A stretch of DNA of 64,000 nucleotides from Candidatus Brocadia sinica JPN1. GTDB taxonomy: Bacteria > Planctomycetota > Brocadiia > Brocadiales > Brocadiaceae. Shown in pieces: positions 1 to 64,000 of the stretch. Position numbers and translations under genes: made by a program. Below the pieces are notes generated by a model that saw nothing but the letters and a program-made list of their open reading frames with translations, was not told the DNA's origin and ran no database searches. The stretch spans positions 3,841,052-3,905,051 of the forward strand of contig NZ_BAFN01000001.1 in NCBI RefSeq assembly GCF_000949635.1, written 5' to 3'. The stretch's first letter is position 1, and the number at the start of each line of letters is the position of its first letter.

Positions 1-11
1 AGATATGGTAT

Positions 12-173
12 TCATTTTTTTGCACATTTGCAAACGACACCCTCTTTAACTTCTGTATTGCAATTTCCGCATCGGAAACAGTATTTTTCCTCATCCCAAT
101 ATGTTTTCAGCGTATGGCTTTCATCAAAAAATATTCCTTTTGGGTTCTTACTCCAGTGCCCGACTCTTTTCAT
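12..173 (-). CDS. Small zinc-ribbon-like protein, 53 aa
   Basis: A 53-codon frame on the minus strand begins at an ATG preceded by AGGAG eight bases upstream, so it looks translated. The product begins MKRVGHWSKN and has its cysteines in the C-terminal half: CFRCGNC near residues 34-40 and CKC near residues 49-51, then a lysine-rich tail. Such paired cysteines usually hold zinc or an Fe-S cluster. I do not recognise a family. It lies 18 bases downstream of the receiver protein on the same strand and is probably cotranscribed with it. Confidence 0.6.
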   Translation of the reverse strand: MKRVGHWSKNPKGIFFDESHTLKTYWDEEKYCFRCGNCNTEVKEGVVCKCAKK

Positions 174-191
174 TGCATTTCTCCTTTCTCA

Positions 192-560
192 TTATTTGTG
201 GTTTTCCAGTCTTTTTGATATCTCAGCTAAAAGTTTTTCTTTATTAAACGGTTTTTCCAAAAATGAGACATTTCCTAACGCCTGAAAGCACCGGTACGTT
301 TTTTCATCAAGTGCTGAGGCCATAATAATAGGCACTTCTCTGTACCGGCTGTCTTTTCTCAGCATCGCAAAAACTCTGTCACCGGTAATCCCTTCCATCA
401 AAATATCCAGGATTATCAAATCATATTTTTTTTCCTTCGTTTTTTTCAACCCCTCATCCGCATTTGAAGCAAGGGTAACGGCAAATTGTTCCCCTTGCAA
501 CATGTCCTGATAAAATTCCTGCATTTCCAGGTCGTCTTCCATGATTAATAACTCTTTCAT
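192..560 (-). CDS. Single-domain response regulator receiver protein
   Basis: This 122-residue protein is a stand-alone CheY-like receiver with no output domain. The acidic pocket is E8-D9-D10, the phospho-acceptor is D52 in LIILDI, the switch hydroxyl is S82 and the conserved lysine is K103 in the EKPF motif, so it should be phosphorylatable. It lies 137 bases downstream of the GAF-PAS histidine kinase on the same strand and is the obvious partner, presumably passing phosphate on or binding a protein target. A good ribosome site (AGGAG-like, in TTGGAGAAGA) precedes the start. Confidence 0.88.
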   Translation of the reverse strand: MKELLIMEDDLEMQEFYQDMLQGEQFAVTLASNADEGLKKTKEKKYDLIILDILMEGITGDRVFAMLRKDSRYREVPIIMASALDEKTYRCFQALGNVSFLEKPFNKEKLLAEISKRLENHK

Positions 561-697
561 TCTTCTCCAACTCCTTTGAAAAAATTTTTATACGTGTATG
601 GTGCAAACGAAATTTTCTGCACTGTTTTTATCTCCGGGCAGAAGGGGCGTCGATGCCGGATTTCAATATTCATATTTTTTATCACATCTCTGTTTTC

Positions 698-2308
698 TTA
701 TTGTGCAGTCATTCCAGGCTGATTCATAGAACCTGATTTATGTTCTGCAGTTATTGGTAAGGTAAATTTGAACCGCGACCCCTTTCCCTTTCCTTCAGAC
801 TCAACCCAAATCCTGCCCTTATGTATCTGTACAATATTTTTGCAGATAGCAAGACCGATTCCTGATCCATATGCTGAAGGTATTTCTTTATAAAATTTTT
901 CGAATACCCGTTTTTTTGTTTCGTCATCCAATCCCTTGCCTGTGTCTTCTACCGTTAATTCTATGGCATCCGGGAGTACCCTTGCTGATATGCTGATTTT
1001 CCCATGTTCTGTGAACTTTATGGCGTTATCCACCAGGTGGATTATCAGGCGATACATCTTATCCCGGTCTGCATGAATAACGGGAATATCGGAAGGTAGC
1101 CGGTGAATGAGAGCATTCCCTTTTTTACCGGCAGTATCTGCCATTTCGTTAATAATTTGTTTCACCAGGTCAATGAGTGAAACATCGGATAATTTTAATG
1201 GCTCCATTCCCGATTCTAATTTGGATATATCAAGGATATTTTTGATGCTGTTTTTCAGACGATTGACATTGTTTCTCAGGATATCTTGAATTTGAAATCC
1301 CCTTGCAAACATACTGGTATTTCCTGTCTTCATAGAACGTTCAAACATATCAATAGCCATTTCAATCTTTGCAACAGGGGTCTTTAGCTCGTGTGTGACA
1401 TCGCGAATCAGAGTATCTTTCAATTCATCCAATTTTTTCCTCTCCGTGATGTCGCGACAAAAACCTTCGATGCCAATGACGTTATCCCCTTCCTTAATGG
1501 GAAGCACTTCGATGGATAACCATATCATCTGCCCCTGTTTATGAATAACCCGAAACTCAAGATCCATCAGACTATTTTTTAATCCATGTAATATCTGGAG
1601 GATTTCATGCTGTACCCTTTCCTTATCCTCATCATGACATAAGGAGAGTCCATAGCCACGGTTGTTATAAAACTGATCTACGGAGTATCCTGTGATCTTT
1701 TCCACCGAGGGACTCATGAGAGAAAACTCTCCGTTCCTTGTACACTCAAAAATAATATCCGGAGAACTCTCGATAACTGTTCTGTATTTTTCCTCTGCTT
1801 CTTTAATCTTATTAAATAACCGAGTATTCTCAATTGCCATAGATAACTGAGGGGCAATTTGTGAGAAAAAATTGATATGCTTCTTTGAATAATAGTCCCT
1901 TCGTTTGCTCCCAAAATTTACACTGCCTATTACGTTTCCTTTATACTCAAGTGGGTATCCAAGCCTTGAACGGATTCCTTCTTTAAACAATACGGTATCA
2001 GTAAGAAAACGGCCTTTCGATGTGTCATCAACGAGCACGGGCTCGCGGAATTGCACGACTCGTTTCATCAGGCTTCCTTCCATGGGATAGAAGACACCTT
2101 CCTTGAGTGCTGTATATTCATAATCTTTTGATAGCACAAAGTTCTCGTATAAATTATTATCTTCCGTAATAAGGGTAACACTCAGTCGGTCAAAATCAAT
2201 TACTTTTGAAAGTTCCCGACTCATTGTCTGGTAAACATCCCGAATATCCAGGCTCGAAAAGATGATTCTGTTGATGTTAAGAATAATCTCTTTTTTATTG
2301 ATAAACAC
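698..2308 (-). CDS. GAF-PAS sensor histidine kinase
   Basis: A 536-residue soluble sensor kinase. Residues about 20-165 form a GAF domain, 170-290 a PAS domain ending in the PAC-like ITERKK stretch, then a HisKA dimerisation helix with the phospho-acceptor in VTHELKTP near residue 305. The ATPase domain has the N box (HLVDNAIKF), the G1 box (VEDTGKGL) and the G2 box (GSGIGLAICKN). No transmembrane helix is visible, so the stimulus is cytosolic. The start lies 5 bases after the stop of the macro-domain gene, so the two are cotranscribed, with the receiver gene downstream. Confidence 0.9.
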   Translation of the reverse strand: MFINKKEIILNINRIIFSSLDIRDVYQTMSRELSKVIDFDRLSVTLITEDNNLYENFVLSKDYEYTALKEGVFYPMEGSLMKRVVQFREPVLVDDTSKGRFLTDTVLFKEGIRSRLGYPLEYKGNVIGSVNFGSKRRDYYSKKHINFFSQIAPQLSMAIENTRLFNKIKEAEEKYRTVIESSPDIIFECTRNGEFSLMSPSVEKITGYSVDQFYNNRGYGLSLCHDEDKERVQHEILQILHGLKNSLMDLEFRVIHKQGQMIWLSIEVLPIKEGDNVIGIEGFCRDITERKKLDELKDTLIRDVTHELKTPVAKIEMAIDMFERSMKTGNTSMFARGFQIQDILRNNVNRLKNSIKNILDISKLESGMEPLKLSDVSLIDLVKQIINEMADTAGKKGNALIHRLPSDIPVIHADRDKMYRLIIHLVDNAIKFTEHGKISISARVLPDAIELTVEDTGKGLDDETKKRVFEKFYKEIPSAYGSGIGLAICKNIVQIHKGRIWVESEGKGKGSRFKFTLPITAEHKSGSMNQPGMTAQ

Positions 2309-2313
2309 GTGCT

Positions 2314-2850
2314 CTATTTTATGAGTTCTTGTAAGGCTTTTTCGTAAGTTTGATATGCCTTTGAACCAAACAGGACAAAGCGCACCAGATGGATTTCAGG
2401 ATGAATTTTTACATAGTCTACTACAGTTTTCAACGCTATTATTGCCGCTTCATTCATCGGGTAACCATAAGCTCCGGTACTAAGGGAAGGAAATGCCACG
2501 CTCCTGAGTTTATGGTGAGAGGCAAGGATTAGACTATTTTTATACGCATTTGCCAGTAATTCCGCCTCATGCTGTTTGCCATCGTGGTAAACGGGTCCGA
2601 CGGTATGGATTACATACCTCGCCTTCAGATTTCCTCCTGTAGTAATGCGTGCTTCACCAGTCGGACACCCTCCCAATTTTCTGCATTCCTCCAATATTTT
2701 AGGGCCACCCGCACTGTGGATTGCGCCATCCACCCCGCCACCACCCAAAAGACTCGTGTTTGCGGCATTAACAATAGCATCCGTATCTTGCCTGGTAATA
2801 TCGCCTTCAACAAGTTCCAAAACTGATTTGTTAATGTCAATTTTCATCAT
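2314..2850 (-). CDS. Macro-domain protein, O-acetyl-ADP-ribose deacetylase-like
   Basis: A 178-residue single macro domain of the YmdB/MacroD type. Visible signatures are GDITRQ, DAIVNAANTSLLGGGGVDG, the CPTGEA turn and the IHTVGP and STGAYGYP loops that bind ADP-ribose. Members remove ADP-ribose from proteins or hydrolyse O-acetyl-ADP-ribose. It is the first gene of a short minus-strand unit with a sensor kinase starting 5 bases downstream. That pairing is not one I recognise as standard. Confidence 0.9.
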   Translation of the reverse strand: MMKIDINKSVLELVEGDITRQDTDAIVNAANTSLLGGGGVDGAIHSAGGPKILEECRKLGGCPTGEARITTGGNLKARYVIHTVGPVYHDGKQHEAELLANAYKNSLILASHHKLRSVAFPSLSTGAYGYPMNEAAIIALKTVVDYVKIHPEIHLVRFVLFGSKAYQTYEKALQELIK

Positions 2851-3291
2851 AATTTATTCCAAATACAACCTGAATCATCTTCTTTGTGATCAAGCCGTTG
2901 CAAATAATATTTGCAAGGTTCTCACGGAAATTGAATAGAAAATAAATATATTTTTCTTAGATAACTTGTTTACCGGTAATTGTCAAGCACAAATTGGGCA
3001 CTGATTGGTTGCCCTGTCTAACTTCCTGGTGGAAAGTCCGGATAAGGCTTTTGACGCTCTGCCATACGGATGGGACAGAAACAGATAGACTAAAAGCCGT
3101 TTCATTTCTGGCAACTTGTTTTAATGTGATTGTCACGATAAAATTCTTGCAATTCAGAAAACCTTGTGAAATAATCTGTCAAATTTTATTTCCAAAAGTA
3201 GCCATAAAGCCAATGAGTTGCAAAAAGGCTGAAAACTTTATAACTATATTTTTATCTCTTTGATTTTTATGAGGCCGAATAGTTAAGGATC
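2851..3291. other. Intergenic region between divergent genes
   Basis: 441 bases between the divergently transcribed macro-domain and nitroreductase genes, so both promoters should be here. A small dyad (GGGCA at 2996-3000, TGCCC at 3010-3014) is the only structure I see. An 89-codon plus-strand frame inside it has no ribosome site and no recognisable protein character, and I do not call it. Confidence 0.4.
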
Positions 3292-3918
3292 ATGGACGTT
3301 AGAGATGCTATTAGGAAAAGGCGCAGTATTAGAAGATTCAAGCCAGAGCCCGTATCTGATGAGTTACTATTGCAGCTTTTGGAAAGTGCGCGGCTTGCCC
3401 CATCAGGGTCCAACACACAGCCGTGGAGATTTATTGTAGTAAAAGATTCAGAAACAAGACAAAAATTACAGGCGGCGTCATATAACCAACGTCACGTTGG
3501 GCAAGCCCCTGCAATCATTGCCTGCTGTGCGGATATCAAGGCTTTTGGTGAATTTCCGGAGCGAATTGACGAACTCATTGCTGCCGGGGCGTTGCCGGTG
3601 AAGACCCGTGAGGTCTTTGTCCCAGCATTAAAAAAGGGTGCAATGAGCGCCGATATGAAATGGCATCTGCTCATTGCCGCCACGGGGAATACGGATGTCG
3701 CCATTGAACATATGGTACTCCAGGCTGTAGAGTTAGGCTTAGGAACATGTTGGGTAAGGTGGTTTGATGATAATAAGGTTAAAGAAATACTCGAAATTCC
3801 CAAAAACGTAGAGATCATTGCGCTCCTTCCCATAGGCTATCCTGCGGAAGACCCACCCCAAAGACCAAGATTTGATCTGAAAAAGATCGTCTATTATGAA
3901 AAATATGGGGCTTCTTGA
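3292..3918 (+). CDS. Nitroreductase family protein
   Basis: A 208-residue FMN-dependent nitroreductase-fold protein. The N-terminus RKRRSIRRF and the APSGSNTQPWRF motif are the usual FMN phosphate-binding elements. GLGTCWVRWF and LLPIGYPAE mark the C-terminal half. Such enzymes reduce nitro groups, quinones or flavins with NAD(P)H; the substrate cannot be told from sequence. An AAGGA lies just before the ATG. The last codons (YYEKYGA) recur almost exactly in DNA about 960 bases downstream (see the remnant at 4732-4876). Confidence 0.9.
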   Translation: MDVRDAIRKRRSIRRFKPEPVSDELLLQLLESARLAPSGSNTQPWRFIVVKDSETRQKLQAASYNQRHVGQAPAIIACCADIKAFGEFPERIDELIAAGALPVKTREVFVPALKKGAMSADMKWHLLIAATGNTDVAIEHMVLQAVELGLGTCWVRWFDDNKVKEILEIPKNVEIIALLPIGYPAEDPPQRPRFDLKKIVYYEKYGAS

Positions 3919-3981
3919 TGGCTTTTTGCGTTTTCTTGTAGTTTTTTATTATTACCCGACAATTTGTTTCTTACATCATAT

Positions 3982-4032
3982 AATGTGTCATGACACGCTT
4001 ATGTGACGTTACATTTGTGTGCCGTGGCACAC
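3982..4032. promoter_or_regulatory. Three palindromes at exact 17-bp spacing (putative operator array)
   Basis: Three dyads are centred at 3990.5, 4007.5 and 4024.5. They are GTGTCATGACAC (perfect, 3985-3996), ATGTGACGTTACAT (one mismatch, 4001-4014) and GTGTGCC-GT-GGCACAC (4017-4032). They share a GTG-N4/6-CAC core and look like adjacent half-helical binding sites for a dimeric regulator, loosely of Crp/FNR type. The first translated signal downstream is the ribosome site and ATG at 4280, now leading into a broken gene. Confidence 0.5.
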
Positions 4033-4279
4033 TTTTCCTAATATCTTTTGGATAAAACACCTTCTCTCATTACCTACCGTTGTAAATTCATAAGTCGTTG
4101 AAATTAAATGCATTACGAAATAATTCATACCAATTCTCTCCTGTTGCCAACATTCTAGCGTTCGTTTTGCCGCTTTTCAGGGAAAGTTTAATGTTAAGGA
4201 ATTTCAAACACAGAAAAAATGTGTGCTGAAAATGCGTTTTGTAACGGTTTTTGGGTCAAGATTTTAAAAAGGAGAAAAG

Positions 4280-4660
4280 ATGAAAAAAATTTTGGAAAAA
4301 TACCTACGATGCCATTCTCGTCTCAAATTTCTTACATAGTTTTAGCCCTGAAAACAACAAAAAAATACCCAAGAAATGCTGGGACGCTTTAAAAAATGAA
4401 GGTCAATTATAATCCATGATTTTGTACTGGATGAGACCAAAACGCATCCCCAGTTTGCAGCCCTCTTTAACCTCAATATGCTTATTGACACAGAGGAAGG
4501 CGCATCATACAGTGAGCAGGAATATAGGGCATGGCTTGAGGGCACGGGTTTTAAGCAGATGAAAAAGATTGATCTGGAGTCTAATTTGATGTTTCATCTG
4601 AAAAAGCCAGAGAAAGCGTTCTTAATCTCATTCATGAGCTTATTCAAGAGAAATTGGTAA
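4280..4660 (+). pseudogene. Decayed SAM-dependent methyltransferase (C-terminal part)
   Basis: In-frame pieces read as the C-terminal part of an O-methyltransferase-type class I enzyme. From about 4295 one frame gives NTYDAILVSNFLH, then the helix KKCWDALKNEGQL. A one-base shift near 4407 is needed to continue as IIIHDFVLDETK, and on through NMLIDTEEG and YRAWLEGTGF to 4660. The SAM-binding N-terminal half is missing. A ribosome site (AAGGAG) and ATG at 4280 remain but lead into a frame that stops after 19 codons. The gene is inactivated by both deletion and frameshift. Confidence 0.7.
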
Positions 4661-4669
4661 AGGTTGCTG

Positions 4670-4876
4670 ATGGATAATCAGGCAGGGATGGTAAAGAAAT
4701 TCAGGGCTAATTTTGACTTCTTCGAAGAGATTTGGCTTTTTATCCAAATTTTCCTTTTGGCTACCGTGTTACCGTGTTACCCTTCCTGCTCAAGTTCCAG
4801 TCCCTGCCCGGGGTTATGAAAATGCTTGCATCCCTACAAAAATATTTTTATTATGAAAAATATGGGGCAAAAGAAA
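4670..4876 (+). pseudogene. Small gene debris, including a copy of the nitroreductase tail
   Basis: An ATG at 4670 opens a 49-codon frame (MDNQAGMVKKFRANFDFFEE then hydrophobic) with no family I recognise. Overlapping it, the DNA at 4850-4871 repeats about 20 bases of the nitroreductase 3' end at 3889-3910, encoding YYEKYGA in both. An FPFGY stretch upstream is reminiscent of the LPIGYP motif. The simplest reading is the remains of a second, decayed nitroreductase copy, but the middle is too degraded to be sure. Confidence 0.35.
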
Positions 4877-4878
4877 GG

Positions 4879-6942
4879 CTAACCATATTCAATACTTATG
4901 AAAGATTTTTTTTGTGGTTTTAAGGGCAACGTAAAGGTGAAGGTACTCCCTTTTCCATACTCACTCTTTGCCCAGATCTTTCCCCCGTGTAATTCGACCA
5001 GGCGTTTAGTAAGTATCAAACCAAGGCCTGTTCCTTCGTATCGGCGTGCATATGATCCATCTACTTGACGAAACGCCTCAAATAATTTGTTCATATCATC
5101 GGATTTAATGCCAATGCCCGTGTCACTTACGGCAATCTGGACATGCTGGTTTGAAAGCCTTGCATTGATTGTTATTCTGCCGTTCTCAGGAGTAAACTTG
5201 ACGGCATTGGATAACAGATTAAACATGATCTGTTTAAATTTTACTTTATCCGCCATCAGAGAAGGTATGTCCTCATGGACGTGGGTGCGTATGCTAATGC
5301 CTTTCTTATGAGAAGATCCCATGATCGTGTTCAATACCTCATTGATGGCATTTTCTACAGAAAACTCTTCGTACTGGAGTTCAAACTTCCCGGCCTCAAT
5401 CTTTGAAAGATCAAGGATACTGTTAATCATGCTGAGCAGGTGCTGTCCGCTGCTATGGATATCACCTACGTATTCTTTTTGCTCGGTATTGAGGGCGCCG
5501 GTTATTTCGTCTCTCAAAACCTCTGCAAAACCAATGATGGCATTCAGGGGGGTGCGAAGTTCGTGAGACATTGTCGCCAAAAACTCTGATTTCAGTCTAT
5601 TGGCCTTTTCGAGTGCAATATTTGCCTTCTGAAGCTCCTCTGTTCTTTCCTCAACCCTTTTTTCCAGGAGGACGTTCAGGTCTTGAAGTCTTGTAATACG
5701 CATAAAATCAAGCCATGAAGCCACGTCTTCATATTCGGCAACATTAAGTCCTCTCTTTTCTTCCTCCGGACTTACGCGAATACCTGCGATCTTCTTAAGG
5801 CACCAGAAAAAGAGCATTCCCAGTCCAAATGACCATAGAAAGGCTACGCCTGCTCCCACCGCCTGGATACCGAGCTGGTGCAATCGGTTGCCGTCTACTG
5901 CCAGGAGAGTTGATTTTTCAGCAAAGACCGCAACGCAGAGGGTGCCAATAACACCGCCTACTCCGTGAACTGCAATGGCTGCGACAGGGTCATCAACCTT
6001 TAATACCTTTTCTATAAAGTCCTGGGCCAGGATTGACACGATACCGGCAATTGAACCAATATAGATTGCGCCATCCGGCCCTACTCTGTTTGATCCTGCC
6101 GTTATAGCCACCAGACCAGCCAGTATGGCTGTAAAGAGTTTTCCGGCGTTCAGCTTCCTTTCCACCGAGTAATTCAGTATTAGCGCTGAAACTCCGGAGG
6201 CAGCCGGGGCCAGGTTCGTATTGGTAATGACAAGGCCAATATCAGCGCTAGCCCTCAGAAGGCTCCCGCCATTAAAGCCAAACCAACCAAACCAAAGGAA
6301 AAAAGTGCCCAGTGTAGCCAGGGGGATGTTATGCAGTCCCATTCGGTTTGAAGAACCATCCGGGTTATACTTGCCAATTCTTGGACCCACAGCCACAGCC
6401 CCTGCCAGGGCAAACCATCCCCCAATCGAATGTACCACGGTAGAGCCTGCAAAATCAATAAACCCCAATTTCCCCAGCCAGCCGGACTGTCCGGGACAAA
6501 AGAGATTCCCCCATGTCCAATGGCCGAAAACCGGATAGATAATGCCCGTCACAAATACGACGCCTACGACATTAGAAATAAAATTCGAACGCTCTGCTAT
6601 GGCGCCAGTTAATATGGTAGAGGCAGTAGCGGCAAAGACCAGTTGGAAAAAGAAAAAGCTGAAGGCCAGATTACCCTGATGTGCCATTACTCCCCTCGCA
6701 AAGAAATGATCTGATCCAATCCAGCCCCCATAGCTTTTGCCAAACATCAATCCAAATCCAACGGTATAAAACATCAGAGAAGCTATGACGGTAACCATCA
6801 GGTTTCTGATAGAAACGCTAATGGCATTCTTGGATTGCGCAAAGCCTGCTTCATAGGAGGTAAAGCCGAGCTGCATGAAGAATACCATGCATGCCGCTGC
6901 CATAAGCCAGATGTGATTGATGTTTATTTGAATGCTTTCCAT
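4879..6942 (-). CDS. Ammonium transporter-histidine kinase fusion (Amt5-type ammonium sensor)
   Basis: Residues 1 to about 405 are an Amt/Mep/Rh ammonium channel. The two pore histidines are present (H171 in STVVHSIGG and H326 in AVAVHG-like context), as are the FNGGS segment and about eleven membrane helices. After a short coiled linker rich in Glu and Lys come HisKA (SHELRTPLN, phospho-acceptor H460) and an ATPase domain ([21 protein letters not shown]). This matches the Ks-Amt5 class of ammonium sensor kinases. I chose the ATG at 6942; a GTG at 6951 in the same frame has a GGAG too close. No receiver is adjacent, so its partner is unknown. The PLD-like/PilZ gene ends 32 bases upstream and is probably cotranscribed. 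Confidence 0.92.
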
Positions 6943-6974
6943 ATGGAACACTTACTCCAGGTAATCGTGCTGCG

Positions 6975-8384
6975 TTAGCCGGAAGAAACGGTTAATACAC
7001 TGTCAATTTGATTCTGTTCATGATATTTCTCGTTTTCAGAAATTGCCTGCAATCCAATGATCGGTTGATGTCCATCTCCTATTCGCTTGACTACAAATTT
7101 TTTTATCTTCAGGAAATGATCTAGTATGAAATTGGCCGCCAACGGTTCCGGTGGAGGTGTGCCTTGTAAAATGACGATTTGTCCTTCGCTCAGTGGAAAA
7201 GTACCTTCTATTTTTAAAGAGATGCCTTCGCGGGAATAATCATTTATGGTTGCATCTGCAGTAGTTTTACAGTTCTCCAGATAAACGTTCAGCGACGGCT
7301 GCTTCCATTCCCAAGGTTGACGAGGAAATTTTCGGTCAATTGTATAGTGTACAGTCTCCCTTGACGCATGAAGTGTCTCGTACACATGTTGAAACCACGA
7401 AAGATGAGAACTGAATATATCGTTAATGAGCCGATTACGGTCTGCTATTCTAGCCTCGATGTGAAACATATCCACGTTGGATGTCAGCCACAATTTCCGG
7501 AAATGGTCTTCGAGTATCTCAAAAGGTTTCCCGGTCGTCTGCATCTGAAATTTGAATACCGGCATGTTGGCGCCAACACTCAGATTCAATGAATGCTGGC
7601 TTGCGCCTCGCCCAAATGTATATGGTTGAAAATGGGCTATGTTATCTACAATCATCATCCAGCAGGCTGGATTATGCGCATAAAATCTGACCACAGGTGT
7701 GACATTTGAATAGTTTCGAAGCCTGTCAAAGGTATGGGTAAAGTCACTGTACAATCGCTGATGGAAGAAGGGGTCTGTTGGCTGTATCCTTGATCTATCG
7801 ATATTCAGAATCTTTTCAACCTCATGGGGAGCGCTTTCGAGCAATGTTCTAAAGACCGCTGTATCCCGAAATACGTCAAGCAGAAGTATTTTAACATCAA
7901 GCCCGCTCGCAATCTTTTTGTTAAGCGTAGAAAGCAATTCGTCGAGATGAACATTCTCTGAGAACGTGACACCGAGAAGCCATACCCGGTTTTCAGCGTT
8001 TTCTATAGCATCATAGATATCACCCTTCACATCTTTACGGGAATAATAGATATTTGTTAGCCCGCAGGTTGCTGCCGCACAAATGAGCCGGTTGGAGGTT
8101 TGTAAAAATTTTTCCAAAGAACTGCGGTTATTATCAATGAGCTGATGGGTGGCTTGAAGTGTTTCTTTTAAGATGCTTCTTATATGTCCAAAAATTTCCC
8201 ACCACAGGTATGCATACTCCAGGATATGAACACACATTATTGCGCTGAAGATGAGAAGTAAATGCTTAACGATTTCAGGTATACTGTGCCAATAACGCGG
8301 CAATAAAATGTTGAGGGTAACTGCGGCAAGAAAAAAGAAGCCTGCGATTAACATTCGAACAAATGGTCTTGGTCTTTCATTCAT
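6975..8384 (-). CDS. Membrane-anchored PLD-like protein with C-terminal PilZ-like domain
   Basis: The frame extends to 8549, but GGAGG eight bases before the ATG at 8384 fixes the start, giving 469 residues. Two membrane helices (about 10-29 and 38-60) are followed by a coiled segment. A middle region resembles the phospholipase D fold (AENRVWLLGVTFSEN and GLDVKILLLD), but I see no clean HxK motif. Near the C-terminus, DYSREGISLKIEG resembles the PilZ core, which binds cyclic di-GMP in many proteins. It sits directly upstream of the Amt-kinase. A role at the membrane in the same signalling pathway is inference. Confidence 0.6.
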   Translation of the reverse strand: MNERPRPFVRMLIAGFFFLAAVTLNILLPRYWHSIPEIVKHLLLIFSAIMCVHILEYAYLWWEIFGHIRSILKETLQATHQLIDNNRSSLEKFLQTSNRLICAAATCGLTNIYYSRKDVKGDIYDAIENAENRVWLLGVTFSENVHLDELLSTLNKKIASGLDVKILLLDVFRDTAVFRTLLESAPHEVEKILNIDRSRIQPTDPFFHQRLYSDFTHTFDRLRNYSNVTPVVRFYAHNPACWMMIVDNIAHFQPYTFGRGASQHSLNLSVGANMPVFKFQMQTTGKPFEILEDHFRKLWLTSNVDMFHIEARIADRNRLINDIFSSHLSWFQHVYETLHASRETVHYTIDRKFPRQPWEWKQPSLNVYLENCKTTADATINDYSREGISLKIEGTFPLSEGQIVILQGTPPPEPLAANFILDHFLKIKKFVVKRIGDGHQPIIGLQAISENEKYHEQNQIDSVLTVSSG

Positions 8385-9153
8385 GACCGTCACCTCCAAA
8401 GGCTTATAGCTTCGGTGTATCAAAGTAAGTTCCTGCCATGTGTTTTCATTACCGGGCACATTCTGTGAGCAACCGATTGTCGATGATCGCAACCTGCAAA
8501 GGATATGCAGTAAGAAGCATACCAAAGACAACAACGGATGTGCATGCAAAAAGATGATTTGTATTATTTATAGGCATGCTCTTAAACTGTAACTTTTTTT
8601 AATTCGGGATACAGCCTTTAACAAATTTAGCTAAGAAAGAGCTATTGTCTTGTGTTTTGGACAAGCTTTCTAAAGTAGTAACATTACTTTGTTAAAACCG
8701 TGCGTAAAAAGCATAAGTTGAGTATTGCTCAACTTATAAAGTTATGCTAACTTACAACAACTTTTATACTTGAATTATTCCATTATTCCTGTTACTCGTA
8801 AATTTAGATAGCAAGATAGATGCCTGACGCAGACAAAGAAAAGGTTTTTGATAAATTGTTTTTGCTATACAACGTTTCCTCACTTGAAATTTTAACCATC
8901 GACAAACAAAAAGAACAGATATAAAATCAATGAAATTTATTCAAGGTGAAAAAGATATTTTTGTTTTAATTGTACTATAAATTTTTCTTTTTTCAACAGA
9001 CTATAGATTAAAGGGAGCGGCACGTAAAAAAAGAAGACAGAATAGATCACTAATAGGATAGCTCATACTGTGTCGTAGGGCAAAGGCCTTAAGTTACTAT
9101 CTAACGATCATCAAATGTGATCTTGAGCAAAAAGAAACGTATCTATTTCTTTA
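8385..9153. other. Long AT-rich intergenic region
   Basis: About 770 bases without a credible gene. The part next to 8384 should contain the promoter of the PLD-like/Amt-kinase unit. It also contains a perfect 10-bp inverted repeat (8713-8737) and an 18-base word repeated downstream of another gene (8680-8697, see findings). Short frames here have no coding character. Confidence 0.5.
8713..8737. repeat. Perfect 10-bp inverted repeat
   Basis: ATAAGTTGAG (8713-8722), a 5-base loop TATTG, then CTCAACTTAT (8728-8737). It is not followed by a T tract on either strand, so a terminator is unlikely; an operator or RNA hairpin is possible. AGCATAA and TTATGCT just outside (8710-8716 and 8742-8748) give an alternative pairing. 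Confidence 0.6.
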
Positions 9154-9873
9154 TTATTTGGCGGCTTGTTTTTGCTTTTCTTCTCGTGCGGAATTATCTT
9201 TTGGGTTTTGTGATGGAAAAAGTTTTGTTGGTTCCGGGACTGGACGTAGGCTCAGATTGTCATACCATCCTGCAACATGCCCGTGCATCCAGTCTTGTCT
9301 GGTTTCTGTAAAGACGGTGATTACGTCTTTTGAGGGTATGATCATGAGGGAAAATTCCATCCATGATGAAGTAGTATTACCACCGATATAATTTTTATTT
9401 ATCGTGGTGAAAGCAAGTGCCGGATTCCACGTACCGTCTAAAATTCCTACGATAGTAAAATCTCCGATATCATCGCCATAAAATGCAAGATGACCAGTTA
9501 AAATATAGGGGGTATTTACTATTACCTTAACTTCCTGATAGAGGCCACCCCTTGCAGTCCCGTTGGAGCCAACCTGTTGTGTCAAAGCGAAGAAGCCGCT
9601 TGTCGTGGGTGGTATAGGATTCCCAATCGTGCCGGGAATAACGATGGTTACATGGGTGGGTGATTCTACAGGAGATCCATCTCCATCCCACGGAAAGGTT
9701 TCCCAATACTTCCAGCCCGTAATATCTCCAGATTCGAAGTCACCGTTTTTAAGCAGTTCTGCGGCAGGCAGCGACCGTAGTATAAATAAACTAAAAATTA
9801 ATAAGACAAATGCAACGAATCTCATTTCATATTTGTTTGTAATTAGGTGTGTTAGTTCATGATCAAATAACAT
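9154..9873 (-). CDS. Secreted carbohydrate-binding-module-like protein
   Basis: A 239-residue exported protein. A hydrophobic signal segment (FVAFVLLIFSLFIL) begins at residue 19 and is followed by an Ala-containing cleavage region. The mature part begins LLKNGDFESGDITGWKYW, the typical opening of beta-sandwich carbohydrate-binding-like domains, and ends with a polar Lys/Gln tail. The ATG at 9873 directly abuts the stop of the upstream lipoprotein gene (TAG|ATG), suggesting translational coupling. The ATG at 9825, giving a more usual signal peptide, is an equally good start. The ligand is unknown. Confidence 0.65.
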   Translation of the reverse strand: MLFDHELTHLITNKYEMRFVAFVLLIFSLFILRSLPAAELLKNGDFESGDITGWKYWETFPWDGDGSPVESPTHVTIVIPGTIGNPIPPTTSGFFALTQQVGSNGTARGGLYQEVKVIVNTPYILTGHLAFYGDDIGDFTIVGILDGTWNPALAFTTINKNYIGGNTTSSWMEFSLMIIPSKDVITVFTETRQDWMHGHVAGWYDNLSLRPVPEPTKLFPSQNPKDNSAREEKQKQAAK

Positions 9874-10902
9874 CTACTTTCGATTTGGTTTTAATCTTTT
9901 ATATGTTGCGTACTCCTCATCGGCTTTTTCTTTCATACCTTTTTTATCATATACAATGCTAAGGTTGAAATGGGCAATGGCACAATTTGGGTCAGCTTCA
10001 ATGGCCTTTTTATATTCTTCGATTGCCTCATCATACATTCCCTTTCTCAGGTAGAGATCGCCTATTTCGTTGTGAACCTCAGGGGTGTTTGCGCTAAGTT
10101 TATATGGGGAAGATTCTGTTTTTTCATTTGCAGACGACTTTTGTTTTACAGGGGGGGGTGGTTCAGACGGCACAACCAGTCTCTGCCCGGCGGCAGGTGC
10201 GGATAGGGTTACCATTTTAATTTCCCCGGCACGAAGCAGGCTGAGTTTCACCTCCCTGCCAGCGGTCCTTTCAATCATTTGTTTGAGAAGTATCTTGTTT
10301 TCAATTTTTTCACCATTCCACTCTGCTATAAGGTCTTCTGTCTGAATACCGGCATTTGCTGCAATGCTTCCCGGCATAACGTTAACGACAATCACACCAG
10401 TCTGAGCCTTTTTAAATCCAAACCACTCCCTGTTTTCTTTTGTAAGATTACCTAGCAGAAGTCCCAAAGAGTTGTGGGATTCCAAAAATACGATTGCCGT
10501 ACCCTTGCACCACGATGTGTGCCTTACCCCGTAATCAGTTCCCCCCAGCTCGCCATATCCTGTCCATGATTTCGAAGCCCCCGTGTCATACTGGACATTA
10601 ATGACTGCCTGTGCGCCAACAGCACGGGCCTTTTCTCTTATTTTAGAAGCCAGAATATCGTGTCCCGAAAAACCGAACTCTCCCAGGCTTACTTCCCCCA
10701 ATTTTTTATAAGTGACATCAATATCCCCCGCGCATACAAATATTTCTTCATTTTTCTGCGTGCCGGAGGATTGTGTACCCTTTTTTGCCTCAAGGGTTGT
10801 TTCATCCTTTTTAAAAGGGGACATTTTTTTTAAATAATCAGTTGAACCGCATCCTGCTATAAAAACAATAGGAGCAATTATGATAAGTGTTTTGATGTTC
10901 AT
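9874..10902 (-). CDS. Lipoprotein with YbjQ-like, PDZ and TPR domains
   Basis: A 342-residue envelope protein. The signal peptide ends in a lipobox (FIAGC, Cys18), so it should be lipidated. Residues about 50-130 resemble the YbjQ/heavy-metal-binding fold (GQAVINVQYD-like strand and ASKIREKARAVGA). Residues about 150-230 are a PDZ domain (VIVVNVMPGSIAANAGIQ). The C-terminus has two TPR units (YDEAIEEYKKAIEADP). The combination suggests a periplasmic scaffold. It starts 6 bases after the PGPGW gene and ends directly on the next start, within a tight operon. Confidence 0.75.
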   Translation of the reverse strand: MNIKTLIIIAPIVFIAGCGSTDYLKKMSPFKKDETTLEAKKGTQSSGTQKNEEIFVCAGDIDVTYKKLGEVSLGEFGFSGHDILASKIREKARAVGAQAVINVQYDTGASKSWTGYGELGGTDYGVRHTSWCKGTAIVFLESHNSLGLLLGNLTKENREWFGFKKAQTGVIVVNVMPGSIAANAGIQTEDLIAEWNGEKIENKILLKQMIERTAGREVKLSLLRAGEIKMVTLSAPAAGQRLVVPSEPPPPVKQKSSANEKTESSPYKLSANTPEVHNEIGDLYLRKGMYDEAIEEYKKAIEADPNCAIAHFNLSIVYDKKGMKEKADEEYATYKRLKPNRK

Positions 10903-10908
10903 TCTTTA

Positions 10909-11151
10909 CTAGATCTTCTTTCTTTTTAATTTTGTTTTTATTTTTGATTCAATCTTAACCACATATCGATGGTAAAATTTTGTCTTCCTCAGCTTTGAAA
11001 CAAGAAGAGGCTTCCCGGGAAAATTCGTGATATACAATCCTGCCAGGATTGTGAATAGCCCAGGGCCTGGTGTAAAAATCATCATGCAACCCATAAGTAT
11101 AAGGCAAATACCACCCGTATTCTTCGCAACGTTCTTTACCGTCCTTTTCAT
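10909..11151 (-). CDS. PGPGW-type small membrane protein
   Basis: An 80-residue protein with a helical hairpin whose central motif is TPGPGLFTILAGL, as in the TIGR02611/PGPGW family of small inner-membrane proteins of unknown function. The C-terminus is strongly basic (KIKTKLKRKK). The ATG at 11151 overlaps the stop of the upstream U32 gene (ATGA) with AGGA seven bases ahead, so I prefer it to the ATG two codons earlier. Confidence 0.75.
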   Translation of the reverse strand: MKRTVKNVAKNTGGICLILMGCMMIFTPGPGLFTILAGLYITNFPGKPLLVSKLRKTKFYHRYVVKIESKIKTKLKRKKI

Positions 11152-12386
11152 CCACATTTCCTGAGCATGAAATATTTATGGACAGGGCGTGACATCTTTA
11201 TCAGTACCTTTTGCCCCACGTGGGCAGTTTCAATAGACTCATGGTATTCGTTTTTGATGTCCAACAGTACCTGGGTAAAATCCTCACTCAAACGTCTTCC
11301 CATTACTTCTATGGAAGTGTTACCCAAAATCCTGTTTTTTACCAGTACCTCAGCAACGTCATCGGAGAGGACATTGTTAATCATGCCAAGATAATCATAC
11401 TCTTTGATATAGGAATTTCCAGGATGCGTTGTCTGACTCTTATAGCCTTGATTTCCGAAAAAGAATCCTGTTCCATATTCCCTGTGGCTTACCTTTTCAA
11501 GCTCAGACAACCATTTTGGATCATACACATATCCATGAGGATCGGCAAAATAGCGATCCAGCGCCTCCCGGTATACCCTTGTCACCGCTGCGACATAATA
11601 CTGACTTTTCATACGTCCTTCGATTTTCCACGCAGCAACGCCTGCATGTACCAGTTCGGGTATGTGTTGAATCATGCAAAGGTCCTTGGAACTCAGGATA
11701 AAAGTACCGCTTTCATCTTCCACAATTGGATATGTTTCGTTTGGTCGTTTTTCCTCTTTCAGGACATATTGCCATCGACACGAATGGGAGCAGTCTCCCA
11801 GATTTGCATGCCGGTTTGCCATAAAGCTACTCAGGAGACAGCGTCCGGAATATGACATACACATGGCGCCATGCACAAAAACTTCAGTTTCTGTACAAGA
11901 ATTGCCGGTGATTTCTTTAATTTCCCCCAGGGTCAGTTCCCTGGCAAGGATTACCCGTTTTACACCCTGTTGATGCCAGAACTCAACAGATTTTAAATTG
12001 GTGGTGTTAGCCTGTGTACTGAGGTGTATGGGAATATGTGGTGCAATTTCTCTTACCAGCAGGAAAATACCCGGGTCTGAAACGATTACTGCATCTACTG
12101 GAATTTCAGCTAGCTTTTTTAAATAAGGACGTATGCCAGAAACATGATAGTTGCGGGCAAAGATGTTCAGGGCAATATAAATTTTTTTCCTTTGCCCGTG
12201 GAGCCAGGTTGTTGCTTCTGTAATTTCCGGTAACGTCAGACCGGGAGCTCCCATGCGCAGGTTAAAACCTTCTCCACCCACATAGACAGCATCAGCGCCA
12301 TATTCAATCACCGTCCTGAGTTTTTCAAGGTCTCCGGCTGGCGCAATCAGTTCTGGTTTTTTGTATGAAAAGTTGTTTATTTGCAT
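11148..12386 (-). CDS. Peptidase U32 family protein (TrhP/YegQ-like)
   Basis: A 412-residue U32-family protein. It begins KPELIAPAGDLEKL and contains the family signature EVFVHGAMCMSYSGRC with cysteines that bind a cluster in characterised homologues, then GDCSHSCRW. Bacterial members of this size (TrhP, formerly YegQ) act with prephenate-derived groups in 5-hydroxyuridine formation at the tRNA wobble position rather than as proteases. That function is inferred from the family. It lies inside the minus-strand envelope operon, 36 bases downstream of the HAD-kinase fusion. Confidence 0.85.
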   Translation of the reverse strand: MQINNFSYKKPELIAPAGDLEKLRTVIEYGADAVYVGGEGFNLRMGAPGLTLPEITEATTWLHGQRKKIYIALNIFARNYHVSGIRPYLKKLAEIPVDAVIVSDPGIFLLVREIAPHIPIHLSTQANTTNLKSVEFWHQQGVKRVILARELTLGEIKEITGNSCTETEVFVHGAMCMSYSGRCLLSSFMANRHANLGDCSHSCRWQYVLKEEKRPNETYPIVEDESGTFILSSKDLCMIQHIPELVHAGVAAWKIEGRMKSQYYVAAVTRVYREALDRYFADPHGYVYDPKWLSELEKVSHREYGTGFFFGNQGYKSQTTHPGNSYIKEYDYLGMINNVLSDDVAEVLVKNRILGNTSIEVMGRRLSEDFTQVLLDIKNEYHESIETAHVGQKVLIKMSRPVHKYFMLRKCG

Positions 12387-12422
12387 TATTTCTTGAGTTT
12401 CAGTTTTATTATCGCAAATGTT

Positions 12423-13760
12423 TTATGAGTACCCAAGGCATACCAATAAAATTCCCGTGCCAACGGGCATGAGTAAATTATCCAGCGACCTCAGTGGTAA
12501 TGACTCAATTATACTGGAAAAGAATCCGGCAAGTAAAGCCGGGAAAAGAGGTAAATAAATGGATCCGCAAAGAAAGGCCACCAGCAAGGCGGCCAAAGAG
12601 CCTTCGATGCTTTTTTTCATGTTATAAGGAATTCGATGATTGCCGAGACTCCTGCCTATAATTGTAGCAGCTGTATCGGCAAAGGCAACAATCCAAATAA
12701 CGATATTTGCTATGACCGCAGGAAAAAATAGGAGGGACAGAATGGCGCCCAGAACCAAGGTTACTGGCCCAAACGCAAAACCCCGTTCCTCTAATTTACG
12801 AATACTTGATCTTGTTATACCACCGAGCAAAGGAAATGAATATCCATTTACTCTCAGGCACTCAGAAATCATATAAACAACCAATACGGAAAAAAGTACT
12901 AAAAGTGTTGTGTGGTAAATGAAGCCTGAAAACAGGGGTACAAATGCAATGAGGATATGCAAGAGTTTTCTCCTGATTTCCTGATACCACGAATGGGTAA
13001 GCTGCTTCCTCATACCCGCAAACAGGGTCTTGTAAGTATTGGCATCCTCGATATCCATAATATCAAGTACCTCTGACAGATTTCCGCTGTCAATTAAGTA
13101 CTGCGCCCGCTGTCGTACGGCATAATGTGCGTTGACACCGATAGTAATACCTGCTTTCTGCATGATATCAAGATTGTTGCGATCATCCACAAGGACAACA
13201 GTATCCTGCCATGTAAGATTGTTTTTGCTCAGTATCTCTTCGATGAGATCTCCCTTCCCATCGGGTTCAGAAAGTCTCCCAAACACTTTACCCGTTAATT
13301 GATTATTGTTTGTATCGGTCTCCAGGCCGTGTCCGCTATCTGCCAATAGTTTGGCCGCAAGGTCTTTCACAAATAGATCCGGCACACCACTGCTTATGAG
13401 AACCACCAGATAACCATGGTTATGAAGTGCCTCAATCGTTTCCTTCGCATATTTTATTATGGGAATATTTTTATAAATCATTCGAGCTTGTTCCAGTGTA
13501 ACGCCTTTAAAACGTGTGTATACCCGGCTGATCAACTTGCGGATAGATATTTTGTCCATATTAAAAAAAAGGCACAATATTGCCGTTCGTACGTATACCA
13601 ATATTCCAAGGGAGCGTGCTAAATGTAAAATGAATTGTCCTTTAAACAGGACGCCATCAACATCCATGATGATAAGCTTTTTCACTCCTGCGTGTGAAGG
13701 GAGAGAGGCTGGGGGAGGGATCGTGTTATGGCTACTGTGTGCCATAGATATATTTACCAT
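12423..13760 (-). CDS. HAD phosphatase fused to phytol/dolichol-kinase-like membrane domain
   Basis: The first ~230 of 445 residues are a HAD-superfamily phosphatase of the SerB type. Motif I is IIMDVDGVLF, motif II ISSG, and the acidic motif IV VLVDDRNN. After residue 265 comes a polytopic membrane domain beginning RRKLLHILIAF, with GFAFGPVTLVLGA, ADTAATIIGRSLG and KKSIEGSLAALLVAF. These are hallmarks of the CTP-dependent DGK1/VTE5/SEC59 lipid-alcohol kinases. A protein that could both phosphorylate and dephosphorylate an isoprenoid or glycerolipid is implied, but the substrate is unknown. It starts 24 bases after the YggT stop. ATG codons 1 and 6 are both possible starts. Confidence 0.8.
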   Translation of the reverse strand: MVNISMAHSSHNTIPPPASLPSHAGVKKLIIMDVDGVLFKGQFILHLARSLGILVYVRTAILCLFFNMDKISIRKLISRVYTRFKGVTLEQARMIYKNIPIIKYAKETIEALHNHGYLVVLISSGVPDLFVKDLAAKLLADSGHGLETDTNNNQLTGKVFGRLSEPDGKGDLIEEILSKNNLTWQDTVVLVDDRNNLDIMQKAGITIGVNAHYAVRQRAQYLIDSGNLSEVLDIMDIEDANTYKTLFAGMRKQLTHSWYQEIRRKLLHILIAFVPLFSGFIYHTTLLVLFSVLVVYMISECLRVNGYSFPLLGGITRSSIRKLEERGFAFGPVTLVLGAILSLLFFPAVIANIVIWIVAFADTAATIIGRSLGNHRIPYNMKKSIEGSLAALLVAFLCGSIYLPLFPALLAGFFSSIIESLPLRSLDNLLMPVGTGILLVCLGYS

Positions 13761-13784
13761 TTGCTTCTTTTGACATGCTGTAAA

Positions 13785-14027
13785 TCAAAATATTCCCCCT
13801 ACAATCCGTTTGACAATACCTAAACCAATAAATACAATCACGGGGGAAAAATCTATACCTCTCAGGGGTGGAATGAACTTGCGTACAGGATTCAAAACGG
13901 GATCAGTGATTTTATAGAGGAATTGTATTGCCTGGTTATAAGGGTTGTGGGGTACCCATGAGAGTACGATTCTAATGAGCAATGCAATTTCGTAAAGGCT
14001 AATGAGTTTACCGAGAAGGTCTCCCAT
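13785..14027 (-). CDS. YggT family membrane protein
   Basis: An 80-residue protein with two membrane segments. It carries the family pattern: a first helix ending RIVLSWVPHNPYN, then KITDPVLNPVRKFIPP and a second hydrophobic stretch. AGGAG seven bases ahead of the ATG at 14027 decides the start over an ATG ten codons earlier. YggT proteins are linked to membrane or cell-division functions but are poorly defined. It is the first gene of the minus-strand operon that runs to 9154. Confidence 0.82.
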   Translation of the reverse strand: MGDLLGKLISLYEIALLIRIVLSWVPHNPYNQAIQFLYKITDPVLNPVRKFIPPLRGIDFSPVIVFIGLGIVKRIVGGIF

Positions 14028-14305
14028 GCAAAGACTCCTTTTTATGATGGAATACAAGAATAAATTTTTATTTGCTTATGATACTCAAACGGAAGGAATT
14101 TTAACACAGCTCAATAGAGAGAGCAACAAAAATAAATATACGGAAGTGTTGGCAGTCGGAGGAGATGATTACTTGAAATACGGGATACAACATGATAAAA
14201 TTTTATTGATTTTACCGTGATTTCCAAGGGAGATGCGACGTGTGGCTACCGTCCTTCTCCGCGTGATAACTAAATTTATGTATTTACTTAAATAATCGGT
14301 GGAAG

Positions 14306-14352
14306 ACCTCTCCCTCATCCCCTCCTTGCGAAGGAAGGGATGAGGGGGAGGT
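14306..14352. repeat. C-rich/G-rich inverted repeat
   Basis: Arms of about 22 bases (CCCTCATCCC... and ...GGGATGAGGG) flank a three-base centre. The same C-rich, G-rich style recurs at 15044-15075, 34092-34153 and 50160-50225, so these are probably copies or relatives of one small dispersed palindromic repeat. Confidence 0.6.
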
Positions 14353-14398
14353 TATAACTTGATTGTAATATTCTGGCAAGTATTTTAGGGAAAATGAA

Positions 14399-14977
14399 TT
14401 GAAGATCGGAAGCAGCTCTATAGGGATTAAGGCAATTACCCAGATTATTTTAGATGAAATCCACTCTGTACTCAAAAAGATTGAGGAGAAAGCCTACGAA
14501 GAGTTCGTATCAAACGTCCTTAGTGCAAAAAACGTGTTTGTCACGGGTCAGGGACGATCGGGATTGGTATCTCGTACCTTCGCTATGAGGCTTACGCATA
14601 TCGGTTTAAATGCTTACTGTGTTGGTGATGCTACAACCCCGAATATCGATAGGGGAGATTTGTTGATAGCCTGCAGCAGTTCTGGCAGCACACACATTAC
14701 CCGTTATATTGCCGGATTGGCAAGAAAGGCAAATGCGACAGTAGCTGCAGTAACTTCCCACAAGAACTCCCCGCTCGCCGGACAGGCAGACATCGTTATT
14801 GAATTGCCCGTACAGGAAGTGAGTACCAATTATAAAAATGATGGGTCGATTCAATTTCGCAGCACGCTCTTTGAACAGGCGTGCCTGGTGTACTTGGATG
14901 GGGTTATTCTTTCGCTGGTAAAAAGATTGAATAGTTCTGAGAACGAAATGCATAAAAGGCATTCCAATCTGGAATAA
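14399..14977 (+). CDS. SIS-domain protein, 6-phospho-3-hexuloisomerase-like
   Basis: A 192-residue single SIS domain. The phosphosugar-binding loops read GQGRSG near residue 50, then ACSSSGST and AVTSHKNSPLA. The order and length fit 6-phospho-3-hexuloisomerase (HxlB/PHI), which interconverts 3-hexulose-6-phosphate and fructose-6-phosphate in the ribulose monophosphate route. No HxlA is adjacent. The start appears to be TTG, with AGGG nine bases ahead; the nearby ATG is out of frame. Small palindromic repeats lie on both sides. Confidence 0.78.
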   Translation: MKIGSSSIGIKAITQIILDEIHSVLKKIEEKAYEEFVSNVLSAKNVFVTGQGRSGLVSRTFAMRLTHIGLNAYCVGDATTPNIDRGDLLIACSSSGSTHITRYIAGLARKANATVAAVTSHKNSPLAGQADIVIELPVQEVSTNYKNDGSIQFRSTLFEQACLVYLDGVILSLVKRLNSSENEMHKRHSNLE

Positions 14978-15043
14978 AATCTATGGCAGAAGGTTGCTGT
15001 GGTATATTGTGTAAACTATCTATTTTGGCAATTTTTTAAAACA

Positions 15044-15075
15044 CCTCCTTAGCAAAGGAGGGAAACAAGGGAGGG
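15044..15075. repeat. Small palindromic repeat
   Basis: CCTCCTT (15044-15050), loop AGCA, AAGGAGG (15055-15061), followed by GGGAGGGG. It resembles the repeat at 14306-14352, and the two bracket the SIS-domain gene. Confidence 0.5.
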
Positions 15076-15101
15076 GCTGTGGCTAAGCTGTGCTACGATC
15101 T

Positions 15102-15353
15102 ATGAAGATGCGTCTTTTTATTACTTTATTGTTTGTAACATTTTTTACAGCAAAAGTGGTTTTCGGGCAGGAAGCAAATCCTGATATACTATCAATTCCG
15201 CAGCGGATAGGGAATTTTCTGGGTGGGGCTAGCCCCTTTATTATCATAGGATTAGGTATATTGCTGATTTTTGTTCAGCAGCTGGCAAAGTTTATCGGTA
15301 TTATACTCTTGATAATAGGTGTGGTGAGGTTAGTGCTTTTCTTTATCCATTAA
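15102..15353 (+). CDS. Small exported membrane protein
   Basis: An 83-residue protein with an N-terminal hydrophobic segment that looks like a signal peptide (RLFITLLFVTFFTAKVVFG). A second long hydrophobic region follows (residues about 45-82: IIIGLGILLIFVQQ, then IGIILLIIGVVRLVLFF). The frame extends four codons to a GTG at 15090. I chose the ATG at 15102 because it begins the signal sequence, but neither start has a convincing ribosome site. I do not recognise a family. Confidence 0.55.
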   Translation: MKMRLFITLLFVTFFTAKVVFGQEANPDILSIPQRIGNFLGGASPFIIIGLGILLIFVQQLAKFIGIILLIIGVVRLVLFFIH

Positions 15354-15384
15354 TTTGAATATTTTTCGCATTGAAGAGAAGCAA

Positions 15385-18084
15385 TTAAGAGAGAAAATAT
15401 TTGCTGTGAAACGATATCATGCGTCTCCCCATCCACTGAATAATTGCTGTGGATATTCTGAGAACGACCGTTACACTGATCGTATCGAATAATATCTCTC
15501 GATAGGGCTTTTTTCCTGATACGCTATCGAATAACGCCTTTTTGCACGCCGGATGATCTGTGGCAATTTGAATAATGGGTGTCAGAAAACCATAATAGGC
15601 GCCCCAGATAACAAATCTCCTTACAGCATGCGCATAGGGAAGGTCTTTTATGACCTCGCTAAAGCTGCCTGCATATGTTTGAAATGCCTCTCCGGATATG
15701 CCAATATTTATCATAGTTTCTGCTGCTTTGATGCCCATCAGGCATGCAGAATTAACCCCTTTACCCTTAAAAGGACGAATGAGGCCGGCCGCATCGCCGA
15801 TGGTGACATATCTGTCTCCATACAGGTGTTTGGCCGGTTTTATCGGAAAACAACCCCGGTGGTAGTCCAGACTGTCCAATGATTCACTGAAATTTTTGGG
15901 GAGCACTTCTAAAACAGCGGGTAATTGTAAGAATTCGTCCATAGACCTGGCGGAAATCTTTGCCCCGGCGATATTGATGGTATAGTGATCTGCCTTTGGG
16001 GTAATTGCGCCAAATTCAATTTCTTTTAACGAAGGCAAAAAGGCATGGATGTATCCATCCGTATCCTCAAGGTTGTGATGCTTTCCTTTAGGATGAAATT
16101 TGGTGAGTATGGTCAGTAAAAACCTTGGTGACCTGTAAGGGGTTTCCCTTTCAAATATCCTGTGGGTGCCTTCTTCAAGGCCAAATGCGCCCACGACGAC
16201 GTCGGCCAGTATGTGTTTTGCCTCGCTATATACCGTAACCATGTCTTTACCAATTTCTACGTCAGTGACCTTGCTCCTGATAACGGTTGCACCGGACTCT
16301 TTTGCCTTGTGCAGGAGATAGGCATCAAACTGAATCCTGCGAAGGGCGTATGAAATTTCTCCCTCTCCATCAAGCTTGATGACATGATTATCGGTATGGA
16401 GATAGTAGCCTGCTACCTCCCTTTTTACGAGATGCCAGGGAAAAGGGATTTCCAGTTTATCCTCAATAATATGTTCAATGGGTTGAGAAAGAACTCCCGC
16501 ACATTCATTGTGTTCAATACCACCTTCAAAATCTTTCAGTTCGAAGATAATAACGTCCAGGTTGATGTTCCGTTTTTTTGCAAGGTTCTTAAGGGTTATT
16601 GCACAGCTAGCGCCCGCTGGCCCTCCGCCAATTATGGCAACTCTTTGTCCGTCATGCAAGGGACCCAGCCCAAGATTTCTTAATAATTTTAATTTTTTCT
16701 CATGTTCCATGCGTGTCCGGTTCTTACAATAATCATGGCATTGCTTTACAGCCGCAGAAAGTATATAGGGGAACATAGCAAAATGCAGACGTACATCAAT
16801 AATCTTGAAAAAAATCTCCTTATAGCTGGCATTGCCGGTAACCATATTCCATAAGATACTGTTAATCTGGATAGATTCCCAGGCATTCTGACGTTTAACC
16901 AGATGATCAATTTGTGCATTTACCAAATGCTTTTGGGACGTGGTATAATCATGAATGCTGAATATAAGATTTCCGAAAAAGTTATCTTGCGCCAGAAGTT
17001 TTAAAGCAGGTTTGTAATACCCCTTCTTAAAATCTTCTTCAGAAATACCTCTTTCGAAGATTGTATGCGCAGCTAATTGTGCAGTATCAAAAGCAGATTC
17101 AATGCCATTTTTGTAGGTGCGGGAAATGCTAGCATCCCCGATGATTACCAACCTGTTCGCATAGGGATGGTCTGCGTGGGTAATCGGTATTTTAGGAAAG
17201 CAGATACAGAGATCTTTGGGTAGTGTCCATCCTGCAGGCAGAAGCGCACGTACCTTTGGATGGTTCATGAATTCTATCAAATGGGCCTTTGTTATGTCTT
17301 CTCTTCCGATGAGAGAAACAGTAATGTAGTCTCCCTTTGGGGTAAAGGCGGCAAATTTGATGGGTTTCATCCCCAAGGCAAATACAGAGATGGTATTATG
17401 AAAGCGCTCTTGAATAAAGGAACGCCCCAGGTAGAGTTCTGCATTGCATGTCCGTACCGATTTTGGTTCCCGGTAGCCGAATTCCTTGCCCACAATCCGC
17501 TTTATCAGGGCTGTATTGAGTCCAAATGCACCAACAATGAGATCGGCAGACATCTTTTTTCTTACACCAGCTTCCTTGTAAACGATGTTTACCAGATCCT
17601 GTGGGTGTTCCGGCAATTCTATTTCTTCTACAACTGCCGGAATGACTTTTACTCCTTCAGATGCCACATGCTTCAGGAGAAAATCATCAAAACTAATATT
17701 GGTTGTTAATTCTGAAAATCGGGGGCCGTTCCCTCGAAAGACTGTTATTATTTTGGGCGTATGTCCTGGTTTAGGATGGTGTAATTGAATGCCGCGTTCC
17801 CGGGTCTGAAAGTAGTAGCCATTTATTTCCTGCTGAACACGTGTTTTGGGGAGAATAATCCTTTGGCTTTCCATTTTTTCTATAAGGGTTTCAGATAAAA
17901 CCCCGGCGCACATGTTACAACCAACAGGACCCCTTTGAATAAAATCTCTTCCATCGAGAATGGTTGCAATAACCTTAAGACCGTATTTTTTTGCAAGTCT
18001 TAAAGCAAAGTGTGCAAAGAAACTGCCTGCTGGTCCTCCGCCTATTACCACAATGTTTGAGAGATCTTTCAGATGCAGATTCAT
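15385..18084 (-). CDS. Tandem (double) geranylgeranyl-reductase-family flavoprotein
   Basis: This 899-residue protein is two FAD-dependent oxidoreductase units in one chain. The first opens with VVIGGGPAGSF near residue 12, the second with VAIIGGGPAGAS near residue 483. Each has the family's cysteine segment (NMCAGVLS and NECAGVLS) and a late FAD motif (IIGDASISRTYKNG and TIGDAAGLIRPFKGKG). Geranylgeranyl reductases saturate isoprenoid chains one double bond at a time; the usual length is about 400 residues. The fusion suggests paired catalysis or a fixed heterodimer-like arrangement. It starts 81 bases downstream of the PII gene. Confidence 0.82.
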   Translation of the reverse strand: MNLHLKDLSNIVVIGGGPAGSFFAHFALRLAKKYGLKVIATILDGRDFIQRGPVGCNMCAGVLSETLIEKMESQRIILPKTRVQQEINGYYFQTRERGIQLHHPKPGHTPKIITVFRGNGPRFSELTTNISFDDFLLKHVASEGVKVIPAVVEEIELPEHPQDLVNIVYKEAGVRKKMSADLIVGAFGLNTALIKRIVGKEFGYREPKSVRTCNAELYLGRSFIQERFHNTISVFALGMKPIKFAAFTPKGDYITVSLIGREDITKAHLIEFMNHPKVRALLPAGWTLPKDLCICFPKIPITHADHPYANRLVIIGDASISRTYKNGIESAFDTAQLAAHTIFERGISEEDFKKGYYKPALKLLAQDNFFGNLIFSIHDYTTSQKHLVNAQIDHLVKRQNAWESIQINSILWNMVTGNASYKEIFFKIIDVRLHFAMFPYILSAAVKQCHDYCKNRTRMEHEKKLKLLRNLGLGPLHDGQRVAIIGGGPAGASCAITLKNLAKKRNINLDVIIFELKDFEGGIEHNECAGVLSQPIEHIIEDKLEIPFPWHLVKREVAGYYLHTDNHVIKLDGEGEISYALRRIQFDAYLLHKAKESGATVIRSKVTDVEIGKDMVTVYSEAKHILADVVVGAFGLEEGTHRIFERETPYRSPRFLLTILTKFHPKGKHHNLEDTDGYIHAFLPSLKEIEFGAITPKADHYTINIAGAKISARSMDEFLQLPAVLEVLPKNFSESLDSLDYHRGCFPIKPAKHLYGDRYVTIGDAAGLIRPFKGKGVNSACLMGIKAAETMINIGISGEAFQTYAGSFSEVIKDLPYAHAVRRFVIWGAYYGFLTPIIQIATDHPACKKALFDSVSGKKPYREILFDTISVTVVLRISTAIIQWMGRRMISFHSKYFLS

Positions 18085-18165
18085 TTTACAAGGTTACATC
18101 CGCCCTCTGCAAGTATCTTGACAATCCCAGGATCAAAATATATGCCAGAAAATTTCATCAGTTCT

Positions 18166-18504
18166 CTAAATGGCTTTTTCTCCCTTTTCCCCTGTACGAA
18201 TACGAATAACATTTTCAATAGGAGAAATAAAAATCTTTCCATCTCCGATATTGCTTGTTTTGGCTTCCTTTACAATGCATTGTACAATTTTCTCGACATC
18301 CTTGTCCATAACCACCATTTCCAGTTGCATTTTCTTTAAAAGATCTGTCCTAAAGGTTCTTCCGCGCCACTGCTCGGTAATGCCCTTTTGATGACCGTGT
18401 CCTTTTACCTCGGTTACCGTCATACCAGGATATCCGATGTCTAATAAAGCGTCCTTCACCATTGCAAACCGATCCTCTCTTACAATTGCCGTAATCTTTT
18501 TCAC
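18166..18504 (-). CDS. PII nitrogen regulatory protein
   Basis: A 112-residue GlnB/GlnK-family protein. It begins MKKITAIVREDRF, has the T-loop region VKGHGHQKGITEQWRG, and ends with the B- and C-loop signatures (GDGKIFISPIENVIRIRTGE). PII trimers bind ATP/ADP and 2-oxoglutarate and control ammonium channels and nitrogen enzymes. Position 51, the tyrosine uridylylated in enterobacteria, is Phe here, so signalling should be by ligand only. It starts 14 bases after the PLD-like gene, in an operon with NnrD. No Amt is adjacent; the Amt-kinase is about 11 kb away. Confidence 0.93.
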   Translation of the reverse strand: MKKITAIVREDRFAMVKDALLDIGYPGMTVTEVKGHGHQKGITEQWRGRTFRTDLLKKMQLEMVVMDKDVEKIVQCIVKEAKTSNIGDGKIFISPIENVIRIRTGEKGEKAI

Positions 18505-18518
18505 ACTCTATCCTCCCA

Positions 18519-19553
18519 TTATTCTATGTTTCCGTCATCGAGGCGATAAGGGGCGTTGATCCCGGAGCGGGAGACCAATTTGCCGGTATAGGTAATCGTA
18601 CTTCCCACGCTAACGTTCATTACCTTTTCAAACATCCTCCAGTCAAACCGGATTTCCACTTCCGCATTCTTGCTCCGTTGACGACTTACTCCGATACGAT
18701 TCCAGTCTACACGTCCCATCCCTTTATAAGACACGACCCCCTGCCACCGGACATATTTACCCTTGTACTTCTGCCACAATTCATTTTTTTCAGAACGGGA
18801 AAACGTACTTTTCTTTCCCAATTGCTTGTCCAACGCGTCAAAAGATATCTCAATAAAATCTTTCGGTATCGCTGCCTCCGGAGTCGGTTCTGAAGATTTC
18901 CCGGTAGCCGTTGGCTCTTTATCAGGGCTATGGTCCTGAGTTGCTTGATTAGCATTCAAGGTGTCAGAGGGAATATCAGGGACAAGAGGATCTTTCGTTG
19001 CAACCCATTCATTCCGGTTATATAAAAAAGGAGCTGCCTCTCCTTCTGTAAACAGGGTATAAAATATGCTCTTGTAAGCGCGAATTTTTTCCGGGTCGTA
19101 ATGAAACAAGACATCATTGCAAATAGTTCTTTTCCGGTAGGCAAGCCAGTTGTATGCCCCGCTTACCAATATCCTGTCATCCAATAAAATAAAATCCTGT
19201 ATCTGGTCATTGCCAATATGGGTCTTAAGGATCCTGGTATCGAATTTTCTGTGAAGTAATGTTTCAACCAGCGGGCCTCTGTTATTGTTAGCACCAGTAC
19301 CATATTCTAAAATTACGATACGTACCCGAATGCCTTTATCTCTGGCAGCTTCCAGATCTTTTATGATATCCAGGGCCGCAAAGGTGTGAATACAAATATT
19401 TATGCACCGATTTGCATATTCAATCCCTTCCTTCAATTGCTCATTGACAGTGCCTTTTGGGGCATGATAGGCGCCACTTTCAGCATATAAGGAATGTAAG
19501 GGATTGGAAAACCACCCCAGCAGCACCACCACCACGATTAGCAATCGTTTCAT
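18519..19553 (-). CDS. Exported phospholipase-D-like protein with degenerate active site
   Basis: A 344-residue protein with a signal peptide (RLLIVVVVLLGWF). Residues about 35-190 have the PLD/nuclease fold order (IVILEYGT, then ILLDDRILVSGAYNWLAYR). The histidine and lysine of the HxKxxxxD motif are replaced by Gln-Asp-Phe (DQIQDFILLDD), so hydrolase activity is doubtful. After a Pro/Ser/Thr-rich linker (about 195-235) a C-terminal domain contains YVRWQGVV and TITYTGKLV, resembling an OB-like beta fold. It overlaps the NnrD stop by four bases (ATGA). Confidence 0.65.
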   Translation of the reverse strand: MKRLLIVVVVLLGWFSNPLHSLYAESGAYHAPKGTVNEQLKEGIEYANRCINICIHTFAALDIIKDLEAARDKGIRVRIVILEYGTGANNNRGPLVETLLHRKFDTRILKTHIGNDQIQDFILLDDRILVSGAYNWLAYRKRTICNDVLFHYDPEKIRAYKSIFYTLFTEGEAAPFLYNRNEWVATKDPLVPDIPSDTLNANQATQDHSPDKEPTATGKSSEPTPEAAIPKDFIEISFDALDKQLGKKSTFSRSEKNELWQKYKGKYVRWQGVVSYKGMGRVDWNRIGVSRQRSKNAEVEIRFDWRMFEKVMNVSVGSTITYTGKLVSRSGINAPYRLDDGNIE

Positions 19554-20428
19554 ATACTCGTATTTTCTCTATAAGTCAGGAATGCCATGGGTAACTTATT
19601 CAATATATCCGTGGCGATCATCGAAATTTCACCCATTTCCTGCGCAGCAAGATCGCCTGCCAAACCATGCAGATACACACCCGCCTGTGCAGCCTCAAAG
19701 GGTGAATACGTTTGCCCCAGAAAGGCTGCAATCATACCCGTCAATACATCACCAGCCCCTGCAGTGGCCATTCCTGGATTACCTGTCTTATTTATATAGA
19801 ACTTCTCTTCATTCATAACAACGGTCTGATGTCCTTTTAATACGAGGGTCACATTATACTTGTCTTTAACAAACGTCCTGGACACATCTAAACGTTTAGA
19901 CTGGATTTCCTGTGAAGAAGATATTCCGAGAAGACGAGCCATTTCTCCAGGATGTGGTGTAAGTATAATCTGTTTTTTTATCTTATACAGCACTTCAGGA
20001 TTATCTGCCAAAGCATTAATTCCGTCAGCATCCAGCACAATGGGCCTATCCAGAGATTGTAATAACCATAATACCAGTCTCTTCGTCTCAAGGTACTGGG
20101 ACAGACCGGGACCTATGGCAATCACATCAAAACTTTGCGAAAAATCGAGGATGTCCTGACGTCCCGATTCAGCCAGGGTTTTTACATGGGTTTCGGGTAA
20201 GGGATGCGTCATGACGCAGGTTAGTTTGGATGCCACGATTCCGTGCAGGCTCTCCGGGATGCCCAGAGTTACAAGCCCGGCTCCGGCACGCAGAGCTGCG
20301 TTACTACAGAGACATGCGGCGCCAGTCATGCCACGGGAACCAGCCAGCACCAATACCCTCCCGTAGTTTCCTTTGTGAGTATCGGGTTTTCTGGAAGGAA
20401 TCTTTGGTAATGTCTTTACTTCAAACAT
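19550..20428 (-). CDS. nnrD: ADP/ATP-dependent NAD(P)H-hydrate dehydratase
   Basis: A 292-residue protein of the ribokinase-like NnrD family, which repairs hydrated NADH and NADPH. Diagnostic segments are KGNYGRVLVLAGS, GAGLVTLGIP, ILTPHPGEMARLLG, and the catalytic GNPGMATAGAGDVLTGMIA with its GAGD aspartate. The epimerase partner domain (NnrE), often fused at the N-terminus, is absent here. It leads the NnrD / PLD-like / PII / double-reductase operon. Confidence 0.9.
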   Translation of the reverse strand: MFEVKTLPKIPSRKPDTHKGNYGRVLVLAGSRGMTGAACLCSNAALRAGAGLVTLGIPESLHGIVASKLTCVMTHPLPETHVKTLAESGRQDILDFSQSFDVIAIGPGLSQYLETKRLVLWLLQSLDRPIVLDADGINALADNPEVLYKIKKQIILTPHPGEMARLLGISSSQEIQSKRLDVSRTFVKDKYNVTLVLKGHQTVVMNEEKFYINKTGNPGMATAGAGDVLTGMIAAFLGQTYSPFEAAQAGVYLHGLAGDLAAQEMGEISMIATDILNKLPMAFLTYRENTSI

Positions 20429-20592
20429 AGAATTGCAATAAATTTTTTAATCACGGAGACCACCGCGAGGAAATTCTTTTGTTTCTACCAACAAATCTGA
20501 CTTTATCAAAATTTATCAACGATGTTAATGAATCCATTCTATCTTTCTCTATGCACTCCGTGTGCTTTGTGGCTGAGATTCTGCAATCACCC

Positions 20593-21345
20593 TCACTTTT
20601 TTGTCTGATTGATCAAAGAGGCAACATAAGCTGCCCCAAAGCCATTGTCAATATTTACAACCGATACACCGGAGGCGCAACTATTCAGCATAGACAAAAG
20701 CGCTGCAATTCCATAAAAGCTGGCTCCATAACCAATACTTGTCGGCACGCCAATGACAGGGCAATTTACCAAACCTCCTACGACACTTGCCAGTGCACCT
20801 TCCATTCCGGCTACAACAATGATTACGCTGGCCTTTAGTAATTCACTGTGATTTTTCATAAGCCGATGGATACCGGCAACACCAACATCATACAGTACCC
20901 GCACAGTATTGCCCATGATCTCTGCCGTTACCCTTGCTTCCTCTGCAACGGGGATATCAGAGGTACCTGCTGTTATGATTAAGATTAATCCTTTGTGTGG
21001 CTTCCGGCGGGTCTTTCGTATCGTAATTGTTCTTGCCTGTTCATGGTAAGCAGCCGCTGGGAATTTTCTGGAAACGGCCTCATAAATTTCCATACTCGCG
21101 CGGGTTGCAAGCATATCATTCTCGCCTGCAACAATATGTTCTACAATCTTTACAACTTGCTCAGGGGTCTTGCCGAGACAAAAAATAACTTCCGGAAAAC
21201 CACAGCGAATTTTACGGTGACTATCCACTTTGGCAAAACCAATGTCCTTATAAGGTAACTCCCTGATCTTTCCCAGGACGTCATGTATTGACACTTCCCC
21301 GGCCTTATAATCTTCTAATAATTGTTTTATGACATCAATATCCAT
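20593..21345 (-). CDS. larB: LarB, nickel-pincer cofactor biosynthesis carboxylase
   Basis: A 250-residue protein of the AIR-carboxylase/PurE-like LarB family. It has the N-terminal helix region and GFPEVIFCLGKTPEQ, followed by the PurE-like core (GTSDIPVAEEA, VVAGMEGALASVVGGL, VPTSIGYGASF). LarB carboxylates and activates nicotinate adenine dinucleotide for the nickel-pincer nucleotide used by lactate racemase-type enzymes. LarC and LarE are not in the window. The gene stands alone, with no clear ribosome site. Confidence 0.9.
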   Translation of the reverse strand: MDIDVIKQLLEDYKAGEVSIHDVLGKIRELPYKDIGFAKVDSHRKIRCGFPEVIFCLGKTPEQVVKIVEHIVAGENDMLATRASMEIYEAVSRKFPAAAYHEQARTITIRKTRRKPHKGLILIITAGTSDIPVAEEARVTAEIMGNTVRVLYDVGVAGIHRLMKNHSELLKASVIIVVAGMEGALASVVGGLVNCPVIGVPTSIGYGASFYGIAALLSMLNSCASGVSVVNIDNGFGAAYVASLINQTKK

Positions 21346-21390
21346 AATTTAAATATTTAGGAATCTCAATACTAAAGGGTGCCTGATTTA

Positions 21391-21510
21391 ACGTATAGAA
21401 ATTTCAAAGTTTTTGGTAGGTGACAACTCCCGTTGGCGACCTGTGGCAATTGCAAGCCGTTGTGAATTGCCAATCGCCATCAGGAGATGGCTCCTACCGA
21501 TGGGCATTTA
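21391..21510. repeat. Interspersed element with shared end motif
   Basis: Read on the minus strand this segment ends AAAACTTTGAAATTTCTATACG (21391-21412). The same end recurs at five other places in the window. The interior (TCGGTAGGAGCCATCTCCTG on the minus strand) has internal dyads such as GGCAATT/AATTGCC. No gene is present in this gap. Confidence 0.5.
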
Positions 21511-21561
21511 AACCTTCCAGCCAGAGTAGGGTGCGTCCTGCGCACCATCCGTACTTATTCA

Positions 21562-22050
21562 TTATGGTTGTATCCATTCGCCTTTAAAATCAGCACTTCC
21601 ATTCGTTTTAAAAGTTATCTTTATAGGGTTTTTAACTTTGATACTGGAATTTATTTTAATTTTTCCTTTTATGGTATTCCCTTTGGAAGTTCCAGAAATA
21701 TCAACAGTTTTAATGTTTAATGAATAATCCGAAGGAAGCAGTCCTATCAATAATAAATTCACATTAATGATATCCGAGATTTCTTTTTTATCTGCTTTGA
21801 TTTCGAAGGTATCGTTTCCGGTATTTTCCCATTCACTTTCAATATTTAAGCCTTCACTCTCGAAATTCCCATTTTCTGAAAATACCCATGTATCCTCTCC
21901 AATTTCAATCGTGTCCGCGGAGATATTTACCTTATATGTGCCAGGTTTAACTCCTCCAAACAAAGAAGTTTGCTGTAAAACCATCAACAAAACAGGAGCT
22001 GCCAATATAAAAGTAAAATATCTTTTAAAGTTTTTTCTGTCCAACGTCAT
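21562..22050 (-). CDS. Exported protein of unknown function
   Basis: A 162-residue protein with a signal or anchor segment (YFTFILAAPVLLMVL at about 11-25), then a beta-rich domain. The opening GVKPGTYKVNISADTIEIGEDTWVF (residues about 33-57) and repeated strand-turn pattern resemble lipocalin-like or META-type test folds, but I do not recognise a family. GGAGG six bases ahead supports the ATG at 22050. It is 49 bases downstream of nothing on its strand except unrelated genes, and precedes no obvious partner. Confidence 0.6.
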   Translation of the reverse strand: MTLDRKNFKRYFTFILAAPVLLMVLQQTSLFGGVKPGTYKVNISADTIEIGEDTWVFSENGNFESEGLNIESEWENTGNDTFEIKADKKEISDIINVNLLLIGLLPSDYSLNIKTVDISGTSKGNTIKGKIKINSSIKVKNPIKITFKTNGSADFKGEWIQP

Positions 22051-22099
22051 TTACACCCTCCTTTTCCAAAAAAGAGAAAACAGGTATAAAATAAATATG

Positions 22100-23107
22100 T
22101 TATGGAATAGCCTCTATATCAAGCCCTGCAATATCCCCTTCTAAATACTTCTTATAGGCAAGTCCTGCTACCATAGCAGCATTATCCGTACATAATCTGG
22201 TAGATGGACAGTATACGGGGATAGATAGCTCCTTCGATTTGTCTTTCAATCTCTGCCGAAGTCTGGAGTTCGCTGCTACGCCACCACCTGTTAGCACACC
22301 ATGGACATTGTACATTTTCAATGCCAGGACAATCTTATCCACCAGGACATCAACCACCGCTTCCTGAAAGCTTGCGGCAATGTCTGCTCTTTTTTGATCA
22401 GATGGTGTTTTTGTATCGGTGTTTTTTGAATCTTGTCCCCGATAGTAATAGAGTACCGCCGTCTTAAGTCCGCTAAAACTGAAATCAAGTGAATCCTTCT
22501 CAAGGTAAGCCCTTGGGAAGGTTACTGCAGATGGGTTTCCAAGCCTCGCCAGTTTGTCAATGATGGGTCCACCGGGATAACCAAGACCCAATATCTTTGA
22601 TACTTTATCGAAAGCCTCGCCAGCTGCGTCATCAATTGTCCAGCCCAACGGTATATGTTTCGTCTCATTTTCTGATAGAAAAAGTATGGTATGACCTCCT
22701 GAGACGACAAGGCTGACAACGGGGTACTGTATATCGGCGTATTCAAGATTGTTTGCGTAGATATGGGCATGGAGGTGGTCAATAGCTATTAAAGGTTTGT
22801 CCAGCACCATGCACAATGTCTTGGCTGCAGTCACTCCAATAAGCAATGAACCAATCAGCCCCGGGGTATTAACGACTGCAATTGCATCGATTTCAGTGAG
22901 TTGTATTTTTGCGTCGGCAAGGGCATTGTGAATGACCCCCATGATAGACTCTAAATGTGCCCGACAGGCAATTTCAGGAACCACACCTCCAAAATTACGA
23001 TGCAATGTATCCTGTGACAAAATAATGCTTGACAATATCTCCCTGCCATCTTTCACAAGAGAAGCCGATGTCTCATCACAGGATGTTTCAATGCCCAGAA
23101 TTAGCAT
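22100..23107 (-). CDS. tsaD: tRNA N6-adenosine threonylcarbamoyltransferase
   Basis: A 335-residue TsaD/Kae1-family protein that transfers threonylcarbamoyl to A37 of ANN-decoding tRNAs. It has the invariant start LGIETSCDETSAS, the metal-binding histidines in AIDHLHAHIYAN, VVSGGHT, and the late GVAANSRLR and TDNAAM motifs. The ATG at 23107 is fixed by the family N-terminus, but there is no ribosome site. A terminator-like hairpin with six T residues ends only four bases before it. Confidence 0.95.
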   Translation of the reverse strand: MLILGIETSCDETSASLVKDGREILSSIILSQDTLHRNFGGVVPEIACRAHLESIMGVIHNALADAKIQLTEIDAIAVVNTPGLIGSLLIGVTAAKTLCMVLDKPLIAIDHLHAHIYANNLEYADIQYPVVSLVVSGGHTILFLSENETKHIPLGWTIDDAAGEAFDKVSKILGLGYPGGPIIDKLARLGNPSAVTFPRAYLEKDSLDFSFSGLKTAVLYYYRGQDSKNTDTKTPSDQKRADIAASFQEAVVDVLVDKIVLALKMYNVHGVLTGGGVAANSRLRQRLKDKSKELSIPVYCPSTRLCTDNAAMVAGLAYKKYLEGDIAGLDIEAIP

Positions 23108-23111
23108 AGCG

Positions 23112-23136
23112 AAAAAAGGCAGGAAAATTTTCTGCC
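23112..23136 (-). terminator. Intrinsic terminator-like hairpin abutting the tsaD start
   Basis: On the minus strand GGCAG-AAAA/TTTT-CCTGCC forms a hairpin (23118-23136), immediately followed by TTTTTT (23112-23117). It follows ctpA and would end that transcript. It also sits within the tsaD leader, four bases before the ATG, where it could act as an attenuator. Confidence 0.65.
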
Positions 23137-23178
23137 TTCGTTAAAACAATTTACATGTGGACTACAATTTCAATTTTT

Positions 23179-24513
23179 TTAATGAGTGTGTATACCCTTC
23201 GCATAAACCTCTATGCCTTTCAGAATATCAATTGCTCTTTCGAGCTGACTGTCTTCGTATTTCGGCTTTCCTTTTTCCTCAACGGGGCCTTTAGGGGCTG
23301 CATCCTTTTCCCTCACTTCATTCATCTTGCTCTCAATGTTTAACGTAGCTAAATGCTCGTGCAGAGCCTTTATTTCTGCAAAAGTGAGGGGCACCGTTAT
23401 ATCGGGTTCAATTCCTTTTTCATGGATACAAACTCCAGATGGGGTATAATACCGCGCCGTTGTCAATTTTAAAGCAGCTTTTCCATCTCCTACGGGAATC
23501 AGACTTTGAACAGATCCTTTGCCAAATGTCTTAACACCAAGCAGTAAACCCCGTTTGTGATCCTTCAGTGCGCCCGCAACAATCTCTGAGGCGCTTGCGC
23601 TTCCATTATTTACCAATACTACCATGGGGAAATTGGGATAGGTTCCCTTCTTACGGGCGTGGTATATATAATTCTGGGTCTTATCTCTTCCCCGGGTAGA
23701 AACAATAATACCTTTTTCCAAGAACTTATCAGCCATATCTACAGCGGCGTTTAATAATCCGCCAGGATTAAATCTCAAATCCAGTATCAAACTTTTCATG
23801 CCTTTTTTCAACAAATACTGAATAGCTGTATCCATGTCCTTTGCGGTATTTTCCTGAAAATTTGATACAGCAAGGTAACCAATCTTATACGCATCATCCG
23901 CTATTCTGGCACCCCGGATGCTGTTTACATAAATTTTTGCACGTTCGATGGTAATATCTACAGGCGCTGTATCACCTTCGTGAACAACAGTCAGGGTAAT
24001 CTTTGTCCCTAACTTTCCCCGGAGCTTTTTTATCGCCTCACGAATACTCATGTTTTCTGTGGATTCGCCATCGATTTTAATGATTCGGTCGCCCACCAAA
24101 ATCCCGGCTTTAAATGCAGGAGAATCGAGCAGGGGAGTGATCACGATTAATAACCCATCTTTAATAATTACTTCGATTCCCAGTCCTTCAAACTCTCCCT
24201 CCGTTTCAATTTTAAGGTCTTCTAACTCTTCGGGACTAAAATATTGACTGTAAGGGTCAAGTCCGGAAAGCATCCCACGGTATGCATTTATGAGGATTGT
24301 GTTCAGCTGTATTTCATCGACGTACTTGTCTTGTAATTCCTTCACGACTTTGATAAGCTCTTCAAATTCCTCATAAATACTTTCACTGGTCGGCTTAGCT
24401 TGTTCTTTTGCCTCAACCTGAGGTTCTTCAGAAGGTTTGTCCTGCCCAAACGAAACTGCTCTCAGCGCTGTGAGTGTTATAAATAATAAAAAGATGGATA
24501 GCCTTTTTTTCAT
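23179..24513 (-). CDS. S41 family C-terminal processing protease
   Basis: A 444-residue exported serine protease of the CtpA/Prc family. It has a signal peptide (LSIFLLFITLTALRAV), a helical cap region, and a PDZ domain at about 95-180 (SPAFKAGILVGDRIIKIDG). The S41 core carries the catalytic Ser in NNGSASASEIVAGAL and the Lys in GVKTFGKGSVQ. The lysine/proline-rich tail is unusual but low in complexity. It overlaps the transketolase stop by four bases (ATGA), so it is cotranslated with it. Confidence 0.92.
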   Translation of the reverse strand: MKKRLSIFLLFITLTALRAVSFGQDKPSEEPQVEAKEQAKPTSESIYEEFEELIKVVKELQDKYVDEIQLNTILINAYRGMLSGLDPYSQYFSPEELEDLKIETEGEFEGLGIEVIIKDGLLIVITPLLDSPAFKAGILVGDRIIKIDGESTENMSIREAIKKLRGKLGTKITLTVVHEGDTAPVDITIERAKIYVNSIRGARIADDAYKIGYLAVSNFQENTAKDMDTAIQYLLKKGMKSLILDLRFNPGGLLNAAVDMADKFLEKGIIVSTRGRDKTQNYIYHARKKGTYPNFPMVVLVNNGSASASEIVAGALKDHKRGLLLGVKTFGKGSVQSLIPVGDGKAALKLTTARYYTPSGVCIHEKGIEPDITVPLTFAEIKALHEHLATLNIESKMNEVREKDAAPKGPVEEKGKPKYEDSQLERAIDILKGIEVYAKGIHTH

Positions 24514-25454
24514 TTTTTCTTTCGTCCTACGACCCGTTTTGCTGCCAGAACAATGTCATCCGGCAAGAGATGATATTCCTTAAAGAGGATATCAGGTTCT
24601 CCCGATTGACCAAAACGATTGTCAATGCCAATCATCTCGATGGGTATAGGGTAGGTTCGTGCCAATATCGACGCAACCGCGCTGCCCAAACCACCGTCCA
24701 GCACATGCTGTTCTGCAGTTACCACCGCATTTGCTTGTCTTGCAACCTTTATCAATAATTCCTGATCTATTGGTTTTAGCGTATGCATATTGACTACCGC
24801 TGCCTTAATTCCCTCCTTCGCTAGCATGTCGGCTGCTGTAAGTGAGTGTACCACCAATGCCCCACAAGCGATAATCGCCACATCATCTCCCGTTCTGAGG
24901 ATATTTGCCCTTCCAATGGTGTATGGGTCTTCCTTTTTTGTTATTACAGGCACAGCAGCCCTGCCCAATCGGATATAGAGCGGACCTTTATAGTCTACCG
25001 CAGCCAGAATGGCCTTTCTTGTTTCAACCGCATCACATGGTTCAACAACACCCATAGTTGGAATTGTTCGCATCAGGGAGATGTCTTCTATGCATTGGTG
25101 TGATGCGCCATCAGGTCCAACTGAGACACCGCTATGGGTGGCAACAATTTTTACCTGTAGTCCACTGTAACAGATCGTATTTCTGACCTGCTCCCATGCC
25201 CTGCCTGTTGCAAAAATACTAAAACTGCTCACAAACGGAATCTTTCCGCACGTTGCCAATCCGGCAGCCGTATTCATCATGTTGGCCTCGGCAACCCCCA
25301 TATTAAAGAACCTTTCGGGATATTTTTTGCCAAATTTGGCTGTCGTTGTGGACTTTGAGAGGTCAGCATCCAGCACCACGATGTCTTTGTTCTTTTCTCC
25401 AAGCTCTAATAGTGCGTCGCCATATGCCTGACGCGTGGCTACCATTTCAGTCAT
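24510..25454 (-). CDS. Transketolase, C-terminal subunit
   Basis: A 314-residue protein containing the pyrimidine-binding (PYR) and C-terminal domains of transketolase. LVVLDADLSKST-like opening, FFNMGVAEANMMNTAAGLA, SHQCIEDISLMRTIP and the C-terminal IIACGALVVHSL are visible. It works with the separate N-terminal subunit encoded 18 bases upstream to give a split transketolase, as in archaea and several bacteria. That enzyme moves two-carbon units in the pentose phosphate pathway. Confidence 0.9.
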   Translation of the reverse strand: MTEMVATRQAYGDALLELGEKNKDIVVLDADLSKSTTTAKFGKKYPERFFNMGVAEANMMNTAAGLATCGKIPFVSSFSIFATGRAWEQVRNTICYSGLQVKIVATHSGVSVGPDGASHQCIEDISLMRTIPTMGVVEPCDAVETRKAILAAVDYKGPLYIRLGRAAVPVITKKEDPYTIGRANILRTGDDVAIIACGALVVHSLTAADMLAKEGIKAAVVNMHTLKPIDQELLIKVARQANAVVTAEQHVLDGGLGSAVASILARTYPIPIEMIGIDNRFGQSGEPDILFKEYHLLPDDIVLAAKRVVGRKKK

Positions 25455-25472
25455 TTTCTATTTCCACCATGA

Positions 25473-26300
25473 TTACTTTAATTCAGCCAGCGCACGTTCT
25501 GCCTCTTCTTTTGAAGGGGCCTTCCCATGCCAGTCAACCTGATTTTCCATGAAAGAGACACCCTTTCCTTTCACCGTTTTCGCCACAATGACGGTTGGCC
25601 GTCCTTTGATCTTCTCTGCCTCATCATAAGCGGCCAGGATAGACTCGTAATTATGTCCATCAATTTCAATCACATGCCAGCCAAACCCCCGCCATTTATC
25701 AGGTATCGGGTATGATGACATAATCTCATGAATAAAGCCGTCAATCTGCAGTCCATTTTGATCGAGAACGGCGCAAAGGTTATCCACCTTATAATGGCTT
25801 GCGGCCATCGCAGCTTCCCACACTTGCCCCTCCTCGATTTCTCCGTCGCCCAGCATGACGTAAGTTCGATAATCCTTTTTATCCAAGTTTGCCGCCAAGG
25901 CAATCCCAAGTCCAACCGAAAGACCCTGTCCAAGCGACCCACCGGATACTTCAATTCCCGGTGTTGTTTTCATACAGGGGTGCCCCTGGAGTGTGCTGCC
26001 GAACTGTCTCAGTGTATCAAGCTTGGCCGTATCGAAATAGCCCGTTTCTGCAAGTATGGCATAGAGTGAAGGGCAGGCGTGACCTTTCGACAAAATAAAT
26101 CTATCCCTCTCTGGCCATTTAGGGAACTGTGGATTGTGCCGTAATTTGTTATAAAAAAGTGCAACCAACAAATCTACTGTTGATAGTGAACTGCCAGGAT
26201 GTCCGGAGCCTGCCTTGGTTAGCATCCGTATAATATGCCTCCGAATAACCTTTGCACGTTCTTCTAAAGATTTCGTATCCAGATGCTTTAAATTTACCAT
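25473..26300 (-). CDS. Transketolase, N-terminal subunit
   Basis: A 275-residue thiamine-diphosphate-binding half of transketolase. It contains SGHPGSSLSTVDLLVALF, SKGHACPSLYAIL, GSLGQGLSVGLGIAL, the diphosphate-binding LGDGEIEEGQVWEA and VIVAKTVKGKGVSFME. First gene of the unit transketolase N, transketolase C, ctpA. No clear Shine-Dalgarno site precedes the ATG; tRNA-Phe lies upstream on the same strand. Confidence 0.92.
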   Translation of the reverse strand: MVNLKHLDTKSLEERAKVIRRHIIRMLTKAGSGHPGSSLSTVDLLVALFYNKLRHNPQFPKWPERDRFILSKGHACPSLYAILAETGYFDTAKLDTLRQFGSTLQGHPCMKTTPGIEVSGGSLGQGLSVGLGIALAANLDKKDYRTYVMLGDGEIEEGQVWEAAMAASHYKVDNLCAVLDQNGLQIDGFIHEIMSSYPIPDKWRGFGWHVIEIDGHNYESILAAYDEAEKIKGRPTVIVAKTVKGKGVSFMENQVDWHGKAPSKEEAERALAELK

Positions 26301-26519
26301 AATCGTATTAATACAAGGGAAAAATAAAATATTCCAGGACTATATCATCACTATTAATAAACTAACGTTTGCAACATGGACATCGCGCAAGTTATTTAGT
26401 ATGCTGGGAAGTGAAATGAATGCAAGGCGGGGAATTGTAATGTATTGGATACTTATTCAATATTTGAGGTAACAAAACTGAGAATACCTTAAATCCGGAC
26501 ACTTAGCTACAAGATTATA

Positions 26520-26595
26520 TGGTGGGCAGAGCCGGGATCGAACCGGCGACACCAGGATTTTCAGTCCTGTGCTCTACCAACTGAGCTATCTGCCC
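26520..26595 (-). tRNA. tRNA-Phe (GAA)
   Basis: The minus strand folds as a complete tRNA. The acceptor is GGGCAGA/TCTGCCC, the D arm AGCTCAGTTGGTAGAGC, the anticodon loop CTGAAAATC with anticodon GAA, and the T arm GCCGGTTCGATCCCGGC. A 3' CCA is encoded (TGG at 26520-26522 on the plus strand). 76 bases, no intron. Confidence 0.97.
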
Positions 26596-26710
26596 GTTTG
26601 TGACAAATGTAACATTAACGAATTAATTATAAAATTGGATCAGAGACAAGTCAAGGTTTTTTATTGACTCTCTTGGTAATATGTATAATATCACATTTAT
26701 CAGGAATTAC

Positions 26711-26786
26711 TTTAGTGCGCCATAGCTGCGACCAAAAAGAGTTACTCGGTGCTGAATAATAATATTACCGCTTTAACAGTTTTTCA
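26711..26786 (+). other. Conserved leader-like element, copy A
   Basis: About 76 bases that align with 61215-61294. Shared blocks are AAGAGTYACWCGGYGCTGAA and a TTTARCAGTTTTTCA end. Both copies can form a hairpin from GCTGAA against TT(T)ARC. Copy A lies immediately before the AGGAGGT and ATG of the secreted protein gene. I do not recognise a riboswitch class. Confidence 0.5.
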
Positions 26787-26798
26787 CAGGAGGTTACC

Positions 26799-27218
26799 AT
26801 GGTTAAAAACATTGCATTATCTTTATGTTTTATCATGGCTAGTGGATATGTATTTTCGTACAATACCATAACAGCCCAAACACCTACCCCTACGTTAGTA
26901 CCTACACCTATTTCAAAAGGCAGTGTATCCGGTACAGTAACAGCCAAAAAATCAGGCAAGCCAATAAAGCGTGCAAAAGTTTCTTTGAAGAGTAAGGAAC
27001 CGAATTTCAAGGACAAAACCACCACTGACAATGATGGTAAATATCTATTTTCAGATTTAAGCGCTGGTAATTATACCCTGAGGGTGAAGAAGCAAGGCTT
27101 TAAGAACGCAAAAAAGAAAATTGAACTTGCGGAAGGAGAAAATGAGGTAGTCGATTTTCAATTGAAAAAAGAAACTACCGATGATGACAATGGTGGCGGT
27201 GATGGTGGTGGATACTGA
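26799..27218 (+). CDS. Secreted carboxypeptidase-regulatory-like (CnaB-type) domain protein
   Basis: A 139-residue exported protein. Its parts are a signal peptide (IALSLCFIMASGYVFS), a Thr-Pro linker (TPTPTLVPTP), a single beta-sandwich domain at about 40-125 with GSVSGTVTAKKSGKPIKRAKV, TTDNDGKYLFSDLSAGNYTL (20 residues), and an Asp/Gly-rich tail ending GGY. Domains of this type bind or space surface structures. An AGGAGGT six bases ahead of the ATG is one of the best ribosome sites here. It stands alone on its strand. Confidence 0.75.
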   Translation: MVKNIALSLCFIMASGYVFSYNTITAQTPTPTLVPTPISKGSVSGTVTAKKSGKPIKRAKVSLKSKEPNFKDKTTTDNDGKYLFSDLSAGNYTLRVKKQGFKNAKKKIELAEGENEVVDFQLKKETTDDDNGGGDGGGY

Positions 27219-27279
27219 GAACATTACTTTGTTAAAAATTTAATCGGCACATTTTTTCTTAAGGCGTTTCGATTCAATT

Positions 27280-27962
27280 TCAAAAGTTATTGTCGTCATC
27301 CTTGTTCCATTTGCCAAAAATGACTAAAAACTTGATGGGAACATCACAATCTTTCAGCTTTGCCTCAAACGAATAGGTTTTATGTGAAACTTCAGAGCCA
27401 TCCGTAGTTTTGAATGTAACGTATTTGATTTTATTCCTGTAATGTTTTTTGATGAGGGTAACGAGATCATCTGGTTTGATGCAGCAGTGTTTTTTTTGCC
27501 GGATGGTACATGAAGATGTTTCTGTTGGATTTCATTTCTGAGTAGAAGATTTTGTCTTTTTCATAGAGGTGTTTGAGGAACCTGGCTGTGGCATACCATG
27601 AGTCGAAGACTGTGCCTGAGAAACCGAAACTTTCTGCGTAGAGGTCGAAAAGTTCTATAGCGATTTGTATCATGTCTTTAAATTGAGGATTTTTTACTCC
27701 TCTGGGAAATTCAGAGGCAGGCAAATAAGGTATTATGTCAAGAGGGAAGCGTTTTGCTTGTGAGACGAAAGCAGCGCCGACTCCGGCATAACAGACTTCC
27801 TCTTTTTTGAGTGGGCTGAAATATTGCCACTTTGCTCCCTCGGTTTTCTTTGCAAAGGGTTTAGGGCGGTCTGTGTCATCAATGGCGAAAAGTCTGCCTT
27901 TCGTGGGAGCAGTAGTTCTTTGTTTTTGAATGATTTCCTGTCTTAATCCATCCTGGCCAAAT
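27280..27962 (-). pseudogene. Transposase remnant (IS4/IS701-like DDE), truncated and frameshifted
   Basis: Reading the minus strand from 27962, an open frame without a start codon gives RLFAIDDTDRPKPFAKK (first catalytic Asp region), then FPRGVKNPQFK and TVFDSWYATARFLKHLY (second Asp). It stops at 27467. The next frame continues as HCCIKPDDLVTLIKKHYRN to a stop at 27280, so a one-base shift in the run of seven A/T near 27490 breaks it. The N-terminal third is missing, cut off where surE ends. No terminal inverted repeats were found. Confidence 0.75.
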
Positions 27963-28733
27963 TTACGACACGATCCCTTTCCAGTCCCACTCCACGACCC
28001 TTTTTTGCATGGCGTAATCTGTCAGGTCGTAACGGAGCGGAGTAATGGAGATATAGCCTTCGTTGACGGCATGAATATCTGTGTCTTCCTCACGATGTCG
28101 GGTCTTGTCTGTGCCTATCAACCAATAATAGTCCTTTCCACCAGGATCTATGCGTTTTTCAAAGTTTTCTTTAAAATCATGGGCAAATTGTCGTGTTACC
28201 TTTATACCTTTGATTTGATCCGGGGGAATTGAGGGAATATTTACGTTGAGCAACGACCCTTTTGGTAGTTTATGCGATAGAATGCGTTCTATGACGCTCC
28301 TGGCAACCTTTGCCGCGCTATGGATATCAGCATATTGGCCAGAAATCTCGAATGAAACGGCAATGGAGGGAAATCCCATAATGGCAGCCTCAACTGCCGC
28401 TGCCACTGTCCCGGAATACAGGATATGGATACCCACATTGGAACCCATATTAATTCCCGATATGACTACATCCGGTTTCTGTTTCACAACTTCATAAATG
28501 GCCAGTTTTACACAATCTGCCGGAGAGCCGTTTACACTGTAACCGATAAATTCATTATCTAAATGTGCCTCTCTGATTCGTAATGGATGGCTGAAGGTAA
28601 TGGAGTGTCCCACGCCACTCTGTTCAACATCGGGCGCTACCACGGTAACTTGTCCCAGGTCTTGAATTTTATGCTTTAGGGCAGCAATCCCGGGGGCATA
28701 AATGCCATCATCATTTGTCAGCAATATCTGCAT
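27963..28733 (-). CDS. surE: 5'/3'-nucleotidase SurE
   Basis: A 256-residue SurE-family phosphatase that removes phosphate from nucleoside monophosphates and other phosphate esters. The metal-binding start ILLTNDDGIYAPG (Asp8, Asp9), the VVAPDVEQSGVGHSIT loop and the SGINMGSNVG motif are intact. It ends with the transposase remnant directly adjacent, so an insertion has come to rest just past its stop codon. It starts 5 bases after the glycosyltransferase stop. Confidence 0.95.
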   Translation of the reverse strand: MQILLTNDDGIYAPGIAALKHKIQDLGQVTVVAPDVEQSGVGHSITFSHPLRIREAHLDNEFIGYSVNGSPADCVKLAIYEVVKQKPDVVISGINMGSNVGIHILYSGTVAAAVEAAIMGFPSIAVSFEISGQYADIHSAAKVARSVIERILSHKLPKGSLLNVNIPSIPPDQIKGIKVTRQFAHDFKENFEKRIDPGGKDYYWLIGTDKTRHREEDTDIHAVNEGYISITPLRYDLTDYAMQKRVVEWDWKGIVS

Positions 28734-28738
28734 AATTT

Positions 28739-29413
28739 TTACCTCATGTCGTCATAAAAACGTTTAATGGTTTGAATATTCATACCAGCCCAATAGGCAA
28801 GCACTACGAACTTATTAATCAACAACTGTCTTATTGCACCTTTTTTGACGAATCGTCTCGCCGAAGAAATCACCGGCATCCGTATAAGGATAACTTTACC
28901 CTGGTTACCCAGCCGTTTATAAAAATCATAGTCTTCCATAATGGTTATTTCTTTGTATCCGTGGAGTGTCTGAAAGACATCACGTCGTGCAAAAATACCC
29001 TGGTCGCCAAAGTGGAAGAGTCTGAAGTTAAAGCGTGTGATAAATGAAACACCCTTTAGTATAAAGGTATCTGCATCAAATGCAATATAAAATGAACCTC
29101 CTGCTACCGTATCATCCTTCATCCTTTTTCTTATCTCACGGAAGGCGTTGCCTGGCAAGAGTGTATCGGCATGCAGGAATAGCAAAATATCGCCATTGCA
29201 CGCCTTTGCACCGGTGTTCATCTGAATTGCCCGGCCACGCTGGCTGGTTATCACCGTGGTGTATCTTTTTGCGATCGCAACCGTATTATCGCTACTTCCT
29301 CCGTCTACCACAAAGAATTCATAATCACCGTCCTGTTTTGTAACGCTCTGAAGTGTTTTTTCAATGTGGGATTCTTCGTTCAGTGCGGGAATAATTACGG
29401 ATATCTTCAACAA
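28739..29413 (-). CDS. Family 2 glycosyltransferase (TIGR04283-like)
   Basis: A 224-residue cytosolic GT-A glycosyltransferase. Its opening ISVIIPALNEESHIEKTL, VDGGSSDNTV and LFLHADTLLPGNAF (DxD-type HAD) are standard, and the GRAIQMNTGAKA segment is typical of the TIGR04283 group. The C-terminus has a hydrophobic anchor-like segment. The substrate is not predictable. It shares a transcript with surE downstream. Confidence 0.85.
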   Translation of the reverse strand: MLKISVIIPALNEESHIEKTLQSVTKQDGDYEFFVVDGGSSDNTVAIAKRYTTVITSQRGRAIQMNTGAKACNGDILLFLHADTLLPGNAFREIRKRMKDDTVAGGSFYIAFDADTFILKGVSFITRFNFRLFHFGDQGIFARRDVFQTLHGYKEITIMEDYDFYKRLGNQGKVILIRMPVISSARRFVKKGAIRQLLINKFVVLAYWAGMNIQTIKRFYDDMR

Positions 29414-29827
29414 AGCGCCTGCATTGTATATGAGAACATAGCTTCAATATAAGCTTTTGGTGTCTTTTTAATGCCACGAAGACACAAAGGCACAAAGAAA
29501 AACCTTAAGGATAGCTCATGCGTTTCCGCCTGACATAATAATGACAAGCGAGACGATTGTCCTGCCTGTCTGGTGATTTTATGGTTTTGAAATTTCTTTA
29601 GTAATTTTAGCCATTTTGTATGTAGAATCAACAATAAATAGAAGGGGTAATTTTCTATTTTATTTGTCTGCATGGGTGGTGTATAATCCAGCAAATTTTA
29701 AAATAAATCAATCAAAGGGAAGGATTTTGAAATTTACCGAATAAGATTAGATACCAATTTGTGATACTTGTCGAAGGTTTCTAGGGACATTTGGTATCTA
29801 TTACATCTTAAGGCACAAGAGGTGGCA
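29414..29827. other. Intergenic region with eroded repeat sequence
   Basis: About 410 bases without a credible gene. It includes CACGAAGACACAAAGGCAC (29476-29494), a word type that recurs in altered form near 20455, 36182, 52620 and 52978. The 95-codon minus-strand frame here is a by-product of that repeat. Confidence 0.45.
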
Positions 29828-30037
29828 ATGCCTGTAATATCGATGTTCTTTGGGATTATTATCAGAATGTTTTATGATGATCAGAATCCACCACATTTTC
29901 ATGTAGAATATCAAGGAAGAAAGGCGTTGTTTGATTTTCAAGGGAACATTATAAAAGGTGGTATTCAGTCGAAGACGGCTACAAGGCTGATTAGAGAATG
30001 GATTGATTTGCATGAAAAAGAATTATTTGAGGATTAG
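29828..30037 (+). CDS. DUF4160 protein
   Basis: A 69-residue protein with the DUF4160 pattern: MFYDDQNPPHFHVEYQGRKA then a conserved tail WIDLHEKELFED. The ATG at 29828 with GAGGTG ahead is the family start. DUF4160 and DUF2442 genes occur as neighbouring pairs in many genomes and have been suggested to be toxin-antitoxin-like. The DUF2442 gene is 56 bases downstream. Confidence 0.82.
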   Translation: MPVISMFFGIIIRMFYDDQNPPHFHVEYQGRKALFDFQGNIIKGGIQSKTATRLIREWIDLHEKELFED

Positions 30038-30093
30038 GAATTGGCTAAACGAGGCAAAGAATTAAAGAAAATTGACCCCTTGGAGTAAGAATT

Positions 30094-30378
30094 ATGTGGG
30101 AACTAAATGATATTGTTAGTATTGAATATAAAAAGGATTATATTTACAAAATTATGTTTGATGACGGCCTTTCTGTCTGTGTTGACTTTGCGAAATGGCT
30201 AGATAAAGGTCCAGTATTCAAAAAGCTTAAAGATATAAAATTGTTTAAAAAAGCCCAAATTGATGGAGGAACTATTTCGTGGCCAAATGGAGCTGATATT
30301 GCTCCTGAAACAATTTATGAAGAAATTGAAAATGTCCAAATACGTCATTCCATCGGACGTGCTAAAGCACGCCGATGA
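30094..30378 (+). CDS. DUF2442 protein
   Basis: A 94-residue DUF2442 member, with the beta-rich YKIMFDDGLSVCVDFAKWL and GGTISWPNGADIAPETIYEE segments. Together with the DUF4160 gene upstream it forms a two-gene module next to an IS element, typical of mobile accessory modules. Function unknown; a toxin-antitoxin role is inference. Confidence 0.82.
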   Translation: MWELNDIVSIEYKKDYIYKIMFDDGLSVCVDFAKWLDKGPVFKKLKDIKLFKKAQIDGGTISWPNGADIAPETIYEEIENVQIRHSIGRAKARR

Positions 30379-30500
30379 ACTCTGTTGTTCGCTAGAATGA
30401 ATAAACGTATAAGTCATCTGGCATATCAGCATTACATACCATCATATCTTGTCAAGGAAACAGTGGCAATACTGACACGTTGAAAGCATTCCCCCCTCTG

Positions 30501-31672
30501 TGTCAATAATAGTTGGACACTTTCCCATATATAGTTTAGTGTAGGGTGGGAAGGAGAAGATCTATGAAAAATAGTAGTCCAATAAGTCTAAAAACAGATA
30601 ACCTGTCTGTGGAAACGGGAGGAGCCCGCAGGGCGACTGGAGTTTCCACAGACAGTGCAACCCAACCTGGTCATTTTCCTGATCCTGAGGTAACAGAGAA
30701 GGCAGTTCGCCGGAAATTCACCGCAGCATATAAACTCCGCATCCTTCAAGAGGCGGAGGCATGTACTACACAGGGTCAAATTGGGGCGCTTTTACGGCGT
30801 GAAGGACTCTACTCGTCCAATCTCACCACATGGCGTCGTCAACAGAAGAAAGGCGCCCTGGAAGCGCTTTCCCCAAAACATCGCGGCCCAAAGGCGAAAA
30901 ATATCGACCCCTCCGAACGTCGTATTGCTGAACTGGAAAAGGAAAACCATCGGCTGAAAGAGAAACTCAAACGGGCAGAAATCATTATTGACGTCCAAAA
31001 AAAACTCTCGGAAATACTTCAGATACCACTGGGTACAACAGGAGAGAAGATATGATGCGCGCCGCCGAATCTCTTGCTCAACATGTGCGCATCAAAAAAG
31101 CCTGCAAGGCACTGGGTATCCCAAGAGCGAGTTATTATTACTACCAAAAGTGCAAAAAAGACCTTTCTTGCAAAAGGGTATCTTCGACGCCTCCACTGGC
31201 ATTGTCAGAGCAGGAACAGCAATCGGTTCTTGATATCTTCCATAGCGAACGCTTTCTTGATAAGGCCCCGCATGAGATTTATGCAACTTTGCTTGATGAA
31301 GGAACCTACCTGTGTTCCACGAGAACCATGTACCGTATCCTGAAAAAACATGGTGAAGTACGTGAAAGAAGAAACCAGGCGCTCAGACCCAATTACCAGA
31401 AGCCGGAGCTTCTGGCAACGGCTTCTAATCAGGTATGGTCATGGGATATAACAAAACTCAGAGGACCTGCAAAGCGGACATATTTCTATCTCTATGTCAT
31501 TCTCGACATCTTCAGCCGTTATGTCGTCGGATGGATGGTTGCGCACCACGAACAGGCCATATTGGCACAACGGCTTATTGCTGATAGCTGTAAAAAACAG
31601 GCTATCAAGCCTGAACAACTGGTGATCCACGCTGATCGCGGCCCAAGCATGACATCTAAGCCTGTGGCGTTT
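30501..31672 (+). mobile_element. IS3-family element, right end missing
   Basis: The left end appears to be TGTCAATAATAGTTGGACAC at 30501-30520. Orf A (30564-31055) and orf B (31052-) follow in the usual overlapping arrangement. The integrase frame is cut off near 31672, and no matching right inverted repeat follows, so the element is truncated and probably immobile. Confidence 0.75.
30564..31055 (+). CDS. IS3-type transposase, orfA
   Basis: A 163-residue helix-turn-helix protein, longer than the usual ~100. It contains the Transposase_8-type region (RRKFTAAYKLRILQEAEAC, GALLRREGLYSSNLTTWRR) and a leucine-zipper-like coiled coil (IAELEKENHRLKEKLKRAEI). It binds the element ends. The ATG at 30564 has AAGGAG ahead. 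Orf B overlaps its stop (ATATGATG). Confidence 0.88.
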   Translation: MKNSSPISLKTDNLSVETGGARRATGVSTDSATQPGHFPDPEVTEKAVRRKFTAAYKLRILQEAEACTTQGQIGALLRREGLYSSNLTTWRRQQKKGALEALSPKHRGPKAKNIDPSERRIAELEKENHRLKEKLKRAEIIIDVQKKLSEILQIPLGTTGEKI

Positions 31673-31834
31673 CTTCTGTGTGGTCGCAAAGGAATGGAAA
31701 ACACGCAGTTCATTGCGGCCGGTAGAGCATTCGAAAATCTACCGGGCAGCCATAAGATATATTTACAGAAGATTTGGCGATGTGACAAGCATCACCCCGG
31801 TAACTTTTGTTATAGCTATTGGAAATGGGATTAA
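31052..31834 (+). pseudogene. IS3-type transposase, orfB (truncated integrase)
   Basis: The integrase core starts normally: HTH-like N-terminal part, KRTYFYLYVILDIFSRYVV (first Asp), and VIHADRGPSMTSKPVAFLL (second Asp). After FLL, at about 31672, the sequence leaves the family. The last ~50 codons are unrelated, and the third catalytic residue (Glu) is missing. The protein should not be active. Confidence 0.8.
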
Positions 31835-32443
31835 AAGCCGTGCAACCATAAGGATAATATATCGAGCAAATATCGGGACAAAAGCTTAGAATTAATAGTG
31901 TCTGGTTTTAATTTTGCTATCCTTGTTTATACTGTATATCAAATTATTGTTGTTGTGTAATGTAGTAAAAAATAATCTGCCATTTTTCTTTGGTGGTAAC
32001 CATGTTTCCTATCTCTTTCCTGCTTTTGTGATAAGTAAAGGATAAGATTTTCCAAACCTTCTGTACCACAATAACTACCCCACTTGATGGAACGTGATAA
32101 ACTGCCTCATCAAAGCTATCCTTAAAATGTCTTGCCACCTACCGTAATCTATCGATTCGTTAATCTATATTCCCAATAATCCAACCATGTCGCGTCTGCC
32201 GTTACAACAAACCAGCGAAAATACGAAATAAATAGAAGTAGATTCTTTTCAAAAAGAAAGGTAAAATCATTCCTTATTTTGGACACAGATGAACGCGTAC
32301 TTCGTCGCGAGCGCTCAGCCGAACGATTGGCAGGTTTGTAGGGGGCATGGTTGCCGTGTCCCAGCAGTATGTATCTGCAAAAATCTGCGTCCTGATTCAA
32401 ACAATTTGCTTATCAAGATTATGGATTTTACGGAGATTTATAC
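31835..32443. other. Intergenic region downstream of the truncated IS
   Basis: About 610 bases of low-GC DNA with no credible gene. The plus-strand frame through 31889 continues unrelated sequence past the IS break and I cannot place it. A GTCGCGAGCGCT segment near 32306 is GC-richer than its surroundings. The promoter of leuB should lie near the right end. Confidence 0.4.
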
Positions 32444-33562
32444 ATGAAAAAATGCATTGCTGCACTGGCAGGGGATGGGATTGGGCCGGAAATAATGAAG
32501 GAAGGACGAAAGGTGTTGGATGCCGTTGCGAAGAAATTTGGCCATACCTTTGAATATAAAGAGGCATTGGTAGGAGGATGCGCTTACGATAAGTATGATC
32601 ATCCGTTACCTGATGAAACAAAAAAAATATGTGATAGTGCAGATGCTATCTATTTTGGCGCGGTGGGGGGGCCGAAATGGGAGAACCTCCCTGCAGAATT
32701 AACCCCTGAAAGGGGGGCGTTGTTGCCCTTGAGGGGTATTTATGGCTTATTTGCAAATCTGCGCCCGGCAGTAATCTTTGGGCCGCTGGCAGACGCGGCA
32801 TCCCTAAAATCAGAGCGATTAAAAGGTGGATTGGATATCCTCATTGTCCGGGAATTGACAGGGGGGGTATATTTCGGTAAGAACAAGGTCAAGTCCATTA
32901 CCTTGAAGGAAGGGGCTGTTCAGGGGGATTATGCCGTGGATTATATGATCTATTCTGTCCCAGAAATTCAGAGGATTACGAAAGTTGCCTGCGAGGCGGC
33001 TATGAAACGCAATAAGAAACTGACCTCTGTTGATAAGGCAAATGTCCTGGAAAGCTCAAAACTGTGGCGAAAAGTGGTTGTTGACTATGTTCAGAGGAAT
33101 TATCCACAAATACAACTTAATCATATGTACGTGGACAATGCCGCCATGCAACTGGCGACGAATCCGAAACAATTCGATGTGATCGTCACGGAAAATATGT
33201 TTGGGGATATTCTGTCTGACCTGGCATCAGCCATCACCGGCTCTATTGGCATGCTTCCCAGCGCCAGTCTCTCAGAGACGGGTTTTGGACTTTTCGAGCC
33301 AATCCACGGTTCAGCCCCGGATATTGCAGGGCAAGGCAAAGCCAATCCATTAGCCCAGATCCTGTCCGGAGCTATGATGTTGAAATATGCCTTTGGTCTT
33401 AACAAAGAATCAGATGCTATTGAACAGGCCATTATGGCCGTACTGGAAGCTGGGTATCGGACGGGTGATATTGCCTCTGCCAGCACACCGAAGGACAAGA
33501 CACTCTCAACATCAGGCATGGGAGATAAGGTGGCGGAGTATTTACAGAAGCTTAAATTCTAG
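32444..33562 (+). CDS. leuB: 3-isopropylmalate dehydrogenase
   Basis: A 372-residue LeuB of the beta-decarboxylating dehydrogenase family, which oxidises 3-isopropylmalate in leucine synthesis. GDGIGPEIMKEG, GAVGGPKWENLP, RELTGGVYFG, the NMFGDILSDLAS metal-binding loop and EPIHGSAPDIAGQGKANP are diagnostic, and the last also distinguishes it from isocitrate dehydrogenase. CGGAG precedes the ATG. No other leu genes are in the window. Confidence 0.96.
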   Translation: MKKCIAALAGDGIGPEIMKEGRKVLDAVAKKFGHTFEYKEALVGGCAYDKYDHPLPDETKKICDSADAIYFGAVGGPKWENLPAELTPERGALLPLRGIYGLFANLRPAVIFGPLADAASLKSERLKGGLDILIVRELTGGVYFGKNKVKSITLKEGAVQGDYAVDYMIYSVPEIQRITKVACEAAMKRNKKLTSVDKANVLESSKLWRKVVVDYVQRNYPQIQLNHMYVDNAAMQLATNPKQFDVIVTENMFGDILSDLASAITGSIGMLPSASLSETGFGLFEPIHGSAPDIAGQGKANPLAQILSGAMMLKYAFGLNKESDAIEQAIMAVLEAGYRTGDIASASTPKDKTLSTSGMGDKVAEYLQKLKF

Positions 33563-33708
33563 CGCTTACCTGCGATAGTTAGTATTTTCCAAAAAAAATT
33601 TGACATTTTTAGCGAAAATGCAGGGAAAATATTTGCATATCGATCTGTTGCTGTAACTACCTCTTTTCGGAAGGTATCAGGCAATTACTGACAGGAGACG
33701 CCCGCAAG

Positions 33709-33984
33709 ATGGGTTATTGTGTTAGTATCGTCGAATCTGAAAAAGAGATTGCAACAAAAACAGACCTGTTCATTGCTGATTTTCATACCTTTTCCGGGAT
33801 ATCTCCTGAAATACTCTTTCAACACAAGGTGAAAATCCTGCTCTTGTTGACGGATTGCCTCCCAAAGATACAAGATCAACGTCTCTTCAAATATATCTCA
33901 AAAGGACTCATTGGCAAGGAGATCATGAAACTTCTCAACATCAGTGAACTATTCGTGAAAAAAATACCTGAACGGTATCTATAA
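33709..33984 (+). CDS. Degenerate receiver-like protein
   Basis: A 91-residue protein with the late part of a receiver fold: LFIADFHTF (in place of the phospho-Asp strand), KILLLLTD and YISKGLIGKEIMKLL. The N-terminal acidic pocket is absent, so phosphorylation is unlikely. It could be a truncated receiver or a small adaptor. GGAG lies about 12 bases ahead, a weak site. No kinase is adjacent. Confidence 0.45.
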   Translation: MGYCVSIVESEKEIATKTDLFIADFHTFSGISPEILFQHKVKILLLLTDCLPKIQDQRLFKYISKGLIGKEIMKLLNISELFVKKIPERYL

Positions 33985-34051
33985 AAAGGCCGGAGTCGCT
34001 GACAGGCTGCAACTCGCCCTGTATGCCATGGAGCAGTAGTTAGTAGAAATC

Positions 34052-34175
34052 AGGCCTTCGGCGACTTACACGTGCCCCTTTTTTTACGACAAAATTCCAC
34101 CCCCTTACCCTCGCCAGCGGGGGACAGCTGTTATCCCCCCTCGTAAGGGGGAGACGAAAAGTTTGAAATTCCTAA
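34052..34175. repeat. Interspersed palindromic element, copy 1
   Basis: It runs from CCTTCGGCGACTT to AAAAGTTTGAAATTCCTAA. In between, GCCAGCGGGGGACAG and TCCCCC...AGGGGGA form a strong palindrome. It is about 80 per cent alike by eye to 50119-50254. Confidence 0.7.
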
Positions 34176-34238
34176 GCTTCTGGTTTTTGATAGCTAAACA
34201 TGAACAGGGGCAGCATGAACATCCATAGGAGAGTTTCT

Positions 34239-34401
34239 TATGGTATGATAAGGATAGAAACTTCGTGCAACCGGTGTGATGCGCATCTTGGACATGTATT
34301 TAACGATGGCCCCACCGCCAACCGGACTTCGATATTGCATCAATTCGGCCTCATTCAATTTCGTTGAGAAAAAAGCAGCCTTACTGCCGAAGTGTTTATG
34401 A
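34239..34401 (+). pseudogene. msrB remnant (methionine-R-sulfoxide reductase, C-terminal part)
   Basis: The frame reads [20 protein letters not shown], the usual MsrB segment with the zinc cysteine pair and the H-L-G-H-V-F block. A one-base deletion in the C run after FNDGP shifts the remainder, which in the next frame reads [16 protein letters not shown] and ends at 34401. The catalytic Cys segment RYCINSAS is present but no longer in frame. The N-terminal half is absent. Confidence 0.8.
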
Positions 34402-34557
34402 TTTGTATCCTGGGAGACAATTAATTTATTGATAATTCATGGCTTTTGTATTATTTTAAGCTCAACTCATTCGTTGATTACTCAGAAGTATGTTTGTAGG
34501 AAATTATTGGTGCTTTATAAAAAAGTGTTGCTCAAAGTATCACAGAGAGGAGGCATT

Positions 34558-35931
34558 ATGACGCTGGCAGAACACCTGGCAACATTTGTCGTAAGGTCGT
34601 CGTATGACAACCTCTCAGAAATTGCATGCCAGCAACTCAAAATTCGAGTTTTGGACGCACTTGGTTGCGCAATAGGCGCTCTGGACGGGGAACCTATCCG
34701 GTTGATCAGGGCACAGATCGAAGATTCTGGGGATACAGGACGCTGCACCACGATTGGCGGTTGGCAGACGGCCCCGGACCGTGCGGCATTCTACAATAGC
34801 GCATTAGTACGCTACCTTGACTTCAACGACAGTTATCTGGCAAAAGGAGAAACTTGTCACCCCAGCGATAATTTTGGCGCGGTGCTTGCCGCTGCCGAGT
34901 ACGCAAACCGAAGCGGACGGGAATTCCTGACCTCCCTTGCGGTTGCCTATCAAGTACAGTGTCGTTTGAGCGACGTTGCTCCGGTACGGGCCAAAGGCTT
35001 TGACCATACCACGCAGGGAGCATATGCAGTAACGGCAGGTGTTTCCAGGGCGCTGGGGTTAGATCTGGCCAAAACTGCCAACGCACTTGCAATCAGCGGA
35101 ACGGCCTTTAATGCATTGAGGGTAACCCGAACCGGTGCGCTGTCCCATTGGAAAGGTCTGGCCTATCCAAACACCGCGTTCGGCTGCACGCATGCAACTT
35201 TTCTGGCCATGCGAGGCATTACTGGCCCATTGGAGGTCTTTGAGGGGAATAAGGGTTTTATGGATACGATTGCCGGTCGATTTGAGATTGATTGGACTCA
35301 AGAGGATTTAGGGCGGGTGACGAGCACGATACTGAAGAGGTACAATGCCGAGATTCATTCCCAGTCAGCCATCGAAGGCATCCTGGAACTAAAGCAAGAG
35401 TGCGGATTTACAGCCGCTGAGGTAACACAGGTTGAAATAGAGATTTTTGATGTGGCATATCACATCATCGGAGGTGGTGAGGAAGGAAACAAGACCATTG
35501 TCAGGACAAAGGAGGAAGCAGACCATAGTCTCCCTTATATGATTGCAGTTGCAATGCTGGATGACCGGGTCATGCCCGAGCAGTACAAACCGGAGCGCAT
35601 CCAGCGTCAAGATGTTCAAGGATTGCTTAAAAAAATCTTGGTAAGGCCGTCAGAAGCCTATAGTCAACGGTTCCCAAACGAAATGCCATGCCGAATTACC
35701 GTCTCACTCTCTGACGACCGGGTGCTGGTCAAAGAAAAGCGGGACTACGAGGGTTTTCATACTCGTCCGATGCGATGGGAAACCGTGGTACAGAAGTTCG
35801 AGCGGCTCAGTGGACCATACACAGATGCATCCCTGCGCCTCAAAATTATAGATGCGGTCGCTGATATGGATTCAATACAGATTTCATATATACTGAGATT
35901 GCTGGCAAAGGTTCAGGTTCCGGCAACTTGA
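34558..35931 (+). CDS. MmgE/PrpD family protein (2-methylcitrate dehydratase-like)
   Basis: A 457-residue MmgE/PrpD protein. LDALGCAIGALDG near the N-terminus, LDFNDSYLAKGETCHPSDN-type active-site region, and YNAEIHSQSAIEG are family hallmarks. Members dehydrate 2-methylcitrate or similar citramalate-like acids. No prpB or prpC is nearby, so the substrate is open. GAGGAGG five bases ahead fixes the start at 34558, although the frame is open upstream to 34429. Confidence 0.88.
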   Translation: MTLAEHLATFVVRSSYDNLSEIACQQLKIRVLDALGCAIGALDGEPIRLIRAQIEDSGDTGRCTTIGGWQTAPDRAAFYNSALVRYLDFNDSYLAKGETCHPSDNFGAVLAAAEYANRSGREFLTSLAVAYQVQCRLSDVAPVRAKGFDHTTQGAYAVTAGVSRALGLDLAKTANALAISGTAFNALRVTRTGALSHWKGLAYPNTAFGCTHATFLAMRGITGPLEVFEGNKGFMDTIAGRFEIDWTQEDLGRVTSTILKRYNAEIHSQSAIEGILELKQECGFTAAEVTQVEIEIFDVAYHIIGGGEEGNKTIVRTKEEADHSLPYMIAVAMLDDRVMPEQYKPERIQRQDVQGLLKKILVRPSEAYSQRFPNEMPCRITVSLSDDRVLVKEKRDYEGFHTRPMRWETVVQKFERLSGPYTDASLRLKIIDAVADMDSIQISYILRLLAKVQVPAT

Positions 35932-36236
35932 TGTTTAAGAATTTCAAAGTTTTAGCATGGGAGCCAAAGCCATGCCCCTTTCGACAGAGAGGAGGCATAG
36001 CTTTTCCCGTTAAAAAGAGGAAATAAAGGGGTAGTTGAAGTGGGAAAGAAGTCCAATCCACCCCCTGCACCTCCGCCAGCGGGGAATATGAAGGATTCAA
36101 TACAAATAAGAAATTAACAGTGATTATTGATTCCTTAACTTAACACCTATGGGATACAGGGGGAGTAACACTAAGGTTTTCTTTGTGACTTGGCATCTTT
36201 GTGGCAAAAAATGAAACAGATTAAGGAGGATCAAAA
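35932..36236. repeat. Intergenic element with shared end motif
   Basis: It begins TTTAAGAATTTCAAAGTTTT (35934-35953), the inverted form of the shared end, followed by a GCATGGGAGCC/...GGCATGG-type dyad (35955-35972). CACCCCCTGCACC and CCGCCAGCGGGG near 36059-36084 match the palindromic repeat family. The ribosome site of the next gene lies at the right end. Confidence 0.5.
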
Positions 36237-37079
36237 ATGGCTCAATTTAAAACCCACACTGCAGAACGAGCGTTTGCCTTTCTAAAAGTTAATGAGCGCC
36301 AGCCAAAGCCTCGTACAAAAGGCGTTACGGAGATCCGAGGCCCTTACTATACACCGATGGGTAAGCATTATTTGCAAGATATTCTGGAAACTATGGGCGC
36401 TTATGTGGACACACTCAAGTTTGCTGGCGGATCCTTCAGCCTCATGCCGCGGCAGATAGTCAAGGAACTCATTGATATCTGCCATGCGTATAACGTTCGT
36501 GTCTCCACAGGAGGCTTTATAGAATATGTGCTTACCCAAGGAATTGAAGCTGTGGGCCGCTACATTCAAGAGTGCAAGGAACTCAGCTTTGATATCGTAG
36601 AGATTTCAAGCGGCTTTATCACCGTGCCAACGGAAGACCTCGTGCGCCTCGTTGAGAAGGTACAAAAGGCTGGATTGATCGCAAAGCCGGAAGTTGGAAT
36701 TCAATTTGGATCTGGCGGCGCAAGCGCCGTCGCCGAACTGGAGGCCGAAGGAACGCGTGACCCGGAATGGGCCATTTTGCAGGCAAAACGATTTTTAGAG
36801 GCCGGGGCGCATATGATTATGATAGAATCTGAGGGGATTACCGAAAATGTAAAGATGTGGCGGACTGATGTTGTGGCCAGGATCATCAATGCGTTGGGGC
36901 TGGAAAAAGTGATGTTTGAAGCGGCAGATCCTGACGTCTTTTCGTGGTATATTAAGAATTACGGGCCGGAGGTTAATCTCTTTGTTGATCACAGCCAGAT
37001 TGTTCAGCTTGAATCTCTGAGGTCAGGCATCTGGGGAACAAAAAGCCTCTGGGGCCGTGTTCTCACATACAGGAGTTAA
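36237..37079 (+). CDS. Phosphosulfolactate synthase (ComA) family protein
   Basis: A 280-residue ComA-fold protein. KPRTKGVTEIRGPYYTPMG, VDTLKFAGGSF, VRVSTGGFIEYVL and FDIVEISSGFITVP are the family blocks. ComA adds sulfite to phosphoenolpyruvate in coenzyme M synthesis in methanogens. Bacterial homologues (and the plant HSA32 relatives) often act elsewhere. No other coenzyme M genes are adjacent. AAGGAGG precedes the ATG. Confidence 0.85.
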   Translation: MAQFKTHTAERAFAFLKVNERQPKPRTKGVTEIRGPYYTPMGKHYLQDILETMGAYVDTLKFAGGSFSLMPRQIVKELIDICHAYNVRVSTGGFIEYVLTQGIEAVGRYIQECKELSFDIVEISSGFITVPTEDLVRLVEKVQKAGLIAKPEVGIQFGSGGASAVAELEAEGTRDPEWAILQAKRFLEAGAHMIMIESEGITENVKMWRTDVVARIINALGLEKVMFEAADPDVFSWYIKNYGPEVNLFVDHSQIVQLESLRSGIWGTKSLWGRVLTYRS

Positions 37080-37268
37080 GTGAAAAAGGAGGTGATAATC
37101 AAAAATACCCATTATAGAGAATTTGAAGGAACAGGAAACGAAGTTTACTGCCATTAACAAAGGCTATTGTTATATGGTAATCGGCCAATTTTTTCCCAGA
37201 AAACATTGAAAGTTGATTATAAAACAACGTGTTTTCATAAAACTCAGGTAAAAGGAGAAACAGACGAC

Positions 37269-37691
37269 ATGAAGCAAAAGAGAACTATACTATTTAATGC
37301 TTGTGTCCTATTTGCAACCATGATGTTCATCAGTTCTAACGTTTATGCCAACGAGAATGAGAAGGAGTCTGGATGGAATATCGGTGTTGCCGGCAAAAAA
37401 ACGGTATACGTCGCTCACTGGACACATACCCCGGAAAACTGTCCTGGCAGGAGTGAAGAAGGAGCAATGATGCTGAGTAAGTTCTGGGAGGGAAGAAAAA
37501 TAGCCGAAGAGAAGGGTGTAACGATACTGGGAGCTTATGCCACAGTTACAGAACATGATTTTTTTATTATCCTGGAAGCAAATGATTATAGTGCAGTGGT
37601 AGAATTTTTTCTTCCACTGGTGCCCAGCCAGACCGGGAAAATTGTACCCGTTCTCACTATAGACGAATGCCTGCAGATGGTGTCACGGTGA
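37269..37691 (+). CDS. Exported DUF3303-like protein, paralogue 1
   Basis: A 140-residue protein with a signal peptide (LFNACVLFATMMFISSNVYA). The mature part VYVAHWTHTPENCPGRSEEG continues to KIVPVLTIDECLQ and resembles DUF3303/EthD-type ferredoxin-fold proteins, which often bind haem or small aromatic compounds. It is about 70 per cent identical by eye to the protein at 46912-47334. ATG at 37269 with AAGGAG twelve bases ahead. Confidence 0.7.
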   Translation: MKQKRTILFNACVLFATMMFISSNVYANENEKESGWNIGVAGKKTVYVAHWTHTPENCPGRSEEGAMMLSKFWEGRKIAEEKGVTILGAYATVTEHDFFIILEANDYSAVVEFFLPLVPSQTGKIVPVLTIDECLQMVSR

Positions 37692-37806
37692 AAAAAGAAT
37701 CTGAAATTCATCTGACTAACAGACAAGCAAAAGATTTCGCACGCATTGCGCAATCAAAATACCGTTTATTGTCTCATCAATACGCTAAAGATCGGAGGGA
37801 TACTCT

Positions 37807-38067
37807 ATGAAAGTAGCTGTCTACGATACCTACGTCGTAAAGAAGAACGGGGCGACGATGCATTTTGATATTATCGTTCCAAAGGATCAGCCCCATGAAA
37901 AGGTCATCCAATATGGTCATGAATATCTAAAGAGAGTCGGACAGGAGGGACAACCGCTCACAACCAAGGAATGCCGCTTCTGTCATACGGAAGAGGCATC
38001 AGAGGATGTTGAAAAGGCCATTAATGAGAGCGGTTATTATATTTACGAAATGGAAGGATGTGATTGA
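37807..38067 (+). CDS. DUF2024 family protein
   Basis: An 86-residue DUF2024 member: VYDTYVVKKNGATMHFDIIV at the N-terminus and CRFCHTEEAS, then YYIYEMEGC at the end. The function of the family is unknown. It is preceded by GGAGG and followed 34 bases later by the aldo/keto reductase. Confidence 0.85.
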   Translation: MKVAVYDTYVVKKNGATMHFDIIVPKDQPHEKVIQYGHEYLKRVGQEGQPLTTKECRFCHTEEASEDVEKAINESGYYIYEMEGCD

Positions 38068-38101
38068 GAAACATCCCCTCCGATCTTAATGCGAGGCTAC
38101 G

Positions 38102-38947
38102 ATGGAATTCAAAAAATTGTCGAATAACATTGAAATACCTGTTATAGGTCTTGGAACATGGACTATTGGCGGAGGAGATGTGGCAGACACTACGTATGAC
38201 AGTGAAGATATTTCTGCAATTAAAAATGCGATCAAACTTGGAATAACAAACATTGATACCGCGGAAGCGTATGCCCAGGGCCATACAGAAGAACTGGTTG
38301 GAAGGGCAATCGGTGGTTTTGATAGAAAAAATCTGTTTATCACTTCGAAAGTTTCATCGGAGCATTTAAGTTATGAGGAGCTCATTGTTTCTGCTAAAGG
38401 GAGTCTAGGGAGGTTAAATACGAATTATATTGATTTATATCTGATTCATGCGCCGAACCCGGACATCCCAATACAGGAAACCATGAAGGCAATGGATTTT
38501 CTCGTTGAACAAAAACTGGTTAAGTGTATTGGGGTAAGTAATTTTGCGGTTGAACAAATAAAAGAAGCGCAGAAATATACGAAAAATAAAATCGTTGCCA
38601 ATCAGATTGAATACAACCTGCTTGTAAGGAATGAAGGTAGAGTAACGAATGATATGGAATCAAAAATAATTCCCTATTGCCAGGAAAATAATATTCTCGT
38701 TATCGCATGGAGACCTCTTGCAAAGGGCGAACTCGCAAAACCCGGGTTTAAAATCTTAGATGAACTAGCCAAAAAATACAACAAGGCGCAGTCTCAAATT
38801 GCAATAAATTGGCTAATTTCTAAAAAAGGAATTGTTACCATAACGAAATCAACAAAGGTTGAACACCTCAGAGAAAACTTAGGCGCCATTGGCTGGAAAT
38901 TAAAGCAGGAAGATATTGATCGATTGAATAACGAATTTATAAGTTGA
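38102..38947 (+). CDS. Aldo/keto reductase
   Basis: A 281-residue NADPH-dependent reductase with a TIM barrel. The catalytic tetrad is visible: Asp in NIDTAEAY (with Tyr), Lys in FITSKVSSE, and His in YLIHAPNP. The cofactor-binding TKSTKVEHLREN segment is near the C-terminus. The substrate could be any reactive aldehyde. It is part of the plus-strand stress-type run. Confidence 0.92.
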   Translation: MEFKKLSNNIEIPVIGLGTWTIGGGDVADTTYDSEDISAIKNAIKLGITNIDTAEAYAQGHTEELVGRAIGGFDRKNLFITSKVSSEHLSYEELIVSAKGSLGRLNTNYIDLYLIHAPNPDIPIQETMKAMDFLVEQKLVKCIGVSNFAVEQIKEAQKYTKNKIVANQIEYNLLVRNEGRVTNDMESKIIPYCQENNILVIAWRPLAKGELAKPGFKILDELAKKYNKAQSQIAINWLISKKGIVTITKSTKVEHLRENLGAIGWKLKQEDIDRLNNEFIS

Positions 38948-38992
38948 TCTAAGCCTGAATTATATAGTTTTTTTAAAAAAGAGGAGGTTTCT

Positions 38993-39442
38993 ATGGAGGA
39001 CAGAATTAAGATTAATGACAATATCACATCAGCAAGCCAGCCGTCCAAAGAAGAAATTGAAAAACTGCCACAACAGGGATTTAAATCGGTTATCAATCTC
39101 CGAACTTTCGGGGAAGATGCTCAGCCTCTTTCGCCAAAAGATGAAGGAGTTCTAGTCCGGAAATGCGGGATGAAATATTTACATATCCCAGTTTCAATGA
39201 AGGAAGGCATAACGCCTGAATTGGTTGATCAATTTCGTAAAGAAATAGAGCTTCTGCCAACGCCGATATTTGTTCACTGCCGTACAGGAAAACGTGCTGG
39301 GGCGTTCTCCATGATGCACACAGCGCTAAAGGAGGGATTGACAGGCGAAGAGGCGCTTCAAAAGGCAATGTCAATAGGATTTGCATGTGATATGCCGCAA
39401 TTAAAGGATTTTTTTGTAAACTATATTAATCAACATAAATAA
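38993..39442 (+). CDS. Dual-specificity/BLH-type phosphatase domain protein
   Basis: A 149-residue protein of the DUF442/BLH-type phosphatase group. The opening ITSASQPSKEEIEKLPQQG and NLRTFGED are characteristic, as is the active-site loop VHCRTGKRAGAFSM. In several bacteria such domains are fused to sulfide:quinone reductases or persulfide dioxygenases. Here the domain is free-standing. GAGGAGG is eight bases ahead of the ATG. Confidence 0.85.
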   Translation: MEDRIKINDNITSASQPSKEEIEKLPQQGFKSVINLRTFGEDAQPLSPKDEGVLVRKCGMKYLHIPVSMKEGITPELVDQFRKEIELLPTPIFVHCRTGKRAGAFSMMHTALKEGLTGEEALQKAMSIGFACDMPQLKDFFVNYINQHK

Positions 39443-39476
39443 CATTTAACGGAAAAAGAAAGAAGAAGAAACTACT

Positions 39477-39969
39477 ATGGTCATCAAAGAAAAAATTCAA
39501 AAGATAATCAATAAGCAGATAAACTTCGAAATGTGTTCTTCGTATCTCTATCTTTCAATGGCTGCGTATTTCGAATTCACCAATTTACCTGGATTTGCCG
39601 GTTGGTTTAAGGTACAGGCAACGGAGGAAAATGGACATGTGATAAAACTCTTTGATTTTATCGTCAAAAGAGGCGGAAGGGTTGTCTTGCAACAGATCGA
39701 GGCGCCAAAAAAAAGAATGGGAGTCGCCACTTACGGTGTTTGAGGACTTTGCTGCTCATGAATTAAAAGCAACTGAAAAGATACATAGCCTTATAAAACT
39801 GGCTCAGTCGGAGAATGATTATGCCACAGAGATTATGCTGCAGCAATTTGTTCGTGAACAGGTTGAGGAAGAGGCAATCGCTAATATAATAGTGGCAAAA
39901 CTTAAACTTATTGCAAACTCTGTAAGTGGATTGCTTATACTCGATAAAGAATTAGGAGGGCGTAAGTAA
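39477..39969 (+). pseudogene. Ferritin split by a frameshift in a run of eight A
   Basis: The gene encodes a bacterial non-haem ferritin of about 165 residues. The first frame gives the ferroxidase helix segments SSYLYLSMAAYFEF and VQATEENGHVIKLF, then stops at 39743. The second frame continues EWESPLTVFEDFAAHELKAT, IHSLIKLAQ and EIMLQQFVREQVEEEA to 39969. They join at AAAAAAAA (39707-39714); seven A would restore one reading frame. Either the gene is broken, or slippage or an assembly error is involved. Ferritins store iron and consume peroxide or oxygen. Confidence 0.85.
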
Positions 39970-40026
39970 AAAATAAATTTTCGGGGCTGTTTAGAAAAAA
40001 ATACTCTCTAAAAAAGGAGTTAAATT

Positions 40027-40215
40027 ATGAAGGCAAAGGTAGACCAAGATACGTGTATCGGTTGTGGCTTATGTGTTCAGATCTGTCCTGAGGTTTTTCG
40101 GATGGATGGTGATAAGGCAGAGGTAATTGTTGCCATTGTCCCCAAAGAGGTTGAAGATGCCTGTAAAAATGCTGAAGATGAATGCCCTGTAACGGCGATA
40201 ACAATAGAAGAATAA
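40027..40215 (+). CDS. [4Fe-4S] ferredoxin
   Basis: A 62-residue ferredoxin with one predicted [4Fe-4S] cluster: Cys10, Cys13 and Cys16 in DTCIGCGLCVQICPEVF and Cys53 in DECPVTAI. Cys20 and Cys46 are placed as the usual structural disulfide pair of Thermotoga-type ferredoxins. A low-potential electron carrier. AAAGGAG precedes the ATG. Confidence 0.95.
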   Translation: MKAKVDQDTCIGCGLCVQICPEVFRMDGDKAEVIVAIVPKEVEDACKNAEDECPVTAITIEE

Positions 40216-40232
40216 AGAGGTTTAAATTTACC

Positions 40233-40577
40233 ATGTTTGAAACAAAACGGGTTTACGAAAAACCAGCTAGAAATGATGGCACACGGGTTTTGATTGATCG
40301 TCTCTGGCCGCGAGGTCTTAAAAAAGAAGAGGCTGCCATCGATTACTGGATGAAGGAGATTGCCCCCAGCGATACGCTCCGAAAGTGGTTTGCTCATAAA
40401 GAGGAACGCTGGCAGGAATTTAAAAGCCGTTATATGAAGGAGTTGAAAGAGAAAAATGAACTCTTGAAGCAATTGATAGATTTAGGGAAAAATAAAAAAG
40501 TCACCCTATTATATGCCGCCAAAGATGAAGAAAGAAATAATGCACAAGCGCTTTTGGAGGTATTGAAAAACAAATGA
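40233..40577 (+). CDS. DUF488 family protein
   Basis: A 114-residue DUF488 protein: VYEKPARNDGTRVLIDRLWP, RGLKKEEAAIDYWMKEIAPS and the tail VTLLYAAKDEERNNAQALLE are the family core. Function is unknown, though the fold is found near redox and DNA-related genes. GAGG lies thirteen bases ahead of the ATG. It overlaps the next gene by four bases (ATGA). Confidence 0.9.
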   Translation: MFETKRVYEKPARNDGTRVLIDRLWPRGLKKEEAAIDYWMKEIAPSDTLRKWFAHKEERWQEFKSRYMKELKEKNELLKQLIDLGKNKKVTLLYAAKDEERNNAQALLEVLKNK

Positions 40578-40804
40578 GCTGGACGTGTCCGCATCAGATA
40601 AATAATGAATGTATTAGGTTGAGAAAATCATGTCAACCTTTGCAGAAAGGTTGTGTGCTGGATGGGAAAGTTACCTTTATTGATAATCAATTGAACATTG
40701 AAACTAAAAAGGATTTAAGAAAGGAGGTTGATCATGATGGTAAAATTAGATCCCATTGCGGAATTCAGAGAAGACCACAGAAAAGTAAGGGACGGATTAC
40801 TTGA
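40574..40804 (+). CDS. Small cysteine-rich protein, probably extended into the next gene
   Basis: The first ~36 residues, MSWTCPHQINNECIRLRKSC and then QPLQKGCVLDGKVTFI, match a small cysteine-rich protein seen in many anaerobes, with four Cys able to hold metal. The frame then runs 71 bases into the hemerythrin gene with no similarity, which suggests that the original stop codon has been lost. The start overlaps the DUF488 stop (ATGA). Confidence 0.6.
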   Translation: MSWTCPHQINNECIRLRKSCQPLQKGCVLDGKVTFIDNQLNIETKKDLRKEVDHDGKIRSHCGIQRRPQKSKGRIT

Positions 40805-41219
40805 ATTAATGGAATCCTTGCAATCAAAGGATGTTGTCAAGGCAAGAAAAATACTTGACAAGATAAACGTAGTTGTCGGTCCACATTTCAGATACGAAGA
40901 AGAGGTACTTTATCCAACCTTACGTGTATTTTTGGGTGAGTATGTCGATCAGTTACTCACGGAGCATGATGGTGTAATAGCTACTGCCCGCTCTTGTGCC
41001 GAGTTGCTAAAGAAGGATAGTCTAACAGATGAGGAGGCAAAGCTGGCTGTTTCAGCGGCAAGAGCGCTCCTTATTCACGTCTCAAACTGTGACGGTTTGT
41101 CGATACTTTCCGAAAGATTGAATAAAAACGAAATAGATACTTTAAGCGAGAAACTTGCTACCGCAAGAAAAGCGGGAGTACCTTTGCTAGATTGGGCAGA
41201 AACCATAAGAGGCAAATGA
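40734..41219 (+). CDS. Hemerythrin-domain protein 1
   Basis: A 161-residue hemerythrin-like four-helix bundle. The iron ligands are in FREDHRKVRDG, VGPHFRYEEEVLYP and TEHDGVIATA, with a later HVSNCDG. Such proteins bind oxygen or nitric oxide, or sense them. AAGGAGG six bases ahead fixes the ATG at 40734. The start lies within the previous frame. Confidence 0.82.
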   Translation: MMVKLDPIAEFREDHRKVRDGLLELMESLQSKDVVKARKILDKINVVVGPHFRYEEEVLYPTLRVFLGEYVDQLLTEHDGVIATARSCAELLKKDSLTDEEAKLAVSAARALLIHVSNCDGLSILSERLNKNEIDTLSEKLATARKAGVPLLDWAETIRGK

Positions 41220-41227
41220 AATAAACC

Positions 41228-41641
41228 ATGGAGACAGATAAGAAAGGTTTATCGATCATATTTCATAGTGGTTCATACGACCGCGTTTATCACGGTTTTT
41301 CCATTGCGCTGGTAGCCCTGGCATTAGGTAGAGAAGCAAGGTGCTTTTTTACCTATTGGGCGTTAGAATATCTGGTAAAAGGAAAACCAGTTTTCCAACT
41401 TAATGAAGAGAGGCAAATTCATCGGCGCCTATTAGAAGAACATATGAAAAAAGGCCATATTCAGGAAATATCTGAACTTTTAACCCAAGCTAAGGCTATG
41501 GGCGCGAAGTTTTATGTCTGCACCAATTCTATGGGCTTGTTAAATATATCCCGGGACGAACTTGTAAATGAGGTTGACAAGAGTATGGGGTTGACCACAT
41601 TTCTTGCGGAGACTGGCCATGATCAAATTTTATTTATCTAA
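41228..41641 (+). CDS. DsrE/F-like family protein
   Basis: A 137-residue DsrE-fold protein. KGLSIIFHSGSYDRVYHGFSI, then VALALGREARCFFTYWAL, and GAKFYVCTNSMGLLNI with Cys39 and Cys98 at the positions used for sulfur handling in this superfamily. It probably carries persulfide or binds sulfur carriers. It follows hemerythrin 1 by 8 bases and precedes hemerythrin 2 by 14 bases. Confidence 0.8.
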   Translation: METDKKGLSIIFHSGSYDRVYHGFSIALVALALGREARCFFTYWALEYLVKGKPVFQLNEERQIHRRLLEEHMKKGHIQEISELLTQAKAMGAKFYVCTNSMGLLNISRDELVNEVDKSMGLTTFLAETGHDQILFI

Positions 41642-41655
41642 TAAGGAGATCAAAG

Positions 41656-42219
41656 ATGATGAGCAACAACCCAATCCAGATGCTTGAGGACGAACATCTT
41701 ATTATTGCCAAAGTGATCAGCGCAGTTCCAGTGCTGGCAGACCGGCTGGAAGCGGGCCGGGTAGTGGATATAAAAACGCTTCATGGGGTAATTGAATTCC
41801 TGCAAACCTTCGCCGATAAATGTCATCACGACAAAGAAGAGGATTTGCTATTCCCAGCTTTGGTTAATAAGGGTATCTCAAAACAAGGCTGCCCCATAGG
41901 AATGCTGACGGCCGAGCACAAGCGCGGCCGGGTGCTCGTCACAGAGTTGGCCGATGCGGCAGACACCTACCAAAGCGGTGATCCCGATGCCAAAAAGGCG
42001 GTGGTAAAGAGCCTGAGAGAGCTTGCCGCGCTGTATCCCAATCACATTTGGAAGGAAGATTATCTACTGTTTCCGCTAACCAACAAGGTACTAAGTCTGG
42101 AGGAGCAGCAAGCCTTGTATCGGCAATTTGAACAGGTGTGGGAACGGGTGGGCCGGGATGTGCATCACCGCCTGGAACAATTTGCCGAAGGGCTTTCTGA
42201 AAGTGCTCAAGTTTGTTAA
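41656..42219 (+). CDS. Hemerythrin-domain protein 2
   Basis: A 187-residue HHE hemerythrin-domain protein. MLEDEHLIIAKVI, FADKCHHDKEEDLLFPALV, LTAEHKRGRVL and NHIWKEDYLLFPL hold the histidine and acidic iron ligands. Longer than hemerythrin 1 and only distantly similar, so it is probably not a recent duplicate. AAGGAG is ahead of the ATG; the ClC gene starts 18 bases later. Confidence 0.87.
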   Translation: MMSNNPIQMLEDEHLIIAKVISAVPVLADRLEAGRVVDIKTLHGVIEFLQTFADKCHHDKEEDLLFPALVNKGISKQGCPIGMLTAEHKRGRVLVTELADAADTYQSGDPDAKKAVVKSLRELAALYPNHIWKEDYLLFPLTNKVLSLEEQQALYRQFEQVWERVGRDVHHRLEQFAEGLSESAQVC

Positions 42220-42237
42220 ATATTAAAAAGTAATGTT

Positions 42238-44109
42238 ATGTTACCATATGTCTGGGCAAAAATAAGACTATTTTCTTTCGATAAGATCATACGCTGGCTC
42301 AATCGTCAGCAATTCTCCGAATCAGTTGCTCTTGCTGTAATCGCGATACTTGTTGGCCTCACGAGCGGCATAGGAGTATGGCTCTTCAAGCAACTATTTA
42401 ACGTGATATATCGGTATGCATTCGAAGGGATAGATACACCCATGGGACTTTTTCACAGGAAAGAAATCGCCCTTCGATTTTTCCATGATTTGGCAAATTG
42501 GGCCGGATTTGACAAGATAGGAACAGCTTTGGGTTCCATAGGAAATTGGATGATCTTCTTTATACCTGTCATCGGCGGCCTCGCTGTTGGACTGATTTCC
42601 CACTTTTTTATTGGTAAGGAACGATATGTGGGTATAGCAGGTATTATGGAATCCGTAGCGTTAGGAGGCGGGCGGCTGCCATATCGGAAAATACCAACCA
42701 AAACTGTTGCTGCTGCATTATCTATCGGTTCTGGTGCTTCAGTAGGACCTGCAGACCCTTCAGTGCAGATTGGCGCATACGTAGGATCCATGTTTGGACA
42801 ACTCCTGCGCCTTTCTGATGAGCGAATTCGCGCCCTCGTTGCATCGGGTGTTGCAGGTGGAATCGCCGCAGCCTTTAATGCGCCTATTACCGGTATATTT
42901 TTTGCCTTGGAGATTATTATAGGCGAACTGAGTGTAAACGCCTTTGGGGTCGTTACCTTAGCATCTGTGATCTCATCTGTGTTTACACAGGCCGTATCAG
43001 GGCCTCAACCTGCATTTTACATCCCTGCATATGCCTTTAACTCAGTATGGGAACTGCCGCTCTATTTTGGGTTAGGTGTGCTATCAGGACTTAGCGCTGC
43101 ATTCTATATTCGTTTGCATCATTTTACTCGGGGTATCTTTGATACATGGAATGCCCCGCGCTGGTTTAAACCCGCAGTTGCGGGTCTCGCCGTAGGTCTC
43201 GTTGGAATGCATCTGCCACAGGTGTTTGGCATAGGCTATGCTACAATTGAAAATATTTTAGACGGCAAACCGATGACGGTGACTCTCCTGCTTTCGCTGG
43301 CATTATCCAGGCTGGTGCTAACGCCGATTTGCATCAGCAGCGGTTTCCAAGGAGGTGTATTTGCGCCTGCCCTTTTTTCCGGCGCTACACTTGGTGGCGC
43401 TTACGGACTCGTTGCCAGACAGGTTTTTCCTTCTCTTAATATTTCACCACCCGCCTTTGCGATGGTCGGGATGGCTGCCGTCCTTGCAGGCACAATACAT
43501 GCGCCAATTACCTCGTTCATCCTGCTCTTTGAAATGACCCATGACTATCGGATTATTTTGCCACTGATAGCAGCAGTAAACGTTAGTCTGTTTCTCTCGT
43601 GGCATCTGCAACACGATTCAGTATATACACTGGGACTGGCGCGCAAGGGTATACGTTTACAACGAGGACGCGACGTTGACGTGCTGGAAACAATTACGGT
43701 AAATGAGGTTATGGAGACTGAAATCGTTACTTTGCGGGAATCTGATTCGCTTACAGTAGCAACCGATTTACTTACCCAAAGACGACAGCACGGCTTACCA
43801 GTGCTTAATAATGTAGGCGAATTGACTGGCATTATCACTGTGCAAGATATTGATCGCGCTCAGGATGACGATTGCGGTAGGGTGTGTATTGTTGGTGAAA
43901 TTTGCACAAGGGAGCTGCTCCTTGCATATTCCGACGAGACGATTGGCGCCGCATTGCGACGTATCGGGGTGCGCGATGTTGGTCAGTTGCCAGTCGTGGC
44001 ACGCAAAAATCCGCGTCATTTAGTAGGTTTGCTGCGTAATACTGATATCGCACGCGCCTATGATCTAGCAGTGACCCGCCGAGCGTCAATACGGCATCGT
44101 GCTCATTAA
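42238..44109 (+). CDS. ClC-family chloride transporter with C-terminal CBS domains
   Basis: A 623-residue polytopic ClC protein, about 480 membrane residues followed by two CBS domains (VNEVMETEIVTL and later VGEICTRELLL). The selectivity loop GSGAS is near residue 165. In the gating motif the usual GREGP/GPEDP glutamate is Ala172 (GPADPSVQIG). In other ClC exchangers, changing that residue removes proton coupling and leaves an open anion pathway. No clear ribosome site. It lies between hemerythrin 2 and NDH-2. Confidence 0.9.
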   Translation: MLPYVWAKIRLFSFDKIIRWLNRQQFSESVALAVIAILVGLTSGIGVWLFKQLFNVIYRYAFEGIDTPMGLFHRKEIALRFFHDLANWAGFDKIGTALGSIGNWMIFFIPVIGGLAVGLISHFFIGKERYVGIAGIMESVALGGGRLPYRKIPTKTVAAALSIGSGASVGPADPSVQIGAYVGSMFGQLLRLSDERIRALVASGVAGGIAAAFNAPITGIFFALEIIIGELSVNAFGVVTLASVISSVFTQAVSGPQPAFYIPAYAFNSVWELPLYFGLGVLSGLSAAFYIRLHHFTRGIFDTWNAPRWFKPAVAGLAVGLVGMHLPQVFGIGYATIENILDGKPMTVTLLLSLALSRLVLTPICISSGFQGGVFAPALFSGATLGGAYGLVARQVFPSLNISPPAFAMVGMAAVLAGTIHAPITSFILLFEMTHDYRIILPLIAAVNVSLFLSWHLQHDSVYTLGLARKGIRLQRGRDVDVLETITVNEVMETEIVTLRESDSLTVATDLLTQRRQHGLPVLNNVGELTGIITVQDIDRAQDDDCGRVCIVGEICTRELLLAYSDETIGAALRRIGVRDVGQLPVVARKNPRHLVGLLRNTDIARAYDLAVTRRASIRHRAH

Positions 44110-44217
44110 GTGCACCTCAGGGCATTTGAGATAGAGAAATTCTTTAAATGTATATAACCGCCATACTAATTACTTTACGCTGGGAACATAAGGAGAAGTA
44201 AAAAAATGGATAAATAA

Positions 44218-44246
44218 GCGGATTAAGGCCGATAGGCCGGATCCGC
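44218..44246. repeat. GC-rich hairpin downstream of the ClC gene
   Basis: GCGGAT-TAA-GGCC, loop GATA, GGCC-GG-ATCCGC. It has no T tract, so a terminator role is weak. It lies between the ClC and NDH-2 genes. Confidence 0.45.
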
Positions 44247-44281
44247 CAGAATCGTTTTAGATTTATCTGAGAGTATCGATC

Positions 44282-45490
44282 ATGGAAGCCAAAAAGAATA
44301 TTGTTGTGTTGGGAGCCGGTTATGGAGGAATTACGGCTGCATTGAGGTTGGCAAGATTATTCCATAAGCATCCGGAATATCAAATACATCTCATTGATAG
44401 AAACCCTTACCATACGCTCAAGACTCAATTGCATGAGGCAGCTGTTCGAAAAACAGAGATATCCATTCCTATTGGCCGCATTATACAAGGGCGAAATATC
44501 ATCTTTCATCTTGGAGAAGTAACCAGGATTGATCCCATTGAGCGTATCGTTTATAGAGAAAACGGATCTTTACCATTTAATTACCTGATAATAGCGATTG
44601 GAAGTCAGGTAAATTTTTACAATATTCCTGGATTGCAGAAAAACTCCTTCCCGCTTCAGACAATGAGAGACGCACAGATGATCTGTGACTATATTAGTCA
44701 ACTCTGTACGAGTGCGGTATCAGAACCGGTTGAAGAGCGGCGAAGAGATATGCTTAGGTTTGTCATCGGCGGCGGTGGTTTGTCGGGGGTAGAATTTGCT
44801 GCCGAACTTGCTGATCATGCGGCGCAGTGCACCCGTAACTCTCATGTGAATCCTCATGAGGTTGAGATCATCATTGTTGAATCGGGTAGTCACATAGTCC
44901 AGAGAATGGATGAATCCTTTGCGGCACGTATTCATAAAAAACTCCTTGGAAAAGGTGTAAAAGTCATACCAAAATCAAAGATCATCGGCCGGACACCGGA
45001 TACTGCAACCCTTTCATCGGGTGAAGTGCTGAAAACGAAGACTTTGATTTGGACAGGAGGCATTCGTATCAGTGAACTTGCAAGAGAAAGCGGGTTGAAA
45101 GTCGGGCAATCAGGGCGTATCATTGTTGATGAATTTCTTCGGGCAGAAGGTTATCCTTTTATTTATGCCATTGGTGATAATGCCCTTGCAATAAATCCCT
45201 ACACAAAAGAACCTGTTCCTGCTGCCGCCCAGTTTGCATTGCAGCAAGGGCGATTAGTAGCGCACAATATTTATGCAGATATTTTTGAGGGCGTGGGGAA
45301 GCCGTATCATCCAAAGGTCCTGGGCGAGGTCGTCAGCCTGGGAAGGCATCTTGCCGTGGGATGGCTGGCCCTTCCCTTCCTGAAGAAAATTACCTTTGTT
45401 GGTTTTTTGGGAAGTCTTCTTAAAACTGCCATTCAGGAGAAACACATATTCCTCCTAAGAAAAGAAAGTGGAAAGTGGATAACATCGTAA
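44282..45490 (+). CDS. Type II NADH:quinone-type oxidoreductase (NDH-2 family)
   Basis: A 402-residue two-dinucleotide flavoprotein. FAD motif VVLGAGYGGITAALRLA, second GxGxxG (VIGGGGLSGVEFAAELAD) for NADH, and AIGDNALAINPYTKEPVPA late. The C-terminal hydrophobic stretch (GWLALPFLKKITFVGFLGSL) is the usual membrane contact of NDH-2. It would pass electrons from NADH to quinone without pumping protons. The substrate is inferred from the family. Confidence 0.88.
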   Translation: MEAKKNIVVLGAGYGGITAALRLARLFHKHPEYQIHLIDRNPYHTLKTQLHEAAVRKTEISIPIGRIIQGRNIIFHLGEVTRIDPIERIVYRENGSLPFNYLIIAIGSQVNFYNIPGLQKNSFPLQTMRDAQMICDYISQLCTSAVSEPVEERRRDMLRFVIGGGGLSGVEFAAELADHAAQCTRNSHVNPHEVEIIIVESGSHIVQRMDESFAARIHKKLLGKGVKVIPKSKIIGRTPDTATLSSGEVLKTKTLIWTGGIRISELARESGLKVGQSGRIIVDEFLRAEGYPFIYAIGDNALAINPYTKEPVPAAAQFALQQGRLVAHNIYADIFEGVGKPYHPKVLGEVVSLGRHLAVGWLALPFLKKITFVGFLGSLLKTAIQEKHIFLLRKESGKWITS

Positions 45491-45614
45491 TAATTTTTTA
45501 TGATGCAGAATTAAGTGAAAGGCCATCGGAAGTCAGGCGATGGTTACGAACAATTGAGATCCTGACACAAACGTGTGCGACGGGGTCTCCTGTCTCAGAA
45601 AAGGAGTTAGAACA

Positions 45615-45998
45615 ATGTTCAAGAGGGTCGACCATGTGGAAATTGTACCAAGGAATGCGGAAAAGACCATCGACTTCTATGTAAACGTTCTTGGCTTTAG
45701 AATTAGGAGTCGTAAGGAAATGAAAATGCCGCCCATGAAAGAGATTGTTTATATTGAACTTGGCGATACGGTTGTTGAGATTATCTCCGTAAATGATCCC
45801 AAGCCAAAATCCGGAAATCCCTGGGAGGTAGGATACAGGGGCATTGCCCTTGAGGTGGACGATATGGCAATGGCGGTGGATTACCTGAAGGGAAAAGGGA
45901 TAACCATAGCCCAGGAGCCAATAGATTTAGGCAATTCATTCCGTGGAGAGATAAGAGACCCGGATGGGCTTCTTATTGAACTCCGGCAGTGGAAATAA
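45615..45998 (+). CDS. VOC (glyoxalase-type) family protein
   Basis: A 127-residue vicinal-oxygen-chelate protein of one domain pair. MFKRVDHVEIVPRNAEKTID, FYVNVLGF, VVEIISVND and GEIRDPDGLLIELRQW contain the His and Glu typical of metal ligands. Could be a glyoxalase or dioxygenase-like lyase. AAGGAG is ten bases ahead of the ATG at 45615, which I prefer to the ATG at 45573. An attC-like hairpin follows it. Confidence 0.85.
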   Translation: MFKRVDHVEIVPRNAEKTIDFYVNVLGFRIRSRKEMKMPPMKEIVYIELGDTVVEIISVNDPKPKSGNPWEVGYRGIALEVDDMAMAVDYLKGKGITIAQEPIDLGNSFRGEIRDPDGLLIELRQWK

Positions 45999-46014
45999 CG
46001 GAACGATGCCCATG

Positions 46015-46069
46015 AGCAAACGACCGGCTCCAGCGGACAGAATACCGTTGATGAGCCGGAGCGTTAGGC
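46015..46069 (+). repeat. attC-like hairpin (possible integron cassette recombination site)
   Basis: CCGGCTC-CAGCGG (46024-46036) pairs with CCGTTG-AT-GAGCCGG (46045-46059), and the right end has GTTAGGC (46063-46069), fitting the GTTRRRY core. The left core (CAAAC near 46017-46021) matches RYYYAAC only partly. No integrase gene is in the window, so it would be a solitary site after the VOC gene. Confidence 0.35.
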
Positions 46070-46121
46070 GCAAGGAAATGCGATTGTGATAAGCTACTAA
46101 AAACATGAGGAGGTTTTACAG

Positions 46122-46493
46122 ATGATCCCAGACAAGATGTTAGAGATTCTTAAATACGAAGGTGTAGTCGCAATAGCAACCATGGGCGGCGACGGTCCGC
46201 ATATGGTGAATACCTGGAATAGCTATATAGTCGTCACCCAAGATGGACATCTTTTGCTTCCTGTTGGCGGTATGATACGGACTGAGGCCAATGTGGGAAA
46301 AAACAACAACATTCTTTTAACCCTTGGAAGCAGAGAGGTAGAGGGATTCCACGGTCCTGGCGCTGGGTTCCTGATCAAAGGCACGGCGGTCTTCATAAAA
46401 TCTGGCGAACAATTTGACATCGTAAAAAAACGATTCTCTTGGGCAAGAGCGGCTATGGAGATAACAATCCTCTCTGCCACGCAGACATTGTAA
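46122..46493 (+). CDS. Pyridoxamine-5'-phosphate-oxidase-like FMN split-barrel protein
   Basis: A 123-residue split-barrel protein: VVAIATMGGDGPHMVNTW at the start, VEGFHGPGAGFLIKGTAVF in the middle and RFSWARAAMEITILSATQTL at the end. Single-domain members bind FMN and act as flavin reductases or haem-binding proteins. Full length for the group. GAGGAGG is about 12-15 bases ahead of the ATG. Confidence 0.87.
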   Translation: MIPDKMLEILKYEGVVAIATMGGDGPHMVNTWNSYIVVTQDGHLLLPVGGMIRTEANVGKNNNILLTLGSREVEGFHGPGAGFLIKGTAVFIKSGEQFDIVKKRFSWARAAMEITILSATQTL

Positions 46494-46715
46494 AAACAGA
46501 GTTTGACGTGTGAAATTAAAAAAACGCTATCATTATTGCAAATGATGCGAAAGATGTTTCGTAAGGCATGCCAAGTGCACAGCGATAAAATGCAGTCAGT
46601 GTTGGACGAACATGTAAACGTGTAATTTCATTTGGCGTACCCGTATCTCTCGATGGAGGTCTATCTGGAATAGGCCAATATGAGGGACGCGGCCGCCTGG
46701 ACAGGAGGAATAACT

Positions 46716-46874
46716 ATGGAGAAGTACAAATGCATTGTTTGTGGGTATATCTACGATCCAAAGATTGGGGATACTGATCATGGGGTAAGTCCCGGCACTA
46801 GTTTTGGGAATTTGCCAGATGGTTGGGTTTGCCCGGAATGTGGGGCGCCAAAGGAACAATTTGAAAAAATTTAA
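46716..46874 (+). CDS. Rubredoxin
   Basis: A 52-residue rubredoxin. The two cysteine pairs are [10 protein letters not shown] (residues 6 and 9) and CPECGAP (near 39 and 42), and the aromatic core DGWVCPECG is standard. One-electron carrier, often to NO reductases, superoxide reductase or rubrerythrin. AGGAGG precedes the ATG. It is followed 37 bases later by the second DUF3303-like gene. Confidence 0.95.
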
Positions 46875-46911
46875 AATCATCGAAAAAGTATGTAAAACGG
46901 AGAAAAATCAC

Positions 46912-47334
46912 ATGAAGTATAGAAGAGTTGGAATGTTCGGTACTTTTGTCTTGTTTGTAGTCACTACATTTTTTAGTTCTAACATATATGCCGAAGAGGG
47001 CGGAAAGGAATCAGGATGGACCATCGGCGCTGATAACAAAAAAACATTATATGTCGCTCACTGGACACATACCCCGGAAAATTGCCCCGGCAGGAGTGCA
47101 GATGGCGCAAAGATGCTAAGCAAGTTCTGGGAAGGAAGAAAATTGGCAGAAGAAAAGGGTATAACGATACTGGGAGCATACGTGACAGTTACAGAACATG
47201 ATTATTTTATTATCTTTGAAGCAATCGATTACGGCGCAGCCGTAGAATTCTTTCTTCCATTGGTACCCAGTCAAACCGGGAAAATTGTACCCGTGCTTAC
47301 CATGGATGAATGGTTAAAGATAATGCCAAAGTGA
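46912..47334 (+). CDS. Exported DUF3303-like protein, paralogue 2
   Basis: A 140-residue signal-peptide protein (FGTFVLFVVTTFFSSNIYA) with the mature core VAHWTHTPENCPGR, LSKFWEGRKLAEEKG, EFFLPLVPSQTGKIVPVL. The signal peptides of the two paralogues are less alike than the mature parts, so selection has kept the mature protein. It ends the redox run and precedes the hydrogenase cluster by about 48 bases. Confidence 0.7.
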   Translation: MKYRRVGMFGTFVLFVVTTFFSSNIYAEEGGKESGWTIGADNKKTLYVAHWTHTPENCPGRSADGAKMLSKFWEGRKLAEEKGITILGAYVTVTEHDYFIIFEAIDYGAAVEFFLPLVPSQTGKIVPVLTMDEWLKIMPK

Positions 47335-47382
47335 AAAAGAAATGGATGGTTTTTTTGCGTCAGGAAAACGAGGCAGAGTTTT

Positions 47383-48573
47383 ATGATAGAACCGCCATCA
47401 GAGAATAGAGATCAGTTTGTTTTGGAGCAAGATCACTTCCAGAAACTCCTTGATGCTCTCATCCAAAAGGGCTATCGGATTGTGGGACCTACCGTAGGTG
47501 AAGGGGCTATTGTATATAACGAGTTGAACTCGATTGCAGATTTACCCGTTGGGTGGACAGATGAACAGGATGGCGGTACCTACCGGCTCAAAAAACGTGA
47601 CGATCAAGCGCTCTTTGGCTACGTTGCTGGCCCACACTCATGGAAAAAATTCCTGCTCCCGTCGGTATTGCGTCTGTGGCAGGCCAAACGTGTAGGCAAT
47701 AGTTTTCAAATTATAGCAGAAAATGAAAATACCCGAAAGTTTGCCTTTATTGGCGTCCGCTCGTGTGATATGCATGCCATTGCAATTCAGGATAAAGTCT
47801 TCATGAACGGACAATACGTTGATCCCCATTATCAATCGCGCCGTACGGATGCCTTTATTCTCGCAGTTAACTGTGGGAAAGCAGGCGGTACCTGTTTCTG
47901 CGTATCGATGAATACAGGCCCGAAGGCAACATTCGGTTTCGATCTTGCAATGACCGAAATTCTGGAAGGTGACAGACACTATTTTGTGATTGAAACAGGC
48001 ACAGAACTGGGAGCAGAGATACTCCACGCGGTTCCGTACAGGAAAGCAAATGAAGAAGAAATATCTTCTGCCGACAGCGTTATAAAGAAAACTGCCGGGC
48101 AAATGGGCAGGAGTATGGACACCCGAGACATTAAAGACCTGCTTTACAGAAATTATGAACATCCACGCTGGGATACTGTCGCAGAACGCTGTTTGACCTG
48201 CGCTAACTGCACCCTGGTTTGCCCGACGTGTTTTTGCACAACTGTAGAAGATGTTACCGATCTGACAGGCGAGCATGCTGAACGATGGCGGAAGCTGGAC
48301 TCGTGCTTCACGATGGATTTTTCTTATATCCATGGAGGAAGTGTCCGATCTTCGACAAAGGCCCGCTATCGCCAATGGATGACACACAAAATTGCGACCT
48401 GGATTGACCAGTTTGGCACATCGGGTTGCGTCGGCTGTGGACGCTGCATCACCTGGTGCCCTGTTGCGATTGATATCACAGAAGAAGCCCGCGCTATTCG
48501 TGAAAACGAGCCTATTTTAAAAAGAGAAACCACAGAGGGCACGGAGAAAAAACCTTACCATCGTAAGGAATGA
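47383..48573 (+). CDS. hydB: Group 3b [NiFe] hydrogenase, HydB-type Fe-S subunit
   Basis: A 396-residue protein of the sulfhydrogenase beta-subunit (4Fe-4S dicluster) family. It has two Fe-S regions, [16 protein letters not shown] near residue 280 and [12 protein letters not shown] near residue 350, and an N-terminal domain with [15 protein letters not shown]. It links the diaphorase subunit to the hydrogenase dimer. First gene of the hyd cluster. The group 3b assignment rests on gene order and family. Confidence 0.82.
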
Positions 48574-48717
48574 ATTCGCTGTCAAACAGCAAGTAAGTGC
48601 TAAAAAATTTGCATTGCGATGATGCATACCCAAAACAATGAAAAGACCTGGTATAACTATATTAATCTTGTGGAATTCTGTGTATATCTGGCGGTAAAAT
48701 AATCCAGGAGAACAAAA

Positions 48718-49185
48718 ATGCAGCCACATACACTCGAACCTTATCTGGCAGAACATCCATTCTTAAAAGGTCTTGAACCGAAGCACCTTAAAATTATTGT
48801 TGGATGCGCATCCAATGTGCGGTTCGATGCCGGGCAGTTTATCTTGCGCGAAGGTGAAGAGGCCAACAATTTTTACATTATTCGACATGGCAAAGTGTCC
48901 CTTGAAATATTTACACAGGATCGCGGTCCTATTACCATTCAGACTATCGGAGAGGGCGAGGTGCTGGGTTGGTCATGGCTCATTCCACCGTATCACTGGC
49001 ATTACGATGCACGGGCTCTTGAGCTCACCCGAGCAATTGCTCTGGATGGAAAATGTTTGCGGGCAAAATGCGAACAAGACCATGACCTGGGTTATGAACT
49101 GCTGAAACGGTTTGCATATATCATTACGCAACGGCTAGAGGCGACAAGATTGCAACTTCTGGATATTTATGGTGTTCATGTTTAA
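48718..49185 (+). CDS. Cyclic-nucleotide-binding-domain protein in the hydrogenase operon
   Basis: A 155-residue cNMP-binding domain (LRKEGEEANNFYIIRHGKVSL-type core, EGEVLGWSWLIPP) without the DNA-binding helix-turn-helix of Crp. The phosphate-binding RxA-type arginine segment (YDARALELTRAIALDG) is present. Such a gene recurs in group 3b hydrogenase operons, suggesting regulation or assembly. AGGAG is eight bases ahead. Confidence 0.82.
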   Translation: MQPHTLEPYLAEHPFLKGLEPKHLKIIVGCASNVRFDAGQFILREGEEANNFYIIRHGKVSLEIFTQDRGPITIQTIGEGEVLGWSWLIPPYHWHYDARALELTRAIALDGKCLRAKCEQDHDLGYELLKRFAYIITQRLEATRLQLLDIYGVHV

Positions 49186-49236
49186 GAATTTCAGTATTAA
49201 ATGGTGGCATGGACGCACTTGTTTGTCCGTGCTAAT
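49180..49236. repeat. Eroded partial copies of two window repeats
   Basis: TTTAAGAATTTCA at 49181-49193 matches the shared end motif. Then TGGTGGCATGGACGCACTTG and TTTGTCCGTGC (49202-49233) look like a decayed half of the 201-bp inverted-repeat element at 52723-52923. Confidence 0.45.
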
Positions 49237-49260
49237 TTAAAACAAAAGGAATTGAAGACG

Positions 49261-50094
49261 ATGGATACCCAAAGTCCAATGTTCCCAACCCCGTTTCGTA
49301 TTCAACGGGTGAAGAAGGAAACACACGATACATTCACCATTGAACTTGAACCGATGAACGGTATTGATGAATTTTCATTTGCAGCCGGGCAGTTCAATAT
49401 GCTCTATGTGTTTGGCATGGGGGAAGTACCAATTTCCATCAGCGGAGACCCGGCCATACCGAAAATACTCAAGCACACGACCCGTGCAGTAGGAACAGTA
49501 ACGAAAGCCATGCACAAACTAAAACGCGGAGACGTGCTGGGGGTGCGAGGTCCGTTTGGAAGTCATTGGCCTATAAAAGAAGCGATGGGGAAAGATCTTG
49601 TTGTTATGGCTGGGGGGATTGGACTTGCACCCTTACGCCCGGCAATGTATCAACTCATTTCAAACCGCAAAAGGTACGGGAAAATCGCGCTCCTTTACGG
49701 TGCCAGGACACCACAGGACTTACTTTACGCCCATGAACTCGAACAATGGAGCGGACGCTTTGATGTGGAAGTGAAGGTCGCCGTCGATAGCGCTACAGGG
49801 AATTGGCATGGTAATGTTGGTGTCGTAACCACGCTCATCGCCGGGGCCCAATTTGATCCCCCGCAAACAATGGCAATGATTTGTGGCCCTGAAATAATGA
49901 TGCGTTTCACGGTAATAGAACTGCAAAAAAACGGAGTAAAACCAGAAAACATCTTTATTTCAATGGAACGGAACATGAAATGTGGAATCGGCTTTTGCGG
50001 TCACTGCCAGTTCGGGCCTACCTTTGTGTGCAAAGATGGCCCTGTATTTCGCTACGATAGTATCAAAAACATCTTTGGAAAACGAGAAATATAA
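49261..50094 (+). CDS. hydG: Hydrogenase HydG-type FAD/NAD(P)-binding subunit
   Basis: A 277-residue ferredoxin-reductase-like protein. A flavin-binding barrel ([15 protein letters not shown]), an NAD(P) domain ([19 protein letters not shown]) and a C-terminal [2Fe-2S] loop ([19 protein letters not shown]). It is the NAD(P)H-oxidising gamma subunit of the group 3b hydrogenase. AAGGA supports the ATG at 49261 rather than the ATG at 49201. The group 3b complex normally exchanges electrons with NADP(H). Confidence 0.85.
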
Positions 50095-50118
50095 ACAGTT
50101 CATCGTCTCATATAAATT

Positions 50119-50254
50119 AGTCCTTCGGCGACTTAAAATATCTGTTTTCGCAATGACAGTCCATCCCCTTCACCCCCCGCCAGCGGGGGACAGTTGTTTG
50201 TCCCCCTCAGTGAGGGGGATTAAGGGTGGAGGAGAAAAGTTTGAAATTCCTTAA
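50119..50254. repeat. Interspersed palindromic element, copy 2
   Basis: From CCTTCGGCGACTT to AAAAGTTTGAAATTCCTTAA, with GCCAGCGGGGGACAG at its centre and a CCCCCTCA...TGAGGGGG palindrome (50202-50219). It resembles copy 1 at 34052-34175 closely. Confidence 0.7.
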
Positions 50255-50417
50255 CGTTAAGTTAGATGCTAAACTCATTCGCTGGCTCAATCATCCTCGA
50301 TTGAACCGGAACATTTGGTATAATTCCGTCTCATAGCAGCTAAAATATTTTTATGGTTTACAGGGTGCCGCAAAAGCGGCATGATAACTGTGGTAAATTT
50401 CATCTTTTCTAAGTACC

Positions 50418-51200
50418 ATGAATAAAAAACGAAAACCTAAACTTGCCGTATGGAAATTTGCCTCCTGCGACGGTTGCCAGTTGAGTCTCTTAGACTGCGA
50501 AGACGAATTGCTTACGGTGGCAGGTACGGTTGAGATTGCTTACTTTCCCGAGGCTTCCCGTGCCGTAGTAAAAGGGCCCTACGACCTCTCCCTTGTTGAA
50601 GGATCTGTCACCACGCAACACGATGCTGAGCGTATTCAGAAGATTCGCAGGGTATCAAAATTTCTCGTCACCATTGGTGCATGTGCTACGGCCGGCGGCA
50701 TTCAAACGTTACGCAACTTTAAGGATGTAAATGAGTTTATTTCCATCGTGTATGCATCTCCGAAATACATAAAAACACTCGACAAATCAACGTCTATTGC
50801 CAGCCACGTCCATGTTGATTTTGAACTGCAGGGATGCCCTATTAACAAACATCAGCTCCTTGAAGTGCTTGGAGCCTTTCTGTATGGACGTAAACCAAAT
50901 ATTCCGGCGTATAGTGTTTGTATTGAGTGCAAACGTCGCGGAACCGTTTGTGTGATGGTGGCACAGGGTATGCCATGTCTTGGACCGGTAACCCATGCCG
51001 GATGCAACGCAATATGCCCTGCGTATAACCGAGGTTGTTATAGTTGCTACGGCCCGATGGAGACGCCGAACACGGCTTCACTAAGCTCATGGTTTAGCCG
51101 TCTTGGGGTGAAGGAAGAGAATCTTGTAAGAAGCTTTCGCAGCTTCTATGGTTACTCTGAGCCTTTTCGCAAGGAAAGTGAAGCGCATGAAATAAAATGA
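50418..51200 (+). CDS. hydD: [NiFe] hydrogenase small subunit
   Basis: A 260-residue small subunit. [11 protein letters not shown] binds the proximal [4Fe-4S] cluster with later cysteines ([29 protein letters not shown]). No signal peptide, so the enzyme is cytosolic, as in group 3. Translation overlaps the large-subunit gene by four bases. No clear ribosome site. Confidence 0.9.
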
Positions 51201-52486
51201 AAAGTAAAACGATCAAAGTGGATTACCTTGCCCGTGTTGAAGGCGAAGGCGCCCTGTATGTCAAGATCAAAGATAATAGCGTAGCGGATGTTAAACTGAA
51301 GATCTTTGAACCGCCGCGGTTTTTTGAAGCGTTCTTACGAGGACGCAATTACAGCGAAGCCCCTGATATTACAGCGCGCATCTGTGGAATATGCCCAATC
51401 GCCTACCAGATGAGTGCCGTACATGCGATGGAAGATGCATTTGGTGTCACTGTCGATGGGCAAATCCGTGCGCTCCGTCGACTCATTTACTGTGGTGAAT
51501 GGATCGAAAGCCACGCCCTCCATGTGTACATGCTGCATGCACCTGACTTCTTAGGTTACGCCGATGCAATCCAGATGGCAAAAGACCATCCTGCTATTGT
51601 ACAGCGTGGACTGCAACTGAAAAAGGCAGGGAATGAGGTTGTAGCATTCCTTGGCGGCAGGGAAATCCACCCTATCAATGTGCGTGTCGGAGGATTTTAC
51701 AAAGTGCCTGCAAAACGTGAACTTGATCCTCTTGCTGAACGTCTGAAATGGGCACGGGATGCAGCCCTTGAAACTGTCCGCTGGACTGCCACACTGGATT
51801 TCCCGGACTTTGAGCAAGACTATGAATTTGTCGCCCTTTGTCATCCGGACGAATATCCTTTCAACGAGGGGAGACTTGCTTCGAACAAGGGATTAGACAT
51901 TTCCGTGAGGGACTATGATGATTCTTTTATTGAAGAACATGTGCAGTATTCCAATGCGTTACATTCTGTCATCAAAGGACGCGGCGCTTATTTCGTTGGT
52001 CCTCTGGCCAGGTATAATCTCAATTTTAATCGCCTCTCCCCGTTGGCGCAAGAGAGGGCGCGTTCAGCCGGGCTTTCATCCGTCTGCTATAATCCATTTC
52101 AGAGCATTATCATTCGAAGTGTGGAAATCCTGTATGCCTGTGATGAGGCCTTGCGTATCATTGATCAATATGAAAAACCCGAGAAACCGGCAGTACTAGT
52201 TCAACCACGAGCCGGCACGGGCTACGGTTGCACTGAAGCGCCGCGCGGTATTCTCTATCATCGTTATAGTACCGATGATAACGGTGTGATCCTTGATGCA
52301 AAGATTGTTCCACCCACATCACAAAACCAGAAGACCATTGAAAATGATCTCCGGCAGTTTATCCCGAAATATCTGGACCTCCCTTCCGAAAGGCTTACGT
52401 TACAATGTGAGCAGGCAATACGCAACTACGATCCGTGCATCTCATGTGCCACGCATTTTTTGAAGCTTCATGTTGACCGGGAATAA
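51197..52486 (+). CDS. hydA: [NiFe] hydrogenase large subunit
   Basis: A 429-residue catalytic subunit. The nickel site is completed by [10 protein letters not shown] near residue 62 and by DPCISCATH at the C-terminus, followed by a nine-residue tail that the maturation protease would remove. The four Ni ligand cysteines are all present. The HydB, HydG, HydD, HydA set is that of group 3b (sulfhydrogenase-type) enzymes, reversible NADP-linked hydrogenases. Confidence 0.92.
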
Positions 52487-52722
52487 AAAATGAGGTAATA
52501 GCTCATCACAGTCATTATGCCGATTTTGCTACACCCTGAAACCATGAAAACATTTTAGATGTTCCGGTGAGTCCTCTCCCCGGGACATCACAGCGTAAAT
52601 GGGGTAATAGCTCACCGCAGAGATGCAAAGAACGCAAAGGAAAATTCTGAATTCTCTTTTATACCCAAGAGGATCACAATTTGTGATTTATAAACTTGAT
52701 CCATAGTAACCATAATCTAACG

Positions 52723-52923
52723 GGGTGGCACGGACAAGCTATGCTTGTCCGTGTTTTTGTGATACTGCATAATGCTTTGTACCTGCAATGGTCAGACTTG
52801 TATTGTCTATTCAAATGGTGTGTGGTGTCAGGAGGAAACTCCTGACACCACAAAAATGGATGATTCATACACAGAGTGTTGTGCAAGTTCAACACGGACA
52901 AACGGAGTTTGTCCGTGCCACCC
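52723..52923. mobile_element. 201-bp terminal-inverted-repeat element with three hairpins
   Basis: Perfect 15-bp terminal repeats: GGGTGGCACGGACAA (52723-52737) and its complement (52909-52923). Inside, the ends form CACGGACAAGC/GCTTGTCCGTG and CACGGACAAAC/GTTTGTCCGTG hairpins. In the middle a perfect 14-bp stem (TGTGGTGTCAGGAG) closes on a GAAA loop (52821-52852). It has no gene and resembles a miniature inverted-repeat element. Confidence 0.7.
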
Positions 52924-53009
52924 TGTTATCAATTTAAAATGCACATTTTATGAGCATCTTGAGTATAGTCTGAGACCTTTGCGCCTTTGCTGTTAGCTTA
53001 ATCTACAAA

Positions 53010-53498
53010 ATGGTAACCGAACAAGTTGCGCAAAATAAACACGGAATTCTTATAATTGGTATTGGCAATGCATATCGCGGCGATGACGCTGTGGGACTTC
53101 ATGTTGCTCAATGTCTGAAGAAACAGGCACATGATCATGTCCATGTCATTGAAGAAAGCGGTGAAGGTGCTTCATTAATGGAATGCTGGAAGGATGCCAA
53201 TAGTGTTATCCTTATTGATGCTGTTTCTTCCGGGGCCAAGCCGGGCACCATTCACCGGCTTGATGCGCACACCCAGCCCATCCCGACAAATTTTTTTCAT
53301 TACTCCACACACGCCTTCGGTGTTGCCGAAGCCATCGAGCTTTCAAGGGCGCTCAATCAGATGCCTCGTCGCCTCATTGTCTATGGTATTGAGGGGAAAT
53401 GCTTTGAGGCGGGTGTTGAATTATCTTTTGAAGTCGAAAAGGCGGCACAGGAAGTTGCAAGATGTGTACAACAAGATATCCAGAATTTTGGAATTTAA
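53010..53498 (+). CDS. Hydrogenase maturation protease
   Basis: A 162-residue M52-type protease of the HyaD/HycI family. GIGNAYRGDDAVGLHVA near residue 18 with the nickel-sensing Asp/Glu, ILIDAVSSGAKPGTI, and HYSTHAFGVAEAI near residue 95 for the second ligand. It cleaves the C-terminal tail of the large subunit after nickel insertion. It sits after the 201-bp element, 523 bases from hydA. Confidence 0.92.
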   Translation: MVTEQVAQNKHGILIIGIGNAYRGDDAVGLHVAQCLKKQAHDHVHVIEESGEGASLMECWKDANSVILIDAVSSGAKPGTIHRLDAHTQPIPTNFFHYSTHAFGVAEAIELSRALNQMPRRLIVYGIEGKCFEAGVELSFEVEKAAQEVARCVQQDIQNFGI

Positions 53499-53503
53499 AA
53501 CCT

Positions 53504-53767
53504 ATGCACGAATTTTCTCTCGTGAAAGACCTGATACGTAAGATAACATCCCTTGCATATGAGCAACGCGCAAGCAGGGTGACTGGTGTGACAGTGAAAC
53601 TTGGCGCGCTATCCCATATCTCTCCTGACCACTTCCGTGAGCACTTTATCCATGCCTCGCGTGGAACAGTTGCCGAAGGATCCCGGTTACATCTTGAAGT
53701 CCTGACTGATGTGACTGACCCGCAATCCCAGGAAGTTTTGCTCGAAAACATTGAGGTGGTTGCTTAA
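53504..53767 (+). CDS. HypA homologue without the zinc domain
   Basis: An 87-residue protein that starts MHEFSLVKDL, including the invariant N-terminal His2 that binds nickel in HypA, and continues VTGVTVKLGALSHISPDHF. Canonical HypA (about 113 residues) has two CxxC pairs holding zinc; here they are missing, and the chain ends in VLLENIEVV. It may still deliver nickel. The ATG at 53504 is chosen because MHE is the family start. Confidence 0.75.
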   Translation: MHEFSLVKDLIRKITSLAYEQRASRVTGVTVKLGALSHISPDHFREHFIHASRGTVAEGSRLHLEVLTDVTDPQSQEVLLENIEVVA

Positions 53768-53799
53768 CTGAAGCACAAGACTTACTTCGTACAGTCACA

Positions 53800-53887
53800 G
53801 TAGGTTGGGTTGAGGAACGAAACCCAACATTTCCATGAATGCAACGAATGGTTGGTGTTGGGTTTCGCTCACGCTCTACCCAACCAA
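53800..53887. repeat. GTAGGTTGGGTT-type palindromic repeat
   Basis: GTAGGTTGGGTTGAGGAACG at the left and the inverted CGCTCTACCCAACC at the right, with GAAACCCAAC and GTTGGGTTTC arms. Short repeats of this style occur in many bacterial genomes. It lies between the convergent hypA-like gene and the 272-residue gene. Confidence 0.7.
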
Positions 53888-53940
53888 CACGGCTTATTTC
53901 ATGCAAAAAACAGTGAACATCAAACAAATTTTACACGCAC

Positions 53941-54759
53941 TTACATCTTCAGGTTATAGGATGCAAGGTATTCATGACGCAGGTATTGAAGTAATTTGAT
54001 GATAACCTCAAACCCTTCTGACAGGGAATGCAGGGTATCGTCTAACTCATGCCGTCTTGCCATATCGTGTTCCGAAGCCAGACCGAAATAGGTTTTCCCA
54101 AAGTCTACATAATACCGGCTGTCTATCAGGGTCTTTTTATATTTAAATTTCTGTTCGATATACTCTGGAAACATGCCAGTGAAGAACAACGTATAGTTGC
54201 CAATATGACAATAGATATAAAATCTCCGGGCACTATCGGAACGCTGAATTTCTTCAATCATGTCAATAATATATCGGTATTGTTTTTCATCGTCTTTTCC
54301 CATCTTGAATAACCTGGACGTCTGTACAAACATGGCAAGCATATTTGCAAGATAATTTGACACATCAGTGCTATTTAACAATCGTAAAACTTTATTCCTA
54401 TTCCAGGGATATTGCGGTTCAGTACTATTCAATTCTTCAACGATATCATCGACAAAATCTGCGTCATCTTTTTTTAGTTTAAATACCCTTCTTAGCAATA
54501 AAGTAAATAAAAAATAAGGTGATGAATGAAGAATTATATTCCCTTCATGCATCACCTTATCAAAAACACGGTCACTATCGACCATTTGTGAAACAATATC
54601 TGTATCCCCCTGAATGAGATTTGCTATATGCTCATAGTCTTGTCTCTTCGTTACATAGTTTTCAATAAGAAACAGCAAATCTTGATCGGAGAGACGGTCA
54701 AGGTCATTTGATTTTAATTCATTGTTTTGTCTCTTCATCTTTCTTCTTTCGTGTTTCAT
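53941..54759 (-). CDS. Protein of unknown function, 272 aa
   Basis: A mostly helical, charged, cytosolic protein with no signal peptide. The only recognisable points are an acidic middle (KKDDADFVDDIVEEL) and aromatic stretches (FYIYCHIGNYTLFF). I do not recognise a family. The ATG at 54759 has AGG ahead and overlaps the YqhA-like stop by 41 bases; the ATG at 54738 is possible too. It is the last gene of the minus-strand dnaJ-like unit. Confidence 0.6.
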   Translation of the reverse strand: MKHERRKMKRQNNELKSNDLDRLSDQDLLFLIENYVTKRQDYEHIANLIQGDTDIVSQMVDSDRVFDKVMHEGNIILHSSPYFLFTLLLRRVFKLKKDDADFVDDIVEELNSTEPQYPWNRNKVLRLLNSTDVSNYLANMLAMFVQTSRLFKMGKDDEKQYRYIIDMIEEIQRSDSARRFYIYCHIGNYTLFFTGMFPEYIEQKFKYKKTLIDSRYYVDFGKTYFGLASEHDMARRHELDDTLHSLSEGFEVIIKLLQYLRHEYLASYNLKM

Positions 54760-55258
54760 CGCCTACCACTAACTTTGAAAAGAGTGTGATTGCCATGATA
54801 ACGATAGCTATCGAGCCACCAAAATATAGGGTTTCTAAGGGTTTTTCCCATATTACAATATGTTTTAAAAAAGTAATAACAATAACCACAACAACTGCTG
54901 CAATCAATTTTTCTTTTAAATCAGTGAGATCATGTATTTTCAGCCAGTGCGGATAGCTTATAGACTGGTCTTTATCTACAAACAATTCGAAGAGTCCAAT
55001 TCCCATAACAAACATCACTACGGCAACCATAAACAAATCTATGGCAGAAATAAAGTGTACAGAGAGTTCTACACGATGTTCGCTATGATGAAACAAAAAA
55101 TTCAATATGTCTGGAATACCATTCACAAACTCCCAAACCCCTGAAAAGATCAAAAAACCAGAGGCCAAAATCGTAAGAATAGAGGCTACTGCTACAAAGT
55201 ACCGCCCTGCGTTAACAAAACCCTTATTTATAATTGTTAAGAAATCCTGGTTCTTCAT
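54719..55258 (-). CDS. YqhA/UPF0114 family membrane protein
   Basis: A 179-residue protein with four membrane helices (YFVAVASILTILASGFLIF, then VHFISAIDLFMVAVVMFVMG and two more) and the loop segment HWLKIHDLTDLKEKL typical of the UPF0114 family. The function is unknown. It starts 12 bases after dnaJ. Confidence 0.8.
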   Translation of the reverse strand: MKNQDFLTIINKGFVNAGRYFVAVASILTILASGFLIFSGVWEFVNGIPDILNFLFHHSEHRVELSVHFISAIDLFMVAVVMFVMGIGLFELFVDKDQSISYPHWLKIHDLTDLKEKLIAAVVVVIVITFLKHIVIWEKPLETLYFGGSIAIVIMAITLFSKLVVGDETRKKKDEETKQ

Positions 55259-55270
55259 GTAATTCCTTTA

Positions 55271-56380
55271 CTATTTTTTTATTTCAATCGCCTGAAATTC
55301 TTCCAGTAATTCTTTCTGCCTTTTCGTCAAGTTCTTGGGGGTGTATACAATTACGCGCACATATTGGTCGCCGAATCCACGGCCTTTTAAATAGGGCATA
55401 CCACTACCCCTCAACCGGAACAGGGTTTCAGTCTGTGTTCCCGGTGGAATCTTCATCAAGGCGTTTCCGTCTAAGGTAGGCACTTCAATCTTTGAACCCA
55501 GAGCCGCTTCAATTAATGAAATGGTTGTTTCCATATAAATATCGCTTCCTTGCCTGTGAAAAATGGGGTGTGGTTGTACGGAGACAATTACGTAAACATC
55601 TTCCTTCAGCCTTCCGGCGGCCTTATCGGCTGTAACCCTTAAAGTTGTCCCATTATCCACCCCTGGAGGTATCTTGACGTTGATCTTGTCCAGTTTTTGT
55701 ATCTCGCCGCTTCCGTGACAGTTCTGGCACGGATGTTCAATGATGTTTCCCCGGCCCCTGCAAGCGGGACAGGCGCCGATTTTGATAATCCTGCCAAAAC
55801 CTTGCAGCTGCTCCTGTTGCACTTCTCCCCGCCCCTTACAACTCGTGCAAGTCCTGGGAATCGTACCTTTTGCAGTGCCTGATCCGCCGCAATCTGCGCA
55901 TTTTTCCATATGCGGGATAGCGACCTCTGTGCTAACGCCCTTATATGCCTGCTCCAGCGCAATTTCAACCCGAACCTGCTTAACCGGTTCCTCTGGTTGC
56001 GCGAAACCCCATCTCCGTGTGCCAAAGAAGTCGCTAAAGATACTGCCTCGACCGAAAAAATCTGAAAAAATATCATGTCCGAAAATGTCTTCCAAATCAC
56101 TAACGTGGCTAAAGTCCCGCCAGGTAAACCCTTCTTTGCTAAAATCTGACGCGACTCCAGCATGTCCATACTGATCATATCTTGCCCTCTTGTCGTCATC
56201 AATCAGTACTTCATATGCCTCGGATATTTCCTTGAACTTTTCTTCAGCCAGTTTTGGATTGTCTTTGTTGAGGTCGGGATGAAATTTCTTCGCTAGTGCA
56301 CGGTATGCTGCTTTGATTTCTTCTTTCGAAGCAGTCCTGCCTACCCCTAATAGCCCATAATAATCTTTTTTGTCTGACAT
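55271..56380 (-). CDS. dnaJ: DnaJ-type co-chaperone
   Basis: A 369-residue type I DnaJ. J domain with KKFHPDLNK and HPD intact (residues about 6-70), a G/F-rich region with repeated SDFFG, four zinc repeats CxxCxGxG-like ([32 protein letters not shown]), and the C-terminal substrate domain. It stimulates DnaK. I chose the ATG at 56380 because the J domain begins at MSDKKDYY; the ATG at 56416 adds a non-conserved stretch. Gap to the cysteine desulfurase gene about 150 bases. Confidence 0.95.
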
Positions 56381-56530
56381 GCCCCATATCTTACGTTCAT
56401 TTATAACTTTATTCAATAAAAAAGGTATTGCAGGAATGGTTAAACAGGCGATTTCTGCGCTCGATGGCTATTGTGAATCAATACAAGCTCTCATGGTTGC
56501 AAAGACTCACAAAGGTTGGGGTCTGATGAA

Positions 56531-57679
56531 TTATATCCTTTCGCTGGCAATTTTATCCAGCGCTCTTATGATTTGATCTACGTCCTCTTCTGTATTAAAA
56601 AATCCCGGACTGATTCTCACTGTACCGTCTGGAAATGTTCTCATCATCTGGTGGGCGAACGGCGCACAATGAAGACCAGGACGTACAGCAATATCAAAGG
56701 ATTGATCGAGAATGGCACCAACCTCTGCAGGTTTAAATCCTTTTACATTTATTGACAGGATACCTACCTTCTGGGATATGTCCGTTGTGCCATACAAAAC
56801 AAAGCGCTGGTCATCTTTGAAAGCGTGTATGATTTTATTGGTCAATCGTTGTTCGTGTGCCCTGATTGTGTCAATCCCTGTTGATAAGACGTATTCAACC
56901 CCGGCCCTAAGACCTGCAATCCCAACCGTATTGGGAGTACCGCTCTCCAGTTTGAAGGGTAATTCTGCTGGCTGAGACAACGAGGCTGGCTCGAAGCCCG
57001 TTCCCCCTTCTCTCCAGGGTTCTAAAGTTAACCGTTCTCCTACATAAAGTCCTCCGGTTCCTGTTGGTCCTAAAGGGCCCTTGTGTCCCGTAAATGCAAG
57101 CATATCAATAGAGTAATCATCAACGCTAATTTCACATACCCCTGCCGCCTGAGCGGCATCCACCATGAAAATAATATCATTTTTTCTTGCGATTCTGCCA
57201 ATCTCCCGGATTGGTTGAATCGTACCAAGGACATTCGGGGCATGTGTCATAACAAGTAATCGCGTTTTGGATGTGATGGCATTTTTGACATCATCGGGAT
57301 CAACAAGGCCTTCCGGAGAATTTCTCACCTTGGTTACCGTAATCATCTTTTTCTTTTCAAGCCCATTGAGGGCGCGAGAGACAGCATTATGTTCAAGAAA
57401 GGTTGTGATGGCATGGTCGCCCGGTTTGAGTAACCCTTTAATCCCCATATTTATAGCATCCGTGGCATTAAACGTGAGAATAAGTCTCCTTGAATCTTTG
57501 ATACCAAATAATCGAGCAACAACATTGCGGGTATCTTCAATCTCCTTTTCTGCTGCTACCGCCATCCTATGCCCTGAACGCCCCGGGTTGGCGCCCAGTG
57601 TCCGGTAAAAGGTATCCATTGTTTTGTATACAACCTCTGGTTTTGGAAACGTCGTTGCTGCGTTATCTAAATAGATCAT
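56531..57679 (-). CDS. Cysteine desulfurase family protein (class V aminotransferase)
   Basis: A 382-residue PLP enzyme of the NifS/SufS-like TIGR01977 type. MIYLDNAATTFPKP opening, VDAAQAAGVCEI-type PLP region, the Lys in FTGHKGPLGPTG, and RPGLHCAPFAHQM near the C-terminus with the putative catalytic cysteine. It extracts sulfur from cysteine and would supply persulfide to the ThiF-like E1 (2 bases upstream) or the NifU protein nearby. Confidence 0.9.
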   Translation of the reverse strand: MIYLDNAATTFPKPEVVYKTMDTFYRTLGANPGRSGHRMAVAAEKEIEDTRNVVARLFGIKDSRRLILTFNATDAINMGIKGLLKPGDHAITTFLEHNAVSRALNGLEKKKMITVTKVRNSPEGLVDPDDVKNAITSKTRLLVMTHAPNVLGTIQPIREIGRIARKNDIIFMVDAAQAAGVCEISVDDYSIDMLAFTGHKGPLGPTGTGGLYVGERLTLEPWREGGTGFEPASLSQPAELPFKLESGTPNTVGIAGLRAGVEYVLSTGIDTIRAHEQRLTNKIIHAFKDDQRFVLYGTTDISQKVGILSINVKGFKPAEVGAILDQSFDIAVRPGLHCAPFAHQMMRTFPDGTVRISPGFFNTEEDVDQIIRALDKIASERI

Positions 57680-57681
57680 AT

Positions 57682-58707
57682 TTACATCCCTATATATTTT
57701 GCGTAAAGCCCCTTTGCAATTGATGCATCATTCGTGCCCGTAATAATTGACCGGCCATCGGTAAATACCGTTAACTCGTATTTATCGATCTTTAAACGTA
57801 ACAAAAAGCTATTAAAAGATACGTCTCCCACTTTTTCCAGCCGCACTGCAAGCCTCTTTAAGTCGAGTTTTGATCCGTTGGAGTGTAAAATTTGTACGGC
57901 GTTTCTGCCACACAAAGAGGTAGCCAGTGAGTACGTATTTTTCAATAAGAATTCATAATTGCGTTGCTTGCATGTTATACAATCGGATTTCTCTTTAATA
58001 TCTTCTACATACAACCTTTTCATTTCATTGCGCCAGAGGTCGATCTGTAAAAGACCTTTCCTCAATCTCTCAAAATTATCCGTCAGGATTTTTAACGCTT
58101 CTGCTACCTGAATGGAGGCAATCATGCTGGCAATGGGTGCAATGATTCCTTCCGTATCGCATGTTTCAATAGTACCAAAAGACGGAATATTTTCAAGTAT
58201 GCACCGGAAACAGGGGGTTTTTGATGGGACAATGTTCATGGTCAAACCCATACCTCCGATACACGCCCCATAAATCCATGGTATTCCTTTTTTTACGCAA
58301 TAATCATTCACCAGGAACCGGGTTTCAAAGTTATCGGTTCCATCAATGACAATATCTGCAGTTTCTAGAAGGGTTTCAATATTCGATGGATTGAGGTCTG
58401 CAATGAATGATTCAACCCGGACATGAGAATTAACTTTTTGAAGTTTCTTTTGCGCGGCGACAGCTTTTGGAAGGTTTTTACTGATATCTTCTTCGTCAAA
58501 TAAAGATTGGCGTTGCAGGTTGCTTTCTTCGATATAATCACGGTCTATAATTTTTAGACACTTTACCCCGCTACGGACAAGAAGATTTGCAGAGGTACAG
58601 CCTAATGCGCCACAGCCGACAAGCACGGCACTCTTCTGCATAAGTATTTTTTGCCCCTGACTACCTATGCCGTAGAATAGTATCTGCCGTGCATAACGTT
58701 CTGACAT
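57682..58707 (-). CDS. ThiF/MoeB/HesA-type adenylyltransferase
   Basis: A 341-residue E1-like enzyme. RQILFYGIGSQGQKIL, VLVGCGALGCTSANLLVRSG (ATP site), the adenylation Arg and Asp (SNLQRQSLFDEED), and GTDNFETRFLVNDYC. A C-terminal CxxC-type zinc pair (ITCKQR) is present, and a ~70-residue extension resembles a ThiS-binding or regulatory domain. It activates a sulfur-carrier protein for thiolation. The carrier (ThiS/MoaD) is not adjacent. Cysteine desulfurase follows by 2 bases. Confidence 0.88.
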   Translation of the reverse strand: MSERYARQILFYGIGSQGQKILMQKSAVLVGCGALGCTSANLLVRSGVKCLKIIDRDYIEESNLQRQSLFDEEDISKNLPKAVAAQKKLQKVNSHVRVESFIADLNPSNIETLLETADIVIDGTDNFETRFLVNDYCVKKGIPWIYGACIGGMGLTMNIVPSKTPCFRCILENIPSFGTIETCDTEGIIAPIASMIASIQVAEALKILTDNFERLRKGLLQIDLWRNEMKRLYVEDIKEKSDCITCKQRNYEFLLKNTYSLATSLCGRNAVQILHSNGSKLDLKRLAVRLEKVGDVSFNSFLLRLKIDKYELTVFTDGRSIITGTNDASIAKGLYAKYIGM

Positions 58708-58708
58708 G

Positions 58709-59386
58709 TTAAGTATTTATTTTGAAATTACTCAAACACGAAGGGTCGCCTGTCGCAAGGGCTTTTTCTCTTTTATACGCAATATGAGAATTTATTCCTT
58801 CACCAAACCCTGCAATCCATTCATTGATAATATTACACATCGTTAAAAAGTCTGCGCCTGCGTTTCTCCAGTATAACTCATGGACGCAGCTTTCATGGTC
58901 CCACGATGTGGTTTTTTCAGACTCCGCTACTACCTGTGCTCCCCGATCACAAGGCATCCCATCACAAAGGTAATCTCCCATCACCTCGAAAACCTTTGAA
59001 GTACTGTTACACTCTGCTGGCGATAATCCTTTGCTCCGGGCGGCCTCTTTCCCGCAACTAATACCGTGCTTGCGGGCAGCATCAGCAGCCACCTTTGCAG
59101 CATCACTACACTTGGCACAAAAGGCAGCAATCGTAGCAGCTTCACGTGTTTCTATCTCTACAATAAGGCTTTGAATTCCCTGATGAATAGGTTTATTGGC
59201 TAAGAGTTCTTCTAAGGGTTTATGAACACTCGATTTTGGATATTTTTTGTAAACCTGTTCAAGGATTTTATCCGCTTCTGCACCATATTTCGTTTTAAAT
59301 TCAGAAACGATAGCGGATTCTCTTGCCTCCGTGGTTTTAATCTTCCCGTACATCCAATGATGGATTGGACCCAATACTAAACTCAT
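58709..59386 (-). CDS. Cysteine-rich protein, ATC-hydrolase-like C-terminus
   Basis: A 225-residue protein with about nine cysteines (CAKC, ISCGKE, YLCDGMPC, ESCVHELYW, GDPSC). The C-terminal block ELYWRNAGADFLTMCNIINE and GFGEGINSHIAYKREKALATGD resembles the 2-amino-thiazoline-4-carboxylate hydrolase and V4R family, which handle cysteine-derived thiazolines. That assignment is tentative. It is followed directly by the ThiF-like gene, so a sulfur or thiazole role is plausible. Confidence 0.55.
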   Translation of the reverse strand: MSLVLGPIHHWMYGKIKTTEARESAIVSEFKTKYGAEADKILEQVYKKYPKSSVHKPLEELLANKPIHQGIQSLIVEIETREAATIAAFCAKCSDAAKVAADAARKHGISCGKEAARSKGLSPAECNSTSKVFEVMGDYLCDGMPCDRGAQVVAESEKTTSWDHESCVHELYWRNAGADFLTMCNIINEWIAGFGEGINSHIAYKREKALATGDPSCLSNFKINT

Positions 59387-59489
59387 TCAGAAACTCCTCG
59401 TTGTGAAATTTGAATAAAAATCAACCGCCAAAAACCACTGGGATTGCAGATGTTTTCTGGTAACAAACAGTATCACACTCCACCATAAA

Positions 59490-59565
59490 TTAGACCTTCG
59501 GCTACTTTTTCAATGTAGAGCGACGAGGCTCGTCGCTCTACAACCGCAACTTTGAAATTCTGAAA
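59490..59565. repeat. Element with shared end motif and 29-bp palindrome
   Basis: It opens with ACCTTCGGCTACTT and ends CAACTTTGAAATTCTGAA. Between, TGTAGAGCGACGAG and CTCGTCGCTCTACA (59514-59542) form a perfect 14-bp palindrome around one base. It belongs to the dispersed set described in the findings. Confidence 0.65.
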
Positions 59566-59594
59566 CGCCAACGTTATGACTTTCAACACCATGA

Positions 59595-59813
59595 CTAAGC
59601 GAGTTCGACTGATTCTACTTCAGGAATCTCTTCTTTGAGGCGCTCCTCTACGCCATATTTTAGCGTCATGAGTGCACTTGGACAAGACCCACATGCGCCT
59701 CTTAAGCGCACCTTTACGACCCCTCCCTGAATATCAACCAATTCAATATCTCCACCATCTGCTTGCAACGCAGGTCTGATATGTTTCAGTGCCTCCTCTA
59801 CTTTCTCTTTCAT
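59595..59813 (-). CDS. NifU C-terminal domain (Nfu-type) Fe-S scaffold
   Basis: A 72-residue Nfu-type scaffold domain. It has the IRPALQADGGDIELVDI opening and the cluster-binding pair in CGSCPSALMTL. It accepts and transfers [4Fe-4S] clusters. The cysteine desulfurase in the same cluster could supply the sulfur. It lies 18 bases downstream of the DUF1858 gene. Confidence 0.93.
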   Translation of the reverse strand: MKEKVEEALKHIRPALQADGGDIELVDIQGGVVKVRLRGACGSCPSALMTLKYGVEERLKEEIPEVESVELA

Positions 59814-59831
59814 CTGAATTCTCCTTTTTAT

Positions 59832-60059
59832 TTATTGGTTAACTTTTTTCTTTTCAATAACTTCGTTCAATTCCTTAATAATGACTTCCGGATCAATATT
59901 GTGCATAGCTGCACCAAAAGCAATATCTTCCATCTTTGAACCCGGACATGTAAAGCAACCTGCTCCAAAATATTTTTTTACAACAGCCTCAGCTTCCGGG
60001 TATTCCTTAATTACCTCTCCTATGCTGGTCTTTTTTGTTATTTTTTTAATTTCTGCCAT
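59832..60059 (-). CDS. DUF1858 domain protein
   Basis: A 75-residue DUF1858 protein: TSIGEVIKEYPEAEAVVKKY, GAGCFTCPGSKMEDIAFGAA, IIKELNEVI. The CxxC is typical of this small helical domain, often fused to or beside hybrid-cluster and other metal proteins. It is probably the first gene of the minus-strand NifU unit. Confidence 0.9.
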   Translation of the reverse strand: MAEIKKITKKTSIGEVIKEYPEAEAVVKKYFGAGCFTCPGSKMEDIAFGAAMHNIDPEVIIKELNEVIEKKKVNQ

Positions 60060-60346
60060 AATTTATAATTCCTCATCAAAATTTTAGGGATTATTTTAAA
60101 AATACCACAAAAAAATATCCCCTATAGAATCAATAAATACAATAAAACAGAAATCATAAATAAAATCTTCACGATGCTACATCACTACATCCACGTGAAT
60201 CTGTAATCGTCGTTACGGAATTAAGGGTATCGGACAATGGAGTTTTTGTCAATCAAAAAAATCCAAAAACATATCTATTAACGAAGATATGATGTTTTAA
60301 AATTTTGATTGATTAATGAATACTTATCTTTTACACTTATTAACCT

Positions 60347-61213
60347 ATGATGCTATCTCATATACCTTTTATCATCTCCATAATCCTGTATTTTGTTTCT
60401 TCTGTCTGGTCGGTTGGCTCTATTGTAAAGCCCATTTTTTTCAACAAAAAAGTAGCCAAGTGGTCCATGATAATGGGTTTTTTTATCCACAGCGGTTTTC
60501 TGGTATTCCTGGGCCTCGAATCCGGCAATATCCCTATAACAAATGTCTATGAATCCTTCGTATCCCTTCTGTGGTGTGTTTTGTTTGTTTATATCAACCT
60601 GGATTATCTTTACAAGCTGCCATCTTTAGATACATTCTTAATGCCCGTCGTTACAGCGCTCTCTATTTGGGCGCTCACATTTGACGGAGGAAACTTATTA
60701 ATTACCGTGAGCCTTCAGAACTTCTGGCTCGTAGCGCACATCATCCCCATATTCATAGGCTACGCTGCCTTCACGATATCTTTTAGCCTCAGCGTCATGT
60801 ATCTCACGCAGCAAAGACAACTAAAACATAAACTGTTTGGCCCGCTTTTTAACAAGTTGCCGTCACTGGAGGGTATTGACAAGCTGATGTGGAAGACGAT
60901 TTCTTTTGGTTTCCCATTACTTACGCTTGGGCTTGTGTTTGGCACCTTTTGGGTCAAGACACAAAATATTTTAGGAGAACTGTGGTACCTGGATTATAAA
61001 GTTGTCCTGGGTTTGGCCACATGGCTTATTTATGCGGCGTTGTTACATATGCGACTTGTCGCATCTTTTCACGGCACCAGGATCGCCTTATTGACTATCG
61101 CCGGTTTTTGCCTGGTGCTTTTTACTTTTATCGGGACATTCTTTATGGGATCCAAACATGCCTTTCAGAATGTCAGCGAACAAACGCATATTGAGATTTT
61201 GAATATGCAGTGA
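60347..61213 (+). CDS. CcsA/HemX-type membrane protein
   Basis: A 288-residue protein with about eight membrane helices. It has the family arrangement of cytochrome c assembly/HemX proteins, with WLVAHIIPIFIGYAAF and GELWYLDYKVVLGLATWLIY near the C-terminus. In the latter the haem-handling tryptophan motif is present but degenerate. In many bacteria hemX precedes hemA, as here, and affects glutamyl-tRNA reductase levels. A separate cytochrome c maturation role cannot be ruled out. Confidence 0.78.
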   Translation: MMLSHIPFIISIILYFVSSVWSVGSIVKPIFFNKKVAKWSMIMGFFIHSGFLVFLGLESGNIPITNVYESFVSLLWCVLFVYINLDYLYKLPSLDTFLMPVVTALSIWALTFDGGNLLITVSLQNFWLVAHIIPIFIGYAAFTISFSLSVMYLTQQRQLKHKLFGPLFNKLPSLEGIDKLMWKTISFGFPLLTLGLVFGTFWVKTQNILGELWYLDYKVVLGLATWLIYAALLHMRLVASFHGTRIALLTIAGFCLVLFTFIGTFFMGSKHAFQNVSEQTHIEILNMQ

Positions 61214-61214
61214 A

Positions 61215-61294
61215 CTTAGCGCAAAATGCCGCAATCAGAAGAGTCACACGGCGCTGAAGAATAGATACTATTGTTCGGATTTAGCAGTTTTTCA
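61215..61294 (+). other. Conserved leader-like element, copy B (upstream of hemA)
   Basis: About 80 bases that align with 26711-26786 (roughly 70 per cent by eye). In copy B the hairpin AATAG-ATA-CTATT sits inside GCTGAA/TTTAGC (61253-61285), and GCCG/CGGC lies just 5'. It lies two bases after the hemX stop and 84 bases before the hemA start. Confidence 0.5.
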
Positions 61295-61377
61295 TGAACA
61301 AAAACCTGCAAAAGAAGAAGGTTTGGTTTTATTCGTGCTGAGATTACACATAGAGTAAGTTAGACAAAGGTTTGGAT

Positions 61378-62664
61378 ATGAGCATTCTGGTCATTGGACT
61401 GAATCATAAGTCAGCCCCGGTAGAGGTCAGGGAAAAATTGGCTTTTAACGCCAATAATATTTCTGCCGCCTTATCACTATTTCTCCACAAGCATCAAACG
61501 GCAGAGGCCGTTATTTTATCAACCTGTAACCGTGTAGAGATATATGTGTCATCCATAGAAGGCACTATTAAAGTGGAAGATGTCCTTTCATTCCTTGCCG
61601 ACTTTCACAAAATTGAGTTAAGCAGCTTTTCTTCCTACATGTACCACTACACAGACGATCGTGCCGTGAACCATCTTTTCTTTGTCACCGCCAGTCTTGA
61701 TTCTATGGTACTCGGCGAGTCGCAGATCCTCTCGCAGGTCAAGGAAGCATACACGATGGCATCCATGGAAGAGGCCACCGGAAAGGTTATGAACCAATTA
61801 TTTCAGCAGGCGCTCAATGTTGCAAAAATCATACATACAAAAACATCCATTGGAAAGGGAAAGGTTTCTATTAGTTCTGTCGCCGTGGAATTTGCTGAGA
61901 AGATATTTCAGGATTTCACGGGCAAAATGGTTCTTGTGGTGGGTGCCGGTGAAATGTGTGAACTTTTGTTAAAACATCTCTATGAAGAAGGGGCGCGTAC
62001 CATTGTGGTTGCGAATCGCACCTTTGAACGCGCTCAGGAGATTGCCAATGCCTTTCAGGGACAGGCCATTAAATACGAATTACTGGGTGAATACCTTGCA
62101 AAGGCCGATATTATCATTAGCTCAACCTCTGCTCCGCATTATGTAATCCATGTCGACCAGGTAAAAGAAGCCATCAGGCATCGAAGGGGTAATCCCATGT
62201 TCCTCATAGACATCGCCGTGCCCAGGGATATTGAACCCGATGTCGCCAACATTGATAATGTCTATCTTTACAATATCGATGACTTACAATCTGTTGTGAA
62301 CCAGAATATTGACGAACGAACCAGAGAGGTGGAGAAATGCCGTTCTATCGTTGAAGAGGAGGTTGAACATTTTATGGCAAAACTTGAGGAAATGAAGATA
62401 GAACCTGCGATAACCCAATTACGCAATCATTTTCATAGCGTTGGGAAAGAAGAGTTAGGGCGTCTAAGGTCCAAACTAAAAAGTATCGACAATGGAGATT
62501 GGGAGCAAGTTGTTTACACTATGGAACGCACCATAAATAAACTCCTCCATCATCCTGCAAAAGTTGCTAAACTAGAGGCAAAGAACGGCGGTGGATACCG
62601 GTATGTAGAAACCATCAAAAAATTATTTGGTATATTTCACCACGCGGAACACCCACCACATTAG
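61378..62664 (+). CDS. hemA: Glutamyl-tRNA reductase
   Basis: A 428-residue GluTR, first step of the C5 route to haem. It opens ILVIGLNHKSAPVEVREKL, has the catalytic Cys in ILSTCNRVEIYV, then LGESQILSQVKEAY, the NADPH motif VVGAGEMCELLLKHL and a C-terminal dimerisation helix. The ATG at 61378 with AAAGG seven bases ahead is preferred over a TTG two codons earlier. Confidence 0.96.
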   Translation: MSILVIGLNHKSAPVEVREKLAFNANNISAALSLFLHKHQTAEAVILSTCNRVEIYVSSIEGTIKVEDVLSFLADFHKIELSSFSSYMYHYTDDRAVNHLFFVTASLDSMVLGESQILSQVKEAYTMASMEEATGKVMNQLFQQALNVAKIIHTKTSIGKGKVSISSVAVEFAEKIFQDFTGKMVLVVGAGEMCELLLKHLYEEGARTIVVANRTFERAQEIANAFQGQAIKYELLGEYLAKADIIISSTSAPHYVIHVDQVKEAIRHRRGNPMFLIDIAVPRDIEPDVANIDNVYLYNIDDLQSVVNQNIDERTREVEKCRSIVEEEVEHFMAKLEEMKIEPAITQLRNHFHSVGKEELGRLRSKLKSIDNGDWEQVVYTMERTINKLLHHPAKVAKLEAKNGGGYRYVETIKKLFGIFHHAEHPPH

Positions 62665-62720
62665 AGCTGGAACGAAAGGTTTTCCCTCTGACCCTCCTCA
62701 AAACGATCATTACAGCACTA

Positions 62721-63995
62721 TCATAATACCAAAAAATCCGCAGATTTTGCAGATTTTAAGGATGCATTAAACTCATATTCGCAGACCCTGTTTCCACCTA
62801 GCTTTTTTGCCTTATACATTGCTTCATCTGCATTAACAAGCAATGCCTTCGCATTATTATAAGGACCAAGTTCAGCGATACCAATGCTTATTGTCTTTTG
62901 AATCGTTTTATTCTCCAGAGGGACTCGGAATTTAATATTCCTGAAATCGTTGAGTATCCGATTGGCAATGGTAATGGCGCTCCGGTTTGTGGTTTCCGGC
63001 AATATTATGGTAAACTCTTCCCCACCGTATCGGCATGGTATATCGATTCCCTTCCTGATTTGTTCTGTTACTAAATTTCCCAGGCGTTGTAATACTTTGT
63101 CGCCGGCAGCGTGCCCATATGTATCGTTAAAGTGCTTGAATTTGTCAATATCGATAAACAACAGGCTTATATTATGTTGATGGCGCCTTGCCCTCAGTAC
63201 CTCTTTTTCTAAAATATCATCAAAATACCTTCTATTGTACAAACCTGTCAGTTTGTCCGTAATCGATAACCTTTCAAGTTCATCCTGAAGTTGTTTCCTT
63301 TCTGTAATGTCTCTGAGGATTTCCAACTTGGAAATATGCATATCTCCATTTACAAAAGGCACAATAATAGAATCGTAAACCTTTCCCTGAATAGTCCTTT
63401 CCATTTTTACTGTCTGCCCCTTCAGTGTTTCCTTTATCCCACATTGATGACAGAGGGTTCCCCGGTTACATATTGCATCGTAACAATACCTTCCTACTGC
63501 ATACCCGTATTCGTTCGAAGCCGCATTGTTCATATACTCGATTTTGTTTTCTTTATTCATTATAAAAATCATATCCTTTGTGTTTGAAAGGATGGTGTCA
63601 AAAAATTCCTTTTGCTCTTTAATGGTTTTATATGTTTGAGCAAGTTTCCTGTTCGACGTATTCAATTTTAAAGATATCGTATTAAAGGCATTGAAAAGTT
63701 CTTCTATTTCGGCAGATGATTTTGTCCTGAGTATTATATCGTATGACCCATTGGCAATTTTTTTTGTTGCAGCGCTCAATAAATTCAACGGCTTTGTTAC
63801 GTACCTTGTTATACGATATGCATAAACAATGCAAAAAATGACTGCTATTGCCACAACGATATACGTAGAAAGCCAGCAGTTTTTTTCTACTTTTTTTGAA
63901 TAAGCAACAGCCTGCTTATATGCCAAAGTAATCGTTTCATCGAAGACTGCTAACACTTTAGTAAGCCTGGATACGCCTGTTTCATACGTTTTCAT
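62721..63995 (-). CDS. Membrane diguanylate cyclase (HAMP-PAS-GGDEF), 5' end probably outside
   Basis: At least 424 residues. A membrane helix (TYIVVAIAVIFCIVYAY) near residue 45 is followed by a HAMP domain, a coiled region, and a PAS domain with several Cys (CYDAICNRGTLCHQCG). The GGDEF domain has DKLTGLYNRRYFDD and the active-site RYGGEEF. The inhibitory site R-x-x-D is replaced by KGID, so product feedback may be weak. The frame reaches the window edge, so the true start may lie outside. Confidence 0.88.
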   Translation of the reverse strand: MKTYETGVSRLTKVLAVFDETITLAYKQAVAYSKKVEKNCWLSTYIVVAIAVIFCIVYAYRITRYVTKPLNLLSAATKKIANGSYDIILRTKSSAEIEELFNAFNTISLKLNTSNRKLAQTYKTIKEQKEFFDTILSNTKDMIFIMNKENKIEYMNNAASNEYGYAVGRYCYDAICNRGTLCHQCGIKETLKGQTVKMERTIQGKVYDSIIVPFVNGDMHISKLEILRDITERKQLQDELERLSITDKLTGLYNRRYFDDILEKEVLRARRHQHNISLLFIDIDKFKHFNDTYGHAAGDKVLQRLGNLVTEQIRKGIDIPCRYGGEEFTIILPETTNRSAITIANRILNDFRNIKFRVPLENKTIQKTISIGIAELGPYNNAKALLVNADEAMYKAKKLGGNRVCEYEFNASLKSAKSADFLVL

Positions 63996-64000
63996 TACTT

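Follow-up and report, generated by a model that had tools for sequence, protein, structure and literature searches.

The window analysed here, a stretch of 64,000 nucleotides (C1:3841052-3905051 of a 4.08 Mb genome in 3 contigs, G000), contains a gene in which the C-terminus of an ammonium transporter (Amt) domain is fused to a HisKA-HATPase_c histidine kinase (Amt-HK), and a co-directional upstream gene whose product combines a phospholipase D (PLD)-like fold with a PilZ-like tail (PLD-PilZ; Table 1). According to Pfam, Amt-HK possesses neither a HAMP nor a PAS domain, and its three domains all score far above threshold. The PLD-PilZ frame begins with an ATG at 8384, with GGAGG ahead of it, and its stop codon lies 32 bp before the ATG of Amt-HK. 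The observation of the earlier note, i.e., an Amt domain fused to a kinase with a coupled upstream gene, is thus confirmed. We do not regard the arrangement as a product of chance, because the domain E-values are below 1e-23 and the gene order is kept across genera. The start methionine of Amt-HK is identical across orthologs. An ordinary transporter with an accidental frame into a kinase was rejected, given the single open frame and the presence of the same fusion family-wide. The pore histidines (H171/H326) and the phospho-acceptor (H460) are intact, just as the earlier note had read them, and the selectivity filter (W144/S227) and the Phe gate (F103/F223) are kept as well. Among the six Amt-family loci of G000, only this one carries a kinase fusion. 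Between a nitroreductase gene and Amt-HK, window positions 4280-4690(+) hold what appears to be a decayed coding sequence with no frame of at least 90 aa.

Table 1. Coordinates of the genes, domains and residues of the Amt-HK/PLD-PilZ locus (window positions).
Feature	Position	Strand	Basis or remark
Amt-histidine kinase (Amt-HK), ortholog of Ks-Amt5	4879..6942	-	ATG at 6942; 687 aa
Ammonium transporter domain, residues 11-408	5719..6912	-	Pfam PF00909 Ammonium_transp, E 8e-111; gapless to 6EU6
Glu31 codon, remaining acidic ligand, invariant in all orthologs	6850..6852	-	Ortholog alignment
Residue 50 codon, Val; Asp in Ks-Amt5 (acidic ligand of ammonium site)	6793..6795	-	Ligand list PMC5764959
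HisKA dimerisation/phospho-acceptor domain, residues 451-518	5389..5592	-	Pfam PF00512, E 1.5e-24
Phospho-acceptor His460 codon	5563-5565	-	Inside HisKA
HATPase_c catalytic domain, residues 565-675	4918..5250	-	Pfam PF02518, E 3e-32
PLD-PilZ gene: two N-terminal membrane helices, PLD-fold domain, PilZ-fold tail	6975..8384	-	469 aa
PLD-like domain, ~residues 109-300, catalytically dead by sequence	7485..8060	-	Fold search; no HxKxxxxD
PilZ-like tail, residues 345-450	7035..7352	-	Model and fold search
RKFPR, RxxxR motif of PilZ	7320..7334	-	
DYSREG, DxSxxG motif of PilZ	7224..7241	-	

Relation of Amt-HK to Ks-Amt5

The best solved relative of Amt-HK is the Amt domain of Ks-Amt5 from Candidatus Kuenenia stuttgartiensis (kuste3690/KSMBR1_3866, PDB 6EU6; Pfluger et al., 2018, PMC5764959). 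A phmmer comparison aligned the two with an E-value of 9e-195 and no gaps over residues 1-403, so that the residue numbering of Ks-Amt5 applies to Amt-HK. Identity with the K. stuttgartiensis protein amounts to 73% in the Amt domain and 69% in the kinase. Of 33 Brocadiaceae genomes, 29 contain an Amt-HK at 70-100% identity, mostly in full length; one of these (G031) is taken as K. stuttgartiensis because its Amt-HK is practically identical to 6EU6, and it falls in the same tree clade as the window protein. Phylogeny supports the ortholog status, and the two proteins also share their architecture and all pore, gate and phospho-acceptor residues. These comparisons make the window Amt-HK the Ks-Amt5 ortholog of Brocadiaceae, an ammonium transporter that has been repurposed. 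In a second anammox family, L153:5008-7053(+) (G045:C4) encodes an Amt-HK 83% identical to that of the window with no PLD-PilZ gene beside it, reflecting either horizontal transfer or bin contamination.

Purified Ks-Amt5 binds ammonium without translocating it efficiently, and its autophosphorylation is ammonium-dependent in the full-length form only (PMC5764959). The sensor is hence already known in kind, the central claim having been published for this ortholog. The label of ammonium channel used in the earlier note needs correcting, since the closest studied protein binds ammonium rather than efficiently translocating it. The pore histidines are not the evidence that counts, because unfused transporters carry them too; it is the orthology to the experimentally studied Ks-Amt5 that supports an ammonium-responsive sensor kinase.

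Ks-Amt5 holds two ammonium ions via Q24, E31, N47, D50, T51, T109 and T112 (PMC5764959). Six of these seven ligands are kept in the window protein, whereas D50 is replaced by V. At position 50, the orthologs of the window's own genus and some others have V, those of several genera have E (together with F51 and S112), and further ones have L or I; the sole orthologs to keep D50 are those of K. stuttgartiensis, of G029 and G035, and of the sister family. The pore-blocking residues F27, Y30 and F34 are all conserved. Comparison with 66 unfused Amts, a sample gathered by similarity and biased towards the subfamily of the query, revealed E31 in 62 and D50 in 54 of them, which shows that a sensor is not recognised by most of the ligand residues alone. 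Since D50 varies inside the orthologous group, its change leaves the orthology untouched, but binding identical to that of Ks-Amt5 is not to be assumed. The case for ammonium sensing in Brocadia rests on orthology and E31 rather than on an intact published site; with Val at position 50, the affinity for ammonium or the stoichiometry may differ. The ammonium-gated sensor that the earlier note had called firm accordingly holds as a sensor kinase orthologous to Ks-Amt5, with the change at D50 as a caveat.

The upstream PLD-PilZ gene and its pairing with Amt-HK

The full-length PLD-PilZ model was of moderate confidence (pTM 0.47). A fold search with the predicted model matched the middle domain to TrmB/TrmBL2, PLD and PssA, in line with the fold of the PLD superfamily and the TrmB sugar-binding domain. 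A motif search in 23 sequences of the family found no catalytic HxKxxxxD in the window protein; the single regex match among them (HMKSIFTD in G048) covers residues 67-74, outside the PLD-fold domain. In lacking the HKD motif, PLD-PilZ differs from the PLD superfamily and resembles non-enzymatic TrmB-type domains, and an enzymatic phospholipase was rejected on this ground. Modelled alone, the PilZ tail reached a pTM of 0.69, and its 23 best PDB fold matches were all PilZ structures. A profile search of the tail against PDB sequences gave no match, so that fold comparison alone worked; likewise, the tail misses the Pfam PilZ cut-off (E 0.11 for the whole protein and 0.008 for the tail alone; 16.9 vs 22.5 bits gathering score). 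The tail thus shares the fold and both cyclic di-GMP motifs with the PilZ domains of BcsA, VCA0042 and YcgR, but unlike them it scores below the Pfam cut-off and is attached to a membrane protein with a dead PLD fold. The PLD-like fold and PilZ-like tail proposed in the earlier note are borne out by the fold search on the predicted model. In G035, an FAD-dependent oxidoreductase of 601 aa (L143:1498-3303(-)) carries the same PilZ tail, and neither of the two motifs is damaged in it. A tail-less homolog of this oxidoreductase (68% identical) is encoded directly after the PLD-PilZ gene in G045 (L152:6652-8046(+)). The tail looks like a movable module.

Scored over the 29 Brocadiaceae genomes with Amt-HK, the PLD-PilZ gene is intact and adjacent in 14, always co-directional and separated by 9-91 bp. 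Another 2 genomes have an adjacent copy that breaks off ahead of the PilZ tail, 3 have a remnant directly upstream, and 8 lack the gene; the remaining 2 were left unscored due to contig ends. K. stuttgartiensis is among the genomes with a remnant, a scrap of ~50 codons ending 24 bp before Ks-Amt5, where the window has an intact gene. Outside Brocadiaceae, 5 genomes contain PLD-PilZ, all of them from the second anammox family (f4). In three second-family genomes it opens a co-directional row of genes for PLD-PilZ, a DUF2231 protein, a receiver, an Amt-HisKA_2 kinase and another receiver, with an extra small ORF between the DUF2231 gene and the receiver at L147. As in the window, an Amt-kinase fusion lies beside the same PLD-PilZ gene, but its Amt belongs to a clade distant from that of Amt-HK in our tree, its kinase is of another class and receivers flank it on both sides. 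A survey of 392 genomes of the phylum yielded PLD-PilZ family members in the two anammox families only, plasmids yielded no relatives, and literature searches found neither the gene nor an ammonium sensor paired with it described. The pairing is therefore genuine and of ancient origin, and it is restricted to anammox bacteria as far as sampled, but it can be dispensed with: PLD-PilZ is not essential for Amt-HK because it is absent in 8 genomes that keep the latter. The coupling of the two genes stated in the earlier note holds, and the notion that homologues never keep them together is refuted by the 14 intact pairs, next to which stand the truncated and remnant copies and the analogous arrangement in the second family.

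Candidate partner receivers

The response regulator of Ks-Amt5 has been described as still to be identified (PMC12918730). As the earlier note pointed out, no receiver adjoins Amt-HK; the only receiver domain of the window (219-548; gene 192-560) is located 4.3 kb away, directly after its own GAF-PAS kinase (698-2308), a pairing that is kept in L188 and L191. The sister family, whose Amt-HK belongs to the same Amt clade as that of the window, has a single-domain receiver encoded within a few bases after Amt-HK in each of its two genomes, G001 and G002. When searched against G000, the G001 receiver matches C1:1593077-1593445 best (L157:6078-6449; 5.5e-34, next match 5.2e-21). The best matches of the latter are in turn the receivers beside Amt-HK, both in G002 (2.2e-46 vs 6e-30) and in G001 (1.2e-33 vs 8.4e-26). 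The C1:1593077 receiver, which is situated 2.25 Mb from Amt-HK and conserved at 80-95% in nearly all Brocadiaceae, is apparently orthologous to the sister-family receiver adjacent to Amt-HK, and the partner is probably not the receiver of the window.

The C1:1593077 receiver adjoins a kinase with the domain order Tll0287-HAMP-HisKA-HATPase-REC-REC. Its kinase domain and that of Amt-HK share ~63% identity, and from the phospho-His onwards the two proteins agree in each of the first 13 residues. The simplest reading would have a single receiver serving several paralogous kinases. The H-box sequence is too common to prove receiver specificity. According to the kinase tree, the Amt-HK of the sister family groups with the receiver-side kinase and not with the Brocadiaceae Amt-HK (92/97), a split that long outgroup branches keep from being firm; because of it, receiver preference may have shifted. 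Just behind the C1:1593077 cluster, a short GGDEF fragment (C1:1594874-1595068, ~L157:7875-8069) may be a decayed diguanylate cyclase gene. The kinase domain closest to that of Amt-HK in its own genome (78% identical) belongs to a 540-aa kinase devoid of Amt (L156:5161-6783(-)).

Amt-kinase fusions are also encoded by Firmicutes/Fusobacteria (L008, L009, L012, L017 and L018), being of the HisKA_3 type as tested in L008. Like Amt-HK they join an Amt sensor to a kinase; in contrast to it, a gene for a receiver protein of 212-214 aa follows directly downstream, a second Amt gene comes after it in 4 of the 5 loci, and there is no PLD-PilZ gene. These loci appear to be self-contained ammonium-responsive operons, and by analogy they suggest Amt gene expression as one natural output of such sensors.

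Possible working of the system and alternative readings

We consider it somewhat probable that the locus encodes a Ks-Amt5-type sensor kinase which works with the distant free receiver C1:1593077-1593445 and with a co-transcribed accessory modulator, PLD-PilZ. By analogy with Ks-Amt5, ammonium would bind to the Amt membrane domain and the signal would pass to the fused histidine kinase, whose phosphate would presumably be handed to the free single-domain receiver, also served by related kinases. PLD-PilZ, probably transcribed together with Amt-HK, would act as a membrane-anchored accessory, its dead PLD-fold domain and PilZ tail sensing or binding something (plausibly cyclic di-GMP) and modulating the same response. 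Such an accessory would be ancestral in anammox bacteria, yet dispensable, with K. stuttgartiensis retaining a scrap only.

The loss of D50 could also mean that the Brocadia protein conducts as a transporter does, or reacts to another signal, and is not an ammonium sensor of the Ks-Amt5 kind. The V, E, I or L found at this position in most Brocadiaceae would fit such a view, as would the fact that Q24, E31, N47 and T109 are not confined to sensors; however, E31 and the F27, Y30 and F34 said to block the Ks-Amt5 pore are conserved, and 4 of 5 Amt-HisKA_3-type fusions from other phyla pair Y30 with a non-acidic residue 50, which makes this alternative improbable. Still less credible, indeed very improbable, is a partnership of Amt-HK with the window receiver. 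Although it is the sole receiver in the window and, with its kinase, stays near Amt-HK in some relatives (L188, L191), it is paired with a GAF-PAS kinase in those same loci, and its counterparts there are only 22-25% similar to the G001 receiver beside Amt-HK; it was rejected as the leading candidate on account of its own kinase. As for PLD-PilZ, it is conceivable, but rather unlikely, that it is an unrelated passenger kept beside Amt-HK by inherited gene order. Synteny across the family extends to further neighbours (genes of the PEP-CTERM-like, PDZ/TPR lipoprotein, U32-type peptidase, nitroreductase and macrodomain types, some of these names being based on the sequence only), and PLD-PilZ has been cleanly lost in several genomes. 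Against this speak the short co-directional gaps and, in the other anammox family, the presence of PLD-PilZ beside an Amt kinase that is phylogenetically distant.

A direct link between ammonium and cyclic di-GMP, in which the tail binds the nucleotide and PLD-PilZ gates the kinase or carries its output, strikes us as doubtful in this strict form. The tail has the predicted PilZ fold, both RxxxR and [D/N]xSxxG are kept in 13 of the 19 full-length copies, that of the window included, and one relative has the tail with intact motifs fused to an oxidoreductase. G000 itself has 17 GGDEF matches (16 full-length and one fragment) and 9 PilZ matches above the cut-off, numbers from which cyclic di-GMP signalling is likely in this organism. 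In the remaining copies, however, the motifs are damaged (DxSxxG broken in G018, G019, G021 and G028, RxxxR lost in G026-G028), two relatives have the PLD part beside Amt-HK without the PilZ tail (adjacency being unproven in a third tail-less case), the tail is the fastest-evolving part of the protein (in G026, 48% vs 73% identity), and no cyclase or phosphodiesterase is found within the pair. The link suggested by the earlier note hence gains from the tail fold, the motifs and the 16 GGDEF domains, and loses by the decay of the motifs in several relatives and of the whole gene in at least 8 genomes. For a PilZ tail that decays repeatedly, a connection of the pair to cyclic di-GMP is plausible, but unproven, and the earlier interpretation as a whole is partly supported. 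At the far end of the window, positions 62787-63263(-) encode a GGDEF domain inside a 570-aa open frame.

New with respect to the published sensor are a lineage-restricted conserved partner gene lost in the model species, the finding that D50 is not conserved, and a receiver singled out as a specific candidate. The comparison names one concrete candidate for the missing response regulator of Ks-Amt5, and the sister-family operon with adjacent sensor and receiver offers a natural positive control. We put forward only tentatively that an Amt kinase (HisKA or HisKA_2), a PLD-PilZ co-regulator bringing in the cyclic di-GMP status and a free receiver serving multiple kinases formed an ancestral anammox unit, from which the co-regulator was lost in K. 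stuttgartiensis; if true, the published K. stuttgartiensis model would show only a part of the system. The model species is without a gene which in most of its close relatives is still present, or has left visible traces, beside the sensor, and an acidic residue to which ammonium binding was ascribed varies among them. Both the loss of PLD-PilZ and the change at D50 bear on how anammox bacteria, which matter in wastewater treatment and for the nitrogen cycle, keep track of their main substrate.
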